Positions 1-38,616 of a DNA stretch of 38,616 bases are shown in pieces. Source of the DNA: an uncultured Ignavibacteriota bacterium. GTDB lineage: Bacteria; Bacteroidota; Ignavibacteria; UBA10030; UBA8401. How positions within the stretch are numbered: position 1 is the stretch's first letter; each line of letters opens with the position of its first letter. Position numbers and translations under genes: made by a program. The stretch is taken from contig CAJBTU010000078.1 of assembly GCA_903958625.1 (NCBI GenBank), positions 1 through 38,616 on the forward strand, in the 5' to 3' direction. The notes below the pieces were generated by a model. That model did not search any database. It saw only the letters and a list, made by a program, of their open reading frames with translations, and had not been told where the DNA came from.

Positions 1-65
1 ACTAAGGGCGGCACCCCGCACTATTAATTTTAAGGAGGCGGGGGACTCCCTTCCGGTGCACAACG

Positions 66-92
66 AAACCCTGCTATTTTAGCGGGGTTTTT
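66..92 (+). terminator. Rho-independent terminator
   Basis: A 10-bp stem (AAACCCTGCT with AGCGGGGTTT, one G-T pair) closes a 5-nt ATTTT loop and runs into a T-tract. It should terminate a transcript entering from the left edge. The 65 bases before it contain no convincing ORF and may be the 3' end of a gene or structured RNA lying outside the window. Confidence 0.8.
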
Positions 93-151
93 ACGTTCTA
101 AACAATGTAAGAACAGGCTGGAAATGGACTGGTGACAATCGTGGTGACTGC

Positions 152-173
152 TTGCCTCACAAAAAGGAGGCAA
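152..173 (+). promoter_or_regulatory. Hairpin enclosing the ribosome binding site of the integrase remnant
   Basis: TTGCCTC (152-158) pairs perfectly with GAGGCAA (167-173) around an 8-nt loop. The Shine-Dalgarno sequence aaggagg lies in the loop and 3' arm, four bases before the ATG at 178. The structure would hold the ribosome binding site closed. A regulatory role is inference; the downstream gene is now broken. Confidence 0.4.
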
Positions 174-177
174 TCTT

Positions 178-742
178 ATGTTTCTCTACAAATCTTCATC
201 GGGAATTTACCATCTATACTATGCGGGGTCAAACGAAAAACGGCAGAAGGTATCTACAGGTTGTAAAATCAAATCCCAAGCTCTCCAATTTCTCCAAACC
301 TTTAAGACCGAGAAAACAGACAAACCAAAGGTTGTAACATTATCTCAGTTCAGCCAAGAGTTTCTCTCATTTGCTGAAACCAGCTACAGTAAGTGCACTG
401 CAGGAAAATACAGATCGTCAGTGAAGAAATTCAAAAGCATATTTGGAGATATGCCCCTTACATCGATTACACCTCATCATTGGGATAAATACAAGTCTGA
501 ACGATTAAAATCTGTAAGAAACGGGAAAAGAATATCTCTAATTACGGTGAATATTGAATTACGGACATTACGCACAGGAACATCAAAAATCATCAATGAA
601 GACGGTACGTTATTTAAAAGTATAACCCGGACATTTAGATTGTGTTTTTGTGTGGTTCAGATAAACACAGAGGATATCTTAATGATGTTGAGGCATAAAA
701 AAATATGCTAACCAATTTGAAACCGCTGGTGTAGCAGGATAA
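178..742 (+). pseudogene. Tyrosine recombinase (integrase) remnant, catalytic domain lost
   Basis: The ORF 178-711 starts at an ATG with a strong SD. Its first ~125 residues look like the N-terminus of a tyrosine recombinase: a beta-sheet arm (FLYKSSSGIYHLYY, KVSTGCK) and a SAM-like core-binding domain (LTSITPHHWDKYKSERL, then NIELRTLR). The usual catalytic domain with its R, HxxR and Y motifs is absent. After NIELRTLR comes a short piece, NEDGTLFKSITRTFR, resembling the inside of a catalytic domain. In other frames, 642-742 encodes CGSDKHRGYLNDVEA and then KKYANQFETAGVAG, also recombinase-like. The gene therefore appears eroded by several deletions and frameshifts. Family homology is clear for the N-terminus only; the later fragments are less certain. 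Confidence 0.7.
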
Positions 743-827
743 GTAACGAAGTTATCGTCTAGACTGCTCTTTTTTGCCTATATTCATAAAAGTCGGTATA
801 TTATTTTCAGGAAGGATTTTCATACTT

Positions 828-1115
828 ATGATTCCGCGAATTTACATCGATACTTCAGTGATTGGAGGATACTTTGATCCGGAATTCGAAGAATTTACGA
901 AGCCTTTTTTTCAAAGAGTTTTGGACGATGAATTAAGGCTCATTTATTCAAGTATTACAGAAGAAGAATTGTCGAATGCTCCCGAACATGTGAAATAATT
1001 TATGCGCGATTTACCGGAAGACTCCATTGAGTATGTTGAAGTTTCTGGCGAGTCGACAGAATTGGCGATGGCTTATCTCAACGAAGGAGTTGTTGGAAAA
1101 TATGAAGAAGATTGA
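828..1115 (+). pseudogene. PIN-domain toxin (VapC-like) remnant with internal stop and missing C-terminus
   Basis: The natural start is probably the ATG at 828, because the ORF-track start at 774 adds a non-homologous leader. MIPRIYIDTSVIGGYFD carries the first PIN acidic residue in IDTSV, and ITEEELSNAPE follows. A TAA at 996-998 interrupts the frame, but the same frame continues with RDLPEDSIEYVEVS and AYLNEGVVGK, as expected for the family. It then diverges and stops at 1113. The C-terminal acidic residues of the PIN active site are missing, so this should be non-functional. PIN toxins are usually Mg-dependent RNases of type II toxin-antitoxin systems. The remnant joins directly to the antitoxin-like ORF at 1102. 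Confidence 0.7.
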
Positions 1116-1281
1116 TTCATCAGATGAAAAGGCATTGGATGCAGTCCGATTTATGCGCCAAGCACGCGATAAGATCAGCAGAGACATAGCGAATCTTTCG
1201 AAAGAAGAAATTGTAGAATACTTTAAAAAAAATATTCCTAAAGAGCGGATTATTCCGAAGCATTCTTCGGTAACAGCATAA
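1102..1281 (+). CDS. Small antitoxin-like protein paired with the PIN toxin remnant
   Basis: The likely start is the ATG at 1102, giving 59 aa beginning MKKIDSSDEKALDAVRFMR. The track start at 1027 only reads the toxin remnant in another frame. The protein is short and charged, with the pattern DAVRFMRQARDKISRDI and then LSKEEIVEYFKKNIP, resembling the small antitoxins encoded beside PIN toxins of this type. Such antitoxins normally precede the toxin, whereas here the ORF follows it and overlaps its end. It appears intact but has no functional partner in the window. Assignment rests on recalled family resemblance and context, so it is moderately confident. Confidence 0.5.
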   Translation: MKKIDSSDEKALDAVRFMRQARDKISRDIANLSKEEIVEYFKKNIPKERIIPKHSSVTA

Positions 1282-1291
1282 CTTAAAATAC

Positions 1292-1317
1292 AAGCCCCGC
1301 CATCTCTGACGGGGCTT
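1292..1317. terminator. Bidirectional terminator hairpin between convergent remnants
   Basis: AAGCCCCG pairs with CGGGGCTT around a 10-nt loop. It lies between the antitoxin ORF (+) and the C39-like pseudogene (-). The trailing sequence is more T-rich when read leftward (GTATTTT), so it fits best as the terminator of the minus-strand gene. Confidence 0.65.
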
Positions 1318-1323
1318 CCAATC

Positions 1324-1779
1324 TTAACAAACAACAATATCCCACCGATCCCAATAACCCTTGAACTCAGAAAGAGGAACGGCACACTTTAAACTCCCAA
1401 CGCCATCCTCAGAAGCATCAAGACTCGAATTCATAACAAAGATATGAGTAGTGGAATATCCATAGATCACAGCATAATGTTCGTCTGAACAGATACTGAT
1501 CAGTACAGGCGAACCTTTGTCGATTGCACTCTTCACATCACGAATTATCATCTTTGTTTTCGTCGTTACCTTCAATCCAACCTTCTTCATTGCTTGTTTG
1601 ATATCCAACGGGGAAGTCCCATCTTCATCAGCACCGGGTTGTTGCTCTACGGATTCATGGATGCATCGCTTGTTGAAATATTTCAAGATGATGAATGTGC
1701 TTCGACTTCACAGTAATATGAATTGAGTTGGATACTTCCTTGGGAAGTGAGGCAGAATCTTTGAATCAGGATATGGCAT
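1324..1779 (-). pseudogene. C39-like cysteine peptidase pseudogene, nonsense codon near the catalytic Cys
   Basis: The track ORF 1324-1686 encodes only the C-terminal part. It shows DEDGTSPLDIKQAMKKVGL, a region like AIDKGSPVLISI, the catalytic-His segment EHYAVIYGY and a final RWDIVV, typical of C39 (bacteriocin-processing-like papain fold) peptidases. Reading upstream in the same frame to an ATG at 1779 gives MPYPDSKILPHFPRKYPTQF, then TGA (1708-1710), then STFIILKYFNKR. Family members place Cys about a dozen residues before an LKYF-like segment, so the stop lies at or next to the active-site Cys codon. A frameshift is an alternative, because TGT GAA GTC occurs one frame away. The peptidase should be inactive. 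Confidence 0.6.
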
Positions 1780-1984
1780 GTCAATCCTAATATGAAAATG
1801 TAATTTACTATTTAAGATTTATTGGTCTGCTATTGCATGAACACCAATCATTAACACTTCGACAAAAACTTGTTGTGAATATTATTAATGTTTTCTTCAC
1901 CAAATACTTCTTATGTTACCTTATTGATTCAAAAATATATTTATCATCTTTTTATCTTTTTTCCACATAATCAAGGATACATTT

Positions 1985-2776
1985 ATGGCTGATTTTGAAA
2001 AACGTCTTTATATGATAGTCTTTCCGGTCAATGCGTTGGTCGCTTCGCAATTGAATCCGGTGCAGTTTGCAGAACATTATACGACCGGCAGTTCAAAACA
2101 CTTCAAAGGGAAAGTGATATTCGTTGAGATAGAGAATACATACCGCAACATGTATTTCGACATCGATCACTATTTATCCCTCACCGTTCCGCATCCGGAC
2201 GGCACACCGAAAAAAACGAAATTCATCTCGTCCTATGCCGTGCTGGAGCATATTGACCTGAAGGCGATGAAGAACATGTACCTTGTCACCACAAACGGCA
2301 AAGCGCTTGAGTTACAATCGCAGCCCTATACCGCAGTAAATGAGTCCGGTCTTGTGCGAATTTATCAGGAAATAACGCCGGTATCCAACCTTGTCGCCTC
2401 GACACTGGGTCAGCGTGAGTTCGGTAAATATCTGACGGTCGGAACAAAATCCAAAGGTGCGCCGAAAGTCTGCTTTACACAGTACGAGTTTGATGTGGAA
2501 GATTTCCATAAAAAGTATGCTGCGTCGCACATCCATTATTCCCCAATCCCAGAAACGAACTCTGCGCGATTGAATGAATATCTGACCGAATTGAAATCCC
2601 ATCCGGACAAGAAAACAAAGACGCTGAATTTGAATTCAACGCTGATCGCGACTTCGTATTCATTGATACGTCACGGGTTCTGGTTTGCGGCGGGGAACGA
2701 ACTGCTCTTCTATCCAATGCCGTCCGGAGATATGCTGAAGAAAGACCATTACGATTGGCTGAAACATTCGCATTGA
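1985..2776 (+). CDS. Conserved-looking hypothetical protein
   Basis: This 263-aa protein has no signal peptide and no membrane segment, so it is probably cytosolic. It starts at an ATG preceded by AAGGA. Composition is normal for a globular protein, rich in aromatic residues and Lys. I do not recognise a catalytic motif or family. Segments such as HFKGKVIFVEIENTYRNMYFD and LIATSYSLIRHGFWFAAGNE look like ordered structure. It stands alone: a decayed peptidase on the other strand lies upstream and a terminator downstream, so neighbours give no functional clue. Confidence 0.75.
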   Translation: MADFEKRLYMIVFPVNALVASQLNPVQFAEHYTTGSSKHFKGKVIFVEIENTYRNMYFDIDHYLSLTVPHPDGTPKKTKFISSYAVLEHIDLKAMKNMYLVTTNGKALELQSQPYTAVNESGLVRIYQEITPVSNLVASTLGQREFGKYLTVGTKSKGAPKVCFTQYEFDVEDFHKKYAASHIHYSPIPETNSARLNEYLTELKSHPDKKTKTLNLNSTLIATSYSLIRHGFWFAAGNELLFYPMPSGDMLKKDHYDWLKHSH

Positions 2777-2814
2777 TGTATCCCGCCGGATATAATTCCG
2801 ACGGTCTGAAAAAT

Positions 2815-2850
2815 AAAACACCTTACAGTAACATTATGTGAGGTGTTTTT
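2815..2850 (+). terminator. Rho-independent terminator of the hypothetical gene
   Basis: An AAACACCT...ACA stem pairs with TGTGAGGTGTTT and is followed by a T-run, 40-75 bases after the stop codon at 2776. Confidence 0.8.
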
Positions 2851-2910
2851 GTTTAATATATCGAGGCTTGTTACTTTAACAAACCCTATAGTAGAAATAT
2901 AAGTTTCACC

Positions 2911-2940
2911 AAAATAAAAACCCCAATATCATTGGGGTTT
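2911..2940 (-). terminator. Terminator of the membrane-anchored regulator
   Basis: A perfect 10-bp stem (AAACCCCAAT with ATTGGGGTTT) has a 3-nt loop. Read leftward it is followed by TTTTTATTTT. It sits 23 bases beyond the stop of the leftward regulator gene. Confidence 0.8.
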
Positions 2941-2962
2941 AGTTGTGCAAAGTGCTAATCTA

Positions 2963-4222
2963 TTATCTGGTTCCGCTGGAATCATTCCCGTCCTGTTTTT
3001 TCAGGTTAAATGTCTTTTGTTCAAAGTGGGTGATATCGGCATTGAAAATAGCTTGGCTGATCCCTTCAGATTTAACGATGAGCGTAAAATAGAATGGTTC
3101 CGATATTTTTGTCTTTACCAGTTCTGTCTGGATCTTTATAAGCATCGATTTATCAACGGATGCGCGGGCGGCTTCCAATACCCCTGTGTCGGCAAAGCCG
3201 AGCATCAGCATAATGTTGCTGCCGTTCGGTCCTACTCCTTTTGTCAGCACCGAATAATCCTTTTCATATTTTCCCCCCTTCATTTCTCCCGGCCGATAGA
3301 CAATAATGGAATCCTCTCCGCGAGTCTTCAAATGAAATTCGTTCGGCGACAGTTGGTAGTCAATATCAAAGATGTGCAAGAATTTTTGTACGGCAAAAAG
3401 ATTCTTGAACGATCCGATGAAGATAATATTATTCGCCTTCAGATCTTCTACGGTGAATTCGGAGGCAAGTTTTAATGAATAACCGTTCGGTGAATGCTGC
3501 AGTACGGGAAGAATTTCGGCCAGACTCCAGCTTGCACTTGGACGTAGAAAAGTGAATTCGCTCTGAACATATTTTTCAGCGAATGTTGGATTGGTTCTGA
3601 TATACTGACGGTAATCTTCCGGAGTATTAAAGCGAAGATCCCGGACGAAATTCCCCAGCTTTCCTTCGGCACCGCGTTCAAACAAAAAATAAAAATCTCC
3701 CAGCACCACCAATGTTGGTTTTGCTCCCGGAGTAACGAACTCATGCCAGATGGGATTCTGTTCCAGCGGATTTTCCCTGAAGAGGGAGGGGAATGCGCGA
3801 TCGATAACGATGAAGGCGGCAAGGAAAACCAGAAGAACAGAAAGCGAGAGGATAATTAACCGGTGCTGCTTTTTCGTCCGGACAAAATTTTCTTTCTGAT
3901 CAATCTTCGTGAACTCAACTTCATAGTGTCCCTTGGGGATGTGTAGTTTATATACAGGAACACTGTCTGTCGTCAGATAATAGTGCTCCAGTTTTTTCCG
4001 AAGGTTGTTCAGGTATACACGGACCGTCGGGTCTTCTTTCGGATCAAAGCTGGAATCCTTGCTGAAGAACTGCATACCGATGGTGATCTCTTTAGGCACT
4101 TTACCGGAAAGAGTCTCTTCTACTAGGTAGGTCAGGAGTTCCTGAAACCGTTTTGAATCCTTAAATTCGGGACTTTGCAGGATTTCACCGAGGATCTGTA
4201 TTGCTAGTGCTCGTTCAACCAC
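2963..4222 (-). CDS. Membrane-anchored winged-helix transcriptional regulator, paralogue 1
   Basis: 419 aa. Residues ~8-110 form a cytoplasmic DNA-binding-type domain with the pattern LQSPEFKDSKRFQELLTYLV, then FDPKEDPTVRVYLNNLRKKL and IPKGHYEV. This is the winged-helix-like module found at the N-terminus of many acidobacterial and FCB sensory proteins. Residues ~121-146 are a single hydrophobic segment (LIILSLSVLLVFLAAFIV). The remaining ~270 residues (NPIWHEF, PTLVVLGDF, NNIIFIGSF) should lie outside the cytoplasmic membrane. The layout resembles CadC/ToxR one-component sensors: an outside domain senses and the inside domain binds DNA without a kinase. It is divergent from the sorted protein at 4479 and paralogous to 37382-38611. 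The sensed signal is unknown; control of this polysaccharide locus is inferred from position. Confidence 0.75.
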   Translation of the reverse strand: MVERALAIQILGEILQSPEFKDSKRFQELLTYLVEETLSGKVPKEITIGMQFFSKDSSFDPKEDPTVRVYLNNLRKKLEHYYLTTDSVPVYKLHIPKGHYEVEFTKIDQKENFVRTKKQHRLIILSLSVLLVFLAAFIVIDRAFPSLFRENPLEQNPIWHEFVTPGAKPTLVVLGDFYFLFERGAEGKLGNFVRDLRFNTPEDYRQYIRTNPTFAEKYVQSEFTFLRPSASWSLAEILPVLQHSPNGYSLKLASEFTVEDLKANNIIFIGSFKNLFAVQKFLHIFDIDYQLSPNEFHLKTRGEDSIIVYRPGEMKGGKYEKDYSVLTKGVGPNGSNIMLMLGFADTGVLEAARASVDKSMLIKIQTELVKTKISEPFYFTLIVKSEGISQAIFNADITHFEQKTFNLKKQDGNDSSGTR

Positions 4223-4359
4223 ATGGTTCTCCGGAATGGTACATCATCATCACAGTTCATTTGTGAAGAAACATAACTATTCAATTTCTTTTATGCAACA
4301 GGGATTGTCTCCGCGCCAATTACATATTGAAAAATGCTCAATGTTTTTATTGAAACGCC

Positions 4360-4396
4360 TGTTAATTAACATACCGGCAACCGTTCTTATCTTGTA
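4360..4396 (+). promoter_or_regulatory. Conserved 37-nt operator/promoter block, copy A
   Basis: The block starts with the palindrome TGTTAATTAACA and ends with GTTCTTATCTTGTA. It matches the block at 12921-12957 at 34 of 37 positions. The closing CTTG can serve as a -33 element, with TATTTTG at 4416-4422 as -7 after a 21-nt gap. The palindrome would then sit upstream of -33, where an activator binds. It precedes the ATG at 4479 and lies between the divergent regulator and its probable target. The repetition is directly visible; the regulatory role is inferred. Confidence 0.6.
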
Positions 4397-4422
4397 ACCG
4401 CTCTTTAGAGTATCGTATTTTG
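4391..4422 (+). promoter_or_regulatory. Putative -33/-7 promoter for the sorted protein at 4479
   Basis: CTTG (4391-4394), a 21-nt gap and TATTTTG (4416-4422) approximate the Bacteroidota pattern TTTG / TAnnTTTG. The start codon at 4479 follows with a good SD, AAGGAG. The match is imperfect, but the twin promoter before the TonB receptor has the same layout. Confidence 0.4.
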
Positions 4423-4478
4423 ATGCATAAGTTTTTTAAAGTTTTATGCAAAAAAATACACTTAATTAAGGAGTAAAA

Positions 4479-7400
4479 ATGAAACGCATTTCTACAGTTG
4501 TCTTTATGATCGTTTGTTTTGGATTACTCACCATGAGTGCGTGGGGACAGTCTACTGTATTTTATGATAGTTTTAATCGTGCGGCTCTCTCTCCCGGCGG
4601 TGCACCGGCTATGACGTATAATACGCCGGTAAACACAAGCAATACCGGAGTGCCGATTATTGAATCTGCCAGTGCAACCGGTACAGTCCCATATTTTAAA
4701 CTTGTAACATATCTCAGCGCCGCAACAACGGCAGGTCAAAGTTATATGACGGGACCTTTGGCTTCGTTTTCAAGTCAATACAAACCGACTCTGTCATCCA
4801 ATACGGGCGTTGTTACGTGGTCGTTCAATATCCGTGAAAACCAAGGGACGATGAGCGGTCTCTTAAATACTCAACGGTACATCGGAGTAGTTCTGGCGGC
4901 TAGCGAGGCAGATCTCTTAAGTGCGACATGCCAGGGGTATATGATATCCCAGGGTGCAACAACAACAAGCGGACTTCAATTAGTAAAGTTTAGTGCCGGT
5001 CTCGGAAATGCCGCCACACCAACAACGATCATTTCTGCACCAACAGTGACTTCCGCTAAAGACTGGTTTAGTGTAAAAGTAACATATGAACCTTCTACCA
5101 ATACCTGGACGTTGTACCAAAGAACAGATGCGCTTAGCGCTACAATCGGATGGGCTGATCCATCAATCGGTACATTTACCTCGGTAAGCACACCAACAGT
5201 AGATGCTGATTATGTCGGTACACCAATGAGTGTATTTGGTTTCTTTGGAAATCATCCTGCAAGCAATACCGCGTTCAACTGTTTGTTTGATAATTTCAGA
5301 GTTCAGGTAAATGTGCCCGTGACCTGGACAACGGGTTGGCCGAAAGTTGAAAATACAACGCCGACCGGATTTACTGCAAAGGCAAAAACTGATGTTGCCG
5401 GTACGGCATACTATGTCGTTCTGCCGAGCGGCGCAACTGCTCCAACTTCGGCCCAGATAAAAGCCGGACAAAATGCCGCCGGAACAGCAGTAGCCGCAAA
5501 TGAAAAAGGTTCAATAGTCTGTGCTGATGCAATGGTGGAGTACTCTTCCGCCGTGACCGGTCTTTTAGGCACAACGACCTATAATGTTTATTTTGCTTCA
5601 GAAGATGCTGCGGGACAGAATTTACAGGATACTCCCGTAAAGGTTTCTGCAACAACAACAGCCAGTGCCACCGCGCCTCTCATTAATGAACCAACGGTAA
5701 GCGGAATAACAAACAATTCGTCTGTACTCGGGGGTAATATCACTTCGGATGGAGGAAGTTCTCTCACCGAACGAGGAACGGTATGGAAAATTTCAACCGG
5801 TGTAACAATTGCAGATAACAAATTAGCCGAAGGGAGTACTGGTACCGGCGTTTTCACTCACAGCCGTTCATCTCTGCCGGTCAAAACACAGATCTACTAT
5901 AAAGCGTATGCATCCAATGTTATTGGAACAACATTATCTTCCGAAGGAAATTTCTTCACGCTTGCCGATGAACCAATAAACCAGGTAACAAATTTTTCTG
6001 CTAACTCAACATCAAGCACATCTATTGATCTTTCTTGGAGTGCCGCAGCGGGTGCAGACGGCTATATTATTCTGCAGAAGAAAGGCAGCGCGGTTGCCCC
6101 CACCGGAACACCTGTTGATGCCAATGTATATCCTGTCGGCAGCTCTCTCGGCAATGGATTTGTCTCTGCATATATAACCTCCGGTTCTGGTACGTCTAAA
6201 ACTATAACCGGTCTTTTGCCGACTTCTATCTATGCTTTTATCATCATGGCGTATAACTCTGACGGAGTTAACTATCAAACGTATAACTACTTGTCAACAT
6301 TGGCCCCCACTGCTTCAGATACAACACTCGCACCATTGGCTCCAGGAATTCTTCTTGGCAAAACGACGGTCAATTTTGGGAACGTGAAAATTTCCGATAA
6401 AAAAACCGATACAATCTCAGTAACGAACAATGGGACCGATACACTCCGGGTATCAAGTATAAACGCATCGAACAGTATCTTCAGTATTTCGGATACCATG
6501 TTTAATTTGCGGCCATCCGGTGTTAAGTCTCTGGTTGTTTCATTTACGGCAAAGGATACCGGAACGATGGCCGGAAAATTTATCATCTCGCATAATGCAG
6601 GCACAGGGAAAGACACCATTCAGGTAACGGCATTCGGCGTATCGGTTAAAATATCGCTCGAAAAATTGGCAATGAATTTTGGCGGGATGGCAGTGGCTGC
6701 GCAGAAAAAAGACAGCGTTGTGGTCACCAACAGAGGAACAGCTGCCCTAACGGTTGATTCAGTGAAATCCGACAACGTGATGTTCACAGTTACTCCTGCC
6801 AATAGCGTTATTGCACCGTCCGGAACAGCAAAGTTCTACGTTACCTTCAGTCCCACAAGCGCCGGTGCTAAGACCGCCAACATTTTATTTTATAATAATT
6901 CACCAACAGTGAAAGATACTGTCAAAGTAAGCGGAACTGGCGTAGCCGGCGCATTCTATACTGAGGACTTTACCTCGTCGGCCAGTACGGCATTAACATC
7001 AGCCGGATGGACCATTAGTGGAACGTCTGTCGTCAGTCCTATTACGATCACCGCTCCGGGATTATCGATAGGGAAGTATTCCGGTTCGGGCGTAGGCAAT
7101 GCGGCAACGCTCACCACCACCGGTCAGGATGTATTCGCCGGTTTCCCGTCCATCAATGCGGGAACAGTGTATCTTTCGTTTATGATGAATGTTGCAAGCG
7201 CAGGAACAGGTGATTATTTCATAGCACTATCACCGGCTTCATCGCAGACCAACTATTATGCACGTTTGCATATTAAGACATCGGGAACAGGATATGTTCT
7301 TGGCATCAGCAAGAGCAACGAGGTATCCGGAGGAGCTCAGTATGGCACTACCGTATTGAGTTTTAACAATACCGCGCTTGTCGTAGTGAAGTACACATTT

Positions 7401-7958
7401 ACTGTGGCGGATACAACAAATGATCCAATCAGCGTGTATGCATTCACATCAACAATACCGACAACGGAACCGGCTACGGCGGAGATTGCTTCTTATGTTG
7501 TGGCAACAAAATCCGACGCATCCGATCTTGGAAACATAACGCTGCGTCAGGGTTCAACAGGTGCAGCTCCGGCATTGGTCATCGACGGATTACGTGTTGG
7601 TACGACATGGGCGCTGGGTGTTCCGAGTGCAGTGACGGATATGTTTTCCGGTATACCGACGGTGTATGAACTGCAGAATAATTATCCGAATCCGTTCAAC
7701 CCGTCAACCACGATCCAATATGGTTTACCGAAACAGAGCAATGTAACGGTAAAGATATATTCGATATTGGGACAAGAGGTGAAGACGCTGGTGAATGATG
7801 TTCAGAATCCGAGCTATTACCGAGTAGTATGGAACGGAACGAACAGCAATGGAAAATTGGTTGGAAGCGGGATCTATTTTGTCCGCATCACAGCACAATC
7901 GAATGAACCGAACAGCAAACCGTTCATTCAGGTAAAGAAGATGTTATTAATGAAATAG
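4479..7958 (+). CDS. Secreted multidomain surface protein with type IX-like sorting domain
   Basis: 1159 aa with a signal peptide (MKRISTVVFMIVCFGLLTMS...AWGQ). Residues ~25-270 form a jelly-roll-like module (FYDSFNRAALSPG to FDNFRVQV). Fibronectin-III-like repeats follow to ~620. Two choice-of-anchor (ASPM/SPD-2/Hydin-like) Ig repeats come next (VNFGNVKISDKKTDTISVTNNG and MNFGGMAVAAQKKDSVVVTNRG). A second jelly-roll-like module spans ~825-1045 (YTEDFTSS to IDGLRVGTTWALG). The C-terminal sorting domain starts near 1066 with NNYPNPFNPST and ends KKMLLMK. No catalytic residues are evident, so it is probably a surface polysaccharide-binding or adhesion protein. The second jelly-roll resembles the N-terminus of the protein at 19644. 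It is the first gene after the conserved regulatory block, divergent from the regulator. Confidence 0.8.
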   Translation: MKRISTVVFMIVCFGLLTMSAWGQSTVFYDSFNRAALSPGGAPAMTYNTPVNTSNTGVPIIESASATGTVPYFKLVTYLSAATTAGQSYMTGPLASFSSQYKPTLSSNTGVVTWSFNIRENQGTMSGLLNTQRYIGVVLAASEADLLSATCQGYMISQGATTTSGLQLVKFSAGLGNAATPTTIISAPTVTSAKDWFSVKVTYEPSTNTWTLYQRTDALSATIGWADPSIGTFTSVSTPTVDADYVGTPMSVFGFFGNHPASNTAFNCLFDNFRVQVNVPVTWTTGWPKVENTTPTGFTAKAKTDVAGTAYYVVLPSGATAPTSAQIKAGQNAAGTAVAANEKGSIVCADAMVEYSSAVTGLLGTTTYNVYFASEDAAGQNLQDTPVKVSATTTASATAPLINEPTVSGITNNSSVLGGNITSDGGSSLTERGTVWKISTGVTIADNKLAEGSTGTGVFTHSRSSLPVKTQIYYKAYASNVIGTTLSSEGNFFTLADEPINQVTNFSANSTSSTSIDLSWSAAAGADGYIILQKKGSAVAPTGTPVDANVYPVGSSLGNGFVSAYITSGSGTSKTITGLLPTSIYAFIIMAYNSDGVNYQTYNYLSTLAPTASDTTLAPLAPGILLGKTTVNFGNVKISDKKTDTISVTNNGTDTLRVSSINASNSIFSISDTMFNLRPSGVKSLVVSFTAKDTGTMAGKFIISHNAGTGKDTIQVTAFGVSVKISLEKLAMNFGGMAVAAQKKDSVVVTNRGTAALTVDSVKSDNVMFTVTPANSVIAPSGTAKFYVTFSPTSAGAKTANILFYNNSPTVKDTVKVSGTGVAGAFYTEDFTSSASTALTSAGWTISGTSVVSPITITAPGLSIGKYSGSGVGNAATLTTTGQDVFAGFPSINAGTVYLSFMMNVASAGTGDYFIALSPASSQTNYYARLHIKTSGTGYVLGISKSNEVSGGAQYGTTVLSFNNTALVVVKYTFTVADTTNDPISVYAFTSTIPTTEPATAEIASYVVATKSDASDLGNITLRQGSTGAAPALVIDGLRVGTTWALGVPSAVTDMFSGIPTVYELQNNYPNPFNPSTTIQYGLPKQSNVTVKIYSILGQEVKTLVNDVQNPSYYRVVWNGTNSNGKLVGSGIYFVRITAQSNEPNSKPFIQVKKMLLMK

Positions 7959-7973
7959 TATTCAGTTTAAACA

Positions 7974-7998
7974 AACCCCGCTGAGTTTTAGCGGGGTT
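7974..7998 (+). terminator. Stem-loop after the sorted protein
   Basis: AACCCCGCT pairs perfectly with AGCGGGGTT around a 7-nt loop, 16 bases after the stop codon. No long T-run follows, so it may stabilise the 3' end while the second hairpin at 8024 terminates. Confidence 0.5.
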
Positions 7999-8023
7999 GA
8001 TCATGAAGTAAATAGTTTTAATT

Positions 8024-8060
8024 GATGAAAGGGGAGAGCCCTCTTTCATCGACCTTTTTT
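8024..8060 (+). terminator. Rho-independent terminator between the sorted protein and the esterase
   Basis: GATGAAAG-GGG pairs with CCC-(t)-CTTTCATC around AGAG, followed by CCTTTTTT. It ends 17 bases before the next start codon, so the esterase either depends on read-through or has a promoter overlapping this region. Confidence 0.75.
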
Positions 8061-8077
8061 CTCAACCTCGGTTAATA

Positions 8078-8983
8078 ATGGTAATCATTCGGTACGCAAC
8101 GGTCATGTGTTTGTTATTCAGTATAACATCTGCACAACCATCACATCGTCCATTGAGTTCTCCTCTCTATGGACAAGTGAACGTTGAGAGTGATATTCTC
8201 TATGGACAAAGCATTGGCGTCAATGATTCCATCGTCAACCTACTCCTTGATGTTTATACCGGTACGGGAGATACGGCACAACAGCGTCCTTTAGTATTAT
8301 TTATCCACGGCGGCGGTTTCAAAAATGGGAACAAGGTTCTTAAGATGAGCAAACTGTTCTGTTCCCGTTTTGCGAAGTGCGGTTTTGTTGCGGCATCCAT
8401 CAACTACCGTCTTTCTCAATCGATACGGTCGAACGATGAATACTTTGCGGCCATGATTCACGCGGTGCAGGATGCAAAAGCAGCAGTGCGGTTCTTTAGA
8501 AAGAATGCCGTCCGGTTTATGATTGATACGTCAAAAATATTTGTCATGGGTACATCGGCTGGTGCAATCACCGCACTGCATATGGCCTATCTTGATCAGA
8601 ATGAATTTCCGACATCGGTCGACGTGAAAAAGACCGGTACCCTTGAAGGAAACAGCGGGAACCCGGGATACTCATCCGCTATTCACGGCGTTATTAATTG
8701 CTGGGGTGCAATGGCGGATTTTCGCTGGATTCAAAATGGAAATGTGCCGGTCTTTAATATCCACGGCGTATGTGATTCCACCATTGCGTTCGATTCTTCC
8801 TTCTCGTATAAGGCATTCAAATACGGCAGTACAGTTATTCATGACCGCGCATTGAAAGTGGGAGTCAAATCAGGATTACGACTGTTTTATCAAACCGGAC
8901 ACACATTGGATAATGATCCGGTCAAACAGGACAGCGCGGCAAATGATATTACAGATTGGCTTTCAAAGATTATTCAAAACTGA
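8078..8983 (+). CDS. Secreted alpha/beta-hydrolase esterase (BD-FAE/carbohydrate-esterase-like)
   Basis: 301 aa with a short signal peptide ending near SAQPSH. The alpha/beta-hydrolase fold is shown by the oxyanion motif HGGGF (residues 77-81), the nucleophile elbow GTSAG with Ser160, a plausible acid Asp233 (HGVCDST) and His275 (QTGHTLDND). Family members remove acetyl or feruloyl groups from plant polysaccharides. About 300 residues is normal for a single catalytic domain. It is clearly paralogous to the C-terminal domain of the protein at 19644, sharing AGAITALHMAYLD versus AGSITALHIAYLD and GHTLDND. It has no sorting domain, so it is probably periplasmic or secreted by another route. No SD is visible before the chosen ATG; M10 is an alternative start. 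Confidence 0.8.
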   Translation: MVIIRYATVMCLLFSITSAQPSHRPLSSPLYGQVNVESDILYGQSIGVNDSIVNLLLDVYTGTGDTAQQRPLVLFIHGGGFKNGNKVLKMSKLFCSRFAKCGFVAASINYRLSQSIRSNDEYFAAMIHAVQDAKAAVRFFRKNAVRFMIDTSKIFVMGTSAGAITALHMAYLDQNEFPTSVDVKKTGTLEGNSGNPGYSSAIHGVINCWGAMADFRWIQNGNVPVFNIHGVCDSTIAFDSSFSYKAFKYGSTVIHDRALKVGVKSGLRLFYQTGHTLDNDPVKQDSAANDITDWLSKIIQN

Positions 8984-9079
8984 TATTCACATATTTGAAA
9001 TATGACGCCGTCAAACAGTGAATAAACAAAGATGTTTTTTTGATTGGAACAGTAGTGTGCCCCGAAGGGATGTAAGAAA

Positions 9080-10498
9080 ATGAAAACAATACGTACTATA
9101 TCAATCGTTGCTATCATTCTTTTTGCAATGATCCTTCCGTCATTTTTAGCGGCGCAGGAAGAAATTATAGTGAAGGCGAAGAAAAAGATCTACCATGCCG
9201 ATGGATCACGGTCGTATGGCGATTGGAAGGAATACCAGACTCAACGCATAGAAAATTTAACAGGATTTATTCCGAAGAAAGAACCTTCCTATTCCCGGTA
9301 CGGAGGAAGACTTGATACTCGTGTTGAATCGACCGGATTCTTTTATCCCAAAAAAATTGAAGGGCGATGGTGGCTTATTGATCCGGACGGTTATTTATTC
9401 ATTCACAAAGCCATTGTTACTGTGAAGCCGGGTACATCGTCAAATCAAAACTCCGTAGTTGCAAAAAAATTCGGTGATACGAAAAAATGGCTCGATTCAA
9501 CGTCCCGGCTTTTATCATCGACCGGATTTAACGGTACCGGTAACTGGTCCGATGCAGATCTGGTAAAAGAGTCACCGATTCCGCTTGTCTATACACGCGG
9601 TTTCAACTTTATGTCGGCGTACGGAAAAAAACGGGGAGGCACGTATCAACAACCCGGCCACACGGGATATCCCAACGATCTGATCTTTGTCTTCGATCCT
9701 GAATTTGCCCTGTTCTGCGATACGGAAGCGGCCGATGCACTTGCTTACAAAAACGAAAAAAATCTTCTCGGATATTTTTCCGATAATGAAATGCCGTTTC
9801 CCGATAACGCGCTGGACCGGTACTTATCGCTCGATCCAAAAGATCCGGGATACCAGGAAGCATCACGATGGCTCACGTCAAAAAGAGTAGAGCAACAATC
9901 ACGGAAGGAAATCACGAACGAAGAGAGAAGTGCATTCCTGGCCTATATGTCGGACAGATATTTTTCCATCGTTTCGAAAGCGATAAAAAAATATGATCCC
10001 AACCATCTCTATTTAGGATGCCGGTTTCATGGGGACATTATCAGAAAACAACCGGTATTCGAAAGTGCCGGCAAATATATGGATGCTGTTTCGGTGAATT
10101 ATTACGATGTGTGGACGCCGGAGAACGACCGTCTTCAGAAATGGGCCGAATGGTCCGGAAAACCGATCCTCATCACCGAATGGTATACCAAAGGGGAGGA
10201 TTCAGGATTGAAGAACCAGACCGGCGCTGGATGGATAGTGCCGACACAAAAAGACCGCGGATATTTCTATCAGAATTTTACCCTGGCGCTGCTCGAATCA
10301 AAAGTTGTGGTGGGATGGCACTGGTTCAAATATCAGGACAATGATCCGAACGATAAGACGGCCGATCCTTCGAACGCCGATGCGAATAAAGGGATCGTTG
10401 ATAATAATTTTACGCCTTACTATCCCTTACTGCAGGAGATGAAAGAAATAAATACCAACGTGTACAGCATCATCGATTACTTTGACGCAAAAAAATAA
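9080..10498 (+). CDS. Secreted GH-A-clan-like glycoside hydrolase (agarase-like family)
   Basis: 472 aa, signal peptide ending near FLAAQ, start supported by AAGGGA. The middle and C-terminus look like a TIM-barrel retaining glycosidase. LLGYFSDNEMPF has the Asn-Glu pair typical of the acid/base (Glu237), and KPILITEWYTKG carries a plausible nucleophile (Glu367). LYLGCRFHGD and VSVNYYDVW fit conserved barrel strands. The upstream RWWLIDPDGYLF segment is common in proteins labelled agarase (GH50/GH86-like). The substrate cannot be read from sequence; the uronate genes argue for a plant or algal uronic-acid-containing polymer rather than agar. It lies 14 bases before the GH3 gene, so they are probably co-transcribed. 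Confidence 0.65.
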   Translation: MKTIRTISIVAIILFAMILPSFLAAQEEIIVKAKKKIYHADGSRSYGDWKEYQTQRIENLTGFIPKKEPSYSRYGGRLDTRVESTGFFYPKKIEGRWWLIDPDGYLFIHKAIVTVKPGTSSNQNSVVAKKFGDTKKWLDSTSRLLSSTGFNGTGNWSDADLVKESPIPLVYTRGFNFMSAYGKKRGGTYQQPGHTGYPNDLIFVFDPEFALFCDTEAADALAYKNEKNLLGYFSDNEMPFPDNALDRYLSLDPKDPGYQEASRWLTSKRVEQQSRKEITNEERSAFLAYMSDRYFSIVSKAIKKYDPNHLYLGCRFHGDIIRKQPVFESAGKYMDAVSVNYYDVWTPENDRLQKWAEWSGKPILITEWYTKGEDSGLKNQTGAGWIVPTQKDRGYFYQNFTLALLESKVVVGWHWFKYQDNDPNDKTADPSNADANKGIVDNNFTPYYPLLQEMKEINTNVYSIIDYFDAKK

Positions 10499-10512
10499 AG
10501 CGAGCATTCCCA

Positions 10513-12891
10513 ATGAACAAATTAATATTCATCCTTCTTTTTCTCTTTGCTGCGGTCTCTGTTGCCCAAAAAAATATTCCTGCAGGAAATCCGATCTACC
10601 ATGAGGGATGGAACGATCTCAACAAGAACGGGAAAATGGACCCTTATGAGAATTCCAAACTTCCTGTTGAACAGCGGATCAAAAACCTGCTGAGCTTGAT
10701 GACGCTGAATGAAAAGACAAATCAAATGGCAACACTGTACGGTTACGGCAGGGTATTGAAAGATGAACTGCCGACCGCAGGGTGGAAGAATGAAATATGG
10801 AAAGACGGCATCGCAAATATAGACGAACATCTGAATGGACTTGACAGACCGAATACAAAAACTGAATATTCATGGCCGCCGTCAAAACATGCCGGAGCCA
10901 TCAATGAAACTCAACGGTTCTTTATTGAAGAAACCCGTCTCGGCATTCCGGTTGATTTTTCAAACGAGGGGAACAGAGGATTGTGTCAACATGGTGCAAC
11001 AGCGTTCCCTTCACAGCTTGGCGTTGGCGCAACATGGGATGTCGATCTTGTTGCTCGCATTGGTGCAATTACCGGCAAGGAAGCAAAGATTCTTGGCTAT
11101 AGTAATGTGTATTCCCCTATTCTGGATCTTGCGCGCGATCCCCGGTGGGGCAGAGTGGTGGAATGTTATGGAGAAGATCCTTTTCATATTTCGCGATTAG
11201 GGGTTGCGCAGGTTAAAGGAATTCAGGAGCAGCATGTTGCGGCGACCGTGAAGCACTTTGCCGTTTACAGTGTTCCCAAAGGCGGACGGGACGGCGAGGC
11301 CCGCACCGATCCTCATGTTGCCCCGCGCGAAGTTGAGACCATGTATCTTGCACCATTCAAAGCGGCGTTTGTTGAAGCGAAGGCGCTCGGAACCATGAGT
11401 TCCTATAATGATTATGACGGCGTTCCAATTACCGGCAGCAGCGATTTTTTGATCAAAAAATTGAGGAAAGAATGGGGGTTTAACGGCTATGTGGTTTCGG
11501 ACAGCAAGGCGGTTGAATATCTTTATACAAAACACCATGTTGCGAAAGATCAAAAAGATGCCGTTCGTCAGTCGGTACAAGCCGGTCTGAATGTTCGGAC
11601 CGAATTCACCCCTCCGGATGATTTCATCCTTCCGCTGCGGGAATTGGTGAAGGAAGGTACTATTCCTCAAAAGATGCTGGATGAACGTGTTGCCGATGTC
11701 CTGCGTGTAAAATTTCTTTTAGGGTTATTTGATCAACCCTATGTTCAGCATCCGGAACTTGCCGATACAATAGTTGGATCAGCAGAGAATCAAAAAGTAT
11801 CGCTGGAAGCATCGCGCAAATCGATCGTGTTGCTGAAGAATGCCGGTCAGATCTTACCGCTGAAAAAAAACATCCGTTCAATTCTGGTCACCGGACCGAA
11901 TGCTGCCGCAACAAAATCATCTGTGAGTCGATATGGCCCGAACAGAATTGATGTCGTTTCGATTCTTGAAGGGTTGAAGCGTAAAGCAGGTGATTCAACA
12001 CAAATTAAATATACAAAAGGGTGCGAGCTTGTTGATGCGAACTGGCCGCAGAGCGAAATACTTCCATCACCGATGTCCGTTGAAGAAAAAGAGGAAATCG
12101 AAAAAGCTAAAGCATTGGCAAAGACGGTTGATGCGGCGATTGTTGTTGTCGGCGACGATGAACGGATCGTGGGCGAATCAAAATCGAGAACAAGTCTTGA
12201 TCTTCCCGGTTATCAGCTCGATCTGGTAAAAGCAATCTACGAAACCGGCGTGCCGACGATTGTTGTTTTAATCAATGGCCGTCCGATGACCATTAACTGG
12301 ATAGATAAATATGTTCCGGCTATCGTTGAAGCGTGGTTCCCAGGAAAATGGGGAGGCGATGCAGTAGCCGATGTTCTCTTCGGTGATTATAATCCGGGTG
12401 GAAAACTTCCCATCACATTTCCAAAAACCGTTGGTCAGGTGCCGTTAAATTTTCCCTATAAGCCGGGATCCGACATCGGTGATCCGACGTCGGTCTGTGA
12501 TGTGCTATATCCTTTTGGTTTTGGATTGAGCTATACGGAGTTTAAATATTCAAATCTTTCCATTACACCGTTAAAGCATTTGATGGACGGGAATGTTGAA
12601 GTTTCGTGTGATATCGAAAACACGGGGAGCATGGATGGCGAAGAAGTTGCACAATTGTACGTTCATGATGAAACAAGCAGCGTTACGACGTACGTGAAAA
12701 ATCTGCGCGGATTTCAGCGGATATTCGTACCGAAAGGGAAGAAAACACACGTCCGTTTCGTTCTTTCTCCTGCAGATTTTTCGCTACTGGACCGGAACAA
12801 TACCGTTGTTGTAGAGCCCGGTCTGTTTACGGTAATGATCGGAAGTTCTTCTGTGGACATACGGCTTACGGAAAAATTCATGCTAAAATAG
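10513..12891 (+). CDS. Secreted GH3 beta-glycosidase
   Basis: 792 aa with signal peptide (MNKLIFILLFLFAAVSVAQ). The family 3 layout is complete: an N-terminal TIM barrel with LARDPRWGRVVECYGEDP, the substrate-binding KHFA and the nucleophile Asp330 in GYVVSDSKAVEYL, then an alpha/beta sandwich (KSIVLLKNAGQILPL to DLPGYQ) and a C-terminal fibronectin-III-like domain (PFGFGLSYTEF to VMIGSS). An EF-hand-like loop, DLNKNGKMDPYE (residues 35-46), lies near the N-terminus and probably binds calcium. GH3 enzymes release terminal beta-glucose, xylose or related sugars from oligosaccharides. It likely works in the periplasm on fragments taken up by the TonB receptor. Exact specificity is unknown. Confidence 0.9.
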   Translation: MNKLIFILLFLFAAVSVAQKNIPAGNPIYHEGWNDLNKNGKMDPYENSKLPVEQRIKNLLSLMTLNEKTNQMATLYGYGRVLKDELPTAGWKNEIWKDGIANIDEHLNGLDRPNTKTEYSWPPSKHAGAINETQRFFIEETRLGIPVDFSNEGNRGLCQHGATAFPSQLGVGATWDVDLVARIGAITGKEAKILGYSNVYSPILDLARDPRWGRVVECYGEDPFHISRLGVAQVKGIQEQHVAATVKHFAVYSVPKGGRDGEARTDPHVAPREVETMYLAPFKAAFVEAKALGTMSSYNDYDGVPITGSSDFLIKKLRKEWGFNGYVVSDSKAVEYLYTKHHVAKDQKDAVRQSVQAGLNVRTEFTPPDDFILPLRELVKEGTIPQKMLDERVADVLRVKFLLGLFDQPYVQHPELADTIVGSAENQKVSLEASRKSIVLLKNAGQILPLKKNIRSILVTGPNAAATKSSVSRYGPNRIDVVSILEGLKRKAGDSTQIKYTKGCELVDANWPQSEILPSPMSVEEKEEIEKAKALAKTVDAAIVVVGDDERIVGESKSRTSLDLPGYQLDLVKAIYETGVPTIVVLINGRPMTINWIDKYVPAIVEAWFPGKWGGDAVADVLFGDYNPGGKLPITFPKTVGQVPLNFPYKPGSDIGDPTSVCDVLYPFGFGLSYTEFKYSNLSITPLKHLMDGNVEVSCDIENTGSMDGEEVAQLYVHDETSSVTTYVKNLRGFQRIFVPKGKKTHVRFVLSPADFSLLDRNNTVVVEPGLFTVMIGSSSVDIRLTEKFMLK

Positions 12892-12920
12892 GCAAAAAAC
12901 AGGCTTTTTAAGCAATTACA

Positions 12921-12957
12921 TGTTAATTAACGTTCCTGCAACCGTTCTTATCTTGTA
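12921..12957 (+). promoter_or_regulatory. Conserved 37-nt operator/promoter block, copy B
   Basis: The same block as at 4360-4396: TGTTAATTAAC, three variable bases, CC, then GCAACCGTTCTTATCTTGTA. It differs from copy A at only three positions. It ends in the -33-like CTTG and starts 30 bases after the GH3 stop codon, so the TonB receptor cluster seems to have its own promoter under the same control as the protein at 4479. Confidence 0.6.
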
Positions 12958-12983
12958 TTACAGCATTAACAGAATTATTTTAG
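12952..12983 (+). promoter_or_regulatory. Putative -33/-7 promoter for the TonB receptor cluster
   Basis: CTTG (12952-12955), a 20-nt gap and TATTTTAG (12976-12983) mirror the promoter at 4391-4422. It lies 22 bases before the ATG at 13006. The fit to TTTG / TAnnTTTG is approximate. Confidence 0.4.
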
Positions 12984-13005
12984 TTTAGAAAATTATCGGG
13001 TAATT

Positions 13006-16000
13006 ATGTATTCGAGACATCTGAAAAATCTCACATCAATGTCATTCCGAGGAGTGAAGCGACGAGGAATCTCAATCTTCTACTCAAATAGAAGAACAAG
13101 ATTCTTCGCTTGCCCCTTCGGGGCTTCGCTCAGAATGACAATGGACAACCTATTTTTCAGATGTCACTATTCAGATATTTGGAAAGCCAAAATATCTCCA
13201 AAGAATGCCGTATTCTTCCTTCTTTTGCTGTCGAATTTTCTTTGCGGATTTCTTCTCGCTGAAAACGCAGGTAAAATTTCCGGTACAATTAAAGATAAAA
13301 CGAACAGCGAACCGCTTGTCGGTGCGACAGTCGTTCTGAAAGGAACAAAACTTGGTGGCATCACTGACGTTGCCGGTGATTATTATATTTTAAATGTCCC
13401 CCCCGGTACGTACAATGTCACAGCATCGATCGTCGGGTATGGAAAAGTAACACAAACGGAGGTTCTGGTACGGATCGATCAGACAACAACACTCAATTTC
13501 CGGCTGGCGGAAGAGGTTGTTGAGGCAGAGGGCGTTACCATTGTTGCAGAAAAACCGAAGGTTGAACTCGATCTCACCGCAAGTAAAGCAACCGTATCAC
13601 GCGAAGAGATCTCGAACGGATGGGTGAAGGATATCAAAGATGTTATCACCGACCAATCATCAACAAATATCAATGGAGGCATTCGCGGAAGTTTCGGCGG
13701 CGATGTTTCATATCGTGTGGACGGCCTCGATCTTCGTGATGTTGGTTCGAACACCAATTTTTCTTCGGTGAATCTATCCACCGTTCAGGCGATCGAAGTT
13801 TTGACGGGAGGATGGAACGCCGAATACGGACAGGCGAACGGCGCGATCGTTAATATTGTTTCACGAAAAGCGACCGACAAGATCCATGCCGTTGCAACGT
13901 ATAAGTCGAGGCCTTCCGGTAAATATCATTGGGGAAGAAACATCTACGATAAGAATGATGTGTTCCATACCGTGATGGCAACACCGGAATTTTGGGATAC
14001 ATCAAAAACGTGGCGGACGCAGTGGATGGCTCCGGGTGAATCGCAAAAGGGGAATCTCGGAGACGGAAAATTTGCAAAAATGACTCCGCAGGAAAAGGCG
14101 GACTGGTGGAAGAATTTCATCAATGACAGCAAACGGTTCCCGCAATTCGATTATGCCGACAGAGCGGAATGGGAACAGGAAGTAACGATCTATGGTCCAA
14201 TTCTGCCCGAACTGAATTTTTTGGTTTCCGGCCGGTATAAAGAAGGAGTTGGTATTTATCCCTCCGCATTAAAGTACAATCCCGACATGACATTACAGGG
14301 ATCACTAGACTGGTCGCCGGTAAGTACAACAATGGTCAGTTTCAACGGCATGTTCACAAAATTCGAAAATTCCGGCGCTCCCAGGACCAATTATCAATCA
14401 TCCGAAACGATTGTTGCCGACAACGCGTCTCAAACGTTGCCGTTCATTGACGATCCGTATAACAAATATAAATTTTGGTTTTATGGACCGTCGAATAACG
14501 GCGGAAGTTTCGGCGACGGCAGCACGATCCGGGCCCCCGAACGCGCTCAACTGATGAATGTCCAAGCAAAGCTTACGCAGGTTTTTACTCCCGAAACATT
14601 TCTGAACATGGCCTTCCAGCATAGCCAGATGCAATACAATCTTGATTTTCGTGATATTGCGCAGACAGCACAATTTGCTGCGTTTGGATTTCCTTCACCG
14701 ACGGATTCCGTTCTTTCGTACGGCGTATGGCTGACCTCATTCGGGAAACCGCCGACTTCGAATTTGTTCGACTCCCAACGGTGGGGATATGCCGGAGATA
14801 TTTGGAGGAGTGAATCGAGAACGAAGAATTACAGCGTCAAGGCAGATCTTACAAGTCAGATCACCAAAGCGCATCTGGTGAAATCAGGTTTTATCTTTTC
14901 TTTGCAGGAGATAAAGACATTCATTCACGAAGGAAATATTCAATCGGCCCCCTACGTGCAGGTGAACGACATTATTCCGATCGTCGATCATCCGTACGAA
15001 GGTGCCGGATACATTCAGGATAAAATTGAGGTCGGCGGGATGGTGCTGAATGCCGGTATCCGTTTCGACTTCTTCAATGCGAATAAAAATGTTGCGGCAG
15101 ATTTCTACGATCCGTTGATGATCTCGGAATACACACTTGGAAATTCGGGAAAGACCGGACTGATCGGATACCGTCCGGGCGGAAGCGGTGCGGCGTATGT
15201 AAAAACTCCCACACGATATGCATTCTCACCCCGCATCGGAATTTCACATCCCATCACTGAAACAACGGTGCTGCACTTCATGTTTGGAATTTTCAATCAG
15301 CGTCCGTCATGGGTAAAGATGCTTTCCAATCCTGTTGTCTGGACGGATAACAGGGCCAGCGGAAATCTTGATGACCTGATCAAAGCGAACAAACTTAACT
15401 CGGACCTTGGTCTTCCCGATACGCTCCTGGTAACGTACCGGTATCTTGGCGCGAAAGTCGGGAACCCTTCGTTAACATGGGAAAAAATGACGCAGTATGA
15501 GGTTGGTATCGTGCAGAATATTGAGGATCTCGTGATGATTGAAGCAACAATGTATTACAAAGAGGGAAAAGATCTTACCTCTCTTGGAATAGATCAGGGT
15601 CCGGCTACTGGTGAGATAAAACAATCGGGCGGCAATGTAGATGTCCGTTTATATGGAGACCCGTTCCAGGCGGACAACAGAGATCCCGGCAAGTATATCG
15701 GGAACTTCACGACCACAGTGAACGGAGCCTGGGCAGATGTTCGCGGTATCGAAATGAAAATGAAATCACAATTCCGCTGGATCAATGTTGAACTTGCCTA
15801 TACGCTTTCCTATTTGGCCACCGGCCGGTATCACGACAGTAAATTATTCAAACTATCCTCTCTCACAGGAAAACAACTGGCCGACAATGTTTTTGCCGGT
15901 GCAAATAATACTGATGGCGGCGGTATCGGCGTGAATGATATGTTGTGGAATCCGAGTAATTCCGGAATGATAAAGCTTACGATGAACAGCCCGGAAGATT

Positions 16001-16398
16001 TTGGCCCATCCATTATGGAATTTTATCCGTTTGGAAGCTGGGTGGTCAGTTCCTCCACCCGATGGGTGCGGGGCAATGAATTTACTTGGTATCCCACCGA
16101 TTTTCAGGATATCAAACTTCCGAATAACAGACGGTGGGAAGACCGTTGGAATACCAATATGAATATCAGCAAAAATATTCATCTCGCCGACAATATTTCA
16201 TTCAAATTGTTTATTCAGGTAACGAATCTATTCAACGAAAAACATCTTGTTCAATTCAGCGAAGGTTCAACATCACTGAATAATTATATGGCAAATAATA
16301 TTCTTCCGTTCCAATCAACAACAAAGGAGCCGACGGAATGGAATTGGTACACTAATAATCCGCGGCAGATATATTTTGGTACAACGGTCGAATTTTAA
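13006..16398 (+). CDS. TonB-dependent outer-membrane receptor with carboxypeptidase-regulatory-like domain
   Basis: 1130 aa as an ORF. Residues ~69-88 are the signal-peptide core (AVFFLLLLSNFLCGFLLA). Then come a CarboxypepD_reg-like beta-sandwich (GKISGTIKDKTNSEPLVGATVV), a plug domain (VSREEISNGWVKDIKDVI, YRVDGLDLRD, IEVLTGGWNAEYGQANGAIVNIV) and a large beta-barrel ending in FGTTVEF. It should import poly- or oligosaccharide fragments using TonB energy. The first ~55 codons are unusual: codons 4-56 are created by a 154-bp mobile element plus duplicated target. Removing it gives MYSDIWKAKISPKNAV running straight into the signal peptide, so 13006 was probably the ancestral start. Today translation may begin at 13006, or at ATG 13135 or 13141. 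No SusD follows; the neighbours are a secreted partner and a PorV-like protein. Confidence 0.85.
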   Translation: MYSRHLKNLTSMSFRGVKRRGISIFYSNRRTRFFACPFGASLRMTMDNLFFRCHYSDIWKAKISPKNAVFFLLLLSNFLCGFLLAENAGKISGTIKDKTNSEPLVGATVVLKGTKLGGITDVAGDYYILNVPPGTYNVTASIVGYGKVTQTEVLVRIDQTTTLNFRLAEEVVEAEGVTIVAEKPKVELDLTASKATVSREEISNGWVKDIKDVITDQSSTNINGGIRGSFGGDVSYRVDGLDLRDVGSNTNFSSVNLSTVQAIEVLTGGWNAEYGQANGAIVNIVSRKATDKIHAVATYKSRPSGKYHWGRNIYDKNDVFHTVMATPEFWDTSKTWRTQWMAPGESQKGNLGDGKFAKMTPQEKADWWKNFINDSKRFPQFDYADRAEWEQEVTIYGPILPELNFLVSGRYKEGVGIYPSALKYNPDMTLQGSLDWSPVSTTMVSFNGMFTKFENSGAPRTNYQSSETIVADNASQTLPFIDDPYNKYKFWFYGPSNNGGSFGDGSTIRAPERAQLMNVQAKLTQVFTPETFLNMAFQHSQMQYNLDFRDIAQTAQFAAFGFPSPTDSVLSYGVWLTSFGKPPTSNLFDSQRWGYAGDIWRSESRTKNYSVKADLTSQITKAHLVKSGFIFSLQEIKTFIHEGNIQSAPYVQVNDIIPIVDHPYEGAGYIQDKIEVGGMVLNAGIRFDFFNANKNVAADFYDPLMISEYTLGNSGKTGLIGYRPGGSGAAYVKTPTRYAFSPRIGISHPITETTVLHFMFGIFNQRPSWVKMLSNPVVWTDNRASGNLDDLIKANKLNSDLGLPDTLLVTYRYLGAKVGNPSLTWEKMTQYEVGIVQNIEDLVMIEATMYYKEGKDLTSLGIDQGPATGEIKQSGGNVDVRLYGDPFQADNRDPGKYIGNFTTTVNGAWADVRGIEMKMKSQFRWINVELAYTLSYLATGRYHDSKLFKLSSLTGKQLADNVFAGANNTDGGGIGVNDMLWNPSNSGMIKLTMNSPEDFGPSIMEFYPFGSWVVSSSTRWVRGNEFTWYPTDFQDIKLPNNRRWEDRWNTNMNISKNIHLADNISFKLFIQVTNLFNEKHLVQFSEGSTSLNNYMANNILPFQSTTKEPTEWNWYTNNPRQIYFGTTVEF
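13014..13167. mobile_element. 154-bp MITE-like palindromic element with 5-bp target duplication
   Basis: The ends are inverted repeats: GAGACATCTGAAAAAT at 13014-13029 and ATTTTTCAGATGTCAC at 13152-13167, matching at all but one pair. Inside lies a second inverted pair, GTCATTCCGAG and CTCAGAATGAC, plus GAGGAATCT and AGATTCTTCGC. The whole can fold into one long hairpin. It is flanked by direct repeats TATTC at 13009-13013 and 13168-13172. The inner core resembles a palindromic repeat common in intergenic regions of many environmental bacteria. Insertion adds 159 bases (53 codons) without a stop. It encodes no transposase and would need one supplied in trans. Confidence 0.8.
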
Positions 16399-16421
16399 TC
16401 TTTCTTAACAGAGGCTGTGAA

Positions 16422-18503
16422 GTGAATATCAATTTGAAAGAGCATGTTTGTGCAACGATGGTGAAGCTAATGGTAGCCGTGATGTTTGCGTCTTCTTCAC
16501 TGTTTGCGCAAAGCGTCAATCCTGAAAGATTGACGCGTACAAAATATTGGGTCAAGACGGCACCGAATGGCGCTCTGGACAGAGAAACAACGATTGGAAA
16601 TAATCAGTGGCTCTCTCTTTATCCCGGCGATTACAATGCGCAGGGTGAATCAGCAGGTGGCTGGGATGCGAATGTGATCTATAACGGAGCGATGGTGGCC
16701 GGACAACCTGTTGGCTGGTATTACAGAAGCGTGCAATATAACAGCCCCAATGTGTATGCCATTTCCCAAACAGCGGTCACACAAAACTATAATCTCGTCA
16801 ATCCCCTGCGCGCAGAAGAATATCTCACCGGAGATATCGGTTCGTATCAGTTCGACGGAGCGGGGAAGAGGCATATGAAGTATACGCTCTCCGGTATAGT
16901 ACGGGTGTGGAGCCAGCCGAAGTACGATGACTTTGTGATCATGGAATGCACGCTTACCAATACCGATGATACCACGTTCAACGATTTTTATTACGCACGG
17001 CTCGTCACTCCGAACGGCCCGTACCGGCCTTCGTCCGTTTCTGTTGGATGGGACAAGGAGTATGAATGGGATACGGTGATGGGAGATACTCTTGGATATA
17101 TTTTTTATGATGGAACATCGCTTCCTCCAACAACAACTGCTCCCGTCTATTCCATTCCTCCCGGTGATTCAACGGGCAATGCCGGTGATCCCGGGAATAT
17201 CGGCGTGCAGGGGTCCAGAAATTACAAACTCTATTCACCGTACGTGTATGCCTATACTTTTTTCATCGATTCGCTTCCGAAAAATAAATTCGGCGAGAAA
17301 AAAATATGGCGTAAAATTGTGTCGACAGACAGCAGGGCAGCTGCATTGGAACTTTTGCCTCCGCGCTACGACGACGGGCTGGGTCAATACAGTACGCTGG
17401 TGAACTTTATTACCACCAATGAACAACCGAAGACAAGCTGGAAAAACGGCGCCGATTCGGGAATCGTCGGTGCAGGCAGCAAATGGGAAAGAAATCCGCG
17501 GTATCTCTATGCGATCGGTCCGTTTGATATTAAAAAGGGTGAATCGATCCATTGGTATGAGATCTTTGCGGCCGGACAAATGGACCGCAATATTTCTATG
17601 AAAGGCGGATATGAAGCCACACGGCGGTTTAAATCCGAAGGTATCACAAATCTTAAAGAGAATTTTCGTGCGGCAAAAAGTTTGATCCGGGGGAAATTTG
17701 CGCTGCCGTTCGGAACAGTTCCTCCTCCGACACCGGCCGATGCACCGCGTATCGGAAATACCAATGAACTCAAAGTCATTCCTTATGCGATCAATGTAAA
17801 CAACCAAAGAGTGCAGGGAGTTCAGGTTTCATGGATGGGAGTTCACAAAGGATATAAAGATCCGCAGACAAAACAAGCGGATTTTGCCGCATACAAAATT
17901 TATAAATCGACCAATTCCATCGAAGGTCCGTGGGAGATGATCGATTCGATCCATGTTTCGCGTTTTGATTCGCTGAAAACCTCGGTCGACAGTTCGTATG
18001 TCGTCATCGATTCGGTATCGAGTACGGGTGCGTTTCCGTTCGTTAAATATTTCATTAAAGCGGAACCCAATGTGCCGTACCGGTACTGTGTAACGAGCAT
18101 CGACAAGACGGGCAATGAAAGCGGAATGACCGGATATTGTTTCTACCCGGTATCGGCAGAACCTCCGCCGACCAATCAACAAAAACAGATTCTTGTCGTC
18201 CCGAATCCGTTCCGGCAGGTGAGCGGTTTTGCCGAAAGCGCAGAGTATAAACGAATTGCCTTTGTGAATATTCCGGCACTCTGCACGATAAGAATCTATA
18301 CACTTGCATTGGACCTTGTAAAAACTCTGGAGCATACGAGCGGCGGTGGAATTGAAACATGGGGTTCTCAATCCGGAAAAGATTATATGCTCACCGATTT
18401 TGCCCAAAATGTTCAGCCCGGCATCTACATCTTTCATGTGGAGTCGCACGTTCCCGGACACGAAGGGGAAACATCGGTTGGTAAAATAGCGATCATTAAA
18501 TAG
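16422..18503 (+). CDS. Secreted protein of unknown function, partner of the TonB receptor
   Basis: 693 aa. The GTG at 16422 has GAGG nine bases upstream; an ATG at 16458 is an alternative and yields a compact signal peptide (MVKLMVAVMFASSSLFAQS). The first ~430 residues resemble beta-rich surface proteins of FCB bacteria (WVKTAPNGALDRETTIGNNQW, DDFVIMECTLTNTDDTTF, KGESIHWYEIFAAGQ). A fibronectin-III-like stretch follows (~450-590), then a C-terminal sorting-like domain starting VVPNPFRQVSG and ending VGKIAIIK. This differs from the NYPNPFNP form. The position directly after the TonB receptor is where SusD would sit in Bacteroides, but I see no SusD helices. A surface glycan-binding role is inferred from position. 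Confidence 0.65.
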   Translation: MNINLKEHVCATMVKLMVAVMFASSSLFAQSVNPERLTRTKYWVKTAPNGALDRETTIGNNQWLSLYPGDYNAQGESAGGWDANVIYNGAMVAGQPVGWYYRSVQYNSPNVYAISQTAVTQNYNLVNPLRAEEYLTGDIGSYQFDGAGKRHMKYTLSGIVRVWSQPKYDDFVIMECTLTNTDDTTFNDFYYARLVTPNGPYRPSSVSVGWDKEYEWDTVMGDTLGYIFYDGTSLPPTTTAPVYSIPPGDSTGNAGDPGNIGVQGSRNYKLYSPYVYAYTFFIDSLPKNKFGEKKIWRKIVSTDSRAAALELLPPRYDDGLGQYSTLVNFITTNEQPKTSWKNGADSGIVGAGSKWERNPRYLYAIGPFDIKKGESIHWYEIFAAGQMDRNISMKGGYEATRRFKSEGITNLKENFRAAKSLIRGKFALPFGTVPPPTPADAPRIGNTNELKVIPYAINVNNQRVQGVQVSWMGVHKGYKDPQTKQADFAAYKIYKSTNSIEGPWEMIDSIHVSRFDSLKTSVDSSYVVIDSVSSTGAFPFVKYFIKAEPNVPYRYCVTSIDKTGNESGMTGYCFYPVSAEPPPTNQQKQILVVPNPFRQVSGFAESAEYKRIAFVNIPALCTIRIYTLALDLVKTLEHTSGGGIETWGSQSGKDYMLTDFAQNVQPGIYIFHVESHVPGHEGETSVGKIAIIK

Positions 18504-18537
18504 CGGTCATTCACAGATGCTAATACAAAAATCGGAC

Positions 18538-19596
18538 ATGATAAATCGAATGAACAGAATTTTCACCTTCATCATCGCGGTGGTGCTGTTATCCGTTCAG
18601 GCCAAAAGCCAGGTTGGGAATAATACGGTGGGATGGGGAGTGGAACCACTGGAGATCAGCAGAGTTGCCGCTGCGGGATGGCAGTTTTTGAAATTACCGA
18701 CTGACGCACGCAGCGCGGCGCTTGGAGGAATAAAGTCGGCGATAGGGCACGGCAACGCAAACTCGGCGTTCAATAATCCTGCTTCGGCTTCGGATATCTC
18801 CGGTTCGGATATTCAACTCTCTGCAATGAACTGGGTAGCCGATATTCAATATAACAGCATCTCCTACGTGCAGAATGTTGAAACATGGGGAACATTTGGC
18901 ATCAACTGTATATATCTGAATTATGGCGATATGGTCCGCACTAAAGTTGCGCAGGGTTTTGATGCATTGGGGAATGATATCGGTATAGTGCCGATCACGG
19001 AAGGTTTGCCAACATTTACCGCACATGATCTGGCTGCGGGGATTTTATATTCGCGCCGGATCACCGAGTTCCTTCAAGTTGGAGGAAGTCTGAAATATAC
19101 GGAACAGCAGATCGATGATGCGAAGATGGGAAGCTGGGCACTGGACATCGGAACGATGTACTGGACCGGAATAGGAAGTTTGCGTATCTCGATGCTTGGG
19201 AAAAACTTCGGGCCGGACGGCGAATTTTTAACATACGAAGGAAGGATCGCGCAGGCGCCGGCAATGGTCAAAATGCCGATGATTTTTATCCTTGGCGCTG
19301 CATACGATATTCTTCAGCCGAACAACGACAGCCGGCAACGATTGACACTTGCCGCCGAGTATGTGAAACCCAACGACGGTCCTGATAAGGTCAATGTCGG
19401 TTTTGAATATTTCATGTTTTCCAATATCTATTTCCGCGGCGGATACCGGTTCAACTACGATGAGGAAAGCTATACGTTCGGGTTCGGCGTTGAATATTCG
19501 GTGGACGATGACGTAAAAATTAAAATGGATTATGCGTATGCCAATGTCGGCAGGTTCAAGTATGTGAATATGCTGACATTCGGATTTGGATTTTAA
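18538..19596 (+). CDS. PorV/PorQ-family outer-membrane beta-barrel
   Basis: The track ORF starts at 18517, but ATG 18538 or 18550 gives a normal signal peptide (MNRIFTFIIAVVLLSVQAKSQ); no SD separates them. The mature protein (~335 aa) opens with the family signature FLKLPTDARSAALGGIKSAIG, then NANSAFNNPASAS. Repeated amphipathic strands follow, closing with VNMLTFGFGF. PorV is the outer-membrane shuttle of the type IX system that receives secreted cargo with C-terminal sorting domains. This copy sits directly after the TonB receptor and its partner and before a sorted protein, so it may be a locus-specific shuttle. Family membership is strong; the dedicated role is inferred. Confidence 0.85.
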   Translation: MINRMNRIFTFIIAVVLLSVQAKSQVGNNTVGWGVEPLEISRVAAAGWQFLKLPTDARSAALGGIKSAIGHGNANSAFNNPASASDISGSDIQLSAMNWVADIQYNSISYVQNVETWGTFGINCIYLNYGDMVRTKVAQGFDALGNDIGIVPITEGLPTFTAHDLAAGILYSRRITEFLQVGGSLKYTEQQIDDAKMGSWALDIGTMYWTGIGSLRISMLGKNFGPDGEFLTYEGRIAQAPAMVKMPMIFILGAAYDILQPNNDSRQRLTLAAEYVKPNDGPDKVNVGFEYFMFSNIYFRGGYRFNYDEESYTFGFGVEYSVDDDVKIKMDYAYANVGRFKYVNMLTFGFGF

Positions 19597-19643
19597 TATC
19601 AATTTTTAATCGAAATGAACATTTATTCAATAAGGAGGTAATC

Positions 19644-22600
19644 ATGAAGAGTTATTTTCAGAGCATTCTTTTTGTTCTCATTTTTTCTTTCTCCGCACCA
19701 TTACTGCATGGGCAGATAATGATACAGGAAGATTTCAATTATACTGCGGGTACCGATCTTGTCACCAACGGATGGTCGAAAGCAGCACTCGTTTGGAATC
19801 CGGTCACCGTCGTATCACCCGGCCTTACGTACCAGGGATATATCGGTGCAGGCGTAGGGAACGCGGCATTGTTAATGGACTATACCGAACGGTATTCAAA
19901 ATCCATTACGGTCCCAACAGCCGGAGATCTTTATGCAGCATTTATGGTCAGGGTTGACACTGCAACTTCCTCGGGCGGTTACGTTGTCTGTTTTTATTCA
20001 AACAATGCGGCACGCGGCAGATTTTGGATCAAAAATGACGGATCCGGGAATTTGAAATTCGGTTTAAGCGGAAAAAGTGCATCGGCTCCCGTTACGTATG
20101 AAGCAACAAATTATCTTTTCAAAACAACATATCTGGTGGTGTTAAAATATTCGATCGTTGTAGGAACAACGAACGATTTATATTCGCTGATCGTCAATCC
20201 ATTGCCCGGGAAAGCGGAGCCGGTTGCAAATATTTTGCCGTTTACCGATACTGGAAGTGATCTTGGGGCAAATACTTCCGGTGCAAGTCTTTCCATTCAA
20301 GGACGGGACAGCCTGGGAACGGGTGCCGTGTTTGTTGTAGATGGAATACGCGTTGGAACTGCCTGGACTTCGGTCGTTCCGCCGCCGCCGTTCTATTATA
20401 AAGGAACCGGCGCTGTTGATGATCCGAATAGTTGGGGTGACAACACCAACGGGTCGGGGAACCATCCGGTTGATTTTGGCGTGGACAACCAGTTATATCT
20501 ATTAACGAATACAACATCAGTAACTCTTTCGTCACCCTGGGTGGTATCGGGTGCTGGTTCAAAAGTTATTGTTGCCGGCGGAACTGCGCTGACCGTTGCA
20601 ACGGGCGGAGTTCTTTCTGCCACCATAGATGTAGCATCCGGCGGAGTGCTCAATTTAACCAGCGCCGATTTCCTTCCGGTATTCGGTACGAACGGCGGCA
20701 CAGTAAACTTCGATAATGCTGCCGGTATCACTCTTACCCAGGATGTGGTTCTGCCAACCAGTTCCGGTTATTATGTACTGGCAAATGGAAACCTTAATGT
20801 TGGTACATATAAACTTTCTGTCAAAGGAAGACTGCGAACCAATAATTTTAAAGTCCTTGGCAGCGGAACTTTTGCATTGGATTCCGCAGGCACCTTAGCG
20901 GTCTCTTCACCCGATGGAATCGTTGCCAGCGGATCAACCGGTGATATACAAACAACGGGCAGATCATTCTCCCGGTACGCAAACTATATCTACTCCGGTA
21001 CAGCCAATCAAACGACGGGCAATGCAATTCCGGATACCGTTGCAAACATAACAGTAGCAATGAACAATCGTAATTTGACAACAACACTGTCCAAACCGAT
21101 TGTTGTTACCGGTAACCTTACAATGACAAGCGGAAAATATAAATTAGGGAATTTTAATCTTGTCTTCTCCAATCCGAGCGGACAATCAGATACATCGTAC
21201 GTTATCACCGACGGTACCGGTGCTTTGATCAGAACAACGGCGAACACAGGACGAAAAACGATGCCGATCGGCTCGGCTCTTGAATATCGCCCGGCAGTAT
21301 TCATTTTTGAATCAACACCGACCGGTATGCGCAATATCGCATTCCGTTACATTACCGGAGATACGGGGTCGGTCGGCTTTCCCGTGAATATCTTTTATCG
21401 TTACAAAGGGGGATATTGGAATGTTGCAAGCGACAGCGCAAGTAATCCAGTTTACCGGTTAGATATAATTTCGCCGAATGGATTTGCCGATCCGTCCACA
21501 CGGAGGATCATCTATCGCGCAAGCAATACGGTGAAGTGGGATACTATAGCGAACGTACTCAATACATTTTATGCGGATACGGTGACGCAGGGGGGCATCG
21601 ATAAGTTTGGTCAGTTTGCCATCGGAATCGGAACTCCTCAATCGCCGACAACGGGAAAACGGTATGAAAGCGAAGTATTCACTTCATTCCAAATTCAGTC
21701 TGCGATTCCGTATGGTACGGATGTCAAACAAACGCTGGATCTTTATACCGGCACAAGCGACAGCCGCACAGATCGTCCGCTGGTAGTGTTTATTCCCGGC
21801 GGCGGATTTAAAGCGGTGAATGCGCCCGGCGGATTCAGTAATATTCTCGGCGGCGGGTTGGCAAAACGTGGATATGTTGTCGCGAACATCAATTACTATC
21901 GCACGGCTTCCAGTCAGCCCACGGATTCTTCCTCATTCGAAATAATGCTAAAAGCACAGCAGGATGTAAAAGCGGCGATACGGTTCCTGAGAAAAAATGG
22001 AACATCGTACGGTATTGATACGTCGCAAATTTTTCTTACCGGCAGTTCTGCCGGTTCCATTACCGCTCTCCATATAGCATATCTGGATTCTGCAGAAGTG
22101 CCGGGCAAGTATGTCAACTGGAGCAACATTGGAGGTACCTTTGACGGACCGGATCGCGGAACACCCGGAATTTCCACACGCGTTTCCGGAGTCATCTCGA
22201 ACTGGGGAGCGATTGGTGATACTGCCTGGATGAAGAACAGCAAAGTGCCGGTGTATTGTGTTCACGGCCTGGCAGATTCGACCGTGTTTTATGATTCCAT
22301 TCCTGCCGATGGTCCATTCCGGTATTCCAGCAAATATATTTACGCGACTACTCAGAGACTGGGTATCACCAGCGGATTAAAAACGTTTGTTAACACTGGT
22401 CATACGCTGGATAATGATGCGGCCAAACAGGACGACGCCTATAAATCTTCAAGCACCTGGCTTTTGACGCTTCTCAAACCCAGTACGCTTGGTGTTCAGA
22501 ATGAACAAAGGATAGTTCCGACGTCGATCAGTCTGCTGAACAATTATCCGAATCCGTTCAATCCTTCAACAACAATACGGTATCAGCTTCCATCGATGAT

Positions 22601-22784
22601 GCACATAAGAGTCAGCGTATATAATATCATCGGACAAGAAGTCGCAACATTAGTGAATGAAATAAAGGATGCAGGAGAATATTCTGTTACGTTTGATGCA
22701 TCGAGACTTGCTTCGGGTTTGTATCTGTATCAACTGAAAGCCGGTTCGTTCGTTCAAACAAAGAAAATGTTGCTTCTAAAGTAA
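19644..22784 (+). CDS. Type IX-sorted fusion of surface modules and an alpha/beta-hydrolase esterase
   Basis: 1046 aa with strong SD (AAGGAGGT) and signal peptide ending LLHGQ. Residues ~27-240 are a jelly-roll-like module (QEDFNYTAG to VDGIRVGTAW), similar to one in the protein at 4479. Residues ~250-660 are Gly/Thr-rich beta repeats of autotransporter-like character. Residues ~670-955 are an esterase domain with nucleophile Ser802 (GSSAG), Asp878 (HGLADST) and His920 (TGHTLDND). Its oxyanion motif reads PGGGF instead of the usual HGGGF. A sorting domain begins near 966 (NNYPNPFNPST) and ends KKMLLLK. The esterase domain is paralogous to 8078-8983. It probably deacylates a polysaccharide at the cell surface. 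Confidence 0.8.
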   Translation: MKSYFQSILFVLIFSFSAPLLHGQIMIQEDFNYTAGTDLVTNGWSKAALVWNPVTVVSPGLTYQGYIGAGVGNAALLMDYTERYSKSITVPTAGDLYAAFMVRVDTATSSGGYVVCFYSNNAARGRFWIKNDGSGNLKFGLSGKSASAPVTYEATNYLFKTTYLVVLKYSIVVGTTNDLYSLIVNPLPGKAEPVANILPFTDTGSDLGANTSGASLSIQGRDSLGTGAVFVVDGIRVGTAWTSVVPPPPFYYKGTGAVDDPNSWGDNTNGSGNHPVDFGVDNQLYLLTNTTSVTLSSPWVVSGAGSKVIVAGGTALTVATGGVLSATIDVASGGVLNLTSADFLPVFGTNGGTVNFDNAAGITLTQDVVLPTSSGYYVLANGNLNVGTYKLSVKGRLRTNNFKVLGSGTFALDSAGTLAVSSPDGIVASGSTGDIQTTGRSFSRYANYIYSGTANQTTGNAIPDTVANITVAMNNRNLTTTLSKPIVVTGNLTMTSGKYKLGNFNLVFSNPSGQSDTSYVITDGTGALIRTTANTGRKTMPIGSALEYRPAVFIFESTPTGMRNIAFRYITGDTGSVGFPVNIFYRYKGGYWNVASDSASNPVYRLDIISPNGFADPSTRRIIYRASNTVKWDTIANVLNTFYADTVTQGGIDKFGQFAIGIGTPQSPTTGKRYESEVFTSFQIQSAIPYGTDVKQTLDLYTGTSDSRTDRPLVVFIPGGGFKAVNAPGGFSNILGGGLAKRGYVVANINYYRTASSQPTDSSSFEIMLKAQQDVKAAIRFLRKNGTSYGIDTSQIFLTGSSAGSITALHIAYLDSAEVPGKYVNWSNIGGTFDGPDRGTPGISTRVSGVISNWGAIGDTAWMKNSKVPVYCVHGLADSTVFYDSIPADGPFRYSSKYIYATTQRLGITSGLKTFVNTGHTLDNDAAKQDDAYKSSSTWLLTLLKPSTLGVQNEQRIVPTSISLLNNYPNPFNPSTTIRYQLPSMMHIRVSVYNIIGQEVATLVNEIKDAGEYSVTFDASRLASGLYLYQLKAGSFVQTKKMLLLK

Positions 22785-22802
22785 GATCTTCACAAAATAC
22801 AG

Positions 22803-22840
22803 GAGCCATCAAAGAGATTTTGGTGGCTCTTGTCCTTTTT
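22803..22840 (+). terminator. Rho-independent terminator after the esterase fusion
   Basis: GAGCCATCAAA pairs with TTTGGTGGCTC (one T-G pair) around a 5-nt loop, followed shortly by TTTTT. It would end the TonB receptor-to-esterase transcript before the next gene at 22871. Confidence 0.8.
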
Positions 22841-22870
22841 ATCGCTTGCCAATAGAAAACATCCTCGATC

Positions 22871-24697
22871 ATGAAATATTTTCGCATCATAGTATTTGTT
22901 CTTACTGCGCTCATCCAAACAGCGGGATCCCAATCGATCACGTATTATGTGGATGCTGCCGGCGGTAATGATGCAAATACCGGAAAATCTCCGGCTGTTC
23001 CATGGAAGAACATTACGAAAATAAACGCAATAACATTTCAACCCGGCGACAGCATCCTGCTCAAATCAGGATCTGTGTGGAGCGGACAATTGCTGCTTCA
23101 AGGGTCGGGTAAGAAAGAGAAACCGGTAATTGTTGACGCATACGGCGGCACGCAAAAACCGAGAATAGACGGCAATGGAATTATAGGTTCGGCAGCATTA
23201 CATCTCAACAACGGTAAATTCTGGGAGATCAATAATCTTGAAATAACCAACGACTCGCCCACAGCTGCCGATCGCCGGGGAGTTCTGATCAGCGCATCCG
23301 ATTTTGGCCTGGTTGAGCATATCTATCTCCGGAATCTGAATATCCATGACGTGAAAGGAATTGTTGGAGGCGACGATGCATCCAAACGGACAGCCGGTAT
23401 CGGGATCGAGACAACAACCGACAGAATCCTGGCGACACGATTTGATGATATTTTGATCGAAGGATGTACGATCTGGAATATTGATAATACGGGGATATAC
23501 ACGGACAATCTCATCTTTCGGAACACACCGGGATCTGCGGATTGGACCAAACGACGTTTCACGAATTTCATCATACGCAAGAACACCATTCATCATATCG
23601 CAAAAAATGCGATGATCATACGGCTTTTTGACGGCGGACTTGTAGAAAACAATGTGTGTTACGAGACAGCATTAAAAACTACCGGCAATACAATGTTCAC
23701 CGCTTCCTGCAATGGTACGGTGTTTCAGTACAACGAAGGATATTTTAACCGGGCATCACTGCAAGGTGGGGATTTCGGAGATGGCAGTATGTATGATGCG
23801 GATCTTAAAAGTTCGAACATTATTTTCCAATACAGCTACAGTCATGATAACAGCCACGGATTATTTTGGAGCTGCACCACCCAGCCGGATTCAGGGATCG
23901 TCTGCCGGTACAATGTCAGTCAGAATGACAAAGGGATCATTTTCTGCATCAATTATCCGGTGACATCGGTTCAGATCTATAACAATACAGTCTATATCGG
24001 CCAGGGACTTTCATCGAAGATCATTTCGGAACGGAATGTGAACACAGGAACACGAAACTATAGTTTTAAAAACAATATCATTTATAATCTCAGCGCGAAT
24101 TCAGTCTATGATTTTAGAACGACAGGATACACGCGCGATATTAATTATAATACATTGTACGGATTTCATCCTTCGAACGAACCGGCCGATTCCAATAAAC
24201 TCACCAACGATCCGAATTTTTTTAATCCAGGGTCGGCGGGCACTGGGATCTCAACAATATTAGGATACATGCTGCAGGCAAATTCATCCGCCATTAATAG
24301 CGGAATAATGTTTCCGAACCATCCGGTGAGGGATATTGCCGGCAACAGCGTTCCGGTGGATGGAAGCGTGGACCGGGGAGCTTTCGAGTTCCAGGGTCCC
24401 GTCGGTATTCTTCAAGACCATGATTCTGCGCCGCTTCAGTATGAATTGAATCAAAACTTCCCGAATCCGTTCAACCCTTCCACACGAATAACCTATTCTA
24501 TCCCTTCCTTGCAAAAAGTTGTGCTCGAAGTTTTTAATATGCTGGGAATGAAGATTGAAACACTGGTAAACGACGTCATTCCGGCAGGAGTCCATTCGGT
24601 TGCGTTTAATGCTCTACATCTACCGAGTGGAGTTTACCTGTATCGCTTGCGCGCCGGCACGTATGAGTGCGTAAAGCGCATGGCATTTGTGAAGTAG
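22871..24697 (+). CDS. Secreted right-handed parallel beta-helix protein (pectate-lyase-like fold), type IX sorted
   Basis: 608 aa, signal peptide ending AGSQS. The opening TYYVDAAGGNDANTGKSPAVPW is typical of the DUF1565/PL9-type N-terminus. Residues ~50-490 are parallel beta-helix coils (IDGNGIIGSAALHLNNGKFWEINNLEI, FIIRKNTIHHIAKNAMIIR, VQIYNNTVYIG) and VDGSVDRGAFEF closes the helix. A sorting domain starts near 525 (NFPNPFNPSTRITYS) and ends CVKRMAFVK. Such proteins are polysaccharide lyases or hydrolases acting on uronic-acid polymers, which would feed the uronate operon downstream. I cannot point to a proven catalytic Lys or Asp set, so lyase activity is inferred from fold and neighbourhood. 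Confidence 0.75.
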   Translation: MKYFRIIVFVLTALIQTAGSQSITYYVDAAGGNDANTGKSPAVPWKNITKINAITFQPGDSILLKSGSVWSGQLLLQGSGKKEKPVIVDAYGGTQKPRIDGNGIIGSAALHLNNGKFWEINNLEITNDSPTAADRRGVLISASDFGLVEHIYLRNLNIHDVKGIVGGDDASKRTAGIGIETTTDRILATRFDDILIEGCTIWNIDNTGIYTDNLIFRNTPGSADWTKRRFTNFIIRKNTIHHIAKNAMIIRLFDGGLVENNVCYETALKTTGNTMFTASCNGTVFQYNEGYFNRASLQGGDFGDGSMYDADLKSSNIIFQYSYSHDNSHGLFWSCTTQPDSGIVCRYNVSQNDKGIIFCINYPVTSVQIYNNTVYIGQGLSSKIISERNVNTGTRNYSFKNNIIYNLSANSVYDFRTTGYTRDINYNTLYGFHPSNEPADSNKLTNDPNFFNPGSAGTGISTILGYMLQANSSAINSGIMFPNHPVRDIAGNSVPVDGSVDRGAFEFQGPVGILQDHDSAPLQYELNQNFPNPFNPSTRITYSIPSLQKVVLEVFNMLGMKIETLVNDVIPAGVHSVAFNALHLPSGVYLYRLRAGTYECVKRMAFVK

Positions 24698-24915
24698 AAA
24701 ACGATTTGGAACAGCCGGCAAATCTCATTGCTGCACCACTGTTTTTGCATGAAAAAGAACCCGGTGGTTTGACGGAAAGGGTCGTTTAAGGGAAAAGTTA
24801 TACGTGGTTTATTCCCCATAAAATTCGACAGGACCAATCAGTTAAGTTCATTTCTTGTAATTCTGGAGTGTATTGCCAGTAATATACTGTTTAATACTGA
24901 AATCTCCGGTGAAGG

Positions 24916-24946
24916 TTTGCGTTATTATATTACGAAATTAAGTTTT
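24916..24946 (+). promoter_or_regulatory. Bacteroidota-type promoter of the uronate operon
   Basis: TTTG (24916-24919), a 19-nt gap and TAAGTTTT (24939-24946) match the TTTG / TAnnTTTG consensus at all but the last position. It ends 23 bases before the start codon of the SDR gene. The palindrome TGTTAATTAACA seen at the other two promoters is absent; only a loose AGTTAAGTTC...CTTGTA stretch near 24840 recalls it. Confidence 0.5.
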
Positions 24947-24969
24947 TCTCACTAAGAACAGGTCATAAA

Positions 24970-25815
24970 ATGAAATATTCAATGGAAGGTCTTAAAGGAA
25001 AAGTCTGTGTCATCACCGGCGGCGGCGGAGTAATCGGAACATCGTTAGCGATCGGGTTGGGTGAGGCAGGAGCAGTGATTGCTATTGTTGATTTTGTGAA
25101 AGAAAAAGCAGACGAAGTGGCAAGGATCGTTGCCGAAAAAACCGGCGTTGCTACGATTGGAGTGTTCGGCAATGTTCTGGATAAAGGAACGCTGATCGAA
25201 GCGAAGAAACTGATCAATGAACGGCTTGGCAAAATCGACATACTTGTGAATGGTGCAGGGGGAAATGCGCCGACAGCAACCACGCAGGTCGAATTCATGA
25301 CCAAAGATACTTTGGGAGATCTTTCCAAAGGATTTTTCGGACTTGATATCGAAGGATTCCGGAAAGTTTTCGATCTGAATTTTTTAGGAACGGTACTGCC
25401 GACGATGGTCTTTGCCGAAGACATGGCGGGACGGGGCGGAAACATCATCAATATTTCTTCCATGAATTCTTTCCGTCCGTTGACAAAAATTCCGGCGTAT
25501 TCGGCCGCAAAAGCAAGCATCAACAATTTAACGGAATGGCTTGCCGTTCATTTTGCAAAACTTGATATCCGCGTGAACGCGATCGCTCCGGGATTTTTCC
25601 TTACCGATCAAAATCGATTTTTATTGACCGATAAAGAAACAGGCAAACTCACTGCCCGGGGGAACAAGATCATCGACAATACGCCGATGGGAAGATTCGG
25701 CGAACCGGACGAATTGATCGGTACACTTTTATATCTCACGTCGGATCTTTCCAAGTTCGTCACCGGCGTGGTCATTCCTGTTGACGGCGGTTTTAACGTT
25801 TACGCTGGAGTATAA
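24970..25815 (+). CDS. uxuB: SDR-type D-mannonate (fructuronate) oxidoreductase
   Basis: 281 aa, cytosolic. Rossmann nucleotide-binding motif TGGGGVIGTSLA (residues 17-28), NGAGG (94-98), catalytic Ser in NISSMNS (163-164) and YxxxK as Tyr177/Lys181 (YSAAKAS). The late helix APGFFLTDQNRFLLTD and the C-terminus GGFNVYAGV are characteristic of the SDR fructuronate reductases (Bacillus YjmF/UxuB type) that interconvert D-fructuronate and D-mannonate with NAD(P)H. This SDR type is unrelated to the E. coli UxuB family. It is first in the uronate operon and fits UxaC encoded downstream. Tagaturonate reduction cannot be excluded. Confidence 0.85.
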   Translation: MKYSMEGLKGKVCVITGGGGVIGTSLAIGLGEAGAVIAIVDFVKEKADEVARIVAEKTGVATIGVFGNVLDKGTLIEAKKLINERLGKIDILVNGAGGNAPTATTQVEFMTKDTLGDLSKGFFGLDIEGFRKVFDLNFLGTVLPTMVFAEDMAGRGGNIINISSMNSFRPLTKIPAYSAAKASINNLTEWLAVHFAKLDIRVNAIAPGFFLTDQNRFLLTDKETGKLTARGNKIIDNTPMGRFGEPDELIGTLLYLTSDLSKFVTGVVIPVDGGFNVYAGV

Positions 25816-25919
25816 GGAACGTGTAACATGATGTTCCCTTTATTGTGCGGGCCAAGAACCGGCGGCACTAGTAAAACAGAAAAAATATTTTCTATAAATA
25901 TTATTTAAAGGAGCTAACA

Positions 25920-26999
25920 ATGAGCGGCTTAGTCATAAAAAAAGAAGGGGCTTTGGATCTTGTATCACTCGGCGCATTGGTCAATCGTCTTGATCCCGGC
26001 ATCATCCCGTTTCGAAAAGCAACGGAATGCAAAATTCATGTGAGCGGCGGCGAGTTCAACGTGGCCGCAAATTTGTCCGATTGTTTCGGAATGAAAACCG
26101 GTATTGCAACGGCAATGGTCGATTATCCGGTCGGTGAATTAATCGCGGAACGCGTGCGTGCGATGGGAGTAAAACCGTTCTATAAACGATTCAAGCACAA
26201 CGGTGTGAACGGACCCAATATGGCAACGGTGTACAGCGATCAGGGCCATGGTGTGCGTCCGCCGGTAGTGTTCTATAACCGTTCCAATGAAGCCGGAGCT
26301 CAATTAAAACCGGGTGATTTCAATTGGGATGAAATTTTTGCCGGCGGTGTGCGGTGGTTCCATAGCGGAGGAATATTTTCGGCACTCTCGGAAACGACTG
26401 GACAATTGATCATTGAAGGGATGAAGGCCGCCAAGAAAGCAGGCGCGGTCACAAGTTTTGACTTGAATTACCGCGCAAAACTGTGGAATATATGGGGGGG
26501 CGAGAAAAAAGCGGCAGAAGTAATTCACGGTATTGTTGAGAATGTTGACGTGCTGGTGGGGAACGAAGAGGATCTGCAAAAAGGTCTGGGAATGCCGGGG
26601 CAGGATGTCGAATCAACATCGGCACTCGATCCGACCGCATTCTTTAAGATGATCGAATCGGTCGTCAAGAAATATCCGAATGTCAAAGCGGTTGCAACAA
26701 CGTTGCGCGAAGTGCATTCCACCAACCACCACAGCTGGGCGGCCGTTGCGTGGATCGACGGGAAGACGTATGTTTCCCCAACATGTGAACTGGATGTTGT
26801 TGATCGTGTGGGCGGCGGCGACGGTTATGCGTCAGGATTTTTCTACGGACTTTTATCCGGTGAATCTCCTGAAGATGCCGTAAGACTCGGCTGGGCGCAC
26901 GGGGCAATGCTGACAACAACGCCGGGCGATACCACAATGGTAACGGCGGATCAGGTTCGCGCGTTTGCCAAAGGCGGATCGGCGCGAATTCAGCGGTAA
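25920..26999 (+). CDS. kdgK: PfkB-family sugar-acid kinase 1 (KDG kinase-like)
   Basis: 359 aa, ATG preceded by AAAGGAG. PfkB features are HVSGGEFNVAANLSDCFG near the N-terminus, the lid region, GNEEDLQKGLG and the catalytic motif DRVGGGDGYASGF with Asp301 as base. YASGF and SFDLNYRAKLW are shared with 2-keto-3-deoxygluconate kinases. It would phosphorylate KDG to KDPG. However, no dehydratase that makes KDG and no KDPG aldolase is in the window, so a gluconate or mannonate kinase activity is a real alternative. It is a paralogue of 34535-35620 with a similar C-terminus (AKGGSARIQR versus AKGGSARIKR). Its position between the SDR and the LarA homologue suggests a core pathway role. Confidence 0.75.
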   Translation: MSGLVIKKEGALDLVSLGALVNRLDPGIIPFRKATECKIHVSGGEFNVAANLSDCFGMKTGIATAMVDYPVGELIAERVRAMGVKPFYKRFKHNGVNGPNMATVYSDQGHGVRPPVVFYNRSNEAGAQLKPGDFNWDEIFAGGVRWFHSGGIFSALSETTGQLIIEGMKAAKKAGAVTSFDLNYRAKLWNIWGGEKKAAEVIHGIVENVDVLVGNEEDLQKGLGMPGQDVESTSALDPTAFFKMIESVVKKYPNVKAVATTLREVHSTNHHSWAAVAWIDGKTYVSPTCELDVVDRVGGGDGYASGFFYGLLSGESPEDAVRLGWAHGAMLTTTPGDTTMVTADQVRAFAKGGSARIQR

Positions 27000-27020
27000 G
27001 TTTTTTGAAATAATTTCGTG

Positions 27021-27046
27021 ACGCCGTTGAATGTGACCAACGGCGT
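27021..27046 (+). other. Intercistronic hairpin between kinase 1 and the LarA homologue
   Basis: ACGCCGTTG pairs perfectly with CAACGGCGT around an 8-nt loop. No T-tract follows, so it is not a standard terminator. It may be a processing or mRNA-stability element that adjusts expression of the downstream genes. The function is unproven. Confidence 0.5.
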
Positions 27047-27118
27047 TGCCGAAGTTATTACAGCAGTTTCCAAAATATTGCGCTATCAAAGCAGACGTGG
27101 AAGAAAGTTTAGAATCCT

Positions 27119-28390
27119 ATGTTATATTTTTCAAAAGGTTCAAGCAGCACAGTTCTTACGGATGAGGAATTACGGAGCGCACTGCATTCCGTTTTCGAAA
27201 AATTCGGAAATGTAAAACGGGTGCTTGCCATTCCGCCGGATGCAACCAGGTTTCATTCGTATGCCGGGCCGCTGACAGTCTTTACCTACCAATATTATCA
27301 GGATCGTCTTAAAGCAGTTCTTCCCGCACTCGGCACTCACTCTGCAATGACCTCTTCACAGATCGATCACATGTTTCCCGCTGTTCCGCACAATCTGTTC
27401 AAAGTGCACGATTGGAGAAACGGACTGGTAACGTTGGGTGAAGTCCCCTCCGAGTTTGTCAGCAGTGTATCCGAACAACGGGTGAAATATTCATGGCCGG
27501 CTCAGGTGGACAAAGAACTGGTGGAGGGGAACTATGACGTGATCTATTCGTTGGGTCAGGTGGTCCCTCATGAAGTTGTCGGCATGGCCAATTATAATAA
27601 AAATATTTTTGTCGGCACGGGCGGATCGGAAGGGATCAACAAGAGTCATTTTCTCGGTGCCGCATACGGCATGGAGCGGATCATGGGCCGCGCTGATACG
27701 CCGGTCCGGCAGGTGCTGAACTATGCATCGGATCATTTCGCGAAGCATTTACCGATCATCTACATACAGACCGTTGTAGGAAAAGATGCGTCGGGGAAAT
27801 TGGTCGTCCGCGGATTATATATCGGCGACGATGTGGAATGTTTTCTGCTGGCTTCAAAACTATCGCTTGAAGTGAATTTCGAAATGCTGGATCACGAATT
27901 GGATAAGGTGATTGTCTATCTCGATCCGTCAGAATTTAAATCAACGTGGTTGGGGAACAAAAGCGTGTACCGCACGCGTATGGCAATTGCCGATGATGGG
28001 GAACTTGTCATTCTCGCGCCGGGATTGAAAGAATTCGGCGAGGATCCGACGATCGACAAACTGATCAGAAAATACGGATATGTGAAAACCCCGCAGGTTC
28101 TGGAACATGTGAAAAAGAACGATGATCTGCGCAACAACCTTTCTGCGGCGGCTCACTTGATCCATGGTTCCTCTGAAGGACGCTTTTCCATCACGTATTG
28201 TCCCGGCATGCTTACGAAGGAAGAGATCGAATCGGTGAATTTCAAATATGCGGACCTTCATACGATGATGAAGCGTTATGATCCGGCGCAGTTGAAAGAC
28301 GGCTATAACGTGATGCCCGACGGAGAAAAAATATTCTACATATCCAATCCCGCTCTCGGACTATGGGCGTATAAGGAAAAATTTAAATAG
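27119..28390 (+). CDS. LarA-family nickel-pincer epimerase/racemase homologue, candidate D-mannonate/D-gluconate 2-epimerase
   Basis: 423 aa, cytosolic. It belongs to the lactate-racemase (DUF2088) family. Residues matching the Lactobacillus LarA active site are visible with the right spacing: Asp41 and Arg44 in PPDATR (LarA D72/R75), His74 in LGTHSAMT (H108), His151 in GQVVPHEVVG (H174), Lys161 in NYNKNIFVGTGG (K184, which anchors the Ni-pincer cofactor) and His177 in NKSHFLG (H200). His151-Lys161 is 10 residues apart and Lys161-His177 is 16, exactly as in LarA. LarA homologues racemise 2-hydroxyacids, and one class has been reported to epimerise D-gluconate and D-mannonate. Its position between the mannonate oxidoreductase and gnd makes that the leading hypothesis. 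The LarB/C/E maturation genes are not in the window. Confidence 0.8.
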   Translation: MLYFSKGSSSTVLTDEELRSALHSVFEKFGNVKRVLAIPPDATRFHSYAGPLTVFTYQYYQDRLKAVLPALGTHSAMTSSQIDHMFPAVPHNLFKVHDWRNGLVTLGEVPSEFVSSVSEQRVKYSWPAQVDKELVEGNYDVIYSLGQVVPHEVVGMANYNKNIFVGTGGSEGINKSHFLGAAYGMERIMGRADTPVRQVLNYASDHFAKHLPIIYIQTVVGKDASGKLVVRGLYIGDDVECFLLASKLSLEVNFEMLDHELDKVIVYLDPSEFKSTWLGNKSVYRTRMAIADDGELVILAPGLKEFGEDPTIDKLIRKYGYVKTPQVLEHVKKNDDLRNNLSAAAHLIHGSSEGRFSITYCPGMLTKEEIESVNFKYADLHTMMKRYDPAQLKDGYNVMPDGEKIFYISNPALGLWAYKEKFK

Positions 28391-28403
28391 AAAAGGTAAA
28401 AAC

Positions 28404-29858
28404 ATGAATCAGAATAAAGCAGATATCGCGGTTATCGGCATCGGTGTAATGGGTGAGAACCTTGCCCTCAATTTTGAAAGCAAAGGATTTACCGCTGCGG
28501 TGTTCGATATCGACACTAATAAAGTAAAACACTTCGTTGAAGGAAGAGCAAAGGGAAAGAATATCATCGGCGCTTATTCCTATGCGGAATTGGCAGGAGC
28601 AATGAAACAGCCGCGGAAGATCCTGATTATGGTGCAGGCGGGCAAAGCAGTTGATGCGGTGATCGATGCCATTGTCCCTTCTCTGCAGCCGGGCGATATC
28701 CTTATCGACGGCGGGAATACGCATTTCCCAGATACCACAAGGCGTGTGAAGGCGCTTGAACAAAAAGGACTGCTCTTTATCGGGACGGGCGTTTCCGGCG
28801 GAGAAGAAGGAGCGCTGTTAGGTCCGGCAATTATGCCGGGCGGATCCGTGAAAGCGTGGGAGCATGTAAAAGCGCCGCTGCAGGCGATCTCGGCCAAGGT
28901 CGACGGCGTTCCGTGCTGCGACTGGCTCGGCGAAGATGGGGCTGGTCATTTTGTGAAAATGGTGCACAACGGAATCGAATACGGCGATATGCAGCTGATC
29001 TGCGAAACATATCAAATGATGAAAACAGCGCTTGGACTATCCAATGAAGAGATGCATGAAGCGTTCAAGGATTGGAATAACGGCGAACTGAAAAGTTATT
29101 TAATCGAGATCACCCGCGACATCTTGAATTATAAGGATAGCAGCGGAACGGCTGTTGTCGATACAATATTGGATAAAGCCGGGCAGAAGGGAACGGGTAA
29201 ATGGACTGTTGTGACTGCGCTCGATACGGGCATGCCGCTTACCCTGGTCACCGAATCCGTTCTTGCACGGTGTCTTTCCGCACTGAAGGATGAACGTGTT
29301 GCCGCGTCAAAAAAATTGCATGGACCAACATCCGCTCTCCGCACCGACAAAAAACTGTTTCTGGACGAATTGAAAAAATCATTGTATCTGGCGAAGATCA
29401 TTTCCTATGCCCAGGGTTTCAACTTGATGCGCGCGGCAGCGAAGGAGTTCAATTGGAATTTGAACTTCGGCGGAATTGCATTGATCTGGCGCGGAGGATG
29501 CATTATCCGTTCGGTCTTCCTGAATAAGATCAATGAGGCATTTATTGCAAATCCTGATCTGGAAAATTTGCTGCTCGATCCGTTCTTCAATACGATCGCC
29601 AACGAGTATCAGCAATCGCTGCGCAATGTTGTAGCGGAAGCTGCACAACGCGGCGTGTGGATACCCGCTCTATCATCTGCGCTGATGTACTATGACGGAT
29701 ACCGCACGGCGACTCTTCCGCACAACCTCTTGCAGGCGCAGCGCGATTATTTCGGGGCGCACCAATACGAGCGTGTTGACAAGCCGCGGGGCGAATTTTT
29801 CCATACGAATTGGACCGGCCGCGGCGGAGAAACAACGTCATCGGTCTATACTGTATAA
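28404..29858 (+). CDS. gnd: 6-phosphogluconate dehydrogenase (decarboxylating)
   Basis: 484 aa, slightly longer than the ~468 aa E. coli enzyme. Complete family signatures: IAVIGIGVMGENLALNFESKG (Rossmann), ILIDGGNTHFPDTTRR, GVSGGEEGALLGPAIMPGG and the catalytic GHFVKMVHNGIEYGDMQLI with the conserved Lys and Glu. The C-terminal region is intact (LIWRGGCIIRSVFL, ALMYYDGYR, QAQRDYFGAH). It oxidises 6-phosphogluconate to ribulose-5-phosphate and CO2, reducing NAD(P). It starts 14 bases after the LarA homologue, with AAAGGT as SD. A gnd gene inside a uronate operon is unusual and suggests that part of the carbon leaves as gluconate-6-phosphate rather than only KDPG. Confidence 0.95.
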   Translation: MNQNKADIAVIGIGVMGENLALNFESKGFTAAVFDIDTNKVKHFVEGRAKGKNIIGAYSYAELAGAMKQPRKILIMVQAGKAVDAVIDAIVPSLQPGDILIDGGNTHFPDTTRRVKALEQKGLLFIGTGVSGGEEGALLGPAIMPGGSVKAWEHVKAPLQAISAKVDGVPCCDWLGEDGAGHFVKMVHNGIEYGDMQLICETYQMMKTALGLSNEEMHEAFKDWNNGELKSYLIEITRDILNYKDSSGTAVVDTILDKAGQKGTGKWTVVTALDTGMPLTLVTESVLARCLSALKDERVAASKKLHGPTSALRTDKKLFLDELKKSLYLAKIISYAQGFNLMRAAAKEFNWNLNFGGIALIWRGGCIIRSVFLNKINEAFIANPDLENLLLDPFFNTIANEYQQSLRNVVAEAAQRGVWIPALSSALMYYDGYRTATLPHNLLQAQRDYFGAHQYERVDKPRGEFFHTNWTGRGGETTSSVYTV

Positions 29859-29874
29859 CAGAAATTGAACTATC

Positions 29875-31014
29875 ATGCGCGTTGTTGTTGATAAAAATAA
29901 CCCTTGTGTTACGGATGCATTCCGGCAATTTGGCGAAGTGCGTGCACTGACGACGGCGGAAATAACCAAAGAGACAGTGCATGATGTCGACATTCTGATC
30001 GTACGATCAGAGACCAAAGTGACAAAAGATCTCCTTGACGGCAGCGCTGTAAAATTTGTCGGCAGCGCAACCATCGGCACCGATCATGTTGATATCGAAT
30101 ATTTGGAATCGACCTCAAGAGTTTTTGCCAGTGCTCCGGGCTCCAACGCCAACTCCGTTGCGGAATATGTTGTTGCGGCACTTCTGCAGTTTTCTCAGAA
30201 AAGATCGTTCGCACTGCGCGGCAGGTCGATCGGTGTCGTCGGCGTCGGTAACGTAGGATCAAAAGTTGTCCGATTTGCCGAAGCTTTGGGTATGACGGTT
30301 CTGCAAAACGATCCGCCGCTGGCCAGAAGTACAGGCCATTCACATTTCCTTCCGCTCGATTCGCTGATGGAATGTGATTTTCTCACGATCCATGTTCCCC
30401 TGACACGAGTTGGCGAAGATCCAACATATCACCTTTTTTCCCGGGAGCGAATATTGAAGATGAAAAAGGGAGCGGTGTTGATCAATACATCGCGCGGATC
30501 GGTAGCAGACGGAAATGCGATAAAGGAAGCTCGAAATTCCGGTCATCTTTCCGGGGTAATTCTTGATGTGTGGGAACATGAACCGCTGATCGACATTGAA
30601 TTGCTGCGGATAGCGGACATCGGCACACCGCATATTGCCGGTTATTCGTATGACGGAAAAGTTGCGGCGGTGAAAATGTTGTATGATGCTGCATGCCGTC
30701 ATTTTGCTCAGCAACCGGTATGGTCGCCGGCATTGAATGGTACCGGCTCTGATCGAGCGTCCATTGACGTAGATCAGGGAGGGAATGAATATGAAAAAAA
30801 GATCCATGAAATTGTTTGCCGGAGTTACAACATAGAAAAGGATGACATGGCCTTACGATCGATCGGTTCCGTTTCTGAACAGGAACGCAGAGCGTATTTT
30901 CGCCGTTTACGGTCCGAATATCCGATACGCAGGGAATTTTTCAATACGCGTGTGACCGGATCACCGGATCAGATAACGGATATATTGTACCATCTGGGAT
31001 TTCAAAAACATTGA
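29875..31014 (+). CDS. pdxB: Erythronate-4-phosphate dehydrogenase
   Basis: 379 aa against 378 in E. coli. PdxB-specific motifs are GSATIGTDHVD, PGSNANSVAEYV, the Rossmann loop GVVGVGNVGSKV and PLTRVGEDPTYHL. The catalytic triad reads Arg207 (NTSRGS), Glu236 (EHEP) and His253 (TPHIAGYS), essentially the E. coli positions. The C-terminal dimerisation domain is present (ITDILYHLGF). The enzyme oxidises 4-phosphoerythronate in the DXP-dependent pyridoxal-phosphate pathway. It sits 16 bases after gnd. Because 4-phosphoerythronate is a known strong inhibitor of 6-phosphogluconate dehydrogenases, it may serve here as a protective enzyme; that part is inference. Confidence 0.85.
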   Translation: MRVVVDKNNPCVTDAFRQFGEVRALTTAEITKETVHDVDILIVRSETKVTKDLLDGSAVKFVGSATIGTDHVDIEYLESTSRVFASAPGSNANSVAEYVVAALLQFSQKRSFALRGRSIGVVGVGNVGSKVVRFAEALGMTVLQNDPPLARSTGHSHFLPLDSLMECDFLTIHVPLTRVGEDPTYHLFSRERILKMKKGAVLINTSRGSVADGNAIKEARNSGHLSGVILDVWEHEPLIDIELLRIADIGTPHIAGYSYDGKVAAVKMLYDAACRHFAQQPVWSPALNGTGSDRASIDVDQGGNEYEKKIHEIVCRSYNIEKDDMALRSIGSVSEQERRAYFRRLRSEYPIRREFFNTRVTGSPDQITDILYHLGFQKH

Positions 31015-31061
31015 AATAAAAAGAATAGGTCTTCATAACCAACCGCACTACAGGTGAGCAT

Positions 31062-32471
31062 ATGAGTCCATTTATTACGGAAAATTTTCTTCTTTCCAAC
31101 GCCACGGCCGTTAAACTGTTTCATCAGTATGCAGAACAGCAGCCGATCATTGATTATCATAATCATCTTCCTCCGCAGGAGATCGCAGAGGATAAACGAT
31201 GGAACAATATCTCGCAAATCTGGCTGAACGGCGACCACTATAAATGGCGGGCAATGCGGGCCAATGGAATCGACGAAAAATATATCACCGGAAATGCCGC
31301 GGACAAAGAAAAATTCCTTGCCTGGGCAAGGACCGTTCCCAAGACATTGCGCAATCCGTTGTACCATTGGACGCACATGGAATTGAAGAATTCATTCGGC
31401 ATCACCGATGTTGTTCTTGACGGTTCAACGGCGGAGAGTGTTTGGGAGAGAACCTCTGCGCGGATCGCATCGAAAGATTTTTCCTGCAGAGCGCTCTTAA
31501 AAAATTCGAACGTCCAGGTATTATGCACAACGGATGATCCTACAGATTCTCTTCAATATCACACATCCATAGCTGCTTCACCGTTTACCGTACAGGTGCT
31601 TCCGACATTCCGTCCTGATAAAGCGATGGCGGTTGAACAGCCGGAAGCATTCAAGGCGTGGACAAAAAAACTTGGAGAGGTAACGAACATAGAGATCGGG
31701 AAATATTCCGATTTCATCGGCGCGATTCGATTGCGGTATCAATACTTTCATAATGCCGGTTGCCGCTTATCTGACCATGGTATCGAAACGGCGTATGCAG
31801 AAGAATACACAGATAGCGAGATCGCAAAGATCTTTGCAAAAGCTTTGTCCGGTAATCCTCTTTCGCCTTTGGAGATCCGTCAATTCAAATCGGCAATGCT
31901 GTTCGAGTTCGGATGCATGGGGTCGGAAAAGGGATGGACTCAGCAATATCATATCGGACCGATCCGGAATGTGAATGCACGAATGTTCAAAACGCTCGGT
32001 CCGGACACAGGATTTGATACTATTGGAGACGCAGAGATCGCTAAGCCCCTGGCAAAGCTTCTTTCACGTCTGGACGAGAACAATAATCTGGCTAAGACCA
32101 TCATCTATAATCTCAACCCGCGCGACAACGATATGTTTGCCGCGATGATCGGTTGTTTTCAGGATGGCAGTTCTGCCGGAAAGATCCAATACGGCAGTGC
32201 GTGGTGGTTTCTCGATCAAAAAGACGGTATAGAGAAACAGATCAATTCACTGTCCAACATGGGTCTGCTTAGCCAATTTGTAGGAATGCTGACCGATTCC
32301 CGGAGTTTCCTCTCATATTCACGTCACGAATATTTCCGGAGGATACTATGCAACATGCTCGGCAATGATATTGAACAAGGATCGCTGCCGAATGATATCG
32401 ATCTGATCGGCGGCATGGTAACGGATATCTGCTATGCAAACGCAAAAAAATATTTTGGCTTTAATGTATAA
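31062..32471 (+). CDS. uxaC: Uronate isomerase (glucuronate/galacturonate)
   Basis: 469 aa, the usual length. Opens with FLLSNATAVKLF and the metal-site motif IIDYHNHLPPQEI, then WLNGDHYKWRAMRANGI, LCTTDDPTDSL and a C-terminal LSYSRHEYFRRILCNMLGNDIE. UxaC is an amidohydrolase-superfamily enzyme converting D-glucuronate to D-fructuronate and D-galacturonate to D-tagaturonate in the cytosol. With the SDR mannonate oxidoreductase it completes the first two steps for glucuronate. SD AGGTGAG is seven bases before the ATG. Confidence 0.95.
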   Translation: MSPFITENFLLSNATAVKLFHQYAEQQPIIDYHNHLPPQEIAEDKRWNNISQIWLNGDHYKWRAMRANGIDEKYITGNAADKEKFLAWARTVPKTLRNPLYHWTHMELKNSFGITDVVLDGSTAESVWERTSARIASKDFSCRALLKNSNVQVLCTTDDPTDSLQYHTSIAASPFTVQVLPTFRPDKAMAVEQPEAFKAWTKKLGEVTNIEIGKYSDFIGAIRLRYQYFHNAGCRLSDHGIETAYAEEYTDSEIAKIFAKALSGNPLSPLEIRQFKSAMLFEFGCMGSEKGWTQQYHIGPIRNVNARMFKTLGPDTGFDTIGDAEIAKPLAKLLSRLDENNNLAKTIIYNLNPRDNDMFAAMIGCFQDGSSAGKIQYGSAWWFLDQKDGIEKQINSLSNMGLLSQFVGMLTDSRSFLSYSRHEYFRRILCNMLGNDIEQGSLPNDIDLIGGMVTDICYANAKKYFGFNV

Positions 32472-32521
32472 CATGACACAATAATTTCAATCAGCCCACT
32501 CAACCAAAAGGAAAACAGACT

Positions 32522-33082
32522 ATGTCTCCTTCAGCAGCATTATCTCCATCATATAACAGCGCCGTATTGCCGTACCGCGGAATGCAGGCAGTGTATGTTC
32601 AGGCAATATTTATTTCTATGGCGATCGCTCTGCCAGTCGTAGCCCACGCTGTGAATGCGCCGATTCGTTACGTTCTGCCGATGCATTGGCCGGTGCTGCT
32701 GGCAGGTCTGCTGTACGGTTGGCGCGCAGGAGCAGTGACCGGTATTTTGGCACCGCTGGTAAGTTATGCCGTTTCCGGTTTTCCGCTCCCCGCAATTTTG
32801 CCTTCCATGACAGCTGAATTATTTGTTTATGGTTTTGCCACCGGAATGCTTCGACAAAGATTCAATGTTAATGCTTTCCTTTCCATCGGCGCATCGATTG
32901 CGGCGGGCAGGATCATTTTTATTCTTACCGTTATTCTCACCGGAAGCGCATCGGTCTCCGATACCGGATATTTCACCGCCGCTCTAATGCCGGGACTTGT
33001 CGCGGCGTTGTTGCAGATTGTTTCGATCCCGCTGTTGTCACATTCTCTAATGAAGAATTTTCATGCGGATGATGTAAAATAG
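32522..33082 (+). CDS. ECF transporter substrate-binding (S) component
   Basis: 186 aa with about six hydrophobic segments and no signal peptide. MHWPVLLAGLLYGWRAGAVTG and LPAILPSMTAELFVYGFATGML match the pattern of ECF S-components (typically PMHxPVLLAG and a later MAxELxxYG), which bind vitamins or trace compounds and share a common energising module. No EcfA or EcfT is nearby, so it would rely on genes elsewhere. The substrate is not readable. Beside a LarA homologue and PdxB, niacin (pincer-cofactor precursor) or a vitamin B6 form is possible, but a sugar-acid-linked substrate is not excluded. SD AAAAGGA precedes the ATG. Confidence 0.65.
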   Translation: MSPSAALSPSYNSAVLPYRGMQAVYVQAIFISMAIALPVVAHAVNAPIRYVLPMHWPVLLAGLLYGWRAGAVTGILAPLVSYAVSGFPLPAILPSMTAELFVYGFATGMLRQRFNVNAFLSIGASIAAGRIIFILTVILTGSASVSDTGYFTAALMPGLVAALLQIVSIPLLSHSLMKNFHADDVK

Positions 33083-33147
33083 TGCGTCGATACGACCGGG
33101 AATTTATTGAACTGATTTTTTTCACATTACTATAACGAAGGAACACC

Positions 33148-34410
33148 ATGGAGCAGCTTTCAGAAAAGATCGGCAAACAGCGATGGAAAATCTGCGCGTT
33201 ATTATTTTTTGCAACAACAATCAATTATATGGACCGTCAGATCCTTGGTCTGCTGGCACCTGTTCTGCAGAAAGAGATCGGGTGGAGCGAAAGTGAATAT
33301 GCGTGGATTGTTACCGCTTTCCAGGCGGCATATGCATTGGGTCTTGTTGCTTTTGGATGGTTCATCGATAAGTTCGGAACGAAAATAGGATATGCCGTAT
33401 CGATCACCGGATGGAGTATTGCCGCCATGGCGCATGCATTGGTCAGCACGGTATTTGGTTTTGGGGCTGCCAGAGCCGGTTTAGGATTGAGCGAGGCGGG
33501 CAATTTTCCGGCGGCGCAGAAAGCGGTCGCCGAATGGTTCCCGAAAAAAGAACGTGCCTTGACAACCGGGATCTATAATTCGGGAGCGAACATCGGAGCA
33601 GTGCTGGCGCCGGCTGTTGTGCCGTGGCTGACCGTGATGTACGGCTGGCAGGAGGCTTTTATTGTTGTCGGCGCGCTGGGATTCATCTGGATAGTTTTTT
33701 GGATGGCGATGTACGATAAGCCTGAGAACAAAAAAGCGGTGACGAAGGCAGAGCTTGAATACATTCAACAGGATCCGGCAGAACCGGCAATGGAAAAAAT
33801 GTCGTATATGAGTCTGTTCAAATTTCGTCAGACATGGGCGTTCGTTTTGGGAAAATTCCTTACCGATCCGATATGGTGGTTCTATCTCTATTGGCTTCCG
33901 AAATATTTTGCAAAAGAATATAATTTAACGATCACCGGTCTTGGTTTGCCGTTGATCACCATTTATATGATGACCAGCATCGGCAGTATCGGCGGCGGCT
34001 GGCTTTCGTCCAATTTCATCAAACGCGGCTGGACGATCAACCGGTCGAGAAAAACGGTGATGTTAATTGCGGCGGTGATGGTTCTCTCTATTATTATTGC
34101 ATCGCAAGTTACCGATCTGTGGACGGCTGTATTGTTAATCGGCATCGCAGCAGCCGCTCATCAGGGATGGTCTGCCAATATTTTCACCACGGCTTCCGAT
34201 ATGTTCCCCAAAAAAGCGGTCGGCTCGGTGACCGGTCTTGGCGGAATGGCCGGTTCGGTCGGCGGAATGCTTTTTGCTCCTTTCATCGGATATATTCTTG
34301 AATGGACAGGGAGTTATTTCATACCGTTTATGATCTCCGGATCGGCGTATTTAATTGCGCTCGGCATCTTCCATCTGCTTGTTCCGAAGATGGAACCGGC
34401 AAAGATATAA
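33148..34410 (+). CDS. exuT: MFS hexuronate transporter (ExuT-like)
   Basis: 420 aa with about 12 transmembrane segments. FATTINYMDRQILGLLAPVLQKE, the loop WFIDKFGTKIGY and RAGLGLSEAGNFPAAQKAVAEWFPKKERA are typical of the anion:cation symporter branch of the MFS that includes ExuT and GudP. It should bring glucuronate or galacturonate into the cytosol for UxaC. It lies 65 bases after the S-component gene, with GAAGGA as SD. An inverted repeat overlaps its stop codon. Confidence 0.9.
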   Translation: MEQLSEKIGKQRWKICALLFFATTINYMDRQILGLLAPVLQKEIGWSESEYAWIVTAFQAAYALGLVAFGWFIDKFGTKIGYAVSITGWSIAAMAHALVSTVFGFGAARAGLGLSEAGNFPAAQKAVAEWFPKKERALTTGIYNSGANIGAVLAPAVVPWLTVMYGWQEAFIVVGALGFIWIVFWMAMYDKPENKKAVTKAELEYIQQDPAEPAMEKMSYMSLFKFRQTWAFVLGKFLTDPIWWFYLYWLPKYFAKEYNLTITGLGLPLITIYMMTSIGSIGGGWLSSNFIKRGWTINRSRKTVMLIAAVMVLSIIIASQVTDLWTAVLLIGIAAAAHQGWSANIFTTASDMFPKKAVGSVTGLGGMAGSVGGMLFAPFIGYILEWTGSYFIPFMISGSAYLIALGIFHLLVPKMEPAKI

Positions 34411-34460
34411 TCAATAGTGAATACGGCCGGCGGTTTCACCAATATCATTTTATTGATTAT
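34407..34460 (+). other. Inverted repeat spanning the exuT stop codon
   Basis: ATAATCAATA (34407-34416) and TATTGATTAT (34451-34460) are perfect inverted copies 34 bases apart. The left arm includes the TAA of exuT. There is no following T-run. It could be a weak attenuator, a processing site or chance in AT-rich sequence. Confidence 0.35.
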
Positions 34461-34534
34461 TGCGGAGACCGCTTGGTGCAAAAAGAAGTAATGACGGAAA
34501 CCGGAATTAACGAATTTCATCAGAGGAAATACTT

Positions 34535-35620
34535 ATGTCTTTAAAAATAAAATCGGCATCAGAAACTCACTTCGATCTCTTTTCCCTCGGCGAATGTATG
34601 ATCCGTCTCTCGCCCCCGGCACATCAACGCATAGAATTTTCACCTCAATTGGAAGTATGGGTCGGCGGAGGTGAGTACAATGTCTCTTACGCACTGTCCC
34701 GTTTAGGGCTCCGTGCCGGTTGGATCGGCGGACTTAATGATGCACCGATGGGAGCAATTGTTAAGAACCACGCGCGGGCAGTCGGCGTGAATGTTGACTA
34801 TGCTGTGATACGGAAATATGACGGGATGGGAAAAAAAGACCGGATCGGATTGAATTTCACGGAAGTCGGATTTGGTCCGCGCGCATCGGTCACGCTCTAT
34901 GATAGAGCATATTCTGCAACGGCTGGGATCAAACCAGGCGAGATCAATTGGAAGCAGCTCTTTCAGGAAAAAGGTGTGCGCTGGTTCCACACCGGCGGGA
35001 TATTCTCCGCATTATCGGAATCGACGAGGCTGGTTGTTGCGGAAGCGGTAAAAGCTGCGCACGAAGCAGGCACCATCGTGTCATATGATCTCAATTTCCG
35101 CTCTAAATTATGGAGCAGCAAAGAAGCGATCGAAACGACAAAGCCGTTGGTCCCCTATATCGATTGTCTGATCGGAAATGAAGAAGATTTTCAAAAAGTC
35201 TTAGGATATGAAGTGGAAGGGGTGGACGTTGAAAAAGGAGAGATTGATACGGCGGCATTTAAGAATATGGTGAACAAAGTTGTGAAGGATTTTCCGAATG
35301 TCAAAGTTGTTGGAACGACGCTCCGTGGAGTGAAAACAGCAGGGATCAACGACTGGTCGGCGATCATGTGGAACGACGGAACATTCTACGAAGGATTGTC
35401 CATGCCCGGACTGGAGATTGAAGACCGGGTCGGCGGCGGAGACGGATTTGCATCAGGTTTCACGTATGGTTTTCTGAATAACAAAACACCGCAGGAGTGT
35501 GTGAATCTTGGTGTTGCGCATGGTGCAATGCTAATGACCACACGCGGTGATTCAAGCATGATCACTCTTGAAGAATTGCTGCACGTTGCCAAAGGCGGTT
35601 CTGCAAGAATAAAACGGTAA
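34535..35620 (+). CDS. PfkB-family sugar-acid kinase 2 (KDG kinase-like)
   Basis: 361 aa. GECMIRLSPPAHQRIEF and GGGEYNVSYALSRLG at the N-terminus, SYDLNFRSKLW, GNEEDFQKVLG and the catalytic DRVGGGDGFASGF with Asp303. It is a clear paralogue of 25920-26999, though the N-terminal substrate-contact region differs (GECMIRLSP versus GALVNRLDP). The GECMIRLSPP form is the more common one for 2-keto-3-deoxygluconate kinases, so of the two this is the better candidate for true KdgK. SD CAGAGGAAA precedes the ATG. It sits after exuT and before the Gfo/Idh oxidoreductase. Confidence 0.8.
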   Translation: MSLKIKSASETHFDLFSLGECMIRLSPPAHQRIEFSPQLEVWVGGGEYNVSYALSRLGLRAGWIGGLNDAPMGAIVKNHARAVGVNVDYAVIRKYDGMGKKDRIGLNFTEVGFGPRASVTLYDRAYSATAGIKPGEINWKQLFQEKGVRWFHTGGIFSALSESTRLVVAEAVKAAHEAGTIVSYDLNFRSKLWSSKEAIETTKPLVPYIDCLIGNEEDFQKVLGYEVEGVDVEKGEIDTAAFKNMVNKVVKDFPNVKVVGTTLRGVKTAGINDWSAIMWNDGTFYEGLSMPGLEIEDRVGGGDGFASGFTYGFLNNKTPQECVNLGVAHGAMLMTTRGDSSMITLEELLHVAKGGSARIKR

Positions 35621-35626
35621 TCGTTC

Positions 35627-36601
35627 ATGAAAAATATCCGTTGGGGAATAATCGGATGCGGTGAAGTAACCGAAGTAAAGAGCGGTCCGGGATTTCAAAA
35701 GGCAAACGGGTCGGAACTTGTTGCCGTGATGCGCCGCAATGGTGATCAGGCAAAAGAGTACGCTCTTCGGCACAACGTTCCCAAATGGTATACCAGCGCT
35801 GAAGCGCTGATCTATGATACCGCCGTCGATGCCGTCTATATCGCAACACCGCCATCCACACACAAAGCCTATACTGTTGCGGCAGCAAAGGCGGGGAAAA
35901 CGGTTCTTGTTGAAAAACCGATGGGTATGAATTATGCTGAATGTCAGGAAATGATCAGCGCCTGCCGCCTTTCCGATGTTCCCTTGTTTACGGCATATTA
36001 CCGCCGGGCACTTCCGCGTTTTCAAAAAATTAAATCTCTGCTGGACAGTTCGGCGATAGGCTCCGTACAAAATGTTTCCTTGCGATACTGCCGACCTCCG
36101 CTTGAGATCGACCGTGCACGAAAAAAACACTGGCGGACAGATCCGGCGATCGCCGGTGCCGGGTATTTTTTCGATCTGGCATGTCATACTATTGACCTTA
36201 TTCACTATCTCATTGCCCCTATACAATCCGTGAACGGTTTTGCCTCCAACCAGCTGCATCTCTATCCGATTGATGATAATTTTACGGCATCGTTTCATTG
36301 TGAGAACGGAGTTCATGGGATTGGCATGTGGAATTTTTCCTCCGCGCTGGAAATTGATGAGACCGAGATCATCGGGTCGAAAGGGAGGATACTTTTTTCT
36401 ACATTCCGCAACGATCCGATCCGGGTGATAAGGAACAATGAAATTGAAGAGATCATTATTGATCATCCCGAACACGTTCACCAGCCGCTGATACAGTCGG
36501 TGGTTGACGAATTACGGAAGACCGGAACATGTAACAGCACCGGATTGACCGGTGCGCACACGAACTGGGTGATGGACAAAATTCTTGGAAGGATCACATG
36601 A
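35627..36601 (+). CDS. Gfo/Idh/MocA-family sugar oxidoreductase
   Basis: 324 aa, cytosolic, no signal peptide. N-terminal Rossmann fold with WGIIGCGEVTEVKSGPGFQ, the cofactor-loop VYIATPPSTHK and the family EKP motif (VLVEKPMGM), then a C-terminal alpha/beta dimerisation domain; YFFDLACHTIDLIHYL contains the usual catalytic His region. Such enzymes oxidise or reduce sugars or sugar derivatives with NAD(P). The substrate cannot be named; a uronate, aldonate or oligosaccharide derivative from the same pathway is likely. It begins six bases after kinase 2 and overlaps the next gene by four bases. Confidence 0.85.
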   Translation: MKNIRWGIIGCGEVTEVKSGPGFQKANGSELVAVMRRNGDQAKEYALRHNVPKWYTSAEALIYDTAVDAVYIATPPSTHKAYTVAAAKAGKTVLVEKPMGMNYAECQEMISACRLSDVPLFTAYYRRALPRFQKIKSLLDSSAIGSVQNVSLRYCRPPLEIDRARKKHWRTDPAIAGAGYFFDLACHTIDLIHYLIAPIQSVNGFASNQLHLYPIDDNFTASFHCENGVHGIGMWNFSSALEIDETEIIGSKGRILFSTFRNDPIRVIRNNEIEEIIIDHPEHVHQPLIQSVVDELRKTGTCNSTGLTGAHTNWVMDKILGRIT

Positions 36602-37323
36602 AGATGAACATGGTCTCAATACGAATGACGATTCTTTTCCTGTTTGCCGGTTTCTTGTTAGGGCCGCTTGCCGCGCAAGACTCAACATTCCGAGGAGAGA
36701 AGATACGTTTTCAAAAAGACATCAGGGAATATTTGGTGCGGGATTCAGTGCAGCCACCGCCGAAACAATCCATATTGTTTATCGGCAGCAGTATCTTCCG
36801 CCGGTGGACTACCCTTACCGATGATATGGCGCCGCTGCCGGTCTTCAACCGTGCATTCGGTGGATCACGGACTCATGATGTTTTGTATTATATGGATAAG
36901 ATCGTCTTCCCGTATGAACCAAAACTGATCTTCTATTATTGTGGCAGCAATGATGCCGGCGGTTCGGTCCCGGCAAACAAGGTGGTGAACAACATCAAAG
37001 ATTTTTTTGAAAGGGTGGAACAACGTCTGCCGGAAACGAAAATCTTTTTTGTATCGGTGAACCGCTCTCCGCAAAGGATTGCGAAATGGCCCGGCATTGA
37101 TTCGATTAATGCGATGATACAGGCGTATTGCCGGCAATCGGCAAAACGTCAATATATCGACGTGAATATAGCCCTTTTTGACAGAACCGGGAAACCACGG
37201 TACGATCTGTATCTCGACGATCAACTCCATTTTAAGGAAGAATCGTATAAGGAATTTACGCGGATCATCAAGCCCATTGTCGCAAAGGAATGGACCGCGT
37301 TACATCCGCCCTCAGAACGATAA
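36598..37323 (+). CDS. Secreted SGNH/GDSL-type hydrolase
   Basis: 241 aa with a signal peptide (FLFAGFLLGPLAAQ). All SGNH blocks are present: block I Ser in LFIGSSIFRRW, Gly in NRAFGGSRTHDV, Asn in YCGSNDAGG and the Asp-x-x-His pair in LDDQLHF. These enzymes are commonly acetyl or acyl esterases acting on carbohydrates. Its ATG overlaps the stop of the preceding oxidoreductase (ATGA), so translation is probably coupled, although one product is cytosolic and the other exported. ATGs at codons 3 and 5 or later are alternative starts. It ends the rightward operon. Confidence 0.85.
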   Translation: MKMNMVSIRMTILFLFAGFLLGPLAAQDSTFRGEKIRFQKDIREYLVRDSVQPPPKQSILFIGSSIFRRWTTLTDDMAPLPVFNRAFGGSRTHDVLYYMDKIVFPYEPKLIFYYCGSNDAGGSVPANKVVNNIKDFFERVEQRLPETKIFFVSVNRSPQRIAKWPGIDSINAMIQAYCRQSAKRQYIDVNIALFDRTGKPRYDLYLDDQLHFKEESYKEFTRIIKPIVAKEWTALHPPSER

Positions 37324-37381
37324 GCTCGGGGCGGCCGCGCTCCGTGCCGTGACACTGTTTGTGATGATTAAGCTGAATCGC

Positions 37382-38611
37382 CTATCGTTTTGAGGTGTTT
37401 TTGAGAAGGGTGAAATGCTTGATTTCCGAACGGAACACGGTATGACCGACACCTTCTGTTTCGGAGATCATCTCAAAAAGAAAACGATCTTGATCGACCG
37501 GTTTTTTCGTGAACGAATTGATGCGGGTAATAAGATTTTTGTCTGACGCAGCCTTTATGGATTCCATCACTCCCACCTCGCTGAAACCGGTAAGGAAAAC
37601 GATGGAATTATTTTTTGAACCGAGCAGTTTAAGTACGATGCTGTAATCCTTCTGATAATTGCCCCCCTGCCAATTCAGATTCATGGTTTGAGAAGAATCA
37701 TTTTGCACTCCGAGAATCGTCAACGAGTTCGGATTGAGATTGTATTTAAGATTTGTTCTCGAAAATATTGTATCAAGTTTGGCCAGAGTCTTCAGCGTGC
37801 CCAGATAAATAATATTATTGTTGTCGAAATCATCCCACTTTAATTGCGAGGATAGCTTTACGGAAAACGGTTTCGATGAATTCCGGATGACATTGATAAT
37901 CTCCGACACGCCTAATGCCGTTGCATCCCCGACATACGTAACGTCAGCGATCTGATATTTACTGTACTTCTCGGGTTGGCCGGAAGCCGCCGAGCGCAGT
38001 TCTTTATCGCTGTTAATTTTCGGGTCTCTCAGGAACGTTCGTCCGACGACGATACTTTTTTCAGTCAGGACCAGAAAATCACCAAGGACGATCAACGTGG
38101 GATGCTCATTGTTCGCCAGGAACTCATTCCAAATTGGATTGACCGCGGCTGAATTTTCACCGGTGACGGATGTTCCATTCCCCCAAAATTCACGAAAGAG
38201 AATCACTCCGACGAGAAGCGCAATAACTGTTAATGACGCCGCCGGCACATAGGTCCGGATTCGCTTCGGTAAAAGATTCTTCGTCCCCTTTGTGTACTTT
38301 ACGAGGTATTGACCTTTAGGTATTTCCAGTCTATAGTCGAATTGATTTTCTGTTGTCAGGTAGTAATGTTCAAGTTTTTTCCGGAGGTTGCTGATGTAGG
38401 ACCTGATCAATGGGTCGGCGGCCGGATCGAAACTTGAACTTTTTCCAAAAACGTCATGGGCTATTTCTGTTTCCTTCAGGGAAGTTACTTTTGATGATTT
38501 TTCAACGAGATATCGCAATAATTCCTGATAACGGACAGAGTCATGGAATTCGGGACTTTGCAGAATTTGAGCGAGGAGAGAGTTTTTTTCTAATTCACCA
38601 GGTTGAGTCAT
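37382..38611 (-). CDS. Membrane-anchored winged-helix transcriptional regulator, paralogue 2
   Basis: 409 aa. Same design as 2963-4222: N-terminal DNA-binding-type module (AQILQSPEFHDSVRYQELLRYLVE, FDPAADPLIRSYISNLRKKLEHYYL, IPKGQYLVKYTK), one membrane segment (~117-138, VPAASLTVIALLVGVILF) and a ~270-residue outside domain (NPIWNEF, PTLIVLGDF, NNIIYLGTLKTL). The two share many short blocks along the whole length, so they are true paralogues. The start lies five bases from the window edge, so its promoter and divergent neighbour are unseen. It is convergent with the uronate operon. A role as sensor-activator of this or the next locus to the right is inferred. Confidence 0.75.
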   Translation of the reverse strand: MTQPGELEKNSLLAQILQSPEFHDSVRYQELLRYLVEKSSKVTSLKETEIAHDVFGKSSSFDPAADPLIRSYISNLRKKLEHYYLTTENQFDYRLEIPKGQYLVKYTKGTKNLLPKRIRTYVPAASLTVIALLVGVILFREFWGNGTSVTGENSAAVNPIWNEFLANNEHPTLIVLGDFLVLTEKSIVVGRTFLRDPKINSDKELRSAASGQPEKYSKYQIADVTYVGDATALGVSEIINVIRNSSKPFSVKLSSQLKWDDFDNNNIIYLGTLKTLAKLDTIFSRTNLKYNLNPNSLTILGVQNDSSQTMNLNWQGGNYQKDYSIVLKLLGSKNNSIVFLTGFSEVGVMESIKAASDKNLITRINSFTKKPVDQDRFLFEMISETEGVGHTVFRSEIKHFTLLKNTSKR

Positions 38612-38616
38612 TATTC

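Follow-up and report, generated by a model that had tools for sequence, protein, structure and literature searches.

The Rickettsia palindromic elements (RPE), of ~105–150 bp, lie in frame within protein genes and leave the frame open (PMC10969869, PMC2229807). They are reported from conserved protein genes in general, and whether they duplicate their target is given as uncertain (PMC2229807). In enterobacteria, the MITEs YPAL/RU-2 and ERIC/RU-1 have open frames that are fused to genes, and in one such case, YPO1552, a predicted signal peptide is formed in part by RU-2 (PMC2229807, PMC2759123). Finally, RUP of Streptococcus pneumoniae, an intergenic MITE with stops in all frames, is linked to the insertion sequence (IS) IS630-Spn1 by shared terminal inverted repeats (TIRs) (PMC2229807).

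Here we describe a MITE from an uncultured Ignavibacteriota bacterium, found in a window of 38,616 nucleotides (the whole stretch of DNA that was analysed). It is like RPE in its way of working, that is, in being a palindromic, in-frame, open insertion, a likeness drawn from description and across different host orders. Unlike RPE, its family has a clear 5-bp target duplication and a related IS5 element, is nearly absent from gene interiors, and has in-gene cases that all precede signal peptides. While the enterobacterial element forms a part of a putative protein's signal sequence, the window family enters the n-region of existing signals, for which element-free orthologues were found. As with RUP, MITE and autonomous IS are connected via shared TIRs, but the transposase is of another family. 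In-frame MITE fusions are already known; the signal-peptide bias appears to be new, and our search of the open-licence literature found no description of the window MITE family or of an n-region bias.

A MITE two codons past a receptor start codon

The features of the window that bear on the insertion are as follows.

12900-13013, + strand: receptor leader, presumed promoter and 5'UTR, intact and 100% identical to genome G004
13006-16398, + strand: TonB-dependent receptor ORF (CarboxypepD_reg and Plug), 1130 aa, of which 53 come from the insertion
13006-13008, + strand: native receptor start codon ATG, common to the element-free orthologue
13009-13013, + strand: target-site duplication copy 1, TATTC (single TATTC in the G004 empty site)
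13014-13167, + strand: MITE, 154 bp, non-autonomous, with IS5-like ends (from empty site, copies and ends)
13014-13029, + strand: left TIR, GAGACATCTGAAAAAT (same ends on ~100 copies)
13039-13041, + strand: in-frame ATG in the element, alternative start
13135-13137, + strand: in-frame ATG in the element, alternative start
13141-13143, + strand: in-frame ATG in the element, alternative start, the most accessible internal one
13152-13167, - strand: right TIR, GTGACATCTGAAAAAT (read 13167-13152)
13168-13172, + strand: target-site duplication copy 2, TATTC, a perfect match to copy 1
13207-13263, + strand: native signal-peptide hydrophobic core, AVFFLLLLSNFLCGFLLA (from sequence reading and hydrophobicity)

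An earlier note, made from the letters of this DNA, had claimed a 154-bp element with 16-bp inverted ends and flanking TATTC duplications. This structure is borne out: the TIRs are identical at 15 of their 16 positions, the TATTC duplication is perfect, and the element sits two codons past the native ATG of the receptor. We took as MITEs elements of < ~600 bp without a transposase gene; the window element, well within this limit, contains neither a transposase gene nor a gene of its own, and to its size are added TIRs, a duplication with its empty site, multiple copies and an autonomous partner in the order. The predicted fold of its RNA has a free energy of -65.2 kcal/mol (z = -7.0). Element plus one TATTC make up 159 bp, or 53 codons, and our reading of the ORF agreed with the note that this insertion is a multiple of three and stop-free, there being no stop between the ATG at 13006 and the terminal stop at 16398.

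The note had also proposed that excision of the element and one TATTC would restore a start codon running through TATTC into a signal peptide. This empty site, ATG-TATTC-AGATATTTGG, is present exactly in G004, a genome of the same genus (L032), where the DNA ATGTATTCAGATATTTGG, translated MYSDIWKDKISSKNAVFF, equals the window sequence minus the element and one TATTC. The G004 receptor orthologue shares 98% protein identity from residue 53 onward. Comparison with an element-free relative had been set beforehand as a test able to refute the insertion; the nearest orthologue is element-free and has kept the empty site, which rules out conserved coding DNA as the identity of the inserted sequence. 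We therefore regard the window element as a confirmed, recently inserted MITE.

Copies of the element family and a related IS

The window's own genome, G000 (an assembly of 426 contigs), gave 71 blast matches to the window element. The 14-bp core of its ends (≤ 1 mismatch) matched this genome 57 times, against once for a reversed-pattern control, so that a chance origin of the ends is excluded and the other copies anticipated by the note are abundant. Across the order, exact ends were found in 21 of 98 genomes, with none for the reversed control, and 40 of 104 copies are flanked by exact 5-bp duplications where 1.07 would be expected from re-paired flanks; other duplication lengths among these 104 copies were near background. 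Target sites of the family are AT-rich. The ends are constant and the interiors vary between genera. In L141–L165, MITEs of different genera have common 16-bp ends and differing inner hairpins, the latter often variants of GTCATTCTGAGCGAAGCGAAGAATC or GTCATGGTGAGC..., and a literature search with the inner repeat sequence gave no match.

Through a transposase fragment that adjoins one of these ends in G027, we located complete elements in two genomes of the order.

L200:517-1749, genome G065: full IS, 1233 bp, duplication TTTAA, ends GAGACCTCTGAAAAAC / GAGACATCTGAAAAAC
L201:321-1505, genome G056: full IS, 1185 bp, duplication AAATT, ends GAGACTTCTGAAGAAT / GAGACTTCTGAAAAAT

The two transposases match NCBIfam NF033581 (transpos_IS5_4) with 261 and 252 bits (cut-off 140), carry PF01609 and PF05598, and qualify as DDE transposases of the IS5 group; these relatives differ from the window MITE in having a transposase together with the matching ends. 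G027 provides a third, incomplete instance (L235), whose end GAGACTTCTGAAAAAT lies directly before the transposase start. The earlier expectation of an autonomous transposase with the same ends thus holds for the order, where the intact IS5-family element occurs in two genomes, but not for G000 itself, whose assembly contains no relatives of the IS5-type transposase at E ≤ 1e-15. The most likely mobiliser of the window MITE is an IS5-family transposase acting in trans on GWGACNTCTGAAAAAY-like ends. To our knowledge, 5 bp is not among the duplication sizes of the classical IS5 subgroups.

Other candidate mobilisers were set aside. The PF01609 and PF13751 transposases of the genus lie at loci with other ends, and of an intact IS in the metagenome-assembled genome G054 the ends alone are assembled. 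Eleven contig ends of G054 (L147, L159, L167, L171, L174, L176) break just inside this IS end, which suggests that the assembly lost roughly this number of flanks of an intact, multi-copy IS; a scan of the collection for the G054 end matched nothing beyond contigs of G054 itself.

Insertions just past start codons

Copies were taken from G000, G003, G004, G005, G017 and others, their empty sites were rebuilt by script, and the 78 copies with a good 5-bp duplication formed our recurrence sample. We counted an insertion as post-start if it had an ATG before it and coding sequence behind it, and if no other plausible start lay closer. Six of the 78 are of this kind, three in G000 (the window copy, L006 and L018) and three in G005 (L246, L255 and L258); the five besides the window copy are listed here.

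L006, genome G000: MSRPFF^VLIFFSFSHFAFPQS, in frame, open
L018, genome G000: MIRNYLL^FCFAVVLLLFNAC, in frame, open
L246, genome G005: MMKTL^LLSRKIIFLILLLIGGC, in frame, open
L255, genome G005: MKKYII^LVLITLLFSDVMSAQ, in frame, open
L258, genome G005: MLRKKWLFDY^QSIFLLTLFSLPLYSQ, in frame, open

All six lie ≤ 10 codons from the ATG, are in frame and stop-free, add 52–65 codons, and precede a hydrophobic, signal-peptide-like stretch (Kyte-Doolittle maxima 1.9–3.2); two of the six genes are lipoprotein-like. No out-of-frame insertion just past a start codon occurs among the 78 duplication-supported copies. Under a null built from every other copy in both orientations, the chance of an in-frame, open insertion is ~0.10 per site, and the product for the six is 1.4e-6, a value that assumes independence, with L001 and L006 carrying related elements and all six cases coming from two genomes of one genus. 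The lengths of all 78 copies fall into the three frame classes as 32/28/18, only a mild bias. Five of the six genes have element-free orthologues whose starts correspond: the receptor in G004; the gene at L006 in G004, G003, G001 and G007; that at L018 in G002 and G004; that at L255 in G001, G010 and G012; and that at L258 in G003 and G001.

No further in-frame cases were found at the G003, G004 and G017 loci, and we found no copies clearly within a gene body, L261, 16 codons ahead of a stop codon, being borderline. Seven loci considered as intragenic (L004, L016, L022, L108, L254, L283 and L291) have a plausible start downstream and were counted as upstream insertions. At L101:1496-1646 (G005), flanking AT and a G of the element form a new ATG directly before signal-peptide-like sequence; this copy was left uncounted because its duplication is poor. 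At the other end of genes, seven of the 78 copies (L008, L028, L045, L096, L243, L252 and L287) lie at, or one codon ahead of, a stop codon, and some of their duplications include TAA, so that the stop would be duplicated too.

Proposed translation and export of the extended receptor

We think it probable, if well short of certain, that the MITE is translated as an n-region extension and removed with the signal peptide. A trans-acting IS5-family transposase would have inserted it, creating the AT-rich 5-bp duplication, just behind the native start of the receptor gene. Because the insertion is 159 bp long and open in one frame, ribosomes from the native ATG could translate through it, and the signal-peptide n-region would gain 53 residues. 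The hydrophobic core now lies at about residues 68–86, as against 15–33 without the insertion, and the resulting 67-residue stretch before it is far above the usual n-region length, which speaks against this reading. With core and cleavage region untouched, the extra peptide would be lost when the signal peptide is cleaved off, leaving the mature receptor unaltered. We infer that the extended precursor is translated from the native ATG, exported and cleaved, and that the insertion is near-neutral. The leader matches its G004 counterpart at every position, while the flanking genes match at 80–95% over most of their length, and promoter, 5'UTR and start codon should therefore be unaffected by the insertion.

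The earlier note had left two outcomes side by side, a hairpin over the start region or a supply of new ATGs, and both are structurally possible. In the filled allele the hairpin starts 8 nt after the A of the native ATG, and opening the initiation region is predicted to cost 17.9 kcal/mol in this filled window copy, up from 10.3 kcal/mol when empty, so that receptor translation may be strongly reduced. Were the native ATG disabled altogether, translation could start from the element's ATG at 13135 or 13141, to produce MTMDNLFFRCHYSDIWK..., whose signal peptide would be moderately longer; the note had named these two, both of which are in frame, and a third in-frame ATG lies at 13039. Such a relocation seems to us unlikely. 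The predicted opening cost in the filled allele is only 8.6 kcal/mol at 13141, as against the 17.9 kcal/mol of the native ATG, and an ATG lies close to the element's 3' end in L006, L246 and L255 as well. However, the elements at L018 and L258 contain no in-frame ATG, yet they are in frame with the native start, an argument that their in-frame TTG codons weaken; and a relocated start would need no open frame back to the native ATG, a frame that is nonetheless open in all six genes. A third outcome, read-through from the native ATG, has better support from the comparison of copies, since every one of the six insertions keeps an open frame with the start and two offer no internal ATG.

The same very stable hairpin and higher predicted opening cost could instead mean that the receptor is silenced or strongly reduced, its open frame being coincidental or irrelevant, and for the receptor alone a very recent silencing would look identical. 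We nonetheless consider this quite improbable: the receptor and the five other genes with comparably placed insertions all keep an unbroken frame, and the 1130-aa ORF is otherwise undamaged behind the leader that it shares with G004. It is more doubtful still that hairpin or added peptide has been retained for useful control of exported proteins, whether as an RNA-level switch or through delayed export, a role we hold to be very improbable. In-gene recurrence is confined to exported-protein genes, but each checked insertion occurs in one genome and is missing from relatives, and AT-rich target preference together with tolerance is the simpler account. Lastly, G000 is fragmented and breaks at such repeats, as it might if the insertion were an assembly artefact (or conserved coding sequence) instead of mobile DNA; against the exact empty site, the perfect duplication and the many duplication-bearing copies, this is barely credible.

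If the extension is indeed discarded at cleavage, n-regions would be a tolerated landing place. AT-rich target preference and purifying selection would then let in-frame, open copies persist in n-regions while gene interiors stay free. Within the genus, such insertions recur in five or more further genes for exported proteins, a pattern suggesting that mobile hairpin DNA can land safely at the front end of an export signal. More tentatively, n-regions might be a general bacterial safe harbour, in which open-frame IS5-type MITEs repeatedly add ~50–65 residues that are discarded at cleavage. If true, transposons can persist inside genes without changing the mature protein, and this would show where within bacterial genes small transposons can live. 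The insertions would also be natural cases of Sec-type signals and lipoproteins with very long n-regions, start-site annotation of MITE-extended genes would be unreliable, and the filled and empty allele pairs between sister species offer testable material.

Two further observations concern the surroundings of the receptor gene. A 53-nt part of its leader recurs with 81% identity at 4344-4396, upstream of an ORF at 4479, and the repeated part contains TGCAACCGTT, which we take to resemble a LacI-type operator. The neighbourhood (8078-8983, 10513-12891 and 19644-22784) holds BD-FAE-type esterase domains, a GH3 glycosidase and a Por secretion tail protein, and given these neighbours the receptor may be part of a glycan-use locus.
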